Source of the DNA: Ulva prolifera
Lineage: Eukaryota; Chlorophyta; Ulvophyceae; Ulvales; Ulvaceae
NCBI GenBank assembly: GCA_023078555.1
Contig: CM041201.1
Coordinates: forward strand, 3,479,713-3,543,712
DNA length: 64,000 bases
Direction: 5' to 3'
Under the pieces are notes generated by a model. It did no database searches, was not told the origin of the DNA, and saw only the letters and a program-made list of their open reading frames with translations. Each line of letters opens with the position of its first letter. Position 1 is the first letter of the stretch. The position numbers were made by a program, and so were the translations under genes. Below, piece after piece: positions 1-64,000 of this stretch.

Positions 1-364
1 ACAGTGTCATTTCATTGATGACGCCGAGCTTGATACTGCGGCACCATCCGCGGCCGTCCGCAGTCAGCAACACTGACCCGTACGCCCGGCCGCATGGCGG
101 CGCCATCGGGGCCGCTCCACAAGGGGACGGCCAGAGCAGCAACAGTAACACGGCCACGATGATGCCTCACCGACAGTGACCTTGTCACTGAGATCACACA
201 CATGACTTGCAACACCCTCGCCATTCCGCTCTGTGGTGCACACCCCTATCAGTCAGGACCAGCCTCCTGCTGTGTGATGTTGGCCTCATCTGCGGTGCCT
301 TGACGGGGAGGTGGGCCCGAGGGCACTGCAAGGCTGCTGCTGCCAACTAACTGTCCTGTTGCAG

Positions 365-1900
365 CTGACGGCACCTGCGGCACCGGCTTGGACGCGGTGT
401 CCAACGACTTCGACTTCTCCATCTGCGTCGACCCCGCCGCCCCCTCCATGCGGAGAACCCGGGTAGCCCTGCTGCTCTGGTGTCAACATCCCCCTTTTCA
501 ACAGCGGCTGTGACATGGGTAACAACTGCAACACTGTCAGCACAGGCGGGGCTGACGCGCGTGTCTGTGAGACCTGTGGTGCCACCGGCGCAGACCGCGT
601 CTTGTCTAACACTCCCGGCGTGGAGTGCTCGTCTGGGAACACTTGCACTGGAGGCTTCTTCGATGTCGGAAGGCCTGAGGGGGCGCTGTGTGTGCCGTGC
701 GGCTCTCTGGGGCAGCCATGCTGACCCCCCCCCCCCCGTTACCGGCCCTAGAGAGCCGCATTGCGGAGACGGTCTTGAGTGTGGCCCCAGCCAGGAGTGT
801 AGCAGCGGGGTTCATCCCGACGCCTCCCCTACAACCTCCCCCCAATTCTGCGCTAATACCTGCCTGTCCGGCTTTGTCCTTGTAGCCCGCCCACGCCCAC
901 ACTATGCAAATGTACTTGCTGTGGTGTGGTCCGGGCTCCAGGCAATACGGGCTGCGCGGCGGTTCAACTGCTGTGCTGCGGTTGCATCGGGGCGGCCGGG
1001 TTGAGGGCAGGTGCTGCCCACACTCGGGAGGCCCGGCTGCGCAGCGTCGGGTGGGGCGGCCTGCGCCGGGGCGGGCGTGTGCGTGTTTCTGTGTGGGGGG
1101 TTCTCTATGTGGGGGCGCTGGTGGGTGTGCTGGAGGTGGTGCGGTCAGGGTGTGCGCGGATGGAGGCGTCGGTGTTGGTGTCGGTGTGTGGCCGTGAGGG
1201 CACTTTGCAATTGTAACGCGCGTGGGTGCGTTGGGCTGGGGCCATAGTCATGTTCTGGTAATGCTCGCTATTTCTGCACTGCTGCCCGCCTCGCCACCTC
1301 GGTCCTTGTGGCACGCACGCATAACCGTGTTCACAGCCACAGCTATGCATACCAACCAAAAGCACACCCATGTACACGACTTGATTCTACTAACATCCAA
1401 ACACACGCACACACTCAAGCACTCAAAGCCGCACGCGCTTGCTGCTGTGGGTGCTTGCTCTGCCGATCGCTGAGACGTCCTGCCTGTGGCATGGTGTCCA
1501 CGCGCCGCGACGCTGGTGGACGGAGTGTGCTGCGCGGCACGGGTTGGGACTGTGTTCAGAGGTGGCGCTGCCTTGTTGCGAGCGTGCAGGAGGGGGGTCA
1601 AGCATAGGTGTGGGGGCTTAGATCCTGGGTCAGGGTCCGGTTGCACGTTTGGTGGGTGGCGGCGATGCTTGTCGGTATCTGGACACCCAGGCCACGCGTG
1701 TGAACGAGGCAATGTCGCAGTGCACGCTTGAGATGGGTGCATGCGGGTGTGTAACACTGTTGCTTCCATTACGTCACCAGGCTCGAGGAGTTCTGCCTTA
1801 CTGCGACCTGATCTATGACATGGAAGCGTCTGTGCGCCCCCCTTACATCAGGCGATACTTCTGCTGCGCTACCTCCTGCTCCCTCACCGCTGTCCTCTAA
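365..1900 (+). pseudogene. Cysteine-rich repeat protein gene, fragmented
   Basis: I do not recognise a named family. Three blocks on the plus strand read as cysteine-rich modules of the extracellular kind, built round a motif like C-G-x3-G-Q-P-C-C. The first follows a good acceptor ending at 364 and contains DGTCGTGLDAVS. The second (about 466-724) reads PCCSGVNIPLFNSGCDMG, then CETCGATGAD and CVPCGSLGQPC. The third contains CGDGLECGPSQECSSG (about 755-810). A last piece at about 904-1000 has CKCTCCG and LLCCGCIG. The frames do not join: a TAG at about 463 sits where the repeat predicts Gln, a TGA at 722 follows GQPC, and a long C run starts right after that TGA. A Cys-containing end near 1781-1900 (CCATSC, stop TAA) may be the last exon. 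It is either a decayed gene or a live one with sequence errors in the C runs. Nothing upstream of 365 could be assigned. Confidence 0.4.
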
Positions 1901-2438
1901 ATTCACATTCACCGTCAACAGCACCTAACATAACTGCGTCCAAGGCGGCCAACCCACCACGTGACAACCCGGCCCGGGCTTCTGAAGCAGAGAGTTGCAG
2001 CCCCCCACAGCACAAGGCGAACACACGGATGTGCCTGTAGCTGGTGCAATCATTGCTACGAGAATTACAAACCTGCTGCGAAGGCAAACGCATAAATCTT
2101 CTACAAAATACGATCTTGATTGCAAGGCGGGGCTGCTGAGCAGTCCTCCTTTGGCAAGCTAGGCACCCGGCCACTGCGCCATCAGCTAGCTACCACAGAC
2201 CAAGGCCGGCAACACTTGCAGCTGTTGATGGTCATGGTTAGAGCCGGCAGGCCCAGCATGTTCCGACAGCTACACGTCCCTACGCACCAGCCATGCCGTG
2301 ACTCGACTGAAACACAGCATGCACTGCGGTTGTGCCCGATGAACCGTTCCACAAGATCTGGCCTGCACTACTGACGCGCAGCTTGCACACTGGCGGTGCC
2401 CCCGGGTGACCCTTTCCAAAAAAAACTCCAAAACGGGC

Positions 2439-2732
2439 TTCACACCACGACCACGAGGCCACTGGGAAGGATACACCACATTCACACCACGACCACGAGG
2501 TCACTGGGCAGGATAAACCACATTCACACCACGACCACGAGGTCACTGGGAAGGATACACCACATTCACACCACGACCACGAGGTCACTGGGAAGGATAC
2601 ACCACATTCACACCACGACCACGAGGTCACTGGGAAGGATACACAAAATTCACACCACGACCACAAGGTCACTGGGAAGGATACACCACATTCACACCAC
2701 GACCACGAGGTCACTGGGAAGGATACACAACA
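2439..2732. repeat. 42-bp minisatellite, 7 units
   Basis: Seven head-to-tail 42-bp units run from 2439 to 2732, each starting TTCACACCACGACCACGAGG and differing by only a few bases. Because 42 is a multiple of three, both strands stay open and give a 14-residue repeat (HTTTTRSLGRIHHI on plus; SWSWCECGVSFPVT on minus). The array ends at an inverted piece of the unit (CCATGGTCGTGG, 2737-2748). I see no sign that either frame is translated. Confidence 0.95.
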
Positions 2733-2749
2733 TTCACCATGGTCGTGGC

Positions 2750-5520
2750 TGCACAGCGGTCTGAGGGTGCACCGGCATGGAACCACTAGAGGTCCGGGGA
2801 GGTGCAAAGCTATCTCGCATGCCGCAGCAGACACCACCACACGATTTCAGCATCCGCCGTGCAATCATTGCCGGCGTTCACAACAGCATCAGGCCGCATC
2901 ATACATACACAACTCATATTGAACAAGGGCCTCGCTCACACTCAGCATTACGGCTGTGTGAGTCTGAATCTACTGGACTTTACTACACACTGTCATGTCC
3001 TGCATACCTCAGCACAGCAGTCACCGGAACACGAAGGTAGCAACAGTCTCGCTTCATGGCACGGCGGATGCTGTACTAAGCACCTCTACCACCAGACCCA
3101 GCATGATCTCGACGCCGTGGCTGGCGCAGCCACACCACCATCCCTTAGCATCAAAAGGGCTCGCAGAACTGCGTTTTCTGCAGTTCTGCTGTGTGGCTTC
3201 CAGGGCAATGGCGCAGCTACAGCTGCGCTGTGGGCGTGCCAGGCATCAAGACGAAGCTGTCATCGCTCAGCATTTCACTGCAGTCTGATCTGGGGGAGCA
3301 CTGTCCGTGCTCGGGACCCCACAGAGGAAAAGAGCTGGTAGTGGTGTTGGAGTCGCAGGAGGCAGTGGCGCCTACCACAGAGTCAAGCCAGGGCAACGTT
3401 GGCCTCTCAGAACATGAACGAAGGTCACTCCAGTGGGCCGAGGGTGCATATTTCGTTTGATAACTGGCAGCAGAGGAAGATGGGCTGACAGTGGGGCCAG
3501 ACCTGCGGGAGCTGGAGTGCGAGCCGGCAGGGCGAGGCCAGGAGAATGCTGTTCGCTCGGAGATCGAGTGAGAATCACGAGACAAGGGGCGACCCTCCAA
3601 GGCTATTTGTCGCTGCAGAAATGGACGGGGGCTGCTGATTTTTCTAGCCTGACAGGCCTCTGGGGTCAGGTATGACCTATGTGCGTATGGGGTATGGCCT
3701 GTGCCCTCTATGGCTTTATGAGCCTGCACGGCAGGAGACAGATGACCACACAGAGCAGGGGAGCCCTCGGGAGCCAGGTCGCGTGTGCATGCTAGCTGTT
3801 GCGCTGACGCATGCAATGTGCTGCTGATCTAACGTGTTGGACCTTCTGTTATGCAACTTGCTCGATAATAATGGTATTCGATTTCAAGCCTGATTAACAC
3901 ACACTGCTGTGATTGTCCCGTAAGCGCTCATCCCGCAGAGATAAAACCGGGGAAGGCACATGTTCTTTTATAGCAACTGGGCAGCGAGCTGTGTGAGGCT
4001 GCTTGCTGGACACTCGAGGAATCGTGGCCCGATACGTGCCATCACATGGGGTGCTGTTCTGCTCAATTCTGCAATGGCGTGTTTGATTGAGGCACCTAAA
4101 GCATACAGTGAGCACTCGAACTCAATTTGGCAGAGTGATGAGATGTCCGCCGCAGATCGGGCGCAAGTAGGGCAGAGCACCGTAACACTCCTGAAGCATG
4201 ACACCATTGGCAGAGCTGAGGTGAGGGTAGGCATGGCCTTACCTGGGTTTGAGCCGACCCGGAGTCTTGGGCAGCTTGGTTCTGCTGCAGCTCTTCCTCT
4301 GCAGCCATGCGGAACATCAACGACGAGAATTGAAATCTTCAGCATAGAGGCGAGGATGCATGGAGTTCTGAGGACGTGGTGGCGGGCAAAGGGCGGGCAA
4401 AATTGGCAACATGGCAACACATGTGCAGGTAGCCGCTGGAAGGCTGGAAGGGTGACACGTACCAAGCAGCGGATGATTCCTCACTGGCCGAGGTCGCCAG
4501 AATGTGCTGCACACAAGGCACAACTAATCAGGAACATTTCACAAATTACCTGCAGTTCGAAGAGGCACTGCGATCGCACCGGCACAAGATCTTGCGCACA
4601 CACTTGTACCAGTCAAACCTTGCCAACAATACACCTCTGCTTGCACGGGATGGTACCTGCGGGCATCCACACATAATTTCAGGAAATTGCAAGTCTTAAC
4701 ACAATAACCACTGCTACGCAGCACCATCGTCTCGCGCGTGCCCAAACAGCGAGACGAGTGACTGACATCACGCATTCACATCGGGGAGCCGGGTGCGAGC
4801 AGAGCGTGGAACTGGTGTCAGATCAGGACAGTGAAGCTACGGGGTAGCGGACTTCCGCGTGGAAAGATGTCTCAGGAGCACAGCCCGTGCATCGCTTTTT
4901 GTATATGTGTGCCTCGCTCCACAGACGCGCGGACCGATTGGGTACGGCTCGTGCAGGGCAGATCGATTGATTGCAGCGGCACAAGCAGCATGTAAACGGC
5001 ATGATGTAAAGCTTTAGACATGACTGTGAAGTCTTGGCCTTTTTTGCTGCTGCAATGGGCGTTGGAGGTCACACCAAGGCCATCGGCACTGAGGAAAACG
5101 TTGCGATGATGGTCTCTGAGGACGATCACAAGCTACGTACAACTCCACGCAAAGCTGCAAGTGAAGCGCAGTGTCACGGGCTGGACTGTAGTTGTGTACT
5201 GCGCTACTACTACGCTACAGTGCAACACACAGACGCGCAGCGAGGGAGGTTGGAGATGAACGAATGAGCAAGCAAGCACCGTCTAGTGCACCAGCGGCAC
5301 GTGTTATCGCCCCGAAGTACGGAAGATGTACACAAAGTAAACTTCAAACACGAGCAAAGACGCAGGTCCTGGACGTGATTACCTGTACCTGCGGTCCTTG
5401 CCCGATCTGGGACAATGACGAGGTGGTGTCCCTGCTACTGCGGACGCGGTACCTGCACAGTCTTCCTGCGACGTAGCTGCGGACAAAGAACGCAGAACCA
5501 GAAGGCTGTATACCTTACTG
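2750..5520. other. Mostly gene-free stretch with one possible minus-strand gene
   Basis: No recognisable gene. On the minus strand a Ser-rich frame runs from 3816 to about 3150 (199 residues from its first possible start, with SHSSSRRSGPTVSPSSSAAS). A further piece begins with ATG near 4310-4320, is Gln and acid-rich (MAAEEELQQNQAAQDSGSAQ), and ends at a strong GTAAGG donor. A frame at 3968-4110 follows a TTTAG acceptor. These could be exons of one fast-evolving, disordered protein, but no domain is visible and the joins are guesses. The rest (4.5-5.5 kb) shows nothing. Confidence 0.25.
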
Positions 5521-8500
5521 CATACGGTACTGGTAAGTTGAAGGACAAGCAAGCCGCCCACAGCATAATTTGCTCCAGGCTTCTGGAATAATACTCTCAT
5601 CGCGAGTCAGCCTTTGGCAACTCTATCTGCACATCTGGCCTTATGTTTGCATCTTCTACAGCTAGATCAATGGTGTCTGGCGGACTGTCCCTTTGATCAG
5701 ATTGAATTTCCTGCATGCGGACAACGGCGTGTGTCGTGGAGCCTTGTATCGGGACACTACAAACGCCAGATCTGGGCATGCTGATAATCACGGGTGTCGT
5801 ATGCAGCAAGCATGCCGCAATGCGCATCATGATGGCTCTGTGCACTCTATGCTTGAAGCCAGAGCTGCTACCGCAAAACCAGGCTCCTGGATTGATTCTG
5901 CGCTGTACATCGCTACCTTCGGCCTAGTGTTGCTTGGCTGTTGTGCACACGGCAGTACACGCAGGCTCCACGAGCTGCAGAGACAGTGACAAAGGAAGTG
6001 CCTTGATGGTGCAGACGCAGAGGAATATATCGAACTGCTCTGGCTGCTACATACCTTTGTCGGTCTGATCGAGCGATCATCGTTTCTGTGCAAGCCCTCT
6101 GCCTCACGTCGCTCCTCTTCTACTGCCGCCATCCTTGATGTGATGAAGGCATCCATGAACAGCTGTGTCAGGTGGCCCACAATGCAGGGAATGGTCAGCA
6201 GGCCTTGGGGTCCGAAGGTCTCAACTGGAAGGAACGAAATCACCGAGATGGAGATAGGCAACGTCTTCTGAGAGGACATGATGAGGACTGCCTTGAAGTC
6301 TGCATCACTCAGGCGAAGCAGCTTGCAGCCCACAAAGTTCATGGCCAGGTACACCACATGTATTGCAATGCCCGCAAGAATCAGCAGGCAGATCTGCCCG
6401 AACGGAGTCGATGTGATGTCATCCTGCACACCGGCAAGCCATCTCAGCAAACCACCAGAGGCGCACTGAAACAGGCAGCACGTCAAATGCGTGCAAACGC
6501 TGACTTGCAGCCCTGCACAGCCACATGGGACCCATACAAGCTGGAACACCGTCAACCTGGCGTTTGTTCAAGCGCTCCCCAACAGGAGAGCTTCTAGCAG
6601 ACCAATGCTCTGCCAGACCAAGGACGTACGACATCAGGGGTGAATGGCAGAGCCAAAATGCAGGAATAGCTTCTACTGCCTGCCAGGGCTGGTCCGGTGC
6701 ATTTCAGCACAAAGTATGCGCATGGCACGTGCTCACTGCGCCCCTCGATCTGTGCTGAATTACCACGCATCTCAAGCAGACATTATCAAGCACGGACTGT
6801 TCAACCCATCAAGACGCGCAGCACACCTGTGCCCGGGATATGGACTGCCACAGCACCATGATGAGAGAGCCATTGTTCAGCAGCTTCAGCACTGTTTTGT
6901 GGTTCTTCGTGAATCGCTGAACAGCTGGAATGTTCAGCAGCAGCTTCCCAATGGCCAGTGGTACCAGGATGCCAATGACAAGCTTGATCAGTAGGTCCAC
7001 CGCGTCTAACTTCACATCAGTCGAGCTGGACAGCATGGCCTGGAGGAAGAAGGGTATCGTGGCGATGCCAATGGTGTTGCTGCCGACACAAAGCAGCAAA
7101 GCCAGCGCAGCGTTTCCGTATGCCTGCAAGTGGTTTCTGTCACCATCATGTAGCATTGATGCTCGAGTGAGGTGACACAGAAACGCATCATGTCACATCC
7201 TTCATGTGGCATGAAGACACACAGGAACGAGACAGCAAGCTCATTGCAGCACAGGAAAGCTGCAGGTCCACCTACTTGGTGGGTACATGTGCATGCATGA
7301 TATCTGTGTTCACTCTGCAACAGGCCCGCTTGTCTGGCCGCGAGCAGTGCCAGTGCGACAACCTTGACAAGTGGATAGCTCGAATTCAATTGATGACTGG
7401 ACCACGAATACATAGGGAAGGTGTGCTGTACAGAAAGCGCTGTTCAGCTGCCAGCAATTCGGACGAGTCCAGCAGCTTGTAGTCAAAGTGTTACTATGTC
7501 GATGAACACTGCGGCCCGATGAGAAGCACGTGCAGATCAGAGCAGCAAACAGGGGAACCAGCATCCTGCTGCTGCTGCAACAAAGCAATGCTTGGGTATA
7601 TGGTATGGCCTTTTGTAATGTAAAGGTAAAGCTGACAAGGAGATCGCACCGCTGTCACCAGAGCAATTCCAGACGATAAGGTTGTCGGCACAGAGCAGAA
7701 AATGGCCAGACCGGTGGCGAACGACTCATTCTCAAAAGGAATTTTCAGCATGGCAAAACCCAGCAGCGGAGTCAGGCCTAGAATGGATACTAGACCATAT
7801 ATGAGGCCTGCGGGAGCCTTGAACGCATCAATGGCATCCTGTGTCTTCAGTGTCAATCCAGAAATCAGGAATATTGTACATAGATGGAATGTTGGTATGA
7901 CTCGGTAGTCATTGATCTGCAAGAGCCCTCAAGTCAGAGAGGTGATCACATCAGGGGAAGAAATCGATATTCGGTACAGCCATTGAGCAAGATCTCCAGG
8001 GCCACACCTTCCATGATGAGATGGTGTCTCCCAGCCATGGCCAGGTGAGACCGATCAATAGTGCAAGCAAAAACCCTGCAATCAGCACGTAGCGTATTAA
8101 CAATCGTGGAGTCGTCTTGTGACCTATTCTGCGACGTGATGGCACGCTACTGCTACGCCAATTCGCTTGTGGACCAACATCAATAGGCCAGCCAGACAAA
8201 GACCGCGATGATGACATGGCAGATCATACAATCGACGCATTCAACATGAATTACCTAAAGGTATAAAGTGTTTCAGTAGTTTCTTTTTCCACCATGCCCT
8301 GCATGTCAGATGTGTTCGTGGACATGGCGCCTGGGAATTAGATCATCAGTGACGTACCGTCGTGCGGTCCGGAAGGCGACAGCGACGCACCATGTCTTCA
8401 AATCACTCGTCTGTGGAAAGCATCCCATATCTCGCCCGCCGCTTCCTGGGCACCAAGGCTTGGGCGCATAAGGCGAAGTGTTGGAGCGTGGGTCTAGCGG

Positions 8501-8600
8501 AAGCGCAAGCAATTCAACATGGCTGCTAAGCAATGCCGATCGCCACCGAGCGGCATGCAACATGGATCAATGTGATGCTTGGTGAGGGCATCGGGTGAGG
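5520..8600 (-). repeat. Tandem duplication unit A (transporter gene plus flanks)
   Basis: About 3.1 kb containing BASS4 copy A matches about 10085-13230 (copy B) over exons, introns and flanks, at an offset of about 4.6 kb. The 3' edge is marked by GGTAAGTTGAA at about 5532 against 10120. The 5' edge lies in the shared stretch around GGAAAGCATCCCATATCTC (about 8415 and 13070). Confidence 0.8.
5597..8217 (-). CDS. BASS4: BASS4-like plastid sodium/metabolite cotransporter, copy A
   Basis: Polytopic membrane protein of the bile-acid:sodium symporter (SLC10/BASS) superfamily, closest by eye to plant BASS4 of the chloroplast envelope; its substrate is not known to me. Exons on the minus strand: 8217-8008, 7916-7650, 7123-6827, 6465-6055, 5710-5597, all phase 0, giving 432 residues. 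Seen: hydrophobic segments throughout, with the family blocks FLISGLTLKTQDA, LAIFCSVPTTLSSG, AYGNAALALLLCVGSNT, SSQKTLPISISVISFLP and LLTIPCIVGHL. The exon 2/3 join was fixed by exact length agreement with plant BASS4 across SSGIALVTA/AYGNAAL. The N-terminus is Ser/Arg-rich and could be a short plastid signal. The acidic C-terminal tail is encoded by its own small exon. The start at 8217 is the first ATG in frame; an extra upstream exon is possible. It is the intact member of a tandem pair. Confidence 0.9.
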
Positions 8601-8619
8601 TTCATCCATGTAGCACAAA

Positions 8620-10080
8620 CAAACGTGGCATAGGCACGTTTGGCAAATGCAGACCGCGGCCCCGTGCAGCCTACGTGTTCAAGCAGAGGGGTTGCTGACA
8701 AGCTCACGCAGTTCTATCGGCTATGTATTACCACTGCCAAGCCTGTTGTCGTACATGCGCCTGTTAGCGCCGAACAGCAGCCCGCCTGAGTCGGTGAGAG
8801 CGATTCTAAAACCGATCGGTGGAGCAGCTCGCTACGCCCCTCGTGCACAGCGCACTGGTGTGCTCCATCGAACAGCCTGCATCCAGCGAGCAATCTATCA
8901 GCAGACTATATGCAGATGCATCGCTTACGTCACATCTGTCGAGTTGCAGCAGTCCAGTGCTGGTCCTGCATACATATGCTTGCATCAATGTTGGTTCCTA
9001 TATTTTGCCTGCGAATTGCTGTGCACAGTCCCAGCACGAATACACCAAATGTACACAGCTCCGACGACAATGCAGCCAGGCAAAAGCCAGCATCAGTGGA
9101 ACACACTGTAAAGACTCTCAGACCACAACCCGCAGCCCACCTACAAGCTGTGTAACAAACTCCTGAATGCCCCTCCACACAATGGCCCCGCCATTCTCAA
9201 TGAAAGAGTGTAAGTCCTCAGGACATGCACAAATACCATTGCAAGCTCCCAGCAGCACCGCCGCACGGGTACAAAAGCAGCCTGCCTGCGCCAGGATGAT
9301 GCAACATCTGAATTGAGAGGCATGCTCACACAACGCGTTCAGATCTCTGTCGCACGGATTGGCGATGTTCTGTTCCAAACCGTAGATACTACTGGCGCAA
9401 TGCCCCAACTGGAAGTGATTCATAGGTCGTTGCTGCTTGACTATAGTGACGGTGTCTCATGCAAACAATGCCGGAGCACCTGGGCATGCTCCGCCTGCAC
9501 GAAATCACACAGCATGAACGTTGAGCAAACCTCCAGCGCCATCAGCACCACCTCTCCACATGCAACCTGTCCAGCCCGCCGTGCTATCTGCCTTCTCTCC
9601 CAACCCCTTTCACGCACACGCCATCGACACAACGAGAACAGCACCGAAGGCAACCCGAGACGAGATCGCCTGGCCAGGCCGCCCGACTGCAGGATGCCAC
9701 AACCCCCCAATTCCTATTAAAACGCAGGTGCCATGCAGCTGACTCACCACGGCAAAACCCTCTCCAGGTTCCGGTCCGGTGATAGGCAGCGGTCTATAGC
9801 CAGATGGTAGAGGCCAACTGGGGTTGAGTGTTTGGGGGTTTGCATGCATGTCTGGATGTTTGTGCTAGAGTGTCTGTATGTCTGTATTCAGCAAATAGCC
9901 ATGTACGTTGGGACAATGGCAACTCCTGTGGCAGTGCCGTGGTATATCACATATCACATCACTGGATCGCCACGACTCCTGGGACCGGGTGTGCATAGGG
10001 ATGAATGAGCTGGGTGCTGCATGCAGCATAGATATGGGCAATGATATGCCATCACACGGCTGTACACGTTCAACATCGGG
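8620..10080. other. Spacer between the duplicated transporter genes
   Basis: No gene, RNA or repeat that I can support. Short open frames on both strands lack family motifs and splice logic. Confidence 0.5.
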
Positions 10081-10084
10081 GCTG

Positions 10085-10149
10085 ATAAGTTGAAAAGGCC
10101 GCCTTGCCAATGGGGCTGGTAAGTTGAAAGAGCCGCCTTGCCAACGGCA
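10085..10149. repeat. Short direct repeat at the duplication edge
   Basis: Two near-copies of TAAGTTGAAA-GGCCGCCTTGCCAA lie at about 10085 and 10122, 37 bases apart. The second is the point where similarity to copy A begins, so this may be the scar of the duplication junction. Confidence 0.7.
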
Positions 10150-10183
10150 TAGCTGGCTGAGTGTTGCTGGAATCGAGATGCGA

Positions 10184-12700
10184 TCATGAACCAGCCTTGG
10201 GCATCTCTATCTGCACATCTGTTGTTTTACTTGCATCATTCACAGATACACCACTTGTTCCTGGCAGACTCTCCTCTTGATCAAGTTGATTGACCTGCAA
10301 CGCACGCAGATAAGGCCGTGTGCGCCGGAGCCTGCTGTTGGGACACTGGCAGCTGCAGACCTCAAATTCTGCCACATGCGGGTGCTAAAAACGGCAGAAA
10401 TGCCGCGATCAACATTGACTGGGATTTATGCAGTGCATGCTTGAGGACAGAGATGCTGTGTCACAGGCGCTTGCACCCGCGTACACGCCAGAACCCCATC
10501 ATAGAATAATATAATATGTAATACATGATATCTTATGAACTCAAACGGGTTCTGTGTGCGGCGTCTCCACGCACGACCACGGAGCTGCAGAGACAGTGCT
10601 AGATGAGCCAGTGTGCTTGGGCAGAAGCAGACCAGGCGCAGACGCGGATGCAATGAACGATTTGATGGGCGTGCTACGTACCTTTGTAGGCGGAATGGAG
10701 CAATCCTCATTGCTGTGCAGGCCCTCCGACTCAAGACGCTTCTCTTCTATCGCCGCCATCCTTGATGCGATGAAGGCGTCTATGAACAGCTGCGCCAGGT
10801 GGCCCACAATGCAGGGAATGGTGAGCAGGCCGTGGCGTCCGAAGGTCTCAACCGGGAGGAACGAAATCACTGAGAGGGAAATAGGCAGGGTCTTCTGAGA
10901 GGTCATGATGAGGACTGCCTTGAAGTCTACATCACTCAGGCGAAGCAGCTTGCAGGCCACAAAATTCATGGTCAGGTAAACCACATGCATCGCAATGCCC
11001 GCAAGAATCAAAAGGCAGATTTGTCCGAATGGGGTTGAGGTGATGTCATCCTGCACACCAGCAAGCCATGTCAGCAACCCACGCCGTGAGAGGCTGAAAT
11101 AGCGGCACTCCAGGTGCGAGAACGACATCGCAGCCTCACAAAGGCGCGCCAAAGTGAATAAGCAAGAACGGCATGCACAAAACGGCAAGCATTTTGGCAT
11201 TTCTCCTGAGAGGACAGCTGCTCCACCACACAATGGTCTGCGCATTCAACGACCTGCAAGGCTAGCAACACGACAGGGCCAAATTACTGGAGTTTGCTGC
11301 CTATGCTGCCAGGGATCATGTACAATGCAATTCAGTACGCATCCTACACACTGCATGCGCTCCCTGCCCCCCAGGCTGCATAAGGCAGGGTCCGTACTGG
11401 AACATGGCACATCTGAAAGTCAAAATTGTTCAGCTGGGACCAGGTCCGATGCAGCCAGATCCGATGCAAGAAGGCATGCAGCACACCTGTGCACGAGATA
11501 TGGACTGCCACAGCACCATGATGAGAGAGCCATTGCTCAGCAGCATCAGCGTTGTTTTGTGGTTCTTCGTGAATCGCTGCACAGCTGGAATGTTCTGCAG
11601 CAGCTTTCCAATGGCTAGGGGTACAAGGATGCCCATCACGAGCTCGATGAGTAGGGCGACTGCATCTAGTTTCACATCAGTCGAGCTGGACAGCATGGTC
11701 TTGAGGAAGAAAGGTACCGTGGCGATGCCAATCGTGTTGCTGCCAACACAAAGCAGCAACGCCAGCGCTGCATTTCCGTAAGCCTGCAAGTGGTTTCTGT
11801 CACCATCATGCAGTATTGACGTGCTCGTGAGGAGACGCATAAAATGAAAGGCATCAAGACAGACAGGGACGGGACATCATGCGCATTTCTGACAAACTGC
11901 ATGTGCTGCACTAACTAGCTGCACTGACAAGCCAGTTGGTGTCAATTCATGCATGCATAAAATTTCACGATCGGCACTCTTCAACAGACCTGCTTGGTTT
12001 GGTCATGAGCAGTCAGAACAGCGTGCCTGCGACATGATCTACAAGTAAGGCGCTCAAACACAGACGGAACCTGGACCACCAGTACTCCGAGAAGCTTTAT
12101 GCACCATGTCTCTGGACCAAGCACGGTCACAGCTGCCAATGACCTCAAAGCAACGCAATACATGTGTATGCTGCATCAGTAAACAGGGCGAATGGCATCC
12201 TGCTGCTGGTCAACTCGCAAAAGGAAGAGGCCTGGGTGCCTGTTCAGAAAAAGGGGAAAACTGGAGGGGATACGCACCGCAACCACAAGAGCAGCTCCAG
12301 ATGATAGAGTAGTTGGCACGGAGCAGAAAATGGCCAGACCGGTGGCGAATGCTTTGTTCTCAAAAGGAATTCTCAGCATGGCGAAACCCAGCAGTGGAGT
12401 GAGGCCTAGAATGGACACTAGGCCATATGTGAGGCCTGTGGGAGCCTTGAACGCATCGATGGCATCCTGTGTCTTCAGTGTCAAGCCAGAAATCAGGAAA
12501 ATTGTACATAGATGGAATGTTGGTATGACTCGGTAACCATTGATCTGCACCGGCCCCACATCAGAGATGACAGCACATCAGACAATGGAATCGACTCCCC
12601 CGTACTGTTGGAATACTGTTTTCGCAAGATCTCAAATGGCACACCTTCCAGGATGATATTGTGTCTCCCGGCCATGGCCAGGTAACACCAATCAATAACG
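10184..12700 (-). CDS. BASS4: BASS4-like cotransporter, copy B (5' exon damaged)
   Basis: Paralogue of copy A with the same exon pattern: 12544-12278, 11783-11487, 11107 or 11093-10682, and 10294-10184 (stop). These exons keep the family blocks (FLISGLTLKTQDA, VPTTLSSG, AYGNAALALLL, SSTDVKL, SQKTLPISLSVISFLP) and a homologous acidic tail ending MPKAGS. Two lesions are visible. First, the region matching exon 1 has only its 3' part intact (GFLLALLIGVTWPWPGDTIS); the ATG equivalent is followed by TGG TCG TCA TGA, and more stops occur up to an in-frame TGA just before that intact part. Second, the exon 4 acceptor homologous to copy A is one base out of frame; an AG 14 bases upstream (start 11107) restores the frame at the cost of extra residues. 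Either a new 5' exon has been recruited (a TGTAG acceptor precedes the intact part) or the copy is becoming a pseudogene. Confidence 0.7.
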
Positions 12701-13249
12701 CAAGCAAAAATCCTACAGTTCAGAGATTGATGTCAAAGTTTTTCGTGGTCCTGTGTGACCTACACTGCATTGTGATGGCACACTACTTTCAAGCCGAACA
12801 GCGCAATGGAGCAGCATTGACATCAGCAGCCAAATCGCCAAAGGTCATGACGACCACATGGCTCGATCGCCCCACTGACTGCATATTTTGTGGAGGCTTT
12901 TACCTAGAGGTAAGAAATGCTCCAGCAGTTTCTTCTTCCACCATGTCCTGCATGTCAGAGTTCCGCGTCAGATAGATGGCAGACGAGGCCTCTGGGGTTT
13001 TCATCTATTGACATACCATCTGTCTGGAAGACGTCAGCAACGCACCAGGTATTCAAGTCACTCCGTTGTGGAAAGCATCCCATATCTCACCCGCCGCTGA
13101 CAAGCAAAGCCTTGGGCGCAATGAAAATATGTTGGAGCGGCAGTCTAGCGGTAGCGGAACCGGGTAGATATGGCTGTCAAGCGACAAGATCGCGACGGAG
13201 AGGGATAAACACCAATGCTGCATGATGAAGGAGATCGGGTGAGGTCAAG

Positions 13250-15020
13250 CCCTGTACAGAGATACAGCACGCATAAACGTGGCACGGGCACATTTGGCAA
13301 GTACAGAGTGCACGGGCGTCCGGTACCCGTGTACCCAGCAGTCCGTACCCGTGTACTGGTGCCGGCCATATCTCGAGATAGCCGGACAGCAGGTCGCCTT
13401 GTCACAAGAGAGACCATCGCCGGTGCAGTAGCCAGCTTGGCACGTCTGCGATGTAGACACGTCTGCGTGATCTCGAAGACCGGATCTACTGCATAGCGAG
13501 CGTCGACGTTCGATATGTGTTCGACGCAAACAGCTCTGTCGAGTCACGTTTCGCACGCTCATATGTAAACGCAAGCATGGTTCAGGCTACAAACGCACAT
13601 CGGAGGTACAGATTGCTGAATCACACTGTTTCCTTTGTCCATTGCCTGTGCTTGCTTTTCTTTGTTTGGCTGATTTACGTCACAGCCGAGTCTGAGCCTT
13701 GGTGTCATGGATCCGCAAACGTACCGTGTGTAGATAAACAAAACATTCAAGGAAAAAATACATATTATCCCCATGATCACTCCGACGTTCGAGCTATGGG
13801 AACTTTGCGCGCTTTCTATGCAGGAGGGCTGCAGTCGTGCAACCTTGCTCACAGCAACTTCTGGGCTATGATAAGGCATATACAAACCCGCACTCGGTTA
13901 GATGTCCGCAATTATCGAATGTGGAAAGCACTTGAGGCGTGACCAACACATAAGCATGAGTACATGACGTTATTGTGAGCGCCAGGCAACCTCATGGAGC
14001 CAATTGTTGTTCTACTATGGAGGGGCAATGATATGCCTGGCCGAATTGGAACGAGATGGTCGCGATGGCTTACTGATGTCAATCAGTGGCATTTCTGTGG
14101 ACAATCGCTTCAACAGCCCTATCAGCTAGCCTAGCAACACTAAGTCACTGAACACGGATATCACTCGTTCGAATCTACTTCACTCCGAACTCCTGGAGTG
14201 AGTAAACGCCTCAGTAAGTGATAACACAATGTTTATGCTCATGCTGTTGTCCTCGCGCCCACGTCAGCTCAGGCGGCCGTGAAGCTCGTAGAGCCTGACG
14301 CTCCTGCACGATTCCAAAGAGCCCAGATGTATGAACCGCAAGACACCAACGTCCTCCTACATCGTGATCCACTCAACACTTCCACTGTTGCTTGCTCACA
14401 GTACATTAGCCTGTGGCATTCCCAGCCTCACCAGTTACGGCTACAGCAAAGGTGCAAGTATCTGTCCAGAGATGCAGCATCGATTGTTGCCGCCTGCTAC
14501 ATCACGGTCAGGTCCTCGTGTGGAGCCCCGAAGCGCCGCTGTGGGAGATATGCAAGCAGGCCTGTGCTGGCCCCACCTACACAGGGCATCGGTATCGCTG
14601 AAGACAAGGCACACCAAACAAACCACGCACACAGACTCAGTCTGCAGAACCTGTGGCCCGCTTCTCTTCCCACTAGTCACCGTGCCCGTCCCCGACACGG
14701 TCTGCCACGCGGCACACAGTGAGCCGACGGCACTCCCGCGAACGCATGCAGACATGCACACGCGCTCACAGGGCTCGCAGCGTGTGCTCAGGTGCTCGGG
14801 GTCCACATCTCGGCCGCGGCACACCGCCCGCCACGGCGGACGGTGCCCGCGGCAGCCCCGCGCTTGTAGCACAGCCCACAGGCCGGGCCACAGGGGCCCC
14901 TCACCCATCTGCGCCGCGGACCGCTCGGCGGCCGGCAGGTCACTCTGCTGCGGGAAGCCGGTGGCGGAGGCTGGGCAACCCGGAGCACGGCAGCACCCAC
15001 GCGGACGGTGGAAGAGCGAG
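13250..15020. other. Gene-poor stretch with one possible membrane-protein ORF
   Basis: At 13578-13942 (plus) an ATG frame of 121 residues has a basic start, one hydrophobic segment (VHCLCLLFFVWLIYV) and an ordinary tail. It resembles a signal-anchored protein, but no family is recognised and confidence is low. At 14.3-15.05 kb a GC-rich island is open on both strands, with cysteine-containing minus-strand frames (RCEPCERVCMSACVRG); I cannot decide which, if any, is coding. Imperfect repeats of GTACCCGTGTAC occur at about 13321-13360. Confidence 0.3.
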
Positions 15021-15025
15021 CGAGA

Positions 15026-15050
15026 GGGGGGGGGGGGGGGGGGGGGGGGG
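15026..15050 (+). repeat. Poly-G tract (25 G)
   Basis: Uninterrupted run of 25 G. Length in the cell and in the assembly is likely unreliable. Confidence 0.95.
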
Positions 15051-15654
15051 CTAGACATCCGCATCACCACTCCAGCGCCATATGCCGAGTTGCAGTGCAC
15101 TGCCTGACATGATACACCTCATGCACAGGTGCATGCCTGCATAATTTCCCCATGGCAAACCCGAACTCTGCTCGTGGGCTCATTCGATGCTCGCGCAGCC
15201 GGGCACCACAAACTTTGAGCTGCAGCGTAATGAATGGGTGCATCACAGCCCTCAGCAGATTTTTAAACGTTGACCTGGGATGAACAAATGCAGGCCACAA
15301 GGCCACTGCATCGGCAGTACAGCGTAACGAATGGGTGCATCACATGGGGAAGCGCGCCGGACGAGAGTCCTCCCTCTCCCCCACAAACGCACAAGTCTGC
15401 CTCGTTTGCCTGTGTCCTTGTGAAGCATACGCACAGCTGCCTTCCTAACTCTGTCCTTGTGACACACCAAATAATCTGGCAGCATAGCACACCCACGATG
15501 TCTTGGGAGCGACAGCCCAGCACCCCAGGGACAACAGACAACCCCTTCGGATACCCCCACGCGCAGCATCTCCTGCCCCGGGCCCCCAAGGCGGGTAGTG
15601 AAGGTGTTTGCTCGGCTGACTCCAGCCGAGGTCGTGATCGATGCACACCACGCC

Positions 15655-15750
15655 ACTAGCTCGGCATGTGGTCCCGTGCGTTTTGGAGTTGTCTGTGTCC
15701 TCTTGAAGATACTGGCTAAGCAGGTCCAGATTCACTTTCCTTGTCTAGCA
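15655..15750 (+). mobile_element. Decayed 3' fragment of the SINE-like element
   Basis: The stretch TCGGCATGTGGTCCCGTGCG and the following GGAGTTGTC, TGTCC and GATAC words align in order with 16380-16450, with many changes and small gaps. Confidence 0.45.
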
Positions 15751-16069
15751 CAGAGGGCACCGTAGGACGCGGGTGTAAGTAGATGTAGATGACCGCAGCT
15801 GCTGGCCACCGTTCAGGACTCTCCTTCGGAGGTGAGCTGCGGTACTGGAGCTGCTGGTTTTGACTCCTGTATCCGGTGCCCTTGTGTGTTACAAGGGCTC
15901 AGAGGGAGGGGCAGGTAGCACCGCCAGGACAACGAGGAAGCACACGAGCAACGCAAAGCACACGCGCCAGGAGAGCAACAGCCACCTCGAATCCGCCCGA
16001 ACTCAGGGCCAAGTCACAACAAACACCCGTACACGGCACCCCGCCACAGCCCGACAGGAATGCACCGAA

Positions 16070-16192
16070 CACACACCCACACACACCCACACACACCCAC
16101 ACACACCCATATGCCCACGCCGACACCCGCGTCCACGCTCAACCCCCCCAGGTACGGCCGCACGCACCCCCACGCACCCCCACGCCCGCATG
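16070..16192. repeat. CACACCCA-type microsatellite
   Basis: CA/CCCA-rich simple repeat (CACACCCACACACACCCA and variants), followed by repeated CCCCCACGCA. No coding signal. Confidence 0.9.
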
Positions 16193-16195
16193 CAA

Positions 16196-16475
16196 CACGC
16201 CCAATGGGTTGAGGACGGATTAAAAGCTACCCCCTCCGTTTCAGGAGGTCGTGGGTTCGATTCTGCGTGCGCTTTGGGGAATCGAAACGGCCGTACGTGA
16301 CCACCTCGCTTAGCACAGGAGGAGGCCCTGTGAGTTGCGTACGGTCGTCTGAGGGGGGTTTCCAGGTGGTTTACCCCTTCGGCATATGTGGTCCCGTTGA
16401 TTCGGAGTTGTCAATGTCCAATAGGATACGGCTCAGTAAATTTAGATTTACTTTTACTTTACACCACCCCGCCGC
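16196..16475 (+). mobile_element. tRNA-derived SINE-like element, longest copy
   Basis: About 280 bases. The 5' part resembles a tRNA: GGTTCGATTCT at 16254-16264 fits a Pol III B box, and an A-box-like stretch lies near 16205. The 3' part carries a distinctive block (CGGTCGTCTGAGGGGGGTTT, then TCGGCATATGTGGTCCCGTT) and ends in a TTTACTTTTACTTTAC tail. The 3' half recurs inverted at 27897-28030 and, much decayed, at about 15655-15750. A tRNA-like head, a simple 3' tail and 5'-truncated copies are the marks of a SINE moved by a LINE; no LINE is seen in the window. Confidence 0.65.
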
Positions 16476-16824
16476 CCGCGCGCGATGCCCTTGTGTGTAT
16501 GGTGTGACGACGTAGTCTGGGGGGTATGCGACTACCATGTTGCTTCTACAGTCGACCATGGCTGTTTCTACCTCAGCAGACGCGAGCATGTGCACGGCAT
16601 CATGGTATCATGCAAACTGTAGCCTGCCACATCCTTGCGAGGATGAGCCTTGGTCACAGCTGTTTGAAGGGCAGCAGCTGTGCAGTTGAGGAAAGGATAG
16701 GGCACAGGCGCTTTTGTAGCACGTTGGAAAACCTGGATTCGAACGGCGTTGGGTTACGGCAGCGGTGGGACTTGCTGTTCCGGATTCCCGCGATGCTACC
16801 TGCCCTGGGCCCAGCTGGGCCCTG

Positions 16825-16972
16825 CGGTCAGCACATGCACAAACCGGCACTTCATGCACAATGCCATATAAACATATCAAAACATGAGAGAGGGGCCTGA
16901 CCGAGCCATGCACAGCGCATAGGGAGCAGTTTTGTGGCAATGCATGGGCTACGATGCCCTAGCAGGCGAGCA
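16825..16972 (+). repeat. 148-bp exact repeat, copy 1
   Basis: Identical by reading to 18712-18859. Copy 1 continues into unique sequence (AAATCAAGTAAATG...), whereas copy 2 stops at the N run. Confidence 0.95.
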
Positions 16973-17699
16973 AATCAAGTAAATGAAAGACGTGACGAAC
17001 GGCATAGTGAAATAGAGGGTGTCTCAGGTGGCCGACAGAATGCTCGCACGCTGTAAATGGTGGAGTACAGGCTCTTGCACAGCCGAGTGACCGGCCTAGT
17101 GATAAAGGCACTCGAGCAACCTGTGGCATACCGCACTCAATTCCGACTGCAACAGCTATCTGCAAACTATATTTATAGACTTTACGCCGTGCTGGCGGGG
17201 GCGGCGAGGCGTGCACGCCAGCGACGCTACGTTGCAGGTACGGAGACGTGTACCGGCGAGCTCGAGTCAGGTGATGTCTTGGTGTGTCAGCTACATGTCC
17301 CCAAAGAATCAAGGCCATAACTGTTGCAGTGAACCTAGAGGTGCAGCCACAGTGTGCTCCTGTCATGGGGGGTGGGGGCTGCAGAGTCAGCCACACGACC
17401 ACCACAGCAAAAAAGCTGAATAGTGCGATCACCAGCTCCACTCCGGAATTGCTCACACAGCATGCACATTTGGTTATCAAGGACGTGAACTGGGTTATCC
17501 GTATTGAATTCTGCTTAGCGGTTTCAGTGACGTGTAGTGTTTTCGAAATTTGAAAGTGCCCATTTCTGTGAAAGCTGACCGTGTGCACACCTGACTCAGT
17601 GTGTGCATGTGCGCCGCGCTGCTGTCTCAAATGTGAGGAATACACACAGCACACATGATCAAGGGCACACGTATGTGTAGCATACACCCTTCTCATCAT
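16959..17699 (-). CDS. Long open frame, hypothetical membrane protein
   Basis: A 246-codon minus-strand frame with one strong hydrophobic segment (VELVIALFSFFAVVVVWLTL) and several cysteines and histidines. No family is recognised, no supporting splice pattern is seen, and the frame overlaps the 148-bp repeat. It may be one exon or chance. Confidence 0.2.
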   Translation of the reverse strand: MMRRVYATHTCALDHVCCVYSSHLRQQRGAHAHTESGVHTVSFHRNGHFQISKTLHVTETAKQNSIRITQFTSLITKCACCVSNSGVELVIALFSFFAVVVVWLTLQPPPPMTGAHCGCTSRFTATVMALILWGHVADTPRHHLTRARRYTSPYLQRSVAGVHASPPPPARRKVYKYSLQIAVAVGIECGMPQVARVPLSLGRSLGCARACTPPFTACEHSVGHLRHPLFHYAVRHVFHLLDLLAC

Positions 17700-18147
17700 G
17701 CATAAGCTGTCTCAGCTCTCAAGCTCCAAGGAGCTGTGCATGCTGCTCATTCCAGCAAGAGGACACACAAAGACATAAGTGTCAGGACAGCACACGCAGG
17801 CGGGCAATAGCCAATGGTAAACTATCGCGTGCCACCTCGAGTGTACTGTGGCAGCGAGCTGGCTGCATATGTGACCTTGCAGTGGTCGGGGCTGTACCAT
17901 ATTGCTGGCGCGTGCTCCATGAGCCACTCATGCAGCATGCTGGAGGTGAAAACTGATGCTTTGTGAGTCGCTGAACACATGAAAGACTTGTATGTGCTCT
18001 GATGTGTTAAGGAGCTGCAGCTGTGGTTAACTGGAGCCCGATAGCATTGTCAGCTCAGGCCTTCAGCAACGAGACCTGTGTGCAATCCTTTCAGCACTTC
18101 CGACCCGGAGAGCACGATTGCGAGCGACCATGTAGTAAATACGGGAA

Positions 18148-18279
18148 TTAAATTTGGATGTAGCTGCGGACTGGGCCGATCGTGCGGCCATGCAAACACT
18201 GCTCGCTGATGAAGCGCTTGCATGCCACGGACAGCACCGGGTCGCGCTTGCAGGCCCTTGCGAACTCGGGCAGACCGCA
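18148..18279 (-). CDS. Possible terminal exon of a cysteine-containing protein
   Basis: After a CTAG acceptor a minus-strand frame reads CGLPEFARACKRDPVLSVAC and goes on to KRFISEQCLHGRT before TAA. Spaced cysteines and charged helices make it look coding, a little like Golgi cysteine-rich repeats, but the upstream exons were not found. Unidentified. Confidence 0.25.
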   Translation of the reverse strand, partial: CGLPEFARACKRDPVLSVACKRFISEQCLHGRTIGPVRSYIQI

Positions 18280-18711
18280 CTAGCCAGAGACGATCCACGA
18301 GAAGCAACAGAAGCATTCATGTTGCAACTACGCGCATGATCACACACATGTGAAGAATCATCAACTATTGCGAGCAGGTCATGTGCGACAGGCGCAACGG
18401 ATACAGCGATAGCCTGCGCGACAACATCCCAGCGTGCATGGAACATACAACTGCCGCTCTCTCGTCATGAACATATCCGTCAATCGCTGTCTAGTACGCC
18501 AATGCCGGACAGGGAGCCGAAACTATGTACAAATGTGGCTGAGGTGACACGCCTCCAACAGGCGCGGGCGCGGGGTTGGCCGTGCGGCCGGGTTTGCGCC
18601 GGGTGCGGCGCCACCTGATCACCAAATTGTGCAATGCACAGCATCCCTGATGTGCCTGAAGAGGCGGCGGCTGCAACGGACGCTTAATACGGAATTTAGA
18701 AAATGAGAATA

Positions 18712-18859
18712 CGGTCAGCACATGCACAAACCGGCACTTCATGCACAATGCCATATAAACATATCAAAACATGAGAGAGGGGCCTGACCGAGCCATGCAC
18801 AGCGCATAGGGAGCAGTTTTGTGGCAATGCATGGGCTACGATGCCCTAGCAGGCGAGCA
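18712..18859 (+). repeat. 148-bp exact repeat, copy 2, abutting the gap
   Basis: Exact copy of 16825-16972 that ends on the last base before the N run. Most likely an assembly effect: a contig end that carries the same sequence twice, or a real repeat that broke the assembly. Confidence 0.95.
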
Positions 18860-18959
18860 NNNNNNNNNNNNNNNNNNNNNNNNNNNNNNNNNNNNNNNNN
18901 NNNNNNNNNNNNNNNNNNNNNNNNNNNNNNNNNNNNNNNNNNNNNNNNNNNNNNNNNNN
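18860..18959. other. Scaffold gap, 100 N
   Basis: Exactly 100 N, the usual placeholder for a gap of unknown size. It removes the 5' end of the calcium uniporter gene. Confidence 0.99.
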
Positions 18960-18960
18960 C

Positions 18961-20233
18961 ACCTCTGGTTTTGGAATTGACGATGGAGTGATTGGCAATG
19001 TGACGGATCGCCTTGACAGCATTGCAGAAAGAAAGTATGACAGCTTACGGATGCACAGACCGCGACGTTTTTGCGTCACCACTGAACGCGAAGTGCATGA
19101 GCCAAAGAAGGCAGTGTCAGCTGCAAGCACAGTCCTGCGACAGATTGCTGTGCGCAAACTGTGCGCACATTTAGAAGAGAAATCGCGTACACGGCTAACA
19201 ATGCCCGTCGATGAAGTGCTGGCATTGACTCAGGAGATGGTGAACGTCAACGAAGCAGATTCGATTGACCTCCTGCGAGCTCTCCAAACTAGCGGAACCA
19301 TCTTGCAGCACGGACGACAAGTGTATTTGAGGCCACAGGAAGTGGCTGAACTTATACTGCAGGCAATTCCTGACACAGAGGCAGAAGCTCAGGTGCGGCA
19401 ACCCCGCCGGTTGTCTCTTCACACGTCCGGGTGAAGTACATGACGTTGTGGGCATGCGTGAATACTGGCTTCTCATGAGGGCTCGATCCGTGTTATGAAC
19501 GACAAATTAATGCTTGATGTCAATGCCATTGCAGAAAAGGTGTCAAGAGATCGAGAACGAATTGCAACCGCTGCAGCAAGAATTTGAACGAAAAATCCAG
19601 GGCAGAGCCAGACTGCGTAGTGCATTACTTGCATACACAGGACTGGGGCTGCTCGTCGCACAGTTCGCCTTCTTTGTCAGGTGCTTGGAGCTTTCTCTAT
19701 CTTAGATGTTTCCAAGGCAATGTCCGCTGCATGCTGACGTTGCGGTCCATGGCTTCAGGATTGTGTACTGGGATTTGTCTTGGGATGTAGTGGAGCCTCT
19801 GACGTTCTTCAATTCACAGCTGATGGTATGATTTTGACTGTGATATGTCTTTGGATACAGCTGCGGGAGCACTGCCCTCGCCCATCCCCATTTAAAGGTT
19901 TTCATGAATCAAGACGGCAACATCACTCCTGCATTTTATGCCGTTTGGCAACACTTTCCTCGTCGCAAACATCAAACCACACGCTGTTGCAGTAGCAGGT
20001 GCATCAGTACATCATTCAGAAATGGCCGCCCATGCATGCAGGCCATACTAGCGTATGCATACTTCCTAGTGTACCGGCATGACTTCACGGCCGAGACCCA
20101 TTACAAGGCTGTGATCAACAAGGAAACATCCAAGCTCATACAACAGCACCGATTTGACTATGAGCGGTACCATGCCCTGCTACGAGACCTCGAGCGCTGG
20201 AAGCGTTTCGCAAAGACCATTGCAACCAGATGA
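18961..20233 (+). CDS. MCU: Mitochondrial calcium uniporter, 5' partial
   Basis: Pore subunit of the inner-membrane calcium uniporter. Exons: gap-18961 to 19392, 19535-19680, 19759-19825, 20042-20233 (TGA); phases 0, 2, 0 close the frame. Seen: the N-terminal matrix domain ends with GRQVYLRPQEVAELILQAIP, as in plant MCU; a coiled coil follows (ENELQPLQQEFERKI); the first membrane helix is LLAYTGLGLLVAQFAFF; the selectivity loop reads YWDLSWDVVEPLTFF, matching W-D-x-x-E-P; the second helix is AILAYAYFLVYR; a C-terminal coiled coil ends KTIATR. The Asp and Glu of the filter are present, so the pore should conduct. The mitochondrial targeting peptide and start codon lie in the gap. A TGTAA, the green-algal poly(A) signal, occurs at 20433-20437. 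No EMRE-like or MICU gene is seen nearby. Confidence 0.93.
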
Positions 20234-20239
20234 AGAATT

Positions 20240-21005
20240 GACATGGTGGCGTGAGTGCGGCGATCAACATGCGCGCTGCCTGAGCATCTGCCGCACTGCA
20301 GTCAGATTCAGTTTTCGTTTTGCTCAGCAAATTCATGTTATGGCCTCTGGATGCTGCATGTGGTAGGCAAAGTTGAATGTGTTCACAGCAGATATGCAAG
20401 TACGGCAAAAGCAGCTTTCCATTGGTGTTGACTGTAATGTTTAACGATGAGTACGGATAATCACAGTATGGGGTCACGTTCCGGCTGACTATGTTACTGG
20501 AGCACGGCTACACACTGCATCGAGATTCAGGCCTGCAGATATGATCTCACTAGCTGAACAACAATCAATCAATATGGATGTTCGTCAGTATTGTGCAAGC
20601 TTCTATGTTGTCATATATGCTGCCCGACTGCGCAGCTGCGGTAAATATCCTGCATATGACCGACCTCTGCCGAAACTGCATCCATGGCTACCAGGGGTCT
20701 TGTCGAGTCAAGCTCGTGAAGCATGTACATCGTTGGGCGCTGAGCGTGCTCACGGCGGAAAGCCCTGCCACCAGGGATCGCATGAAAAGCTTCACTTCGG
20801 CGATTTGTGTAGCGTTGCGCTGCTGAATTCTGACAAGTACCGCAGTGTCTCCTGTCGTGACGTTGCAACGCATGATGCTGTTGCGATCAACTTGATGAGC
20901 GACGCTGTGCGCGGAGATGAAAGCTTGTTTGAAATAGATTGTTTTACTCTCCGTATTGATAGGCTGCGTTGTCTTTGGCGGTTGACGCCTTTCTGGCTGT
21001 GATCG
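20240..21005. other. Spacer between MCU and the Moco sulfurase
   Basis: Frames of 153 codons (plus, 20541-21002) and shorter ones occur, but with no motif or splice logic. It probably holds the MCU 3' end and the promoter of the next gene. Confidence 0.4.
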
Positions 21006-21011
21006 CTTGCC

Positions 21012-24000
21012 ATGCTCTCTTCGAGCGCAGATGAAGAGGACTGTCCGCAGGAGCTAGCCCCGGACCCGTCCGATTTTCCAGGAAACTTCTCATATCGGAA
21101 AAGTGAAACCGGCATAGGTGAGAAATGTCGTGTGCACTACTTGGATCATGCCGGGACGACTCTGTTCAGCACGGAGCAGATGCAACAGGCAGTCGACTCC
21201 ATGTCCCAGCTGCACCTCAATCCCCATACGTGCGCGAGGCCTTCCCCATGCATCATGCTAATGCCATGTGCACTTTCAATGTGGATCAATCCAGTTATTG
21301 AAGGTCGCCTGATCGCGCCTGCGTGCAGTTCCAATGGTGCCACAGAAAGTAGCTCTCAATGGGCCAGGCAGCAAGTGCTTGCGTTTCTGAACGCACCGCC
21401 GGGGCAGTATGACGTAATCTTTACATCTGGAGCAACAGGTTCCTTGCAGCTGTTTGCGCAGAGCTTTGACTGGTGTGGAGCGCAGTTTCTGTACACGGTG
21501 GCAAACCACACGTACGTTCCCACTGTGATAAAACAGTGCTGTCCGCAACGGAGAGAGCCACTTGAATAGGCGACGTCGACCTGTCGCTGGATAAGAGACT
21601 CACAGCATGACCGGAGCCCCTGCATCCAGCTACACACACGGCATGCTTCCGGCCTGCTACAATTACACAGGTTGAACTGGTACCCTTTGTAGGTCTGTGC
21701 TTGCGATCCGGTCCATTGCATCTGAGCGTGGTGCAATCGTGCGTCCTGTCCATGTGTCTACAGCCTCACCGGAAGGCTGCCGTGTCCGCCAGGCATCCCA
21801 GGCCACAGACCTTCAGCAGCAGTCCCTGCAAGATTCAGGCTGTCCGCAAGCACAGGCACCGCTGTGCCGCCTCGCTACAGCAGGATTGGCCGGCAGTAGG
21901 GAAACGCCTGCTGTGGCAGAGCAGCATCATCCACCAAAAAGCAACGCTAGCAGATCGGACCTTTCTAGGAACCTGACCGTCGTTGCGCTTCCAGCTGAGT
22001 GCAATCTCACAGGCCTTCAGTGTTCCAATGCCACACTGAACGCCCTTTGCAGTGGTGACTCTGTACTGACAGAGTCTGACGGTAGTGTTCAGGTGCCGAC
22101 TCCGCCCCTGCGGGCCCATCCTGCCGGCCCCACCGGGTGCTGCACCTGATAGCAGAACTGACTTTGCACCCATACCACTACAGACACCCCACTTGACTGC
22201 CTGCTGTGAATCTGTCTTGAAACCCGCAGCCACAAAGTCCAGAGCATGTAAACACGCCGCATGTTCAACCAGCCCAGATTGGCCGGGCTGCCACGGAACG
22301 GCGTCGGAAAGGAACCACACTGCTTGCCGCAGGTCCTACGCGGCCCGCTCGTCCTGCTGGATGCGGCGAAGGCCTGCCAGACCAATCCCCCGGACCTCTC
22401 CAGCACCCCCGTCCACTTCCTCACCCTCTCCTTCTACAAAGTCTTCGGCTACCCCACCGGCCTCGGCGCCCTCGTCGTCCGCAAGGACGCTGCGCGCCAC
22501 CTCCGGCCCCCGTTCCTCGGCGGTGGGACCATCGCACACGCGCGTGCCGCCACGTGGCCAAGCGCCACTGACCCTGGCCCCTTCCCGGCTGCGTTTGAGC
22601 CCGGGACGTCCCACTTCCACGGCATATCCGCGCTTCCGGCAGGATTTTCAGCGTGGCGGAAGCACACGCATGAGCGGCGCGGAGCGCAGCGCGCGTGTGC
22701 GCTCGCGGCGCGGCTTGCGCGCGCACTCGCGGCGCTGCGGCATGCGAACGGCCAGCCTACCTGCACTGTCCTTGGGTGGCCGCGGCAGTGTGGCTACGGT
22801 GCACTGCAGACTGCCGCGGCGGAGAATGCCACCTGCGCACACAAACAGTCACCGGAGACATTGGAGAAGCCCGCAGAGTGCTCCTGGAGCCTTGGGATTG
22901 GGGAGGGCGTGGCCCCTGAAGACCCACCGGGCTCCACGGCCCAGGGTTTCGCGCATGGGCCTGTCGTCGCCTTTGTTGTGTGGGATGCGCAGGGCTGCCC
23001 GCTGAGCAGCCACAGCGTGCGTGACACGCTCGCGGCGTCCTGCGTTTTCGTCCGGTCGGGCTGCTGCTGTAACCCAGGGGCCTGCGCGGCCGTGCTGGGC
23101 CTGACAGACTCAGACGTGCTCCGGAACGTTCAGGAAGGCTGGACGTGCGGCGGCAACGTCGGCGTCGTCTGCGGCCGCCACACAGGGGTTGTGCGCGCGA
23201 GCCTCGGTGTGATGTCCGGGCTGGAAGACGTAGACGCGCTGCTCACGGCACTGCAGCGGAGTGTCTGTGGCGTGTGTGACACCGAAGGGGGGTGTGGCGA
23301 CAGTGCAAGTGCTGGCGGCTCTCTCCAGGGGCAAGATTGTCGTCGAGGGCAGACCAGTGACACTGTGGCGCAGCTGGGCTGTGCTCGCGGAGTCTCGGCC
23401 GGGGAGGAGGTGCGGGCGGCAGCAATCAGACCCCGGCGCAGTGCAGCAGCGGAACCAGCAGAGCTCCGGGAGTCAGTAGGGGGGCTACGTTCTGTGTGGG
23501 GACATCTTGAGGCTGAGCCCGGGGGTGGGCATGGGGCGGTGTGTGAGCAGCGGCAGGGGGGAGCGGCGGGAGCAGATGCCGCTGCGCGCGTGGAGTGCGG
23601 TGGTGCAGCCATGCATAGGCAGCCGTCGCCGCAGGTCGCGGTCAATCGGCACACTGAGGCCGGTGTCCATGGTCTAGGGCGCGATATCGGTGATGGCATC
23701 CATCATGCACGCGGCAGGGTTTGGGAGGGGGAGCGGGGGGGGCGGCTGCCGCCGGCAGCGCAGCCGCGCGTTGCGGCGCTGTGGCTGTACCCTGTCAAGA
23801 GCGCAGGGGGCCAGGAGGTGCGGCGGTGGCCTGTGGCGGCCGGGGGGCTGCTGCTGGACCGCGCGTGGGCGCTAACGGACCGCTCCGGGCATGTCCTGAG
23901 CTGTGCGCGGTACTCTCGGCTGCTCCTCTTTTCCGCTGAGGTGTGCTTGACTCGGTGTGTTCTCCAGATCACCTGGCGTGGTGCAGCAACTCATGATTTG

Positions 24001-25161
24001 CCGGACTCTGCCATCGAGAGCCAGCGGGAGTCTAGTATGGACGGGGCGGAGGATCCTGTGGACGCTGTTGAGATTGCATGGCCGGCATGCATGCGCCGCG
24101 GCGATTCCAGCGCAGATGAGCAGGAGACGTCCCGCTGCGACGCGTATTCTGTGTCAGGGTGGCAGGGCGGGGGCGGTGAGGCGGCACGGCGCGTGGATGT
24201 CAATGCATGGCTGTCACGGCGCCTTGGGGTGGAAACGTTCCTCACGCACCAGTGCCGTGAAAGATGCTGCGACATGCATGACCAGGCTGGCGAGTGTCCT
24301 CGCCAGAATGCCCCCGCCCGGCAGCCCTGCGTGTCTCAACCAGGTGATGCACCAGGCTATAGCGGTACATCAACCACCACTGATATTCAAGTGCATGCAC
24401 GCGGACACAGCTTCCCACATGAGATTGCTGGGCGTGCAGTCCTCGGGTGTGTCGAGGTGGGGGCGGAATGTGCATGCATGTGTGATTCCCGGCCACCGCA
24501 CCCAGACCCAGTACAGCCGGACACCCACGACTCTCGAGAACGTGGCAGTGTGTGGGCGCAGCAAGGTCAGCGGCAAGGCGGTGCCGCTGCCGGCTGCAAC
24601 GGCAAGCGGTCGTTTGTGAACAAGGGCGCGCTGCTGCTGGCCAGCGCGGGCAGCGTGCGCAGCGCAGCACAGCTGCTGCCGGACCGCAGCAGCGATCCCG
24701 GCCGCCCGCCGGGCCAAGGGGAGGAGGATTCAAACTATGTGCTCGCCAGGAGTCTCGCAGAGACACAAGCGATGCAGCGATTCCGAGTCAATGTAGTGAT
24801 CGATGGCGTTGCGGCACGACGAGAAGATTTGTGGGGAGAGGTGCGGATCAGGTGCACGGGGTGTGGCGGGGCAGCGGCCACAGGCGCGTGTGCTACGCAT
24901 GCCGCGGGGGCTGGTGTGGGGGCTTCAGATGAGGGTGAGGGTGGGGAGATTGTGTTGGCTGTGCAGAGCAAGGCGGTGCGGTGTGGTGCGATCAACGTGG
25001 ACGTGGATGCTGGTGTGAAGGAGTGGCGGGGGGGCGGCCTGCTGGGCGCGCTGCGGAGGGCGGGAGACGGAGGGGCGGCCGTGACGTGGGGGGTGTATGC
25101 TTCTGTGGTTGAGGCCGCGAAAGAGTGTACATATGGCACAGGTGAAGCGCTTGTAACATGA
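21012..25161 (+). CDS. ABA3: Molybdenum-cofactor sulfurase (ABA3/MOCOS type)
   Basis: Makes the sulfurated cofactor needed by aldehyde oxidases and xanthine dehydrogenase. Exons: 21012-21229, 21329-21511, 21693-22092, 22333-25161; 1209 residues. The N-terminal NifS-like cysteine desulfurase part shows YLDHAGTTLFS (residues 43-53), FTSGATGSLQLF, the PLP-lysine block SFYKVFGYPTG (Lys about 303) and SGCCCNPGACA (509-519), where the family keeps its persulfide cysteine. The C-terminal MOSC part starts near residue 751 (LWLYPVKSAGG) and keeps NKGALLLAS and the FRVNVVIDG block; the usual cofactor-site Cys is in RCGAINVD. Junctions were fixed by phase and by agreement with plant ABA3. Odd points: the last exon is 2.8 kb, intronless and G+C-rich compared with exons 1-3, and the linker between the two domains is about 170 residues, far longer than in the plant protein (about 820 residues in all). 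Confidence 0.92.
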
Positions 25162-25169
25162 ATGTGTGT

Positions 25170-26430
25170 TTGTGCATGTGGTGCTCTGGATGGTGTTGAC
25201 GATGCTGTGCTGGTGTTTGGTCCGTTGGCACGAACAGGCACTTGGAGCCACCTGTTCTTGACATGGCAAAGCTGGCGAGGCATTGCCATATGCTGTGACC
25301 AGGTTGTGGTCGCGTGTGGATTCTCTCATACAGTGATTGCAGGTGCAGCCTCAACAGCATTTCTAGACGTGAGACTCGTTAGGATGCTGATTGCTCGACA
25401 AGCAATTCAGTGGAGCTATCCCACATTCCTGAATGTGATAAACAGAAGTGTAAGAGCAGTTTCACGAGGTACAAACTGTAGGTAGACAGTGGAAGCTGCA
25501 CCACCGCCCTGTGGCATTGAAGCTGTGGCATGCAATACCTAGCTAGCACAACAAGGCACCGCATCCCGACACAACAGGATCAGGCAGCTGCAGTCAATGG
25601 CATCAATACCACACGAACCTCAGATGCCCACGTCCGCCGAAGCCACTCACATGCAAGCACCCAGCCCCCTCGTCGTATCGTTACATATCAGCATCTGTTA
25701 CCATAGCCACACATCACGTCAGCAATCCCCACACCACCCACTGCGGTGGCTTCCCATGCTGAAGGCGCAAGGACGGGCAGCACGCACGCAGCATGGCCTG
25801 AGCACGCGGCTCACACCATGCTGCGCCCCACTGCCGGACCGCATTGAATTCGAGAGCGCGGCCACACTGCAGAGGACCGCCGGGAGGCTGCCTCCGGCGG
25901 CCTGTGCATGCCCCCGCCTCGACCACAATGGCACCCGCCACAACACCTGCCTCATACATATATGCAAAGCACGGACACCTGCTCGCCGTATGCCCTCAGA
26001 CTCCCCCTCCCCTACCCTACGGACCACCTGAGCGACTTCTCTTTCACATAGCACTTGCTGCATGCTGTTCCTGTGGGCTACCTGCCGCCTCGCACTGGTC
26101 CTTGTAACACATAGACCGCAACACTCTGGGGCAGCACAGAAAGGGTTGCTGTCGCTGACATTGCACCGAGAAACACTTGACCGTCCAGCCATGCAGCCGC
26201 CGAATCCCCCGAGCAGAGGTAGATGCCGCGCGCAGCTGGAGCCGCACAGTCGCACTTCCTCCGGTAAATTGTTATGCCTGCAAGTGCACGTTCAGACCCA
26301 CACCAAATGGAACTCCGCTGGTGGGCCCCGGCCGGTCGACCAGGTAGTTCAGCAGCGCAGCGCGGCGTCGCGGCTGCTAAACATGCGCCGTCCCCCCCCC
26401 CCCCCCCTGGCCCAATACCCCCGCCCACCA
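25170..26430. other. Spacer between convergent ABA3 and ABA4 genes
   Basis: Holds the 3' ends of both genes. Short open frames on both strands lack motifs. A C run (about 26391-26407) lies just beyond the ABA4 stop. Confidence 0.4.
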
Positions 26431-26438
26431 TACATGCT

Positions 26439-29040
26439 TCACTTCCGCTGAATGTACTCTGGCTCCAGGACAGTCAGCCAGCTGCGGTCATCATCCGCTC
26501 TAGCCGCGGCCGAACCCGCCCCGTTGTTGCTGGACGCCGGCGCCGGGATGGCCCGCGATCGCCCGCCGGGCCTGCCCGCGGTCACGGCATCCGCAGCCGC
26601 CTCCTCCGCCTCTCCGGCCGCAGCCGGAGGGTCCGCGGCGGCGCCGTTGCCGCCTGCAGCCGCGGGCTCGGCAGCGCCGTTGCCGTTGCTGTCTGCTGTG
26701 CGGGGGTGGCTGCCCGCGACGCCGACACTGGCGGTCGCGGCGGCCCAGCCGTCTCCGTCACCTGCAGCCGCACGCGCCATGCGTGTTTCCAAGACGGCGG
26801 CGGGGGGGCGGGTAGCACCGCGGGAACATCGCATCAGAGCAGCAGCAACAATACCGCGCACCCAGGACACTCACGACACGCAGCCGCCCAGTACGTTTCT
26901 GAACATAGCAGGCATTCATCACCACCACCATGCACCCTAGAGCGCGGCATGTGGGGGAAACCCGGAACACTGGCCCGAAACCGCTCCCGCGTGCCGCGCT
27001 CTAGGGTGCATGGCTGAGGCCCGCTCCGTCTGCCACACCGAGTCGCATGCATTGCAGTGCATATGCAAGCAGCCTGTGCCGGGCCGTCCTGCGCGACTGC
27101 CGCATCCAGGTAAAACCTAGCCCACACATCTGACGTCTGCGTTCAATGCCCTCGCAGCAAGGTGTTTCCTTCTGGCGCAAGCGCGCAGCCGTGCTCCACA
27201 TGGCACACGGCCTCAGCCTCCACGCACAGCCCTCCAGAGCTGCGTGCCTGCCTCCCGCAGGCGATCAGCAGGCACGCCCGAGCCGCTGAACGCATGCGTA
27301 GCCAGCCGCACACGCTCCCGCGTGCCAAACAAGGCCGGAGCAGATCTGACTGTCGCCAGCCATGTCAGATCTACTGATCGAGGCAGTTTGGCCCGAGGTC
27401 TGGCCGGAGGATTCTCGTGCTCCTCGCAGGCGGGCAAGAGAGCGCTGCAGACGTGGGCGTGCCACGAGCTGCGGACACCAAAGCCACGAACCCCCGGATC
27501 GGTCCACCTGGGCCCACATGGGGGACCCCCACAGTGTCACAGCAGGTGTGCGGACAAGGAGCGCACTTGAGGGCTGTGCTGGGGAGGTGGCTGGGGTGGT
27601 CTCGCCTGACGCTGTCGGCGGGGCCGCCCCGTTCCCACTGGCCCGGGCGCTGGCGGGGCTGGCGATGCTGCTGGTGGCAGGGGCCGCGCCGGCGCCGAAC
27701 TGGCGCTTGAGGAAGGTGGTCACGATGTGCGCGAGGAAGCCGAGCGGTGGCAGCACAGCACATAGCAGCACGGAGTGGACTGTGTTGACGCCACGCATGA
27801 GGCCTGCACACGCGTACGGCACACTCGCGGGGGGAGGAGTCGGTGCAGCGATGCATGAATCTGACGCAAGGGAATCAGGGGATCTCATCAGGCCACAGTA
27901 AAGTAAAGTAAATGTGAATTTACTGAGCCGTATCCTATTGGACATTGACAACTCCGAATTAACGGGACCACATATGCCGAAGGGGTAAACCACCTGGAAA
28001 CCCCCCTCAGACGACCGCACGCAACTCACAGTGGCATATGGTGTGATGAGAGATCGCGATGTGAGCGGCGAGGGGCGTTCAGGATGTCTGAGGCTGCGGT
28101 GATTTTGCCCCGGGGTGGTAGATGATCATGTGTCGCGCCTGCGCGATAGGGTCGGGCAGTAATGGTGCTCGTGTGGTGGTGATGTGGTCCGCGCAAGTGT
28201 GCAAATGGCAGCGGGCGTGAGGGCGGGAGAGGAGCAGACACGCACCGTCCATCCAGATCCAGCGCGCGCAGAAGAACGCGATGAACTGAAGGTGTGCCCA
28301 TGCTGACACAGACGCGATCGGGGCTGAGAGGAGCTTGCCGACTGCCTGGATCTCCGGCAGGAACTGCATCTTCGGCTGGCCTTGCAGGGCACTCTTCATG
28401 CCCGCTGCAAAGTCACCCGGGAGCAGTGTGGACAGTGTCTCGGGCGTCCATGACGCCACCAGAAGGATGCCGTAGAGGACAGCCAATGGCACCAGTGACT
28501 TGGCTCCCGTGAGAAGGCGTTTTGTCAGATCTGCTCGGGGCGCGAACGCCATCTGCATTAACAGCCTGATCACAGCGATTCAATGGCTAAGATGTAGACC
28601 ACACAGCCTGCTTGGGAGTAGGTAGCCGCTTCATCGCCTCAAGCACGTCCAACCCACGACGGACGAGCGCAGCACTGACGCAGGCCAGGAAACATTTCAG
28701 CGGCCTGCTTAAAACAGGCATACCACGCACAAGCGCTGTAATTACACAATGCGCTGTGTGCACTGGCTCGGCCATCGTCCTCGTGGACAACCAGGGACTC
28801 GAGGTCTCTGATGTAGTCGTCGCATGATTGCCCTTCTATGGCGGATGCTCGTTAAGGCACACAAACAACTGCTATCGCTAGGCACATGTTCTTCTGTACA
28901 TTGTGGGAGCCTACCAGGAAATAGAAAGGCCATGGATACACAGTGATCACCGCGTGTACCACGCCGAGGTGTCCATGGAGAAACGAAGACAGGGCTGGTA
29001 CGGCTGTCGAAGCATGGAGATCTTTGCAGGAAGCCTTCAT
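26439..29040 (-). CDS. ABA4: ABA4 / neoxanthin-synthesis factor (DUF4281)
   Basis: Plastid membrane protein needed in plants to form neoxanthin from violaxanthin, upstream of abscisic acid. Exons (minus): 29040-28915 (5' end uncertain), 28552-28246, 27803-27567, 26761-26439. Phases 0, 1, 1 close the frame. Seen: WPFYFL/MAFAPRADLTKRL aligns residue for residue with the plant protein across the exon 1/2 join; then LYGILLVASWTPETLSTLLP, SVSAWAHLQFIAFFCARWIW and, across the exon 2/3 join, MDG/LMRGVNTVHSVLLC and PPLGFLAHIVTTFLKRQF. Four hydrophobic segments are expected. Plant ABA4 ends soon after this; here exon 3 runs on into an Ala/Ser/Pro tail and exon 4 adds about 107 residues of Gly/Ala/Asn/Asp-rich tail ending DDDRSWLTVLEPEYIQRK. 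The exon 3/4 join (27567/26761) is my inference from phase. A transit peptide was not found and may be in an upstream exon; the frame is open to about 29310. Confidence 0.88.
26928..27013. repeat. Perfect 22-bp inverted repeat in ABA4 intron 3
   Basis: Arms 26928-26949 and 26992-27013 are exact reverse complements (CCATGCACCCTAGAGCGCGG and CA more, against its complement) around a 42-base loop. It could be a small MITE-like element or a structured intronic RNA. Confidence 0.9.
27897..28030 (-). mobile_element. 5'-truncated SINE-like copy inside ABA4 intron 2
   Basis: Reverse complement of about 16328-16467, with few changes over about 134 bases and the same ACTTTACTTTAC tail. It begins at TGTGAGTTGCG, with unrelated sequence upstream, so the tRNA-like head is missing. 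It lies in the same orientation as the host gene. Confidence 0.85.
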
Positions 29041-29049
29041 GTCCTCAAA

Positions 29050-30920
29050 CCGTGTTGTGCTGGGTTCTTTCCGCTGCTCTTGATGAAGCGCTGTGCAATC
29101 TTGCGTGACTGATGCCCTGTGCAAACCCGGCAACAGACCCCTGCTCACGAGATGAAAAGCGCTCAAGGAGACATGAGATACATATGACATAGTGACATGG
29201 TTCGAGCAATGCACAAGTGCACAGCATGTCTGGGATCGACGCTGTGCAGCCTCTGCTGCACGTTTCAAACATATCCAGCAAGCAGGCTCGCGCCTGCCGC
29301 GGCCACACACTCGTCACGTAGACGTACATTTGCATAGTTTTAGCCAGCATGCAGTAAGCATTGGCATGGGAAGTCGTTGACACGCGCATTTGGGCTCCAG
29401 AGTCGGTGCAGCAACACGGGCCAAAGCTGCTCCACTCCGCACCTGCCACTGGCCCCAAGCCCAAGAGGCCGCAGCCAACGCTTTCCATTTCGAATTTCTG
29501 CTTGCCTACGTATCCTCGAACACGATTTCATCCCCATCCTAGCACGCTTGCTGGTATGCGTTCAAACCGGTTGTCAGAGCATTGATCACATGCAAATTCT
29601 GTCGCACAGGTAGCACAAGAGAGATCTCTTGCTCCAGCCCGAGCGGCATTGAACATCAGATCTTGCTCTGAAGGCTGCCCAGCGCAACGCTGTATGATGT
29701 AGCACAGTGACTACATATCGAGGTAGTCTCTGCTCCATTGGAAGGATCGAACTTCAATGGCCCCTCGCTAGAAGTAGATGTGGACAATTAGACTTGGAAT
29801 AAGGGTATATCTCAACGACAACGTTGGAGATACAGGTAGCACCGCAGGTGCCGCGCACACAAGATAATGAATATCGCACATGCACGTCAACGCTGGCGCA
29901 CACATCAACCACACACCCCTGTCCACCAACACCATCCGAGCACGCCAGCCTCCCACACACAACAACACACAAGTGTCACAGGTTCGTGATGTCCCTGTGC
30001 GGCTCCTTTGGTGCTACCTGTCTCTCCAGCACTCGTCCTTCTACCTCCAGTGTATGGTAGATACTTCCGAAATCTTTGTCAATTTGCCGTGCGGCTGCCA
30101 AAGGCGTGCAGCTACGTCGTCTCTCCTGCTGTCAGCAACATTCAAGATCGACTGCAGCTTGCAGCAAACCGAAAAATATGTAATTGTTGCATTCCTTGGG
30201 GCACAGCGTAGAGCCTCCCACCAGGAACATAGCTGACAATCAGCAAGAACAATCAGCAAGAAGCCAACGAAAACAGCAGCAGCCATGACCTTGGGAAATT
30301 TATGTGATGCTGCTCTAACTTGGACTTTGGCAGATATTTTTGGTGCTTCAGTGTGGTGCCTTACGAAAGCGCATGCAGCAATGATCATCAACCCGAACAA
30401 CCCAATGACATCACCAGGCCATGTACATGTCGACAGTAGCTCCTGTGTACCAACATAGCATGCCTTGTACAAGCTAGCCTGTGCCACGGTACGCACGGGT
30501 TGCCTGTGCTGCTCATCCTGGTGATTTAGCAGAGTGTGGCTGACTCATGAAGCAATGTGTACACGTGACAGTATGTGTAATGTGATTCAGGATCGCGTAG
30601 ATTATTTTAGCTAAATAAATGTAGATGTGTTGAACAACCTGTCAGCAAGGAGCAAGCGGTGGTGACACGAGCAAGCACGGCTCGTTCATTGTGCGCAAGA
30701 AGCGGGCTGTGCCAAGTGCTTCAGTGAGCCGCAGCATCTCTCAAAGTGCGCATACATGACCTGTCGCAGCAGTACCGCAGCTGATCATGACTGATGAAGG
30801 AGGTGGCAAAACGACGTCGTCTGCACTTGCGTGGCTACAAGTGATACCGGCCAAGCTGTGACATAGACCGCGACCCTTCGTCACTAACGCAGCCTAATCT
30901 GTAGACAGGATTTGTGTACT
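29050..30920. other. Spacer with one possible minus-strand membrane exon
   Basis: At 30496-30041 (minus) a frame of up to 151 codons has two hydrophobic segments (GDVIGLFGLMIIAACAFV and VMAAAVFVGFLLIVLA) separated by a basic stretch. It starts with GTG, so it would need an upstream exon. No family is recognised. The rest holds AC-rich DNA and the ABA4 upstream region. Confidence 0.3.
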
Positions 30921-31017
30921 GTCTTTGCTGCAGGTGCCAATGCCACATCGCGTTTGCCGCCGTTTTGAGCTCGTGACAGGCGGGAATGACCAGTCGCAGT
31001 GCCCGTACGAACTCGAA

Positions 31018-34016
31018 ATGCCGCACCTCACCTTGCAGCTGTTGCTGTCAGCAGTGGGGACAGGGATAGGAACCGCGGCAGCCTGCTATGTTATTTATCT
31101 GACTGTTGAAAGCTTGTTACGGCAATGGAAGTTAGCGAAAATCCCCCGAGTACCGGGCGGTTTTCCACTCCTACGGCAATTGCCCTGGATGGCCCTCTCC
31201 CCTCTACCATGGGACCTCATGGCAACCTGGATCGATAACACAAAGTACAATATAATGCTATGGGGTCTGCCCTTTCAAGACTTCGTGATCGTGCGTGGTG
31301 GTGAGGCTTTCAAGCAAGTGTTACAAACAAGATTCAAGGACTGGCACAAGGAGATGTCCCTTTCGTTTCATCCATTCCTTTGCATCCTGGGAAGTGGCCT
31401 AGTAACAAGCGAAGGCTCTCTGTGGCAGAAGCAGCGCAAGTCGATGACCCCAGCTTTCAAGGGTGATATACTGCAGGATGTCATAGGCATTGGCCAACGA
31501 GCAGTCCAGCGCCTCATGGCCAAGATGGACAATTTCGCCGGCACGGCGAACACAATAGAGATCGAAGAGGAGTTCCGCCTGCTGACCCTGCAGGTGTGTT
31601 TCCATGGCCCGCTGCGATGTGTGAGCCTTCACGACTGGCACAGCATGATCAGCTCACAAGCCTTCACCTGCATCACAGAACTGTTCGTCCAGGTGATCAC
31701 AGAGGCTATCATGAGCCTCCCATATGAGGAGTCTGACCGTGTGTTCCCGAAACTGTACCTTCCCATCATGGAAGAGTGCCACGTGCGGGTCCTACAGCGC
31801 TGGCGAGCCTTCCTGCCCATTCTGCCCTCGTGGTGGGCACACAGATCGCGCAACAGGAAGCTCGATAAGTATGTGATCGACCTGCTGAGGGCGCGCTGGA
31901 AGACAATCGAGGACAGGTATGCACCACGCTGCTGTACACAAGACAACGCCACCACATCATGCCACACATGCACCACCCATGCGTCATACAACGCGCAGGA
32001 GGTTGTGCTGATTTCACTTCGTTCTCCCAGACTGGAGCATTAGCAACTGCAGACTGCCATCGGGCAGCACAGAGCAGCGGGCTTGAATCACCAGCCTGCT
32101 CGAGGCTGCAGCAATGCCAGCCTCGGTTCCTGTTGCCACTGTTCATAAACTCAAAAATCCTGCTGATGATGCCACGCACTCATGTGTCATGCTAGGATAG
32201 GCAGCACCGTCACAATTCCCTCCTGGCGCCTCTCCTCACACTGCCATACCTACCTGCCCATGTATGCTTGACCCGCCCATGCAGGAGTTGGGGCCGTACC
32301 CGGTGCACGTGGCACCCAGACTCGCGGCAATGTTGACAACATAGGGACACCCCAGCTTACAACTGTCCAGCCAATGTTTGGGACCGTGACTGCGGTCCTC
32401 AGTGCTTCAGCCTGTGCGCAGCCTCGCAACCCAATCAAACAGCCGCCACCTGCCATAGACTCTGGACCGGATTCGCCAAACAGCGCTGCAGCTCGGGACT
32501 GCATGCAGGTCCACGAACGGCAGCAGCCCGGAGGCCGAAGACATGCTCGACTTGATCCTGCTCGGCAAGCGCGCCGCCGGCGAGGCGTGGAGCAGCGGCC
32601 TCGAGGCACAGCTGTGCTACGAGCTGAAGACGTTCCTGCTCGCGGGCCACGAGACGAGCGCCTCGATGCTGACGCTCACGCTGCTGGAGGCCCTGCACGA
32701 CCCGGCGGTCGCGGCCCGCATCCTCGAGGAGGCCGCCGCCGTGCTTGGGCCCCCCGAGGCCCCCCGGGTGCGCCCCAGCTCGCGTTTTGGCCATGCGCAA
32801 GCTACGCGATTTCTAATTCAAGGGGGGGAAATCAGCGTACCCGCCACAAAGTCTGACGTGGTTGCCTTCACTTTATGGTCTCGGGGTTGTGCGAATGTCC
32901 AACTCCGATCATGATCACGGGACCGGGGCTCCTGTGGGCTCCTACCTGCATCACTTGTGCTGCCGGTGCAGCACACCTTGCCTTGAATGTGGTGCCGCAC
33001 GTGCCGCTAGCACCTGGTGGCCGCGAGGCAGCCATCTCGTTAGGTAGCAGTGCTAGGCATCGGCAACTGCGCAATCGCTGCATGTGGTGTGGTATGCCTG
33101 TCAGCGCATGCATGCTTGCGCTCGTGGCTGCCTCTGGCCACTGCTCTCCGGGGCTGGCCTGTGCGAGGTGCTGGGCCGCTGCCGCGCATGCCCCCACGGC
33201 GCATAAAGCATGACCGCCTGCTGCCAGCGCCGAACTTCTGGACAGCCGCAATTATGCTGCCGTCCATGCTGATGCACAAAGCGTTGGCGATGGCTTCGCG
33301 GGTGGCTGGTGACACGTGTGACCCATGCATGCAATACATGCATGCTGACGCGGGCGCGTGCCTCTGCAGGAGCCGACGGCGGCCGAGGTGGATGAGGGCA
33401 TGCCGTACACGCGGTCGTGCCTGCAGGAGTCGCTGCGCAAGTACAGCATTGTGCCGCTGGTGGTGCGGGTGGCGGTGCGGGACACCGAGCTGCTCGGCCA
33501 CCGCATCCCCAAGGGCACGAAGGCCTCGCTGATGGTGTCCTCCACGCACCAACTGTGGCAAGCGCCGCACGAGTTCCGGCCGGAGCGCTTCATGCCCGGC
33601 GGGGAGTTCGAGCAGTTCCCGGAGGACACCCGCAGGTGTGCCGCGCCTTTTGCCATGCACGGCTAATGCTGAACGTGCGTTGAAAGGTAACACGATTGCA
33701 GCAACGGCCTCTGCTGTTCGTGATCATGAACAGATCTGGCCTGCACCAAGTCTGACTCAACTGTGGCAGGCAGAGATGCGGTGGCGGGAGCTGTCATGCG
33801 GGTGCGTGCAGGTTCATGTTTGTGCCGTTCGGGCAAGGCCCGCGGGTGTGCATCGGGCAGCACTTCTCGCTGATGGAGTCGCGGGTGGTGCTCGCGATGC
33901 TGCTGCAGCGCTTCAATATGCAGCTGCAGCGGCCGTACGAGATCAAGTGGCGGGCGATGATCCTGCCGTCACAGCCAGAGGGGGGCGTGCCGATCACCGT
34001 GGAGCGCCGGAGCTAG
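31018..34016 (+). CDS. Cytochrome P450 monooxygenase
   Basis: Heme-thiolate monooxygenase, probably anchored in the ER; substrate unknown. Exons: 31018-31593, 31693-31916, 32509-32767, 33370-33635, 33812-34016; 509 residues, the usual P450 length. Seen: N-terminal anchor ([20 protein letters not shown]), the proline hinge IPRVPGG, C-helix WQKQRK, I-helix oxygen-activation motif AGHETS (312-317), ExxR at 373-376 (ESLR) and the heme-binding loop [10 protein letters not shown] with Cys455. All hallmark residues are present, so it should be active. By feel it is nearer to the CYP4/CYP97-like groups than to plant A-type P450s; I cannot place it in a family. Another in-frame ATG lies upstream at 30940, but 31018 puts the anchor at the usual place. 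Exons 3-5 are more G+C-rich than exons 1-2. A TGTAA occurs at 34249. Confidence 0.92.
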
Positions 34017-34029
34017 CACTGCGCGGGCG

Positions 34030-35210
34030 GGGCACCAGGCAGGGAGGCATCCGTTGCCGTCTGAAGTGCCTCGGCATGTGATGAATGTGTTTCCACGAAG
34101 CGCAAGCACCGGGAGCGATTTCTGGACCTGGGAATTTGTCAGCAGATGCCAGCGCAGTGGATGTGTGACGTGTGACAGTGCTTGAACGGCTCTGGTGGGC
34201 GCTTTGCCAGGTGATGCATGGCTGAGCACCAGGCTTGCGCTTGAGGATTGTAATGTGACGAGATTCCGGGGCAGATTCACCTTCCAAAGTTTCCGGCATG
34301 ACTGTGACAGAGTCAGCTGCCGCTCAAGTACAGCATGCATGCATCCCAGCCACATTGATCGACAACGAACACCAGCACGGGTTGGATAAACCTCTAGTAC
34401 GAATGACCACACTCACACAGATAAGAGCCAATGTATGGTGCAGTGTGCACGTGACAGTGAGGTACTGTTACTTCAGAGAATCGAAAAAGAAAGCTGAACA
34501 GATGAGCAATCTCAAGGACATACACTGCTGCCGATGTTTGACACAACGATCCGACCGCTGGTGGGTCACACAGACCCAGTGTCGGGATACCCACTGAGTC
34601 ACTGACGCCTCAGGAGGAATGCGACACAGATCAGAATGTCACTGATGAAGGCCAAGCAAACACGGGTCTGATGAGCAGTGCAGCGGGGGAAGCTGTCGTC
34701 ACGTCCAATCAACTGGATTTCACATTACATGATCGCTGCATGTACTGCAAAGTGTGTACTCATGCTCATAAGCAAAATGGCCTGATCGGCTCTCTTTCGT
34801 AACGCCCCACAGCCGACCCCCTGCCCCCCATCCCAGGGCACTGCCAATCACGCAATGCCTGCCATGCCGCTGCACAGCACCGGCGCCGCACAGAAGTGCG
34901 CCTCATCACGCGCCAGCGCAGAATGTCACTGCTGCAGGATACTGATCGTGCGGCATGCAACTCGCCTCATACAATACACATCGGCCCGAACGGCGTACAT
35001 ACACACACTGGCGTACACAGGTAAACATGCGCTCCAGTCACCGGAACGCCACCAGGTGGAGCAGCCCCCCTCCCATGCGGGCCACCCGAGCCGTCCCGAT
35101 GGCCTCGCGTCACCGCCAGCTCATGCGCGAGCTCAGTATGCTTAAAACAGGAAACAACGAGCCTCGCCCTCCGGGCGCGGCCCGGCCTATCTTCCTCTGC
35201 CAACTAGCCG
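34030..35210. other. Spacer between the P450 and SET-domain genes
   Basis: The two genes converge on it. No gene or repeat that I can support. Confidence 0.5.
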
Positions 35211-35217
35211 CAAGCCG

Positions 35218-37922
35218 TCAGACGTACAGCGTCTCCAGGGGGCAGCCCTCCTTCAGCTGCTGCATGCGGTCGCGCAGCTGCCGCTGCAGCCCCATCAGTG
35301 TTCTCTTCTCAGAGACGAGAGCGCGCAGCACCTGGGCACGGATCCAGGGCGTCGTCTGCTCTTGCATCTCCTCGAGGTCATTTTGAACAGCGGATGTGTA
35401 CCCCGCCAGCTGTGCGTCGCACCAGGCCATCAGTGTCTCGAGCACCTATAGACACACAAGGCGGCACCTCAGCACGCCGGCCTGCACAGTTGTGGCTTGT
35501 ACGCAGACAGCGTGGGTGCGGACCCGCCACGGTCACTGTCGGGCCCTTGCAGTAGTGAATTGCTCCTGATGCGCAATTGGGACAGCGAGAGGCCTGAGGA
35601 CGTGCGGCATGACCTGCAGACACGGCCGGCGCAGCGCCTGCTGACTGGCCACAGCCCACGCCATCGAGGTGGCACATCATCCCCAAAAACAACATTCTGC
35701 GCATGCCGCGCTGGACACTCTGCGGCAGTCTCCCGGCATGTTCGAAAGACTAATTGTGACATGCACAGCTGACGCTTTCCCTGTGATTACGTCATGAACA
35801 ATGGTCGTATGCCATGCCGAGAGGTGTGCCACCGTGCCGACTGACCCACTGCAGGAGAGACCACGCCACAGTGGCTGCATGTACGTGGAGGCTGGCAGCA
35901 AGCTGCCCCTTGTGCCGCACACAACCAACAAGAGCACACCTTCGCCTCGGTGTTAAAGTCGATGGGCTCAACGAGCCGAGACATCACATCAAGTGGCAGG
36001 TTCGGTTCACCGCCGTCTGGCGTCCATTCACTTCGCCACCCGGCGTCCACCAGGTGCTCCTTTGGAGCCACACAGCAGCGCATGTACGACAGCAGCGTGT
36101 CATCGATGCCCGTCTCTGTGACCGTCATCTCCGGCGAGCCATTGAAACAGCCGTCTACTGCCTTGATAAGCGCCTTGTTCGCACCACTCGCGTGCTTAAC
36201 AATGGCGGTCGCCGGCACCTGCACACAGCTGAGGTCCTTCTGCGCACTGCCTGAACATCTCCTGGAACTGTGGCAATGCAGGAGGGTCTATCTGGGTCAG
36301 CTTCCTGGAAGTCGGCTGACGACCCATGTGTGAGGGATGCAGGCAGATGCACAGTGTGGCATGTTCGAAGAGGCCAACGCACCGTTATGGCGTTGGTTTT
36401 GTTCTTCTCGTCAACAAACCCATAGTCAAGGAGCAGTTCAGATGGTGTGAGCCATGTGCCATACGACTCAAACACCTCGTCCCCTGCCGCATAGTCTCTG
36501 TGTGCAAACAGGACTGCGGCATCTGCAGATGCATCATACTGCAGGACGCTGCGCTCGGTGGCTGTGCTGCAGTGATTCAATGAGTCTGCCCACGGAACCA
36601 ACGCCAGGAGCCTTTCACATGGCACTTCTACAACAGCGCCATTGCTGCCTGCAAGAATGCAAGTTGAGCATGCAGGACTTGCTGACATCCGTGTCGCAAC
36701 GCAGCCATGGCAGCTGTGCGCAGACATCACAGGCTGGGGTGCCAGAGCTTACCGTTCATGTTCTGCGTAGGAATATCGAGGTTGAACGCACGGCTCAACA
36801 ACGTTGCAGCCGCCCATTTGGCACTATAATTGGAAACGAGGGGGTCTTGGCTATCTGGTTCCCATCGTATATCATTTGCACCGGCTTCTACTAGCGCTTG
36901 TACATCGTGGTGTACTTGTTTTGTTCGCTGCGCCAACTTCTTGCACATTGGAGACCCTTTCAACCACGAAAGCTTCTCCTCGTCCCAAAGCAAAGGATGC
37001 TCTGCCTGAAAGCCAGGTAATTGTGAAAGAGGCTGCTACACCAAACGCAGACGGGTTGCCCAGGCAACTCATTCCTCCATTGGCAGATCCGACTGATAAG
37101 CACACCTGGTCCGGCAATTGTGTTATGTACTCGCTCCAGAAACTGCCCTTCCCTTGCCTCTTCTCGCACATGAGATGAAGACTCAGTGCCTACAGGTAGC
37201 AGGTGCACTGTCTCCATGCTCCTGGGCTCCGTTGCTCACGTGCACGCCAGTGCAACGATGACACACAAACACGCACATGAACAAAAGTAACCATGTCAGA
37301 GCATAAACATCATATAAAACATCTTCGAATGGCTGCTTGGACGATCAAGCGCCGGCGGACCCGCAACGGAGCCATCGCGATCTAGAAACGCGAGCGGCGG
37401 TGGTAGCGATCTAGCAACACACCGCACCGCCGCAACATGATCATCACCACCATGTGTGATCAGGCAATATGTGGTCTTGTTACTGAGAGCGTCGCACCTT
37501 CCATGAATCTAGCCGATGCTGTTGAACGAGCTGCCCGCATAAGGGTGACGATTTCGCGGTCTCCGATGTCATCCATAGATTTCTTGGAACGTTTACTAGC
37601 CTATCGCCCTTTTTGATCGGCTGGCTTGCGATCATGGCCCTGCAGACGAACTTCGCATCAGGTGTTCACGGACCGCCTTTAGATCGCTGTTTGTCAAGGC
37701 GCATCAATTCGCGAATTGAACCAGGCATCAATCAGCTGGAGCGAATCCAAACATCCTTCAATACGTATTCGCAATAACATTGAAAACACTGCTTCGCCAT
37801 TCGGAACGGAGCAGGCCGATGTCGTGATGTCCGCACCCGCCTTTGCCGGGTATCTGGCGCGCCTTCAATGCCACAGGCGGTATTGCGTGATTTGCTTGCA
37901 GCCATGCTTGAAGACCTGACAT
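35218..37922 (-). CDS. SET-domain protein methyltransferase, Rubisco LSMT/SETD-like
   Basis: Lysine (or histidine) methyltransferase of the split-SET class that includes Rubisco LSMT, SETD3 and SETD6; the substrate cannot be told. Exons (minus): 37922-37837, 37639-37498, 37189-37106, 37005-36753, 36648-36383, 36300-36219, 36157-35940, 35445-35218; 452 residues. Seen: SET N-lobe AMIASQPIKKGDRLVNVPR with LWMTSETA; the iSET helices (EKRQGKGSFWSEYITQLP; LLWDEEKLSWLKGSP); the S-adenosylmethionine motif LVPWADSLNH (205-214); DEVFESYG and SELLLDYGFVDE; the Rubisco-LSMT substrate-binding helices at the end (LETLMAWCDAQLAGY). The exon 6/7 join uses a 60-base intron (36218-36158) chosen because it keeps phase and length; the direct alternative is to skip exon 6. 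No transit peptide is visible, so it is probably cytosolic or nuclear. The 37922 start is the first suitable ATG. Confidence 0.87.
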
Positions 37923-38359
37923 GGTGAACACTTCAACGTATATCACGACAGCTGCGAACTACGAGTGAGCTGTAATACGGCAGAGGATCAGGATCGGCGT
38001 TGCCGGACGCCCGGAACGCGACACGCGCAGAGTTGTCAGGATGCAGCAAACGTGTACCATGAGTATCTTTTGCACCACTTCTTGCAAGGTATAGATCCAG
38101 TCGTGGAGCGCGCCGCATCACAGCTATCATGCATAACTCTGTGGCTAAGGGGATGTGACATGTTACTGGCCAATCAGGTACGTGCAATGAGGCTGACAGG
38201 CTGGCCCAGCTGGTGCACGAGATCGATCTGCATGACAAACACCATCAGTATGCATACAGCAGATTCCAATCACCAGGAATGCACCTCTCCGCCTGAGATA
38301 CCCAAGCGTCACATGTGAAAAAGTTCAGGGCGTTGTCTAGAAGGAGTTCCGCAGCTGAA

Positions 38360-39193
38360 ATGTCAGCAAATGTCAAGTGCAAGCGCCCAGCGGAAAGCCA
38401 ATGCCCGTCGCAGGACGCGCCAACAAAGCGGCAGCGCTGTTCTTCTGAGCGGACAGGCTCGTCTTGGATGGGGCAGCTGTTCACACGGGCGTGGACCACC
38501 ACCAATGCGAATGCCATAGCTCCGTCCGCCCCATCTCGATCTGATGGTGCTGTAAGGCTCATGGCAACGGGGAAGTCTGCGATACGCCTGATCTTCAATG
38601 ACGAGAAACAAAGAAACTCATGCCTACAGCGTGCCATCTTGGCTAGGAGAGACCTTGCACAAGGAGAGGATAGTGCAGCAACTTCAGTTTCTTCTATTCT
38701 GTCAGGCGCAGCATTAGCTGTTGTTTCCATCTGCCCAGCAATTCCTTCAGCCGCGAGAGCAGCCTTGATGTTTGCAGCTGCAGCTAATTCAGTGTACAAG
38801 ACAATGCAAGCGCAAGTTGGGTGGCACCACTTCATCATCCTGGAGTTTTCAGAGGCTAGCTATGCTGTGCACTTTGTTCCGGAAGGCGTACATGTGTCTG
38901 GCATCGATGCAAGTGTGCCGCGCAGTCACGCACAAATGCAAGATCACCGACAGGAGCTTCTAATGCAGCAAGTGAGCAGTGCATGTATCTATCTGGCAGA
39001 AGTATTAGGTGTTCATACAGTTGATTCCTGTTTCCCGGTTGCAACGGACGCAGCAAAAGTATGGCTGAGATCTGTTGTTGACGATCCATACAACCTGTGC
39101 ACGTGGAATTGCCAGCATTTCGCGCAGGATTTACTAGCGGTGATTGCGCCGTACTGTGAGAGTACAACAGGAGCCGGTAGCTGCCATGCATGA
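38360..39193 (+). CDS. LRAT-like papain-fold protein with bipartite NLS, intronless
   Basis: Single-exon frame of 277 residues. Residues 8-26 form a bipartite nuclear signal (KR, spacer, KRQR). A hydrophobic, Ala-rich stretch lies at about 115-145 (SGAALAVVSICPAIPSAARA). The C-terminal half has the layout of the LRAT/NlpC-P60 superfamily: a His-His box WHHFIILEF (155-163), a second His at VHF (171), and TWNCQHFAQDLL with Cys251, like the NCEHF motif of LRAT acyltransferases. The H-x14-H spacing and the roughly 80 residues to Cys fit a permuted papain fold. In other organisms such proteins act as phospholipase/acyltransferases or cysteine peptidases; the function here is inference. The frame is also open upstream from GTG at 38315; ATG 38360 is preferred. 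It lies just upstream of the SET-gene start, divergent, so the two may share a promoter region. Confidence 0.6.
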   Translation: MSANVKCKRPAESQCPSQDAPTKRQRCSSERTGSSWMGQLFTRAWTTTNANAIAPSAPSRSDGAVRLMATGKSAIRLIFNDEKQRNSCLQRAILARRDLAQGEDSAATSVSSILSGAALAVVSICPAIPSAARAALMFAAAANSVYKTMQAQVGWHHFIILEFSEASYAVHFVPEGVHVSGIDASVPRSHAQMQDHRQELLMQQVSSACIYLAEVLGVHTVDSCFPVATDAAKVWLRSVVDDPYNLCTWNCQHFAQDLLAVIAPYCESTTGAGSCHA

Positions 39194-39199
39194 AGCATG

Positions 39200-40440
39200 G
39201 GGCCGTTGCATAACAATGCAGGCCTTCTTGCAACACCATAGGCTGTCAGCACAGTGTCAATGTGCCCATACCGGCATGTATGAAGTGCACATCCCACGCT
39301 CACAAACGGAGCCTGTGGACTGCCTTTGGCCTTGTCATGCTTGTTCTCGACGCTGACATAGCCGTCCCCGTTGCGCTTGTGCTCTGGACGGTAGCAGGAT
39401 ATGCGAGCATGATCTCTGAAACGGTGCAATGCCACCAGGCTGAGCTGACGGGTCCCAAGCTCAGCTCTGACCAGCCATGCACGGCGACGTCCCGGGGCAT
39501 TGTGCCTTTTCTCAGTGTGACGAACAAATGTGCACTTCACAGTCAGAAGTCATGTCCGACCACAACCGCTTCTCTCATGCCTGATATCAATACAGCCCCA
39601 CTGCCTGTTGGCTGCGTCCTACTCGAACAACAGCTTGTCACCCTTCTCCTTGCCCTATTGCACTGAGTGTGTAAGTCCAGAAACAGTCTTTCCTGGCCAC
39701 AATTATTTCATGATGACAGTCCGACCCGAAACTGATTGATGAACCATAAGCATCGAAGCCCACATGGGTAACACTATGAACAATGTCCAGTGCTAAACAA
39801 TTTGCACAATTTGACACGTGATGTTGTTGGGTTGAGGGGCAGGCAAAAACAAATCTCAGACGTTCATGCCTCAACACAGTGTGTGTTACACCATGATCAT
39901 TATCGCGACGGAGGAAACCGGCATAGCCATCGGGACATCGTCAACCACACCAATAGCCCAGCTTGCGGGTGAATGTGTGGCGAGTGTTCCTTGAATGCTA
40001 GGGGCTCCAGTCCATCATCATTGCTCTGTACAGAGCGCACCACTTTGGCACGGCCCAACATAGATTTGTGATTTCATGGCGCAAAGCGTGGCCCTTCAGC
40101 ACACTTGAGCAAATTCGGCGAAATGTACAGATGTCAAGCTTGTGATCTGGGCAACTTGAATCAGGTCCATGCACCTTCTGGAATATCTTCTACATTGCGA
40201 GGTTGCGTTGGCTTTGAATTGTACCGCATGCATACAGATCCACAGGCGCGATCTACGCGCAGGCACGCGTGGCAAACGCTATCTGTGTCAAAGAGTTGTC
40301 AAAGCTCCGCGCCAAGCCGATATAGAGCTCATCGGCTGACAACAACATAGTCAGAAATCGCTCTAGAGCACGGGTGTTGAAACGGCCTTTATGTTCCACG
40401 CGGAGACGAATGTCGCTTCCGTTGCCTTGTCGACACACTG
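39200..40440. other. Spacer before MND1
   Basis: Open frames of up to 175 codons exist on both strands, but none shows motifs or splice logic. It probably contains the MND1 promoter. Confidence 0.4.
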
Positions 40441-40447
40441 ATCGATA

Positions 40448-41387
40448 ATGACCAAAAAAGGACTGAGTCTGGAGCAAAAGAGAGAGCGAATACTGCAAAT
40501 CTTTTTAGAATCCGATGATGTGTTCCAGCTGAAAGAAATTGAGAAGGAGGGTCCCAAACGCGGTGTCACGGCACAGTCGATCAAAGAGGTAGTGCAGAGT
40601 CTTGTTGACGACAACCTTGTTCACCAGGTAAGGAAGAAGAGTGATTGCGACATTTCCATCTCAGCCCATGTGAATCGCGTGGACCCGCTCTGGCAGTTGT
40701 CCGACGAACGTCACCTGCCCCCACCAGTTGGTGAACCAGGCTGATGCGGGGCCCACATGATCCAGGAGAAGATCGGCATCGGAAACTTCCTGTGGGCTTT
40801 TGCAGCTGAGGCAACTACGAAGGTAAAAAATGAGGAAGCGGCTCTTGCACGTGCACATGCTGAGGCAGTGGTATGGCGCACTCACAAACTGGCCATGCTG
40901 CCCTGTGTGGTTGGCTCCGTAACTTATTGCAACCCTGAACTCCGAGCAACAAGAGTGCATACGTGTGCAGAAGCAGCGAGAACACCTGAAGGCACAGATT
41001 GAACTAGAAAGGAGTAAGCAGGAGGATCCCGATGAATATGCTGCAGCCGTGAAGCGAGCAGAGAAGTTGAGACAAGAAAAATGTGCTTTGCAATTGGAGG
41101 TGGAACAACTGCAAACTGTGGATCCAGAACGGTTCAAGGAAATGAAGGTATGAAACGTTGCAAACAGTCCAGAGGTTGTTCATCCACCACACGTGCGGCC
41201 ACACGATCCAACATGGTTGCGCGTGTAGGCTGCAGCCATTATATGCCGGGATTCAGCGAACAGGTGGCTGGATAATGTATACTCTCTGCAGCAATGGTGC
41301 AAGAAGAAGTTTCCTGGCAGGGATGATGAAGTGGACAAGTTTTTTTTGGAAAATGGGTTGACCAGTAAGATTGATTACATTGATTAA
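40448..41387 (+). CDS. MND1: MND1, meiotic recombination factor
   Basis: Partner of HOP2; the heterodimer stabilises RAD51/DMC1 filaments and promotes strand invasion in meiosis. Exons: 40448-40627, 40766-40822, 40947-41147, 41229-41387; 198 residues against about 205 in human MND1. Seen: the winged-helix start (MTKKGLSLEQKRERILQIF, then DDVFQLKEIEKEGPKRGVTA and SLVDDNLVHQ), a short block with NFLWAF, a leucine-zipper coiled coil (EKLRQEKCALQLEVEQLQ), and the conserved end SANRWLDNVYSLQQWCKKKF closing with KIDYID. Residue counts match the human protein exactly across the exon 3/4 join. Exon 3 could instead start at 40971. It converges with ABC1K3; the two stops are only about 315 bases apart. 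Confidence 0.95.
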
Positions 41388-41702
41388 ATTGTTCGGTGGA
41401 TGGCTTGCGGTTTTTGAGGGATTGAGTACATATATGCCATTAAAGTTGAACCGTGTCTGCTCTGAAAATTGCACAGGTACACTTCATTCTTCACGATGTG
41501 TTGCCCAATCCCGAGCGGCTGAAGCAGTGCACACACCGGCACCAGCCATCAGCCACATCAAGCAAGCGTCCACAATCCAAGTGCCAGTCAAGGGGCAGAA
41601 TCTACTGTACTGGTGCAAACATGCATAACACATACTACACAACGAATCCAGTCTCAAGCCGTATGAACCTCATTTCTCAGTCATCCACTCGGTTCCCACA
41701 CT

Positions 41703-43972
41703 TCATGCTGTGCCCAGGATCTGTGCCTCCTTCTTCTGTGCCTGCTTCAGCTTCAAAAAGTTGATCAGTGCAACAAACGCACAGGCCCCCCCAACCACAA
41801 AGCTCACCGTGGAGCCCACTGGCAGAGCGCTGACGGACAGCACCGTCCCCACGTTCACAAACATTGATGCCACGACGAGGCACGTCAACAGAGTCTGTGA
41901 TGTCGCCATGCGCTGCATCGCTCGCTCCACCTCAAGCGCTCGCACACGAGGCTTGCTGTCGCCGTTCTCTATCCTGCACAGCACCAGCACATATCATACG
42001 CTGTCCGCTGCTCAAGTGCCTCAGCTCGACGCCTCCGCCTGATGCCGCACACAAGCAGATGAATCTTCAGCTCTGGAGCCAAACGGTACGTCAGCAGCCG
42101 CCTCGCAGCAAGCATCAGCACCAAACCATGAGGATGCGGAAGAAACACAACAAAGACTCCGCTCGATGAGCTCGAGCCCATGGATATGCAGTGACTCTGA
42201 ATCTGCCACATACACCGTGCCCAATTCTAATCCACTTACCACATCGCCAACGCACAGATTGATTCGGTTGCCACGTCCACCGTGCCCCTCCCCGAAGGTC
42301 CGGCAGGCTGCACATCCACCCCCGCAGCACAGCACAGCGTGTGAGGGCGGCGCACCTCTTGAGTGCCTCGTTGATCTCGTCGATCTTGAGGGTGCTGTCA
42401 AACAGGCCCTTCACTGCCTTGTTGTTGCGGCGCACGCCTTTCGCGACCTTGTCCTGCAGGCGCGTGAAGGCCGGCTTGCCGTCGAGGATGAGCTCCCGCG
42501 CGTACGGCGCGCTGATCTCCGAGATGTCGAAGCGCGGCGACAGCGACTTGCCAATGCCGTCGAGGACCGTGAACGATCGCACGACAAACGTGAACTCCGC
42601 CGGGAACCGGAACGGCTTGTCCGCCGACGCCACGAGCAGGTCCTCCCCGATGTTGGACAGAATCTGCACAACACACGCCGCTGCGTCTGCCTTCCGTACT
42701 CCATGAATGCACCTCGCGCCAGGACGAGGCCGAGGGCCGCATGTGCGCCTTCCGCAGCACCGATAAGCACACACGCCGCTCCCGCGACGGCCGTGTGACC
42801 TGTGCGGGGAGGCGAAGAGGCACAGCACGCAGCGCACCTGCTTGCGGCGCTCCTTCGAGTCCTCCTTCGTGCGCTGCGCCTTGAAGGACTTCTGCGAGTC
42901 GGGGTCGGCCTGGCGCTCCTTGCGCTGCTCTGCGAGCCGCGTGTCAAACGACTTGAGGAAGAACTCGGCGGTGCGCTTGATCGAGGTGCGGTCGCCGCCG
43001 ACGAGCACGCCCATCGTCTCAAGCGCGTCCAAGCACTTGTCCGTGTCCTTCTGATAAACACCGTAGAACAGCTCCCGCAGGCCGTCCCTGCACCCACACG
43101 CCACGCCTGAACGATGCTCCCACCGCTCAGCTGCCGCCTCATCACCTCACAATCCAATGGTGGCATGCATTCTGCCGACGACGGCCAGGGCACCGTCTCG
43201 GACTCTGTCCTTATAGCACATGCGCTCACACACTGTTGCAATCCAGCGATGTGACCATTTCATGCAACGCATTAACACAGCACATTCCGCACACACGGCG
43301 CCGCGAGCACGCACCGCACGAACGGCTGGATGCGGCCCATCATGCCGAAATCGTAGTAGATGAGGCGGCCGCCGTTCACCGCGTCAACAGCGACGTTGCC
43401 GGGGTGCGGGTCCGCGTGGAAGAGGCCATGGCGCAGCAGCTGCTGCAGGTAGGACTCCACAGAGAGGCGAGCGAGGCGGTCGCGGTCGAGGCCCATCGCG
43501 TCGATCGCGTCCGCATTATTGATCTTCACGCCGGGGACGTACTCCATCACGAGCACCTCGGGCGCGAGCAGCGAGCGCTCGATCTCTGGGACCTTCACCC
43601 AGTCAGTGTCGGCGAAGTTCGCGGCAAAGGCGGTCGCGTAGTCGGCCTCCATGCGGTAGTCGATCTCCTCGTACAGGATGCGGCTGCACTCGTCGTATAT
43701 CGCGACCCAGTCGCGCGCCGCGCCGTCGCTCTTCGGGTCCAGCTTCTGCAAACTCACTCACACGCATTCACCGGCTGTACGTGCGCGATCGCCGCTCCCC
43801 AGCGTACAGAGATAGACTGCACCAGGCTGTAACTGCCACCCACCTACATTGATCAAAGTGACCCACCATGAGGGCCTGGAGCCTGACCCACCATGAGGCG
43901 CCCACACACCGCACCTGACACAGCCGGCTCACTTGGAAGTCGGCAGCACGGCAGAGCACACTGGCATGTGAC

Positions 43973-44005
<33 letters not shown>

Positions 44006-45622
44006 CGCACCTGCAGCCACTGTGCGATGACGCGCACGTTCTTGAGGTCGACGCGGAAAAGGTCGCGCAGGCCCGGGCGCTGCACCTTGACGACGACGCG
44101 GCGGCCGTTGAGCGTCGCGAGGTGCACCTGCCCGAGGGAGGCTGCCGCGATCGGCTCAAACTCAAAGTCGTCGAAGAGCTCCTCCACGGGCTTGCCGAAG
44201 GCCTTCTCGAGCGTGCCGCGCACCGCGGCCGCGCCGACGGCGGGCACCTGCATCCGGGCACCGCTGAGCGGCGCGGACCTCACGCATGGGGCGGCGGATC
44301 TACCGCTGCTGAGGCCAGGCGGAGCAGGTCCAGCCGCACAGGTGCTCAGGAGCCGCGGTACCGTGCGCCGAGCCCGGTCCATCCGCAAGCGGGCCCGGCC
44401 AGCGACTGCGGCGGTCTGCCTCGCACTGTCGCAGTCTGGCGCCGGCTGATGCTACAAGAACAGCACCGCGAACCCGCTCCTGAGCCAGGACATGAGGGCC
44501 ACTGCGGCCGAGTCGCCAGGCAGCACCACATGCCGCCGCAACACTGTTAGACCGCTGTTCCCTCAGACACCGAGCCGTCTCAGGCTAGGGAGTGGTCAGC
44601 CTGTCACGCCGCAGTCCTCAACACGAACCCACGGGGAAGGAGCGATCTGCGACCACATGCATGTGCTACAGCAGACCCCCCTGGCCATGGGGACGGCAAA
44701 AGGGTCCATAAGCAGACAAGCAGAGCCGCGGTAAGACCCCAGAGCTGGGATCCCCCTGCTGTTTTGAGACAAACAAGGCGCGCACCCGGTCCTGCAGCAG
44801 CTCGAGCTCTGCGATGAACTCCTTCGACAGCACATCGACGCGCGTTGAGAATTGCTGCCCAATCTTGATGAACGTCGGGCCGAGGCGGATGAGGCCCTCA
44901 CGCAACCACCGCGCGAGCTCCGCTTTCTTGACGCTGATGTTGGCCTCCGACATGCCGCCCTCCATCTTCTTGTACGTGCCCGGCTTCGACAAGCGCCAGT
45001 AGCGGAAGGCAAAGGTGAGCGCAAACGCGTAGATCTGCAGCGTGCGCTGGAACGACGAGAAGCCCGCCTGGACGTAGGGCGAGCTGCCGTCGTCTTTACC
45101 TGGGGCCGGTCGCTCTGCTGCCGGGGCTGCACCATTCTTCGACGCCGCGGCCTCCTGCAAGCCGTACATCTGGTGAGCATCTGTGACGGCCATGCTGGTG
45201 CAGGCATAGGTCGAAGCATGTTGCAGGCAGTTCGTGCAGCAGACGTCGGAGGGAGCGTTGAGTGGGAATATGGACAGAGCGGGGGGCAATGGGGGGGGGG
45301 GGGCAGGGGGGTGGGGGCATGCCTCAGTGGTGGGTGTGGGTGTCTCCCGTTCAGCAATGCGGAGGTTGGCACAGGCCTCGAGCTGGCCAGCTTCGCACGG
45401 GTCCATATCGCCACGGATGACTGGTCCCCCATTGTTCAGGGATGCAGCCAGGTTGCCGTTGCTGGAGCTGACACCGTTGCTGGCGCCGTTGCTGTTGCCA
45501 TTGCTTGCGCCGTTGCCGTTGGAACCGTTCTCAGAGATTATTGGACGTTCTACGGTCAAAGTTCCTGTAAGAGGGGCTCCACTCCTGCCACCTGGACGGC
45601 TGACTGCCACACCTCTTCCTTC
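41703..45622 (-). CDS. ABC1K3: ABC1K3-like plastoglobule atypical kinase
   Basis: Atypical (ADCK/UbiB) kinase that in plants acts in plastoglobules on prenyl-quinone and chlorophyll turnover. Confident exons (minus): 45154-44786, 44247-44011, 43745-43315, 43087-42838, 42663-42356, 41973-41703 (stop); all phases fit. Seen: KxGQ motif GPTFIKIGQQFSTRVD, Ala-rich loop PIAAASLGQVH, VVVKVQRPGLRDLF, the ExD-type EEIDYRMEA, VLVMEYVPG, catalytic FHADPHPGN, DFG-containing IYYDFGMMG, the ABC1K3-specific block DKPFRFPAEFTFVVR and two C-terminal membrane helices ending ILGTA. An exon from 45622 (after a CTGCAG acceptor) carries an Asn/Gly/Ser repeat (about 45470-45550); whether it joins 45154 by an intron or reads through is unclear, since the frame is open. 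The transit peptide must lie further upstream; the first ATG is not fixed. G+C is high in the kinase exons. Confidence 0.92.
43975..44005 (+). repeat. Poly-G tract (31 G) in an ABC1K3 intron
   Basis: A run of 31 G on plus, i.e. poly-C on the transcribed strand, starting five bases after the donor that ends the 44247-44011 exon. Confidence 0.95.
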
Positions 45623-46311
45623 CTGCAGCAGGAAGACCGCATTGCTGACCGCCACAACGAGCCATGACACAGTCCATGTGCACCTGGCCAGATACGGCCA
45701 GCATGTTTGAACACCTGATGTCAGCATGACTCTACCCAGGACCACATGATCTGGCGGAGAAAAGCGAGGGCGGGCCCAGTCCACGCGAATGCCACGTGAA
45801 TCGACTTCCCGCGCCGGATCAACGCCACTGCTGAAAGCACGTATGCGATGATAAACTTGCATTCTTTGTCCGCTGCGATCCGGCGAGGCATTGCACCGGT
45901 GTGTACACGTGCATTGCACCACAGAAGGACCGTGTGTGCAACACAGCTGACGCGACCACAGTATGTGTAGATAAGACATCAACAGGCTCGCTACACACAC
46001 ATGCACAACAATGAAGAAACGTGCTGATCGAGCACTGTACGTTTGGGCTTGTTTGTGTTCTGGGCTGACGTGTGACCTGATCCTTTGCAGTGTCGCTGGC
46101 CGTGCGCCAAAGGACCGCACAGACTGCAAAATGATTGCTAACGTACAAGCGCAGATGGTTCTACGAGAAATGATATGATCTATTTCCAAAGCCAGATGTG
46201 CCTAGCTGTACAGGCTGGCGAATTGATACAGCTGCAGGCAGTGAGTACAGCTCGACCGCAAGTCACCCAAACACTCCATACAAGGACCACAGAAGGACCT
46301 CAGCTGCATAC

Positions 46312-46364
46312 CTGAGAAGCTTGTACATTTCGAGCTTGGTGAAGGGTCCACTTTTGCCGAGGAC
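46312..46364 (-). CDS. Isolated candidate exon
   Basis: A 53-base minus-strand segment between a GCGTAG acceptor and a CAG/GTATGC donor reads VLGKSGPFTKLEMYKLLR. It looks coding, and a Ser-rich, basic stretch just upstream (about 46370-46435) could be a transit peptide (MNASARPQLRPHRMRLAYTS in another frame). It may be a 5' exon of ABC1K3 or of an unseen gene. Confidence 0.3.
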
Positions 46365-46439
46365 CTACGCAGGGAGACGTGTACGCGAGGCGCATTCGAT
46401 GCGGCCTCAGCTGCGGACGGGCTGATGCGTTCATATCGA

Positions 46440-47980
46440 AACCTGGCAGGGACGATTAGCAGAACAATTTGACGGTGTCTGTCGACGCTGTTGTTGTGAA
46501 GACTGGCTAAGAACGTGCAGGCGATGTCGCCTTTGTGCACCAGTCTACGCCGTGGGAATGGCAGAGCGACAATTCTTGTGGAGGCACACGTCTAGTGTGC
46601 GGTGATCTTTGTTGGGCCGCTTCGGCCTGCTCCACCGCGCCGCTGTCTGTAGGACGGTTTGTCGCCAAGGTTTTCAGATACGCAACACCGGTGAACTCGG
46701 CGAATGAAATCTGGCGGCGATACGTATATGGCCGCCGTGGCTTCAGCTAATGACCACGTGCGCGTGATCAGCTACTGTTCGTCGTGTGCGGTGTTGATAC
46801 ATTGCAACATGGTACTTTGCTTTGGTGTCAGTGCTTTCAGATTGCTATGGTATGGCTTCTCACGACTGCTGGACGGATGCATGGATGTGAGACGCGTGCC
46901 AAGCGCAGGCCCAAGCAAGCAGCACGTTACTCGTGATGTTTCTTGTTGTTGCTGTGACTATACTGCAACCGTCCGACAGTTTATGACTTTGAGTTCTCCT
47001 CCTGGTTTCTGTGGCACTGCGTTCATGCCGATAGCTGCACAATGTGGCACTAACTGCGTGTGTTGTCACACAACCGGTGCGTCTCCGCGCAGAGCTAGAC
47101 ACCCACGATCGGCGTGCGATGAAGCAAGTTGAACAATTGGTTGCTTTGCCGTTACCTTCTATGGTTCTGTGCTCCGATTCGAGTTAAGGTTGCTATGCTC
47201 AGCTGAGGCGTACTGCTCCAACGACGCCCATGCGTCGTTTTCCTCGAGACAAGCATCGGTGACACTTCGCGATAGCAACGTCTTTGCTCTGCCCACTTGT
47301 CCTGTGTAGAACGATGGATTCTGTCAAACAGTGCTCAATCGGTCAGGCCATGATCTTGCGTCCCCGGTAATACGGCACGCGCGACAGCATCTTGCCACGC
47401 ATGTTGAGGTAGCAGTCGTGCACCTATGATGCTGTCTACGTGGCACCCACTCAAGGAGTTAGTCCGCCTCCGCGCAAAACGTTTTGGACATGGAATTGCT
47501 GGTACTTTCCTAACAGTTTCATTGACTGTGTTCACAAAACGACCTGCAGGTCCTTCAGTCAAAAAAGCATTCACGAGTCGCTTCGTTTAAGCAATCGAGG
47601 GTCCGCTACATCAGCTCTGTCAGAACCATGCCATGAATCTGACGTAGCATTGTGTCTTCCCCCGAGCGTGTCGTCCCCCGGACTGCACGGAACATCTCAC
47701 TGGGGGTGCTAGCATGTCAGGGATCACAGCAGCCATGAAAGCCTTGCGTCTGTCTTGACTAAACAGTCATGGCGAGAGGATCACTGTAGCTGTGGAGGAA
47801 GCCACCTTCAGCCAAGCCATGAGCAGGGTGGGGTGGCAAGGCCATGCTGCAGAGGGGCAACACCACTCGTTTTGCAACGTGTCCACGCACCTGCGCATCG
47901 TGTCACACCCCAGACCGTATCTAACTTGCTCAATGTATCACCGGATCAGTTTAAGAAACCGTTCGAGCGCGTAATCGATG
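46440..47980. other. Stretch without a supported gene
   Basis: Several short frames on both strands (for example minus 47574-47335, basic, 79 codons) but no motif and no convincing splice chain. Confidence 0.4.
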
Positions 47981-47982
47981 GA

Positions 47983-48898
47983 TCAGTGACGTGTGGAAGG
48001 AACTCCAGATCCTGCAGTTTGAGAGCTTTGTTGACGAGTGGGGCTCGTGTTGAACTTGAAACGTTTCTTCCAGCGGCAGATCCAGATATGTGCAATAGCA
48101 TGATTGCACATGTGCCTTGCTGACACAACATCCGTGACAGTGGGTCAGCGGATATGGCAAGCTAGTGAGCCCCACCTTCCGCTTGTTGCGCTTGCCTAGC
48201 GATGCGCTGACCGACCATTTCTGGACATGGCTCGTCTCCAGGCCATCGTCAGTCATACAGTCTGGCAGCGGCAACTTCATGTACACTAGCACCCCGATAG
48301 CAAGCATCCGCTTCAGCGGGTCGACATGCTCTGAAGGGATCCCCAGGTCTTGTTGCCGGACTCGCCGACCCATGCGGCGCATAAGAGGCAGGACCTGCAA
48401 GGCGTTCACCTAGCTGCAGGAGCGCTGCCCCCTCAACACATCACAAGCGCTGCCAAGAGATGCAGGCCAGCCACAGCAGACACAGGATGCTGTGCATCAG
48501 CTGGCACGATTGCCCCCGGTTGCCCCGTCAGCCACACAGCCGTGTAGGTGGTATAGGATTGCAGCTGTGGCGAGGCGTTGAAAACGTGGGTGGTTGTCGA
48601 GGAAGGTGTCAGTAAGGTCGGGCAGTACCTCAGTGATGTGCTCACATATGCGAGCGCTGAGTTGCTGGACCCGGGCACAAGCCAGGACCCGAGTAGGGAA
48701 GAGGCTTAGGTTGCTGTACGCACGGATCTTGTTCTGCAGCACATCTCGGAGCAGGACCAGCTGCCCTGTCAGCGCCTGCAGGGCCTCCCCGATGCGCACC
48801 ACCTGAGACGCCCCGGAGCCATAGCTATACTGGTGCACGTTCTGCGCCAGTGCTTCATGCAAGGCGACCGCCAGGATCTGAAGGTTTGTGAAGCCTGC
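47983..48898 (-). CDS. Unrecognised helical protein, 5' partial
   Basis: Three minus-strand exons: 48898-48536, 48394-48176, 48066-47983 (TGA), all phase 0. The product is rich in amphipathic helices (LQILAVALHEALAQNVHQYS; VVRIGEALQALTGQLVLLRD; VQQLSARICEHITEVLPDL), then a basic stretch with VLPLMRRMGRRVRQQDLG and KRMLAIGVLVYMKLPLP, and a Lys/Arg-rich, Ser/Thr-rich tail (KRNKRK/KRFKF) that could be a nuclear signal. I do not recognise the family and found no catalytic motif. The 5' end lies above 48898 and was not found; a possible ATG region is at about 49040. The last exon rests on phase alone. Confidence 0.5.
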
Positions 48899-49326
48899 CT
48901 GTGGAAGACAGCCGCAGTCAGCCGCTGCTGCAACATGTGCTTTCTCGCTAGGTGCTGTGTGTTGTGCATTGTGGGCTCAAGATTTGAAATCCATCCCGCG
49001 GATTGTGTGGCAGTTTCAGCACCGGGGAAGAGGATCCTGTGAATTCATGTACAGCTCACGCGGGCTCGGCGCACCCTGTATGGTGGCGCACCCAGGTGAG
49101 CCAACTCCTCCGTAGCCGCGGAGCTCAGCTGAGGCTGTCGCCTGCCCCACATAGGCTTGCTTCTATGGTGTACGCATGTTTGTGTGGCTACTACATCGCC
49201 ATGTGGTGCTTTGCAGTGTGCACTTCAGCGCGACGGCAATGGTGGGGCTCATGCCTTCGGCTGGACCACAACCCTTCAGGCGCAGATCGATGGCGCCGTG
49301 TGGAGGCAATGGCAACCGACACACAT

Positions 49327-52300
49327 TCAGGGCAGCACCTGGACAAACTCCTTCTGCGCCTGCGCTATAGCTGCTGCAGCACTGGCCTGATGCTCTTCCG
49401 GCAGCTCTGAGCGAATCTCATTGCGCCGGTGCTCCTGCTGCTGAGTCTCCTGCTGCTGAATCCAAGCCCTGGTCTCTTGGAAGCGGCTAGCAAGAGACGC
49501 ATCGCTGCCACACAGCCCACCAGCTTCCTGGAGCAGGGCTACCACGGCAACATCAGCCACCATCTTGGCATTGTCCAGGGGAGTGCTGCCGTATGCGTCG
49601 ACTGGATTCACATCCGCTGTACATGACTTGCAGATCACAGACACCACCTCAATCGATCCACATGTTGCGGCGACATGCAGCGCCGTGCGCCCCTGTGGAT
49701 CCTGCATGATTGCTGGCTCATCCACCGTCTGCGCTGGCAGGCTCCCGTCATAGGCAGGCAAGTATTTGTGATCTTGCCTGCCTCAGCAGGTGTCAGGCTC
49801 ATAACAGCCCCCTGCTCTGCTGATGCTTCATGAACGCGAGACCACATTGGCGTGTGCAGCCGGCTGGCACGCACATCGAGAGAGAGCGGCTAAGGCATTT
49901 CCGCACCATGGACCACATGTCTATGTTGTGTTCGGAAAGCATCTGGAAGAAATTGGCATCGTTCTGTGCCGCCGCCTTGCAGAGGTCTTCTGCGATGTCG
50001 GGCTGCACCGGGGCACCTGCCGACTGCAGCATGGATGCAGCTCTGCGGTGTCCAGCACAAAGGGCGTCCCACAGCGGCGTGTGCGCCATGTCGTCAATCG
50101 GCCCGAGCTGTGTTTGTGGGTGCTCGAGCAGACACTTCAGCACCTTCATGCTCGAGTTCGCCGCTGCCAGGTGCAAGGGGGTGCGGTTGTCATAGTCTGC
50201 ACAATTGGGGTCCACTCCTGCTGACAGCAGTATCTCCACTCGCTGCACATCGTCGTCTGCAGCTGCCTGTATCAGCCTACTGGTGTACTGCTTGGCTGGG
50301 AGCTTGTGGTGATCGCATCTCAGAAGAGCTGCTAGGTAATGCACGACCTCAGCATGTCCCTCTCGAATGGCATCGTCCATCGGTGTGCCACAGTACCGAT
50401 CTTTTACTGTGATGCTTGCGTTGAATCGCTCAATGAGGATCCTCACGACACTCTTGTGGCCCATGCTAGCAGCAATGTGCAGAGCGGTCCTGTCATCGTA
50501 ATCGCTTTCATCCACCTGCCACGTCATGTTGTTTTCGTAAACTCGAGGATTCAGAACAGACATGCAAGGGTTGGTACAAGCTCAAGGGCACGACGAGTGC
50601 CTTCCTGGTGTAAACCTGTGACATTTGTATGCGAGGAGTAAGGCGCAACGCACAAACAAGAAGTCAAACTTGAGCTAGATTCAGCCTGGTGAAAGACAAT
50701 GGCTTGCCACCCCACAGACATGCAGAAAAGCAGATACACATTGGCGGTGGCAACATACCTCCACATGCTCTGATTCCAGCAGGAGCTGCACCAGGCGCAT
50801 ATCTTTTGCTGCCACTGCAGCAAGGAGTTTCACAACGTTTTGTTCCTTGCGCCGCCTCACAGCTTCGTCAACCTTGCGCCAGACAGCTCCTTCATTTTGC
50901 TGGGTTGTTGAGTCAAGTGTGGTCTCCGAGGTCATGCTGAACTTGTCAGACTTGCTGCTGTCCACAGAGTCAACCAATGCATCAACCATGGCTGTTTCAT
51001 CGTCCACATATGTCGCTGCCACCTGTTTATAATCGCTGTACGCCAAAGCAAAAACTGCCACCCTTGTCTTGCCAGCACATGCTGCGTGTATATGACGGAG
51101 ACGGAAAAGGAATGCCAGCTCACCAATGGTGTCTCCCTTCTTTTTGGTCTCTCTTACCTGTATGCATGCAGGCATCACACAGTGATGACTGGATGCTGTA
51201 GACTGTAGCAAGCTCCATGCATCAAGTTCAGGGTCAGCTGGCCACCGTTTCGCTGCCATCCATTTCTTGTTGCAGGATGGTCACAGAACCAGAGGCTATG
51301 ATGTGGAGATCATTGCAGATGTCGTTGGTATGGAAAAGATATTCATCGCTAGCAAAGCTTGCTTCTCGAAGTAGTGCTGCCAGGCTGGCAGTGAATCCTG
51401 ACGTGCAGTTCACGAAGAGTGGATTAGCCTTCAGCAACGGCAGGCTCATCTGCATTGCAACTTCTATGCGCAGATTTGTCGACAGCAAGCTGTTTATGTG
51501 CTCCGACGAATAAGCATCCCTCTGAAGACCATCTTCGAAGCAGCTGACAATGTCCACTGCCAGATCTCTGGAGAAACTGTGCTTCTGCAGGAAACTTTGC
51601 ACCTTGGACATCTGCTCCCGCATGCCAACGAGCGCTTCATCGCTGGCCATGACCATATTCGATATCTCACCAACCACATATGCGTAGACCGTCAAAGTTG
51701 TCAGCATGCTCCAAATCGTGAAGATGATTTCTCCTATGTTCTTGGGTGTTGCATCCCCCACAAGGCTGGCAGTTGACAGAGTTGAGGCTGCCCAGTAGCA
51801 GCTGAAGATGTACTGCTTGATGATAGGCACTGAATCGATCCATAGCTGTGCTTCTCCAAGGCCAGAGTAGTAGTAGATCCATGATCCAGAGGGGTCATCA
51901 ATCTGTGAATGAGACAAGTCCCGGCCAACAGTGCCAATGTACCACCAAATGCACCCATAAATGTGTGTCAATCCCAAAATCAGGGGCATGAGCCGCAGAA
52001 TACCCATTGACACACTAGTCCGTGCGACAGATTTACCCAGCTCTCGATACAACCGCAGCATGCGATAAATGCGTAGCATCTTTGGCAGCCGCAACCAGCT
52101 CACATAACCATGATTGGCATTCCCATTCCAGCCCACAAGATTGCTGAACGGCATCGCAGCGATCAAGTCCAGAAAGAAACTGCTGTTGATGTAATGGACA
52201 CGGATGGCTTTCAAATTGTAAACAAGGATCCCATTATCATCGTAGAAAGCACGAGACACATTGACAAACATGTCTGCTATGAGCAGCGCCTCCAAGATCT

Positions 52301-53015
52301 GATTCCCGATATCATACAGCGGACCTGCAGCAGGGGATCTGCAGTTTGACAATTGCCAATGATTACTGCTGAAAGAGATATGTTGTGGTATGCACATGCA
52401 TGCCAGTGAGCTGACACCTCGTCATCCATCATGTTGACCATTGGCGGCGTATATGGCCTGGGGCCAAAGGCTTGTGAGAAAAATTCGTTTTTGTGGGATT
52501 TTCGGTCAATCGATCTCCCCGCATCTCAGAGAAGACCAACGATGGGGCCCATGCAACTCCTGTGACACTCTGTCAAATAATTGTAAATGGACGTACCTAG
52601 TCTTACTGCTAAACTGAACGCTATGCTGACTGGTACTTCCCTGCAAACATTTGGACTTCATCGCAGAGCAGGTGGCAACAGTGCAATGTGTATGCATGCT
52701 GGACATTTATCCACAATAGAGGCTTGGTCTGCCCTGCCAACCGCCATCGATATCGCATGATTCTTGGCCGTCGCACCAGAAGAAGAACAAAGCCACCAAA
52801 CGAATCAGATTATCCCAGAGCCGTATCGCACAGGAATCTGGATGGCACACTCGCCAGCTCGCGTCAGGTGGCAGCTTTGCCTGAACACGATTGTTCGCTA
52901 TGGTCTTGCAGATAGCGATGAAATCATCCAGCCCAACTGTGCGCATGGGATCTTTCAAACATTCCATCTTTATCCCCTGCACCAAGTGGAACCGTTTATA
53001 GCGATCCTGCACCAT
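49327..53015 (-). CDS. Shaker-like channel with CNBD and ankyrin repeats (channel 1)
   Basis: Relative of plant AKT/KAT/SKOR potassium channels. Exons (minus): 53015-52777, 52640-52597, 52324-51246, 51157-50759, 50515-49907, 49728-49327; 923 residues, phases 2, 1, 0, 0, 0. Seen: S1 across exons 1-2 (LIRLVALFFFW/EVPVSIAF), S2 (LEALLIADMFVNV), S3 (SFFLDLIAAMPF), S4 with regular basic residues (LRLPKMLRIYRMLRLYREL), S5, the pore loop, S6, a C-linker, a cyclic-nucleotide-binding fold (GDTIGELAFLFRL) and at least five ankyrin repeats (DYDDRTALHIAASMG; DYDNRTPLHLAAANS; DPQGRTALHVAATCG), with a Gln-rich end. Odd: the pore filter is STASLVGD (278-285), not TxGYGD, with one extra residue. The start at 53015 is the first ATG of the open frame. 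It may conduct little potassium, or serve another ion or as a subunit. Confidence 0.9.
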
Positions 53016-53603
53016 GCTGGCACCTGGCTCACAATAGGCTGCAGTCTGTGGAGAAAGACGGCACAGTCTTAAGACGAGACAATCAAAATTGATTTGTTCA
53101 GGCTTATAGCACGAGTATGCCTTTGTTGCAGGCCCCTGCAGCTATCAATGGTATGTGAGGCACTCGAAACGTGCCGCACTGTATCAACCGAATCGCTCAA
53201 TGTAGTGTAAGGTACTACCTGATACCTCATCATAGATCTACCATAAGTGTTGTAGACTCGAGAGCATCGCAGCGTTGCAGACTACGGCTAGTCTGCATAG
53301 TTGCACGCTAAAACCGATTTTGTGAACCTGGACGCTGAAGAGGAAACTGACAGCATCAATGCAGCAATTGAGGAGACTTCGTACTCCTGTACATATAAAA
53401 GTCTGCCTGGTGGAGAGCTGGCGCCCATCGTGGCTGCATGTGGCTATTCCATAGAGTACACACGTTCAACAACACACTCTAACCAGTTCCTCTCGAGCTA
53501 GGTGAACTGCGGGAGATTCTATGTTCTTGCCTTTTCAACTAAGAGAGACACATGCTATCAGACATCACACCAGACCGACAAGGGCAGCAGCCCATCTCTG
53601 ACA

Positions 53604-56600
53604 TCAAATAGACTGCAATCGTGTCAGACTAAATCAGTTCATGGTTGGATGCTGACACACTTGCGATGCGGTCTCTGCGGCGCACATACCTCCAGCAAGT
53701 CAAATGAAGCTTTGGTGAGGGGGAATTCAGCCTGCAGCAGCCTCACCAGGCCTTCTGCTGCAGCAAACGACACACTATGATTCCTGTTACCATCGATGTA
53801 GGCAAAGGTGCGCCGTGCTATCTCATGGGGCGGTAACTTCGATCCTCGTTTCCAACACCAAAGCTCCCATGCTGACATTTGCAACACCACCTGCATCAGT
53901 TTGGCACACAATAAAGATGTTGATGAGCACAATTGCCTGGCAATGCTGGTCCACCAGATGAGCCCATTCACCCAAGCCGCAGCTGCGGTGCAACACCTTC
54001 AGGCCGTCGTTGCCATGTACTGCAATGACTTCGTCAAGGGCAGCCACCTCTTCAAGGTCGGCTTCTGCTTCTGCTTGCAAATCTGCTTGCATAGTGACAG
54101 CGTCATCGAGTTCAGAAATGTCTCCAGATGCCAAACTGCCTTCTGCACACAACGAGAGTCCACTGAACATTGAGCTTTGCTGGCGACCCACCACTGTCAG
54201 CATTCTTGCCAGTTTGGAAAAACTTGATTGTCTGAGTTGACCGTCAAGAACAACATTAGCGACATGGACAGCGCACCTGCGGCAATCATTCTGGAACGAG
54301 ACCGTTGCAGGCCTGTCATTGCTGCCCATGTATCTTCTATGCCCATCCACTTGACAAAGACCTTCATGAACCTGTCAGGGTTGATTTCTTGGGCAGCATC
54401 TGCCTCACTGACAAGGGCATGCCATAATTGTTCTAAATCACCACGAACAAAAGCCTGGCGAATGATGTGTCCATCTGTTGCGATACTGATGGCATTGATG
54501 TTTTGTAAGTCTAGCGCTGAAAACGTCTCTGACATCCACATGTACAATTTCTGAAGTTGCATCATGATTTCCGTCATGTTGGCACCTTGTACAATGCCAG
54601 TACCTGGGGTGACAGCTTCCAAGAGCTCATCAGAGCAGACACTGTCTGTCTCAAACGTGTTTACTTGCTTTGCTGGCCGAAGGACTCCTGACACACTGTG
54701 CCTCGCCTTCTGACCTATAGCTGCAGAGTTGCCCGTTTGCGCAAACTTCGATGCTTTAACCTTGGCTAATGGGTGCTCAGTCTGAACCCCCACAGCTTCT
54801 AGAACGCGATCTCGAAAGTGTGCCCAAGTTAGAATTCTTGTCAAGGATAGCTGCTTGAATCCTACAGAAACAGGAAGCTATTCAATCATTGACCTTACAA
54901 GATCTGTGCTATGGAACACTGTGCAGGCTCGAAATATGGAGCAAGCAGTATGCCGGTGTGTGATCGAAGTCTGTGGTGTACCAGGGGCTCCAAACAGTAA
55001 AGCCTCGAAGTCCACTGCAGTGACATCTTTTTCATCGAATGCCAGACCCAGCAGGTCAAAAATCTTGCGCAGATGGTCAATTTGTGGCTCGAAAACACAC
55101 AAGATAGGACTAGCCAGTTCGGCCAAATCGTGCATCGTGTCCTCAACGGTATGAGCTCTCATCATCACTCTCATAGCGGTCTTCAATATATGGGCATGTG
55201 AGTATGCAGCATTTTCATCATGTTGATGAACTGTTGATGACTGCTTAATGAGTGTCCTGGACGCATCTTAGTTGGTTTTGTATGGCACCTGTATATGTAC
55301 ACTGAGCAAAGCGTTCCAAGCTGTACTAAAGAAGCAGCGCAACAATGCCAAGCAAGCAGAAGGCCTCGTCGAAGTGCAGCATAGCTGAAGCACCGACATG
55401 CACCCAGCTTGATGATCATGCGTGCTTGTGTCTTTTGAACTGCACGTCGGATACCGAACGCAGCGTGCCATGCCCAGGCATACAATTGTCATAGCTGCAA
55501 TGCCTCGCTCAGGCATGTCATTGCAAACGCTGCAGTGGCTCAAGAGTCGTCTACTGACACATATGCATACTACATCGCACCGGACAGATTTGTTTCTGGG
55601 GCAAAGGAGCATCATCAGCGCTCGCACAGCTGTCAGTAAGTTTTGTGTATCTTCCAGGTGAGCCAGAAACTCCTCAACCCCCTCTCGAATCGCAGGCAGA
55701 GCCTATACAGCACAGGTCTGCGGCTTGAACCACATACAATACCCTTACATGGCTATCATAGGAAAAAGACTCCTGACCGTGCAAGCGATGTTGGTTCCAC
55801 ATAGTGGAAGTGGCACGGCACACGCAATGCATGGTGCCGAATGCCCCATTGATGCTGTCTCAGGCATTTCCAGTAAGGCAACAATTGAGAAGTACTAAGA
55901 TGCAGTCTCACAAGACCGACAAACAATTCAACCTGCAAAGGTCTTGTGCCCGATCTGGTGCAACATGACCGCAGCCATGTGCTCACAAGAGATTTCTGCA
56001 CCAAGGCATGTATAATGTCCTGGAATCAACACACCTTGATGTTGTAATTCAGGGACTCACGGCGGATTTGTAGAGCAGCCTCTTGTGTCTGTGACATTGT
56101 GGATCCCATCGCAAGGAGCTCTGTGTGTCGGTGTGTGAGCGTCCGGCACAAGGACTGCCTCAAGTTCGTCAGCGAGGGTGTAGCCTTTGAAGAAAGGATC
56201 TCTTGCAGTCTCAGGCGCTGCTCAGGTTTGTGGCACTGCCCTGCAGTCACAGCACCTCTGAGACTGCATCGCTTCCTGAACCCCCAGAGGCCCCCCGCAA
56301 GGGTGCCAGGTCAAGCTAGGTTGCAGCCTCCAAGCGATTGTTCCACACACCATTCGCACATATTGACAGGTCCGGACAGCTTGATGACTTGCTTCATCAG
56401 AAGCCGCCGGCACAGGTATTGACAGCAGACATAATCACTGACGTACCACGCATGGCTTCACACGAATGTATGTGTATAACCAGGACCCAGCTTTTGTGAC
56501 AGTCCGGTGATAAGACCGCTCTACCACTGGACCCTTGTACGGCGCGACGTGCAAGGGTCCAGTGGTAGAGCGGTCTTATCACTGGACTGTCACAATGTAT

Positions 56601-59600
56601 TCTACGATCATGGAGGCACTGTCATGGCCTGATCTCCACGTCATGAACCAAAGTAGAAAACAGAACACGAACATGCATCAGCCTGGCCAGATCTGTGTTT
56701 CATCATGCACTCGCAACAATCGCACCTGCATTTGAGACGAGAAGGACAATGCATGAAACATGCTGTTCACGGACAGCATGATCTAGTGGTGTCATCCCCC
56801 ATACATCCTTAGAATTCACGTCTGTTGCATGTTCAGTGATCAAGAAGTACAGCGCCATGATCTTCCCCGCCCTCGCTGCAACATGAAGTGCTGTCATCTG
56901 CATCCACACGCACATGATGACCGAGGCAAGCGACACTACAAGACACAGCGCTTCTGGACATCCCTAGCTCATGCACACAAGTCTTACGCTGACTTGCATC
57001 CGATCTCTCTCAGCGGACACAACAGTGCAGCCAGAGGGCACAGAGGGCACCTTGTCATAGTTGTGTACTGCAAAACGAGCACCCGCAGCTGACAGGAGCG
57101 CCAAGTGAGCCGTATTGTCGGAGCGTGCCGCTTCCAATAGAGTGTGGTGCTCAAGGCCATAAGATGCTTTCGCCCCATGGCTTGCTAGTACTCGCACAAT
57201 CATGTGGTCCCCAGTTTTGATGGCGTCTTCAATCGGCGTCCCACCCCATCTGCATGCTAGCGCTGCCTATTTGTACGACAGCTCCAAACTGCAGGAAGTG
57301 GGACCAGTCTGAAAAAGACCGTCACCTGTCACCCTGGTTCACATCGGCGCCCAGGTGCAGGACGCTCTCCACAGCTGAAAGCTTGCCAGCAGCACACAGC
57401 ATGTGCAACACGCCGCGCCCATCGTAATCACACGCATTGACGTCCGCTCCAGCCCGATCACATGCCAGCTGGAGCAGTGCAGGGTCAGTCTCTGCAAGTT
57501 CCTTGACCAAAGAGAATGTGCCTGCCCTTAAGGCTGCGCCTTTGTCAACAAGCAGCTTGGCTGTTTTCATGTCCTTCAGCCTCAGGGCTTCTAGCAGTGG
57601 CGTGCTGCCCCAGCGATCCACGACGTCCACCAAAGCCCCCCTCTCGAGAAGAATGCGGACCACTTCCATCTGCCCCTCTGCTACAGCTAGATGCAGCGTT
57701 GTCCGCCCATCGTAATCTCCTGCAAACACTGCGCTTGTACACAACAAGTGCGCCTTCAAGTCAAAGCGCCACATTCCAGCATGTGGGATGTGGTGAAGGC
57801 TGAGAATTGCTGTCGGGCTGGTGCCAGGTGAAAGAGCAAGCGCTTGAAATGGTGACAGCTCATGCAATGTTGAACTGCAGAAGCATCTTGCACTGCTCAC
57901 CAATTAGTGCGTTCACTGGGCAAAGTGATCAAAGTAGCTGCCTAGCATGCATTGGTCACGACAAGAACAGGAGGACTCAACACCAGCATCAATCGGCAGG
58001 CCGCGGGCCAGCAGGTGTTCCACAGCATCAATCTGTCCACTTGACGCTGCGTATTTGAGTTCTGTGAGACCTGCCTCCACATATCTTCGGAGCTCTTGCT
58101 GCACCACTGTGGCACAGGTCAGCAATGTGGAGTCATGGCCGGGTAATCGAATGCGCTTTCAACCATCGACCTTGCGCCGTAACTTTGACCGCCAAGGGGT
58201 GCAAGGTGTATGCATGTGCCATCACAAGAACACGCTCGCCCATGATGCCATCCTGCCGCACTCCACACACTTGCGTGAGGCCGGCGGTGACACAGAGACC
58301 ACACACACCACAGACAGAAGATTGCAACTGAACAACTTGCCGCTAACAAATTACTGGTGCCTTCTTAACGAAGACGGAATGTCCAGCAGGGCGCGGGGCT
58401 GCACACTCAGTTGTTTTTCAGTTCACCGGCCCTGGAGTGGTTGAATTCCAGGATCGACTGCCATATACCGGAGTGCAAATACATCAGCGTTCTTGTACCG
58501 AGACCGTCTCAGCCAATCGCCCCTAAAGGTCATCTGGACCAAATGACCCCAGACCAGGCGGCCGAGCCAGCACATCGACACATCACTGTAGACCGCAATT
58601 GTGCGGGGTAGGGACGAACAAGTTGAGTAGTGCCAAACAGCGTTGATGACAATCCCCCAGCACAACCAGCCAGAGCATGGGAACTCACGCTGCGAGAGGA
58701 TCACAAATGTGCAGCCAGAGTCCACCACTGCTGAAGCGCTGTATACAGAAATATGCCAGACTTCGGACCGCGGTCTCCTGTTTGAAATCCGAACAGGAAA
58801 GCGCAGTCCAGTGTACCGCGGAAAGGCTGATGGTCTTTCATACCTGGATAGCCCCTCGCAACTGCGTGGATCCCTCTGCATCTGCTGGCTGATCGCCAGT
58901 GGTGGTGGTTCCTATGTCATCTCCATTGCGACCAAGATCAAATTGCATCAACATGTTCGTCAATATGACCTCATGCTGCTCTGGATAGTGGGAGATGACA
59001 TCATCATAGCTAGCCTTAGTCGCAACAAGCATGGCGCTGTTCTCATTAGCTCGTGCCCTTACAGAACTGGGCTCTGGTACCCCTGCAGAACTCCACGTTC
59101 AGAGCACTGTGAAAGACCCTGGGTGCTTCAATTGCCTGAGGTCACATGGTGTACGGCCAGAAACAGCTCGATGAATGCTATGAACTTGGTTGCACATCGC
59201 CAGACCAGCGGCTTCGAGCGAATTCGATCAGTAGGTCATGCACGCCATGCCTTCAGCACATGAAGCGTCTGCGGGCTGAAGTCTGGCCGTGAAGATGGTG
59301 GGAGCACACCAAGGAAAAATGACACTGCCCCGGTGAGACAGGGTCCAGTTCCTTCCCCGGACAGTAACTCAACGAGATCCCCTTTGCGGTCTGTGACAAT
59401 GAGAGTTCCTTTCGTCGCAAACCCAAGTTCTCTAGACATATCGCCGTGCTTGATGATCAACTCGTCGGGCATCAACGAGACCTCGGTAAGAGTCATCATG
59501 AACCGCTGCAGGAACTGTGAATTGCAGTGCTTGAAAAGGTGCATACTCCTTTGAATGGTTCTCTCACACTCTACTTGTGCCACACGAGCTTGCAGAGACC

Positions 59601-61773
59601 TGGGCAGGCTCTGCACGACGTTCGAATCATACAGGCTGGTGTGTCACTGCCAACAGTCAACATGAGGCAGGTGACACGCACGCGCAACACATGGGTCGAG
59701 ATGGAAGATGAGTTTTTCTGCTGGAATAGCAGGTAGTCCTCCATCTTGCTTGTGAGTTCACGGGTCAGACTGCGATCACTGCAGTACTGGTGGAGCCCTG
59801 CCAAGACGTCACGCGTTGCCTCCAGCTCTGGATCCTTCTTCACCAGGTAGTGAAACAGCGTGCCAAGGATGTATGCATCGATAACGACTTTCACGTTCTG
59901 GGCAACGATCGACAGCACCATCTCCTCATCTCGCTGAGGGACAGCAGCCTCATACCCAACACTTGTCAGCACACTGAACCCCTTGAACAGCATCACCTGT
60001 GAGCAAGCACAAGTATCGGGTCGACTGACTCCAGTGTAAGGGGTGCAACAGGATCCAGAATGCTGGACACAAAAAGTCTGAGTGTGAGATTGACTGCCAC
60101 ACCGACTGCGAAAGCAAGTGAATCTTCTGAAATGAGATGCTTGATGATGGAGGGCATACCACATAGTCGTGAAACCCTGGAGATGTCAACCAATGAAATT
60201 TTGCATCTGTTTGTTGTACCCAAGCGTCCACCCAATTAAGCTCAAAGTGGGATCTATCAAAACCATAGAAGGCAGATAGCCCATAGTACATGCAGCCCAG
60301 CCAGTGTCCCTACACCTGAGAGCCCACTGAAGACGCACGACGTTGCATCCGACTACCACACGAGATCTGGCGCTGGCTGACGGTCAGATCTGGTGACCAC
60401 CTATGCCACAACTAGCTTCGGGCTGACTGATCGTACCGTCAAGTAGATGATATATGCGAACTTGAAGAAAGCTATCCAGCGGACATCTGTGGCCACGTCC
60501 TCTTGACGTGCAGAAAAGTAGGCCATCACATCGAGAATACGGTATGCTCTAGCAAGAGTGGCAATAGACACGAAAGTCGCCCCCATTGGATGGATACTTG
60601 ATAGCCACAAAGGCACCATCAGCAGCAGACGCAGTGGAATGCCGATGACCAGCTGGTTCCTCAGTGCTGGGCCAAAAACAAATCCCTTGCCATAACTTTC
60701 AGCGTTAGATTGAACAGGCTTGGGACTGCTGGCATTTGATTCCATTGACGAAGCCGAAACAATACGGTCTGCGGACGAATCTGCTAGGCCCATGTCAAGA
60801 ACAGCCGCCTGCGAAACCCGGAACAGGAGGTCTGCTAGGAAAACCAGGTCTAACCAAAGCTCAGTGCCCGCCCATAACTGATGCTTTGAGATGGCATGTT
60901 CGACATCGCTGCGATCATAGAGGTCAAGCCACTGTTTCTTGCTGTGAATGAATTCATGAGCCACAAGGGAGACGGGAAGCAGAATCGAGTCAGCAACATT
61001 GACGCATGTCATCATCAGAGACCAGGCTGTAGCCACGGAGCTCCCTGGACGGGCACAGCGAACAAGCACTGCAGTGAATTTTGTTGTGAGGGCAGAGGGC
61101 ACCCCTTGGAATCTCACATGCCGCCGTTTCAGGCGTTCCCATGTCTTGGTGCTTCGACTGCGAATGGAGGAGCGCCTGGGTGTGCGACTAGCACGAGACC
61201 CTCTGTGCATGCCAGCTACTGCATGAATCAAATCTAGGGGTGTTCGCCATAACTCGACTTGTCTCCGCTTGGTAGCCTGCCGAGTACACCATACAATTGA
61301 GCTGTCTGAGGCACCGACATCGCTGGAATTCCTCTTCATCTTTCGGACTGCCAGTCGGGCGGTATGAGCAGCAGCCGCGAAACGCAATGACTTGGGCCTG
61401 TAAATATGCAACACGGGCTGTCCACCCTTTTACAAATGCATTCACTGCCAACAAAGACCACCAATGACGGTGAGCTCTCGGTAGCCATGCTTTCACACAC
61501 ACCCACACACGTGCAAGTTCTGGCTAGAAACGTTGAAGGGCGGCGATATTCGGCAATGCGAACTGGATGCGGCAGACTTGAAATACAAAGGTGGTACCTG
61601 AAGTCAACATCTACATCCTTGGACCATCCATCGTTTTTCCCCGGTGGATGATTCGGCAACGGTGCACCGCTACCAGCAGCATCATGTACCAATGTCACAT
61701 CCGATGTCGGTGGCGCCGGAAGCGTGCTCAACATGATAGTTTCATTTGTAGTGAAGCCGGAGGTGTCCGACAT
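53604..61773 (-). CDS. Shaker-like channel with CNBD, ankyrin repeats and long C-terminal extension (channel 2)
   Basis: Tandem paralogue of channel 1. Exons (minus): 61773-61598, 61397-60437, 60309-60160, 59996-59682, 59610-59310, 59082-58844, 58098-57984, 57719-57326, 57249-57051, 56897-56726, 56240-56035, 55702-55581, then (less sure) 55169-54982, 54861-54242, 54179-53955, 53890-53690, 53612-53604. The frame closes at 1530 residues. Seen: S1 VNVADSILLPVSLVAHEF, S4-S5 near LARAYRILDVMAYFS, pore loop SVLTSVGYEAAVP, CNBD (MPDELIIKHGD; VPEPSSVRARANENS), ankyrin repeats (DYDGRTTLHLAVAEG; NQGDRWGGTPIEDA; MTALHVAARAGK). The filter TSVGYEA (440-446) has Glu where potassium channels have Gly. The extension has helices, a hydrophobic segment (AAGALSMSLMLFLTV) and one EF-hand-like loop (DGNRNHSVSF). 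Exons 13-17 could be a separate gene, but phases fit one model. Confidence 0.82.
56494..56595. repeat. Near-perfect 48-bp-arm palindrome with tRNA-like sequence, in channel 2 intron 10
   Basis: Bases 56494-56541 pair with 56548-56595, with two mismatches and a 6-base loop. Each arm reads out GGGTCCAGTGGTAGAGCGGT and then CTTATCAC; the TGGTAGAGCGG word resembles a tRNA D-arm/A box. No T-arm follows, so it is not a working tRNA gene. Confidence 0.9.
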
Positions 61774-61789
61774 GAGAGCCGGCCTGGCT

Positions 61790-64000
61790 GTGTTAGAATC
61801 ACAGAGTCCAAGCGGTACTGCGTGCTTCCGACTTGCGCTAGCACATTTGCGCAGCCAGCGATCAACTCGTCAATCTCAGCATGCAGGGGGGCAATGAATA
61901 ACAGCTCTGCTGACACGAGTATGATAAACAACGCAGCAACGACAGCTATGCCGCCTACGTAATGTAAGATACACTAAGCTCGAGGATTGACAAGGCCAGT
62001 GATTCACCGCTAAGAATCCCCGTTGTTGAAAATAGTGAGACGGATTTGTCAACCGTGCAACAAAGTGGCAGCGCACACTTTGTCTCTGCGTGATCACGCA
62101 AATTGATCAATGCGCGAGGCCTGCTGCGCGCTCAGCTGCGTCGCGCTCATCTGTCGGCACATGTGGACACGCGTGCATATGAAAAAGCGTGCTGCACAGG
62201 CAGAGCCCTGCCTGCCTGACTTTGTCCTTGAAACTGAGGCAGAGCCCTGCTGCGCTTCGCTTTTCTAACGTCTGCAGTGAGGAGCACGCAGGCAGCATCT
62301 GCACGCCCAGGAGCGACGCGTGCTTTTTATGATATGAGCACACTTGCGCCGGTCAGCGTAGCGTAGCGCCAGCTGAAACCAAGCAAAGACTCCGCTTGTC
62401 AGACACTAGATCTTGCCCCTCCCGCGGTCATTGAGGACTCTGGTCAGCATGCTCGTGCATCACTTCAGCTAGACCACGCTTAGCTGGAGACGCTCCGGGC
62501 GCGATGCACCGGTACTTATACCGCGCTCTTCGTGGAATCCTGGGGTTTTTTATCTGAGACTGATCTGGCGCGATGCTGTTCTCCAATACATCCTGGCTTT
62601 CAGCCCATAACCTGCGTGTCAACTGACTTTTGAATTGTGTATATAGCCTCCGAATTAGAGAATCATTGCAAGATCACATTACACTGCAGCAGATATCAGT
62701 TATATGTAATCACGTTGATCCAATCTGACAGCAATTGCGTTGCAATGATCGGCTTCTTCGGAGTCAACACTTCATCGCGGGTTTGATCGATTCCGATCAG
62801 TGCTGTTCAGTTGCGTGAGCTGATTTGAATTCCCCATCCCGCTGACAGAGGCACTGCCCAATGATGCTTACATCACACTGTCTCTGTCTTCCTGCAAGTG
62901 CCAGCAGAGGTCATGTGCAGCAGAGCTACAGATGCTCCAGCGTACATGTCAATCGAGCTGCTATTCGAACAGTTCTGAACAGCTGCATGTCACCACTTGC
63001 CACCCATCATGTCATGTGGATGCCTTGTGACCATGTACACTGAAATTTCAGAACACGCCGTTGATGTATATTGCTGGACAAGATTCGAAAGCGACCACAA
63101 AAGTTGGCTTGATGCCAGCTGCGACATGAAGCTGAGTGCAAATCGCAATGCATGCTGGATCTACTCAAAGACAGAGCTACGTACCAACAACATGTAGCTA
63201 TGGTCGATTCGGAACTCTCTTGCCAAATGTTGCCAGACCCAACCTGCTACATAATGTGTATGTGTGCATCTTTATGGCGATGGCTTCTGAGGGGATAGGC
63301 ATGAGCCGCCTGGGCAGCAGAACCACTCACCGACATCGCCACATAGCAACTCAAACAGTGGCTACATAGCACAGAACTGTCATTACATGTGCGTCTCTAT
63401 CTGATGTTCGTGTGATGCTGTTTGTTCTGGCCTACAAGTCGCCACACGGGCACAGGATGTGGGTGTTCGTACCATATCTAGGTTGAACAAAAAGCCTCCA
63501 AGCCATAAGAGGAAAAGAGGCCGAAAACACAAGCCATGCGCAGTGGGAGCGGCTGGCAGAGGTCATGCAGATCACAAATGACTTATTGCTGTGTGCATGT
63601 TGTATTAATCGGGCGTGGTGGCACTCGTGTAGCTTACAGCATACCAGAGACATGCAATCATGGTGACAGGATGACATACATTGCTAGGCTGCCATAGCTC
63701 GACTACTGTAGCTAGGTCAGCAGGGCACTTAATCAGTGCCACTTATGTTGCGCCCCAAGCAACGGCAACGGACATGCCCTCTGCACTGCATTTGCACCTG
63801 ATGGGCACAACTGCTGCTGATAGCACAGTCATCAACAATCGCGAAAATGGCAGGCAGCACATCGCAGCAGAATCACTGCAAATACCATGGAGCTAGTGCC
63901 AGCTATGTGCATGTCCTCTGCACTGCGTGCACAGCCGTTGGCCGTGGCTGCTGCGAATAGCATTTACGCGCACACATGATACACAGAACATTGTAGCCGC
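61790..64000. other. Stretch upstream of channel 2 without a supported gene
   Basis: The first part should hold the channel 2 promoter. A minus-strand frame at 61931-61728 (LLFIAPLHAEIDELIAGCAN) looks mildly protein-like and could be an upstream exon. Words such as AGGCAGAGCCCTGC repeat at about 62199 and 62239. From 62.4 to 64.0 kb I see no gene, RNA or repeat I can support. Confidence 0.4.

What the first reader, a model, noticed from the sequence alone, without database searches (positions are those of the whole stretch)
49327..61773. Two tandem Shaker-like channels whose pore filters both depart from GYG
Seen: channel 1 reads STASLVGD with one extra residue, and channel 2 reads TSVGYEA, at the position where plant AKT/KAT channels have TTGYGD. 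All other parts (S1-S6, CNBD, ankyrin repeats) look intact, and frames stay open over more than 900 and 1500 residues. Known: the GYG carbonyls set potassium selectivity. Inference: the pair may form a heteromer with altered selectivity, or serve as non-conducting regulatory subunits, a little-described channel type.
Basis: partly seen in the sequence, partly recalled or inferred. Interest (0 to 1): 0.75.

Follow-up and report, generated by a model that had tools for sequence, protein, structure and literature searches.

The report
Two-repeat algal channel lacking GYG filters
In what appears to be a green alga related to sea lettuce (Ulva), one very long gene encodes two potassium-channel-like halves in a single protein, and neither half has the usual potassium-selecting signature; no relative that could be checked has it in those halves either, so this is probably a real channel with a different ion preference rather than a sequencing error.

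Summary
A diverged copy of the whole gene lies just outside the window. Two Ulvmu1 gene models (Ulva mutabilis, 2609 and 2262 aa) join the same halves. Among relatives covering the filter, none has GYG: 0 of 44 half-1 rows (29 GYE, 9 AYE; an acid in 42) and 0 of 15 half-2 rows (13 LVG, 2 LVD; one extra residue). Other channels in the same genome read TVGYGD or TTGYGD. Two-repeat CNBD channels are published in dinoflagellates and oomycetes with TVGYG-like filters; this is an algal variant with both filters altered. Most likely two chains form a 2+2 pseudo-tetramer that is a non-K+-selective, possibly Ca2+-permeable, cation channel. Architecture and conservation rest on sequence; no transcript was seen, and conduction and selectivity are inference. 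A non-conducting regulator remains possible.

The parts
47951..61773 (-). Whole gene, copy A: 24 exons, about 2654 aa, two-repeat CNBD-ankyrin channel (start ATG, exon 1 and the end of the last exon are the least certain)
   Evidence: relative P0002 (2609 aa)
60437..61773 (-). Exons 1-2: N-terminus and half-1 S1-S4 and start of S5; S4 stretch poor in net charge (3 K/R, 3 D/E)
59682..60309 (-). Exons 3-4: half-1 rest of S5, P-loop and S6
59946..59966 (-). Half-1 filter TSVGYEA (GYE instead of GYG)
   Evidence: 0 of 44 rows GYG
58844..59610 (-). Exons 5-6: half-1 CNBD; cassette G-E replaced by G-A/T
56726..58098 (-). Exons 7-10: ankyrin array 1
52777..56240 (-). Exons 11-17: linker joining the two halves and, at its end, most of half-2 S1
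   Evidence: third-position excess; no Pfam match
51246..52640 (-). Exons 18-19: after S1, half-2 S2-S6, C-linker, start of CNBD; charge-rich S4
51753..51773 (-). Half-2 filter TASLVGD (one extra residue, no GYG)
   Evidence: 0 of 15 rows GYG
50759..51157 (-). Exon 20: second part of half-2 CNBD, cassette GEL and an Arg kept
49339..50515 (-). Exons 21-22: ankyrin array 2
47951..48898 (-).
   Evidence: aligned with P0002

Best explanation
The locus is one gene for a two-repeat (12-TM) channel of the CNBD superfamily, related in sequence to plant SKOR/GORK-type channels. It has ankyrin arrays after each repeat and non-GYG filters in both repeats. Two such proteins most likely form a pseudo-tetrameric pore with two half-1 and two half-2 P-loops. 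The pore has no fourfold GYG ring; it is lined by TxLGYE and TASLVG segments, so it should not be K+-selective. The conserved acid in half 1 suggests a non-selective or Ca2+-permeable cation pathway. Half 2 carries the charged S4 and the more intact CNBD, so it is the likelier sensor of voltage or ligand. Half 1 has a charge-poor S4 and has lost the CNBD cassette Glu, so it is the likelier pore specialist. Shown by sequence: domain order, conservation of both odd filters, asymmetry of S4 and CNBD, and (without transcripts) a single gene. Inferred: assembly, conduction, selectivity, gating.
For: One gene: all 22 introns shared with copy B have the same phase (junctions were chosen with agreement in mind, so this is partly by construction). 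P0002 and P0003 were not used in building the model. P0002 has no gap in a 12-residue window at 21 of the 22 junctions 2-23 and one gap at the window's edge at junction 19; junction 1 lies in a poorly conserved N-terminus and is not supported. Linker exons show third-position excess (54/39/67% differences) like the rest. Filters: acid at the second-Gly position in 42 of 44 half-1 rows; S[TA][AS][SAG]LV[GD] in 15 of 15 half-2 rows. The pore-to-S6 stretches are the most constrained of the regions measured: pN 0.11 and 0.14 against 0.34 over the gene, 71-86% identity in pairs of the four full-length proteins. Homology: half-1 profile to SKOR E 1.3e-26, over S4 to CNBD; half-2 exon to GORK/SKOR E about 6e-24; halves to each other hhalign 96%, from pore to CNBD. 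The same genome has TVGYGD/TTGYGD channels (L003, L004, L007, L046 and two others).
Against: No transcript was seen; P0002 and P0003 are gene models, and P0003 diverges in ankyrin array 2 and stops early. The half-2 filter varies at its polar end (GD, GN, GH, GE, GQ, DA), so no single acid is required there. AlphaFold on the half-2 exon failed (mean pLDDT 42), so there is no structural support for an open pore. Half 1's S1-S3 rest on hydropathy and position only. The linker has no significant Pfam EF-hand.
Confidence: 0.58

Rival explanations
1. It is a non-conducting or strongly modulatory protein: a voltage- and ligand-sensing scaffold, or a subunit that combines with ordinary Shaker-type subunits of the alga and silences or alters them.
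For: Both filters lack GYG; the half-2 filter is one residue longer; the genome also has canonical channels that could be partners; S4 charges and cassette residues are kept in half 2 but not in half 1.
Against: The pore loops and S6 are the most constrained regions measured, and the odd motifs are conserved over 15 and 44 rows; a dead pore would be expected to drift more. The 2+2 content in one chain suits self-assembly.
Confidence: 0.27
2. It is still a K+-preferring channel, with an unusual filter backbone that keeps K+ sites.
For: Half 1 keeps T-x-x-[GA]-Y of the K+ signature in 41 of 44 rows (29 GYE, 9 AYE, 2 GYF, 1 AYD, the last with S for T); nearest solved relatives are SKOR/GORK.
Against: The second Gly is an acid in 42 of 44 half-1 rows; half 2 has no GYG in 15 of 15 rows. 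CNG channels with TIGE-type filters are non-selective (recalled).
Confidence: 0.1
3. Two separate neighbouring genes, each a single-repeat channel, mis-joined in the gene models.
For: Ankyrin exon 10 is followed by an in-frame stop a few codons past its donor in both copies; no transcript was available.
Against: Donor and acceptor with matching phase 1 in both copies, conserved exons 11-13 starting at the acceptor, continuous P0002 and P0003 models.
Confidence: 0.04
4. Pseudogene or sequencing error.
For: None found beyond the odd motifs themselves.
Against: Corresponding non-GYG motifs in copy B, in P0002 and P0003 and in further sequences; pN below pS in all regions measured.
Confidence: 0.01

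Closest known systems
[quoted passage not shown] 2020, PMC7576140; abstract, part 1 of 2 of Results and passages read)
   Same: Two 6TM-CNBD repeats in one polypeptide; low identity between repeats; repeats specialised.
   Different: Published ones are in SAR lineages with TVGYG or close variants. That paper's main text has 0 hits for Ulva, ankyrin and green alga and one for chlorophyt-, in a passage I did not see; its supplements were not read. This one appears green-algal, has ankyrin arrays, and has GYE and LVG filters.
Plant outward rectifiers SKOR/GORK (Shaker family)
   Same: Best sequence matches of both halves in the PDB; 6TM, CNBD and ankyrin order.
   Different: Single repeat per chain with a GYGD filter (recalled; GYG seen in the SKOR alignment); here two repeats and no GYG.
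CNG channels of animals (TIGE-type filter)
   Same: Group-wide loss of GYG with an acid in the filter; for half 2 the PDB match is nearly as good (1.2e-23 against 5.8e-24), for half 1 clearly weaker (7.5e-17 against 1.3e-26).
   Different: The acid sits at a different position (recalled TIGET against TNLGYE); single repeat; no ankyrins (recalled).
CNGK four-repeat channels and two-pore channels (TPC)
   Same: Several 6TM repeats fused in one chain.
   Different: CNGK has four repeats; TPC has two repeats but no CNBD or ankyrins (recalled).

Membership tests
Two-repeat tandem CNBD channel | Two 6TM repeats, each followed by a CNBD, in one polypeptide | tested here: met
   two cNMP_binding stretches each in P0002 and P0003; in copy A the half-1 CNBD is below Pfam's cut-off but covered by the SKOR match; hydropathy. 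Single-chain status rests on gene models, not transcripts
Two-repeat tandem CNBD channel | Filters TVGYG or close variants, as stated for the published members | tested here: not met
   0 of 15 half-2 rows and 0 of 44 half-1 rows with GYG
Shaker/SKOR-GORK-type plant K+ channel | 6TM + CNBD + ankyrin order with sequence similarity | tested here: met
Shaker/SKOR-GORK-type plant K+ channel | GYGD selectivity filter | tested here: not met
Shaker/SKOR-GORK-type plant K+ channel | C-terminal KHA domain (recalled as a feature of the plant Shaker group) | tested here: not met
   No KHA match in P0002 or P0003 against Pfam at E up to 1; copy A's C-terminus was not scanned
CNG (TIGE) channel | TIGE filter | tested here: not met
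   TNLGYE-type and TASLVG-type instead
Cyclic-nucleotide-gated channel | Phosphate-binding cassette Glu and Arg (positions assigned from recalled CNBD knowledge) | tested here: inconclusive
   Half 2 keeps GEL and an invariant Arg in 4 of 4; half 1 has GA/GT in place of GE in 4 of 4; binding not testable
Two-pore channel (TPC) | Two repeats with EF hands between and no CNBD (recalled) | tested here: not met
   CNBDs present; EF-hand only at E 0.21 in one of 2 full-length models scanned and none in copy A's linker
K+-selective channel by function | K+ selectivity | not testable with these tools
   Needs electrophysiology

The most novel reading that the evidence does not exclude
A group of CNBD channels, probably green-algal, in which an acid replaces the second filter glycine (TN[LV][GA]YE), arose independently of animal CNG channels. 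In the Ulva lineage it is fused to a second repeat with a lengthened filter (TASLVG), giving a mixed 2+2 pore with a filter chemistry I found no description of, probably Ca2+-permeable and gated by voltage and ligand through one half only.
Probability: 0.4. Interest if true: 0.82.

Novelty: new variant of a known kind. Interest (0 to 1): 0.62.

Why it matters
The published survey of CNBD channels found departures from TVGY/FG that mark a whole clade only in animal CNG channels among those it analysed, and mentions plant CNGCs, which it left out, as another case. Here a further group with a conserved acid in the filter appears, fused into a chain that would fix a 2+2 pore. If it conducts, it is a natural experiment on how few GYG carbonyls a pore of this fold needs. 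It is also a candidate cation-entry pathway in an Ulva-type alga, testable by expressing one gene.

Tried and rejected
Alternative GYG pore exon: searched in six frames of both copies; five GYG/GFG strings, none by eye in a pore context. Sequence error: rejected by conservation. Viral contigs: 58 and 64 stretches matched a pattern, none confirmed as a relative. Structure prediction of the half-2 exon with 12 sequences failed (mean pLDDT 42.1, pTM 0.24), so no fold search was run. EF-hands in the linker: suggested by eye, not supported by Pfam. The half-2 CNBD profile alone matched only three kinase-A regulatory subunit sequences at E up to 1e-6 (1.3e-11 to 8.4e-10), with no stretch passing on its own; the half-1 CNBD profile A6 was not searched. 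dN/dS was mostly undefined because synonymous sites are saturated; pN, pS and codon positions are reported instead. Literature searches with no paper: (Ulva with CNBD, ankyrin and potassium channel; chlorophyte with CNBD, Chlamydomonas and ankyrin; SKOR with Chlamydomonas, Shaker and ankyrin; GYE with GYG and selectivity filter; Ulva mutabilis with potassium channel). Listings seen but papers not read: searches (7; 4; 10 of 14), and two of the three. Rows dropped from the half-1 count: 27 of 71; 26 have gaps in the filter columns and one (P0053) has letters there but no leading T/S and looks like intron. Two of the 26 (P0032, P0063) show GYE in the part they cover. The 44 counted include the window's own copy twice (A and P0018).
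Full report
WHAT IS THERE. Open frames alone give pieces of at most 395 and 342 residues for the two channels, so the frames are not open over 900 and 1500 residues. The window belongs to an 88.9 Mb assembly, contig C6. Searching that assembly with channel 1 gave 7 matches, the best after itself a 63% identical one about 17 kb away, just outside the window. Searching with two channel-2 exon frames gave one further match each, in the same neighbourhood. Comparison of the window with the next 40 kb showed that the stretch from about 48 to 62 kb recurs at about 65.5 to 78.4 kb. I call these copies A and B.

GENE MODEL. Conserved open frames in A and B were joined at GT-AG sites by a simple splice score and by reading the sequence, requiring open frames, and the two copies were compared junction by junction. 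The result is 24 exons and 2654 residues for A, and 23 exons and 2569 residues for B, whose first exon was not resolved. All 22 shared introns have the same phase; because I looked for agreement when choosing sites, that is partly by construction. The exons between the two channels (11-17) are conserved, in frame, and continuous with ankyrin exon 10 and with half-2 S1.

INDEPENDENT CHECK. A search with residues 1540-2040 of the joined protein returned 5 proteins (only the 7987 candidates sharing most words were scored). Two carry the label jgi/Ulvmu1, which I read from memory as Ulva mutabilis: P0002 (UM001_0218, 2609 aa, 73% over the region) and P0003 (UM001_0223, 2262 aa, 64%). They were not used in building the model. 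They are continuous through the linker. At junctions 2-23, P0002 shows no gap in a 12-residue window at 21 and one gap at the window's edge at junction 19; junction 1, in the variable N-terminus, is not supported. P0003 shows no gap at junctions 2-19 but departs in ankyrin array 2 and ends early. Of 8 regions that all four proteins cover, A is closest to P0002 and B to P0003 in 6; the exceptions are the two short pore stretches, and P0003 is closer to P0002 than to B in the half-1 CNBD. This suggests, without a tree, that the duplication is older than the split of the two species. The window is therefore probably from an alga close to Ulva; its species was not determined.

THE FILTERS. Half 1: TSVGYEA in A, TNLGYEV in B and P0002, TTLGYEV in P0003. 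Half 2: TASLVGD, TAGLVDA, TASLVGH, TAALVGD. A profile search with half 2 gave 11 further proteins (only 7993 candidates scored). With the four above, all 15 rows lack GYG, 13 read LVG and 2 read LVD, and they align without gaps there, one residue longer than canonical. P0008 is 100% identical to A over its matched part and may be the same species. A profile search with the half-1 pore exon gave 67 proteins, mostly without names. Of 71 rows including A, B, P0002 and P0003, 44 cover the filter: GYE 29, AYE 9, GYF 2, KHD 2, AYD 1, SYE 1, GYG 0; A is counted twice there, as A and as P0018. Of the 27 dropped rows, 26 have gaps in the filter and one, P0053, lacks the leading T/S. No GYG or GFG lies, by eye, in a pore context in six frames of either copy. 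Of 35 other loci of the same genome scanned, 6 (L003, L004, L007, L027, L041, L046) show a TVGYGD or TTGYGD filter; the rest were not examined further. That speaks against a general sequence problem.

CONSTRAINT. Between A and B, the pore-to-S6 stretches have the lowest non-synonymous difference of the regions measured (pN 0.11 in half 1, 0.14 in half 2; 0.34 over the gene), synonymous sites being saturated. The linker exons also show third-position excess (54/39/67%).

ASYMMETRY. The half-1 S4 stretch (30 residues) has 3 K/R and 3 D/E in all four proteins; that of half 2 (25 residues) has 5-6 K/R and 0-1 D/E. Half-2 CNBD keeps GEL and an Arg in all four; half 1 has GA or GT in place of GE. 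Reading these as the phosphate-cassette residues rests on recalled knowledge of CNBDs.

HOMOLOGY. Pfam sees the CNBD of half 1 in 4 of 4 members at E up to 1, below its cut-off in copy A, but not the membrane part. A profile of the four half-1 sequences matches SKOR at E 1.3e-26, from S4 to the CNBD; S1-S3 of half 1 rest on hydropathy and position. The half-2 exon matches GORK and SKOR at about 6e-24 and a CNG channel at 1.2e-23. The two halves match each other at 96% probability and 18% identity from pore to CNBD. The other three proteins are distant (21-25%). P0004 and P0005, the latter named Phytophthora infestans, have four CNBD and three Ion_trans stretches each and, by eye, no GYG in a pore context; P0006, from the barnacle Pollicipes, has four CNBD and three Ion_trans stretches, with at least two GYG/GFG filters.

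MECHANISM. Shown by sequence: domain order, conserved non-GYG filters, asymmetry, and a single gene (without transcripts). Inferred: two chains form a four-fold pore with alternating halves; without GYG the pore is not K+-selective; the half-1 acid may favour divalent or mixed cations, by analogy with CNG channels (recalled); half 2 senses voltage or ligand. A silent regulatory role is the main rival. AlphaFold on the half-2 exon failed, so there is no structural evidence.

KNOWN WORK. PMC7576140 (abstract, part 1 of 2 of Results, and passages) reports two-repeat CNBD channels in dinoflagellates and oomycetes and four-repeat CNGK in animals and choanoflagellates. It states that filters of two-repeat tandem channels are TVGYG or close variants, and that metazoan CNG is the only clade exception among the channels analysed. 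Its main text has no hit for Ulva, ankyrin or green alga and one for chlorophyt- that I did not see; its supplements were not read. Ten literature searches were made; no title or abstract start in their listings describes this gene. They cover open-licence papers only, and I read in no paper but that one.

VERDICT. The thing is a new variant of a known kind, with an architecture well supported by sequence and an untested function.

Noticed in passing
window 56494-56595 (intron 10 of the channel gene): A 102-bp near-perfect palindrome (51-nt arms, 94% complementary, no spacer) of a dispersed foldback or MITE-like family: 84 matches counting both strands, with only 40 of 280 first-look candidates scored. 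Copy B has no match to it at E up to 1e-3.
   Followed up: partly
contig C6:3545185-3558119, outside the window: Copy B of the whole channel gene, 49% identical to A over half-1 TM and 65% over half-2 TM, with filters TNLGYEV and TAGLVDA.
   Followed up: yes
P0004 and P0005: Proteins with four CNBD and three Ion_trans stretches each, one named Phytophthora infestans, show by eye no GYG in a pore context; another multi-repeat CNBD group whose filters deserve a look.
   Followed up: partly
window 5827-6567 and 10541-11245, minus strand: Two similar open frames that by eye look like an SLC10A7-type transporter, perhaps a second local duplication (translations only).
   Followed up: no
window about 2280-2922: A short tandem repeat that reads as HSHHDHEVTGKDTP-like units in one frame (translations only).
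   Followed up: no
window, within the frame 18850-19434: A run of unknown bases near the start of this frame, seen as 34 X in the translation.
   Followed up: no
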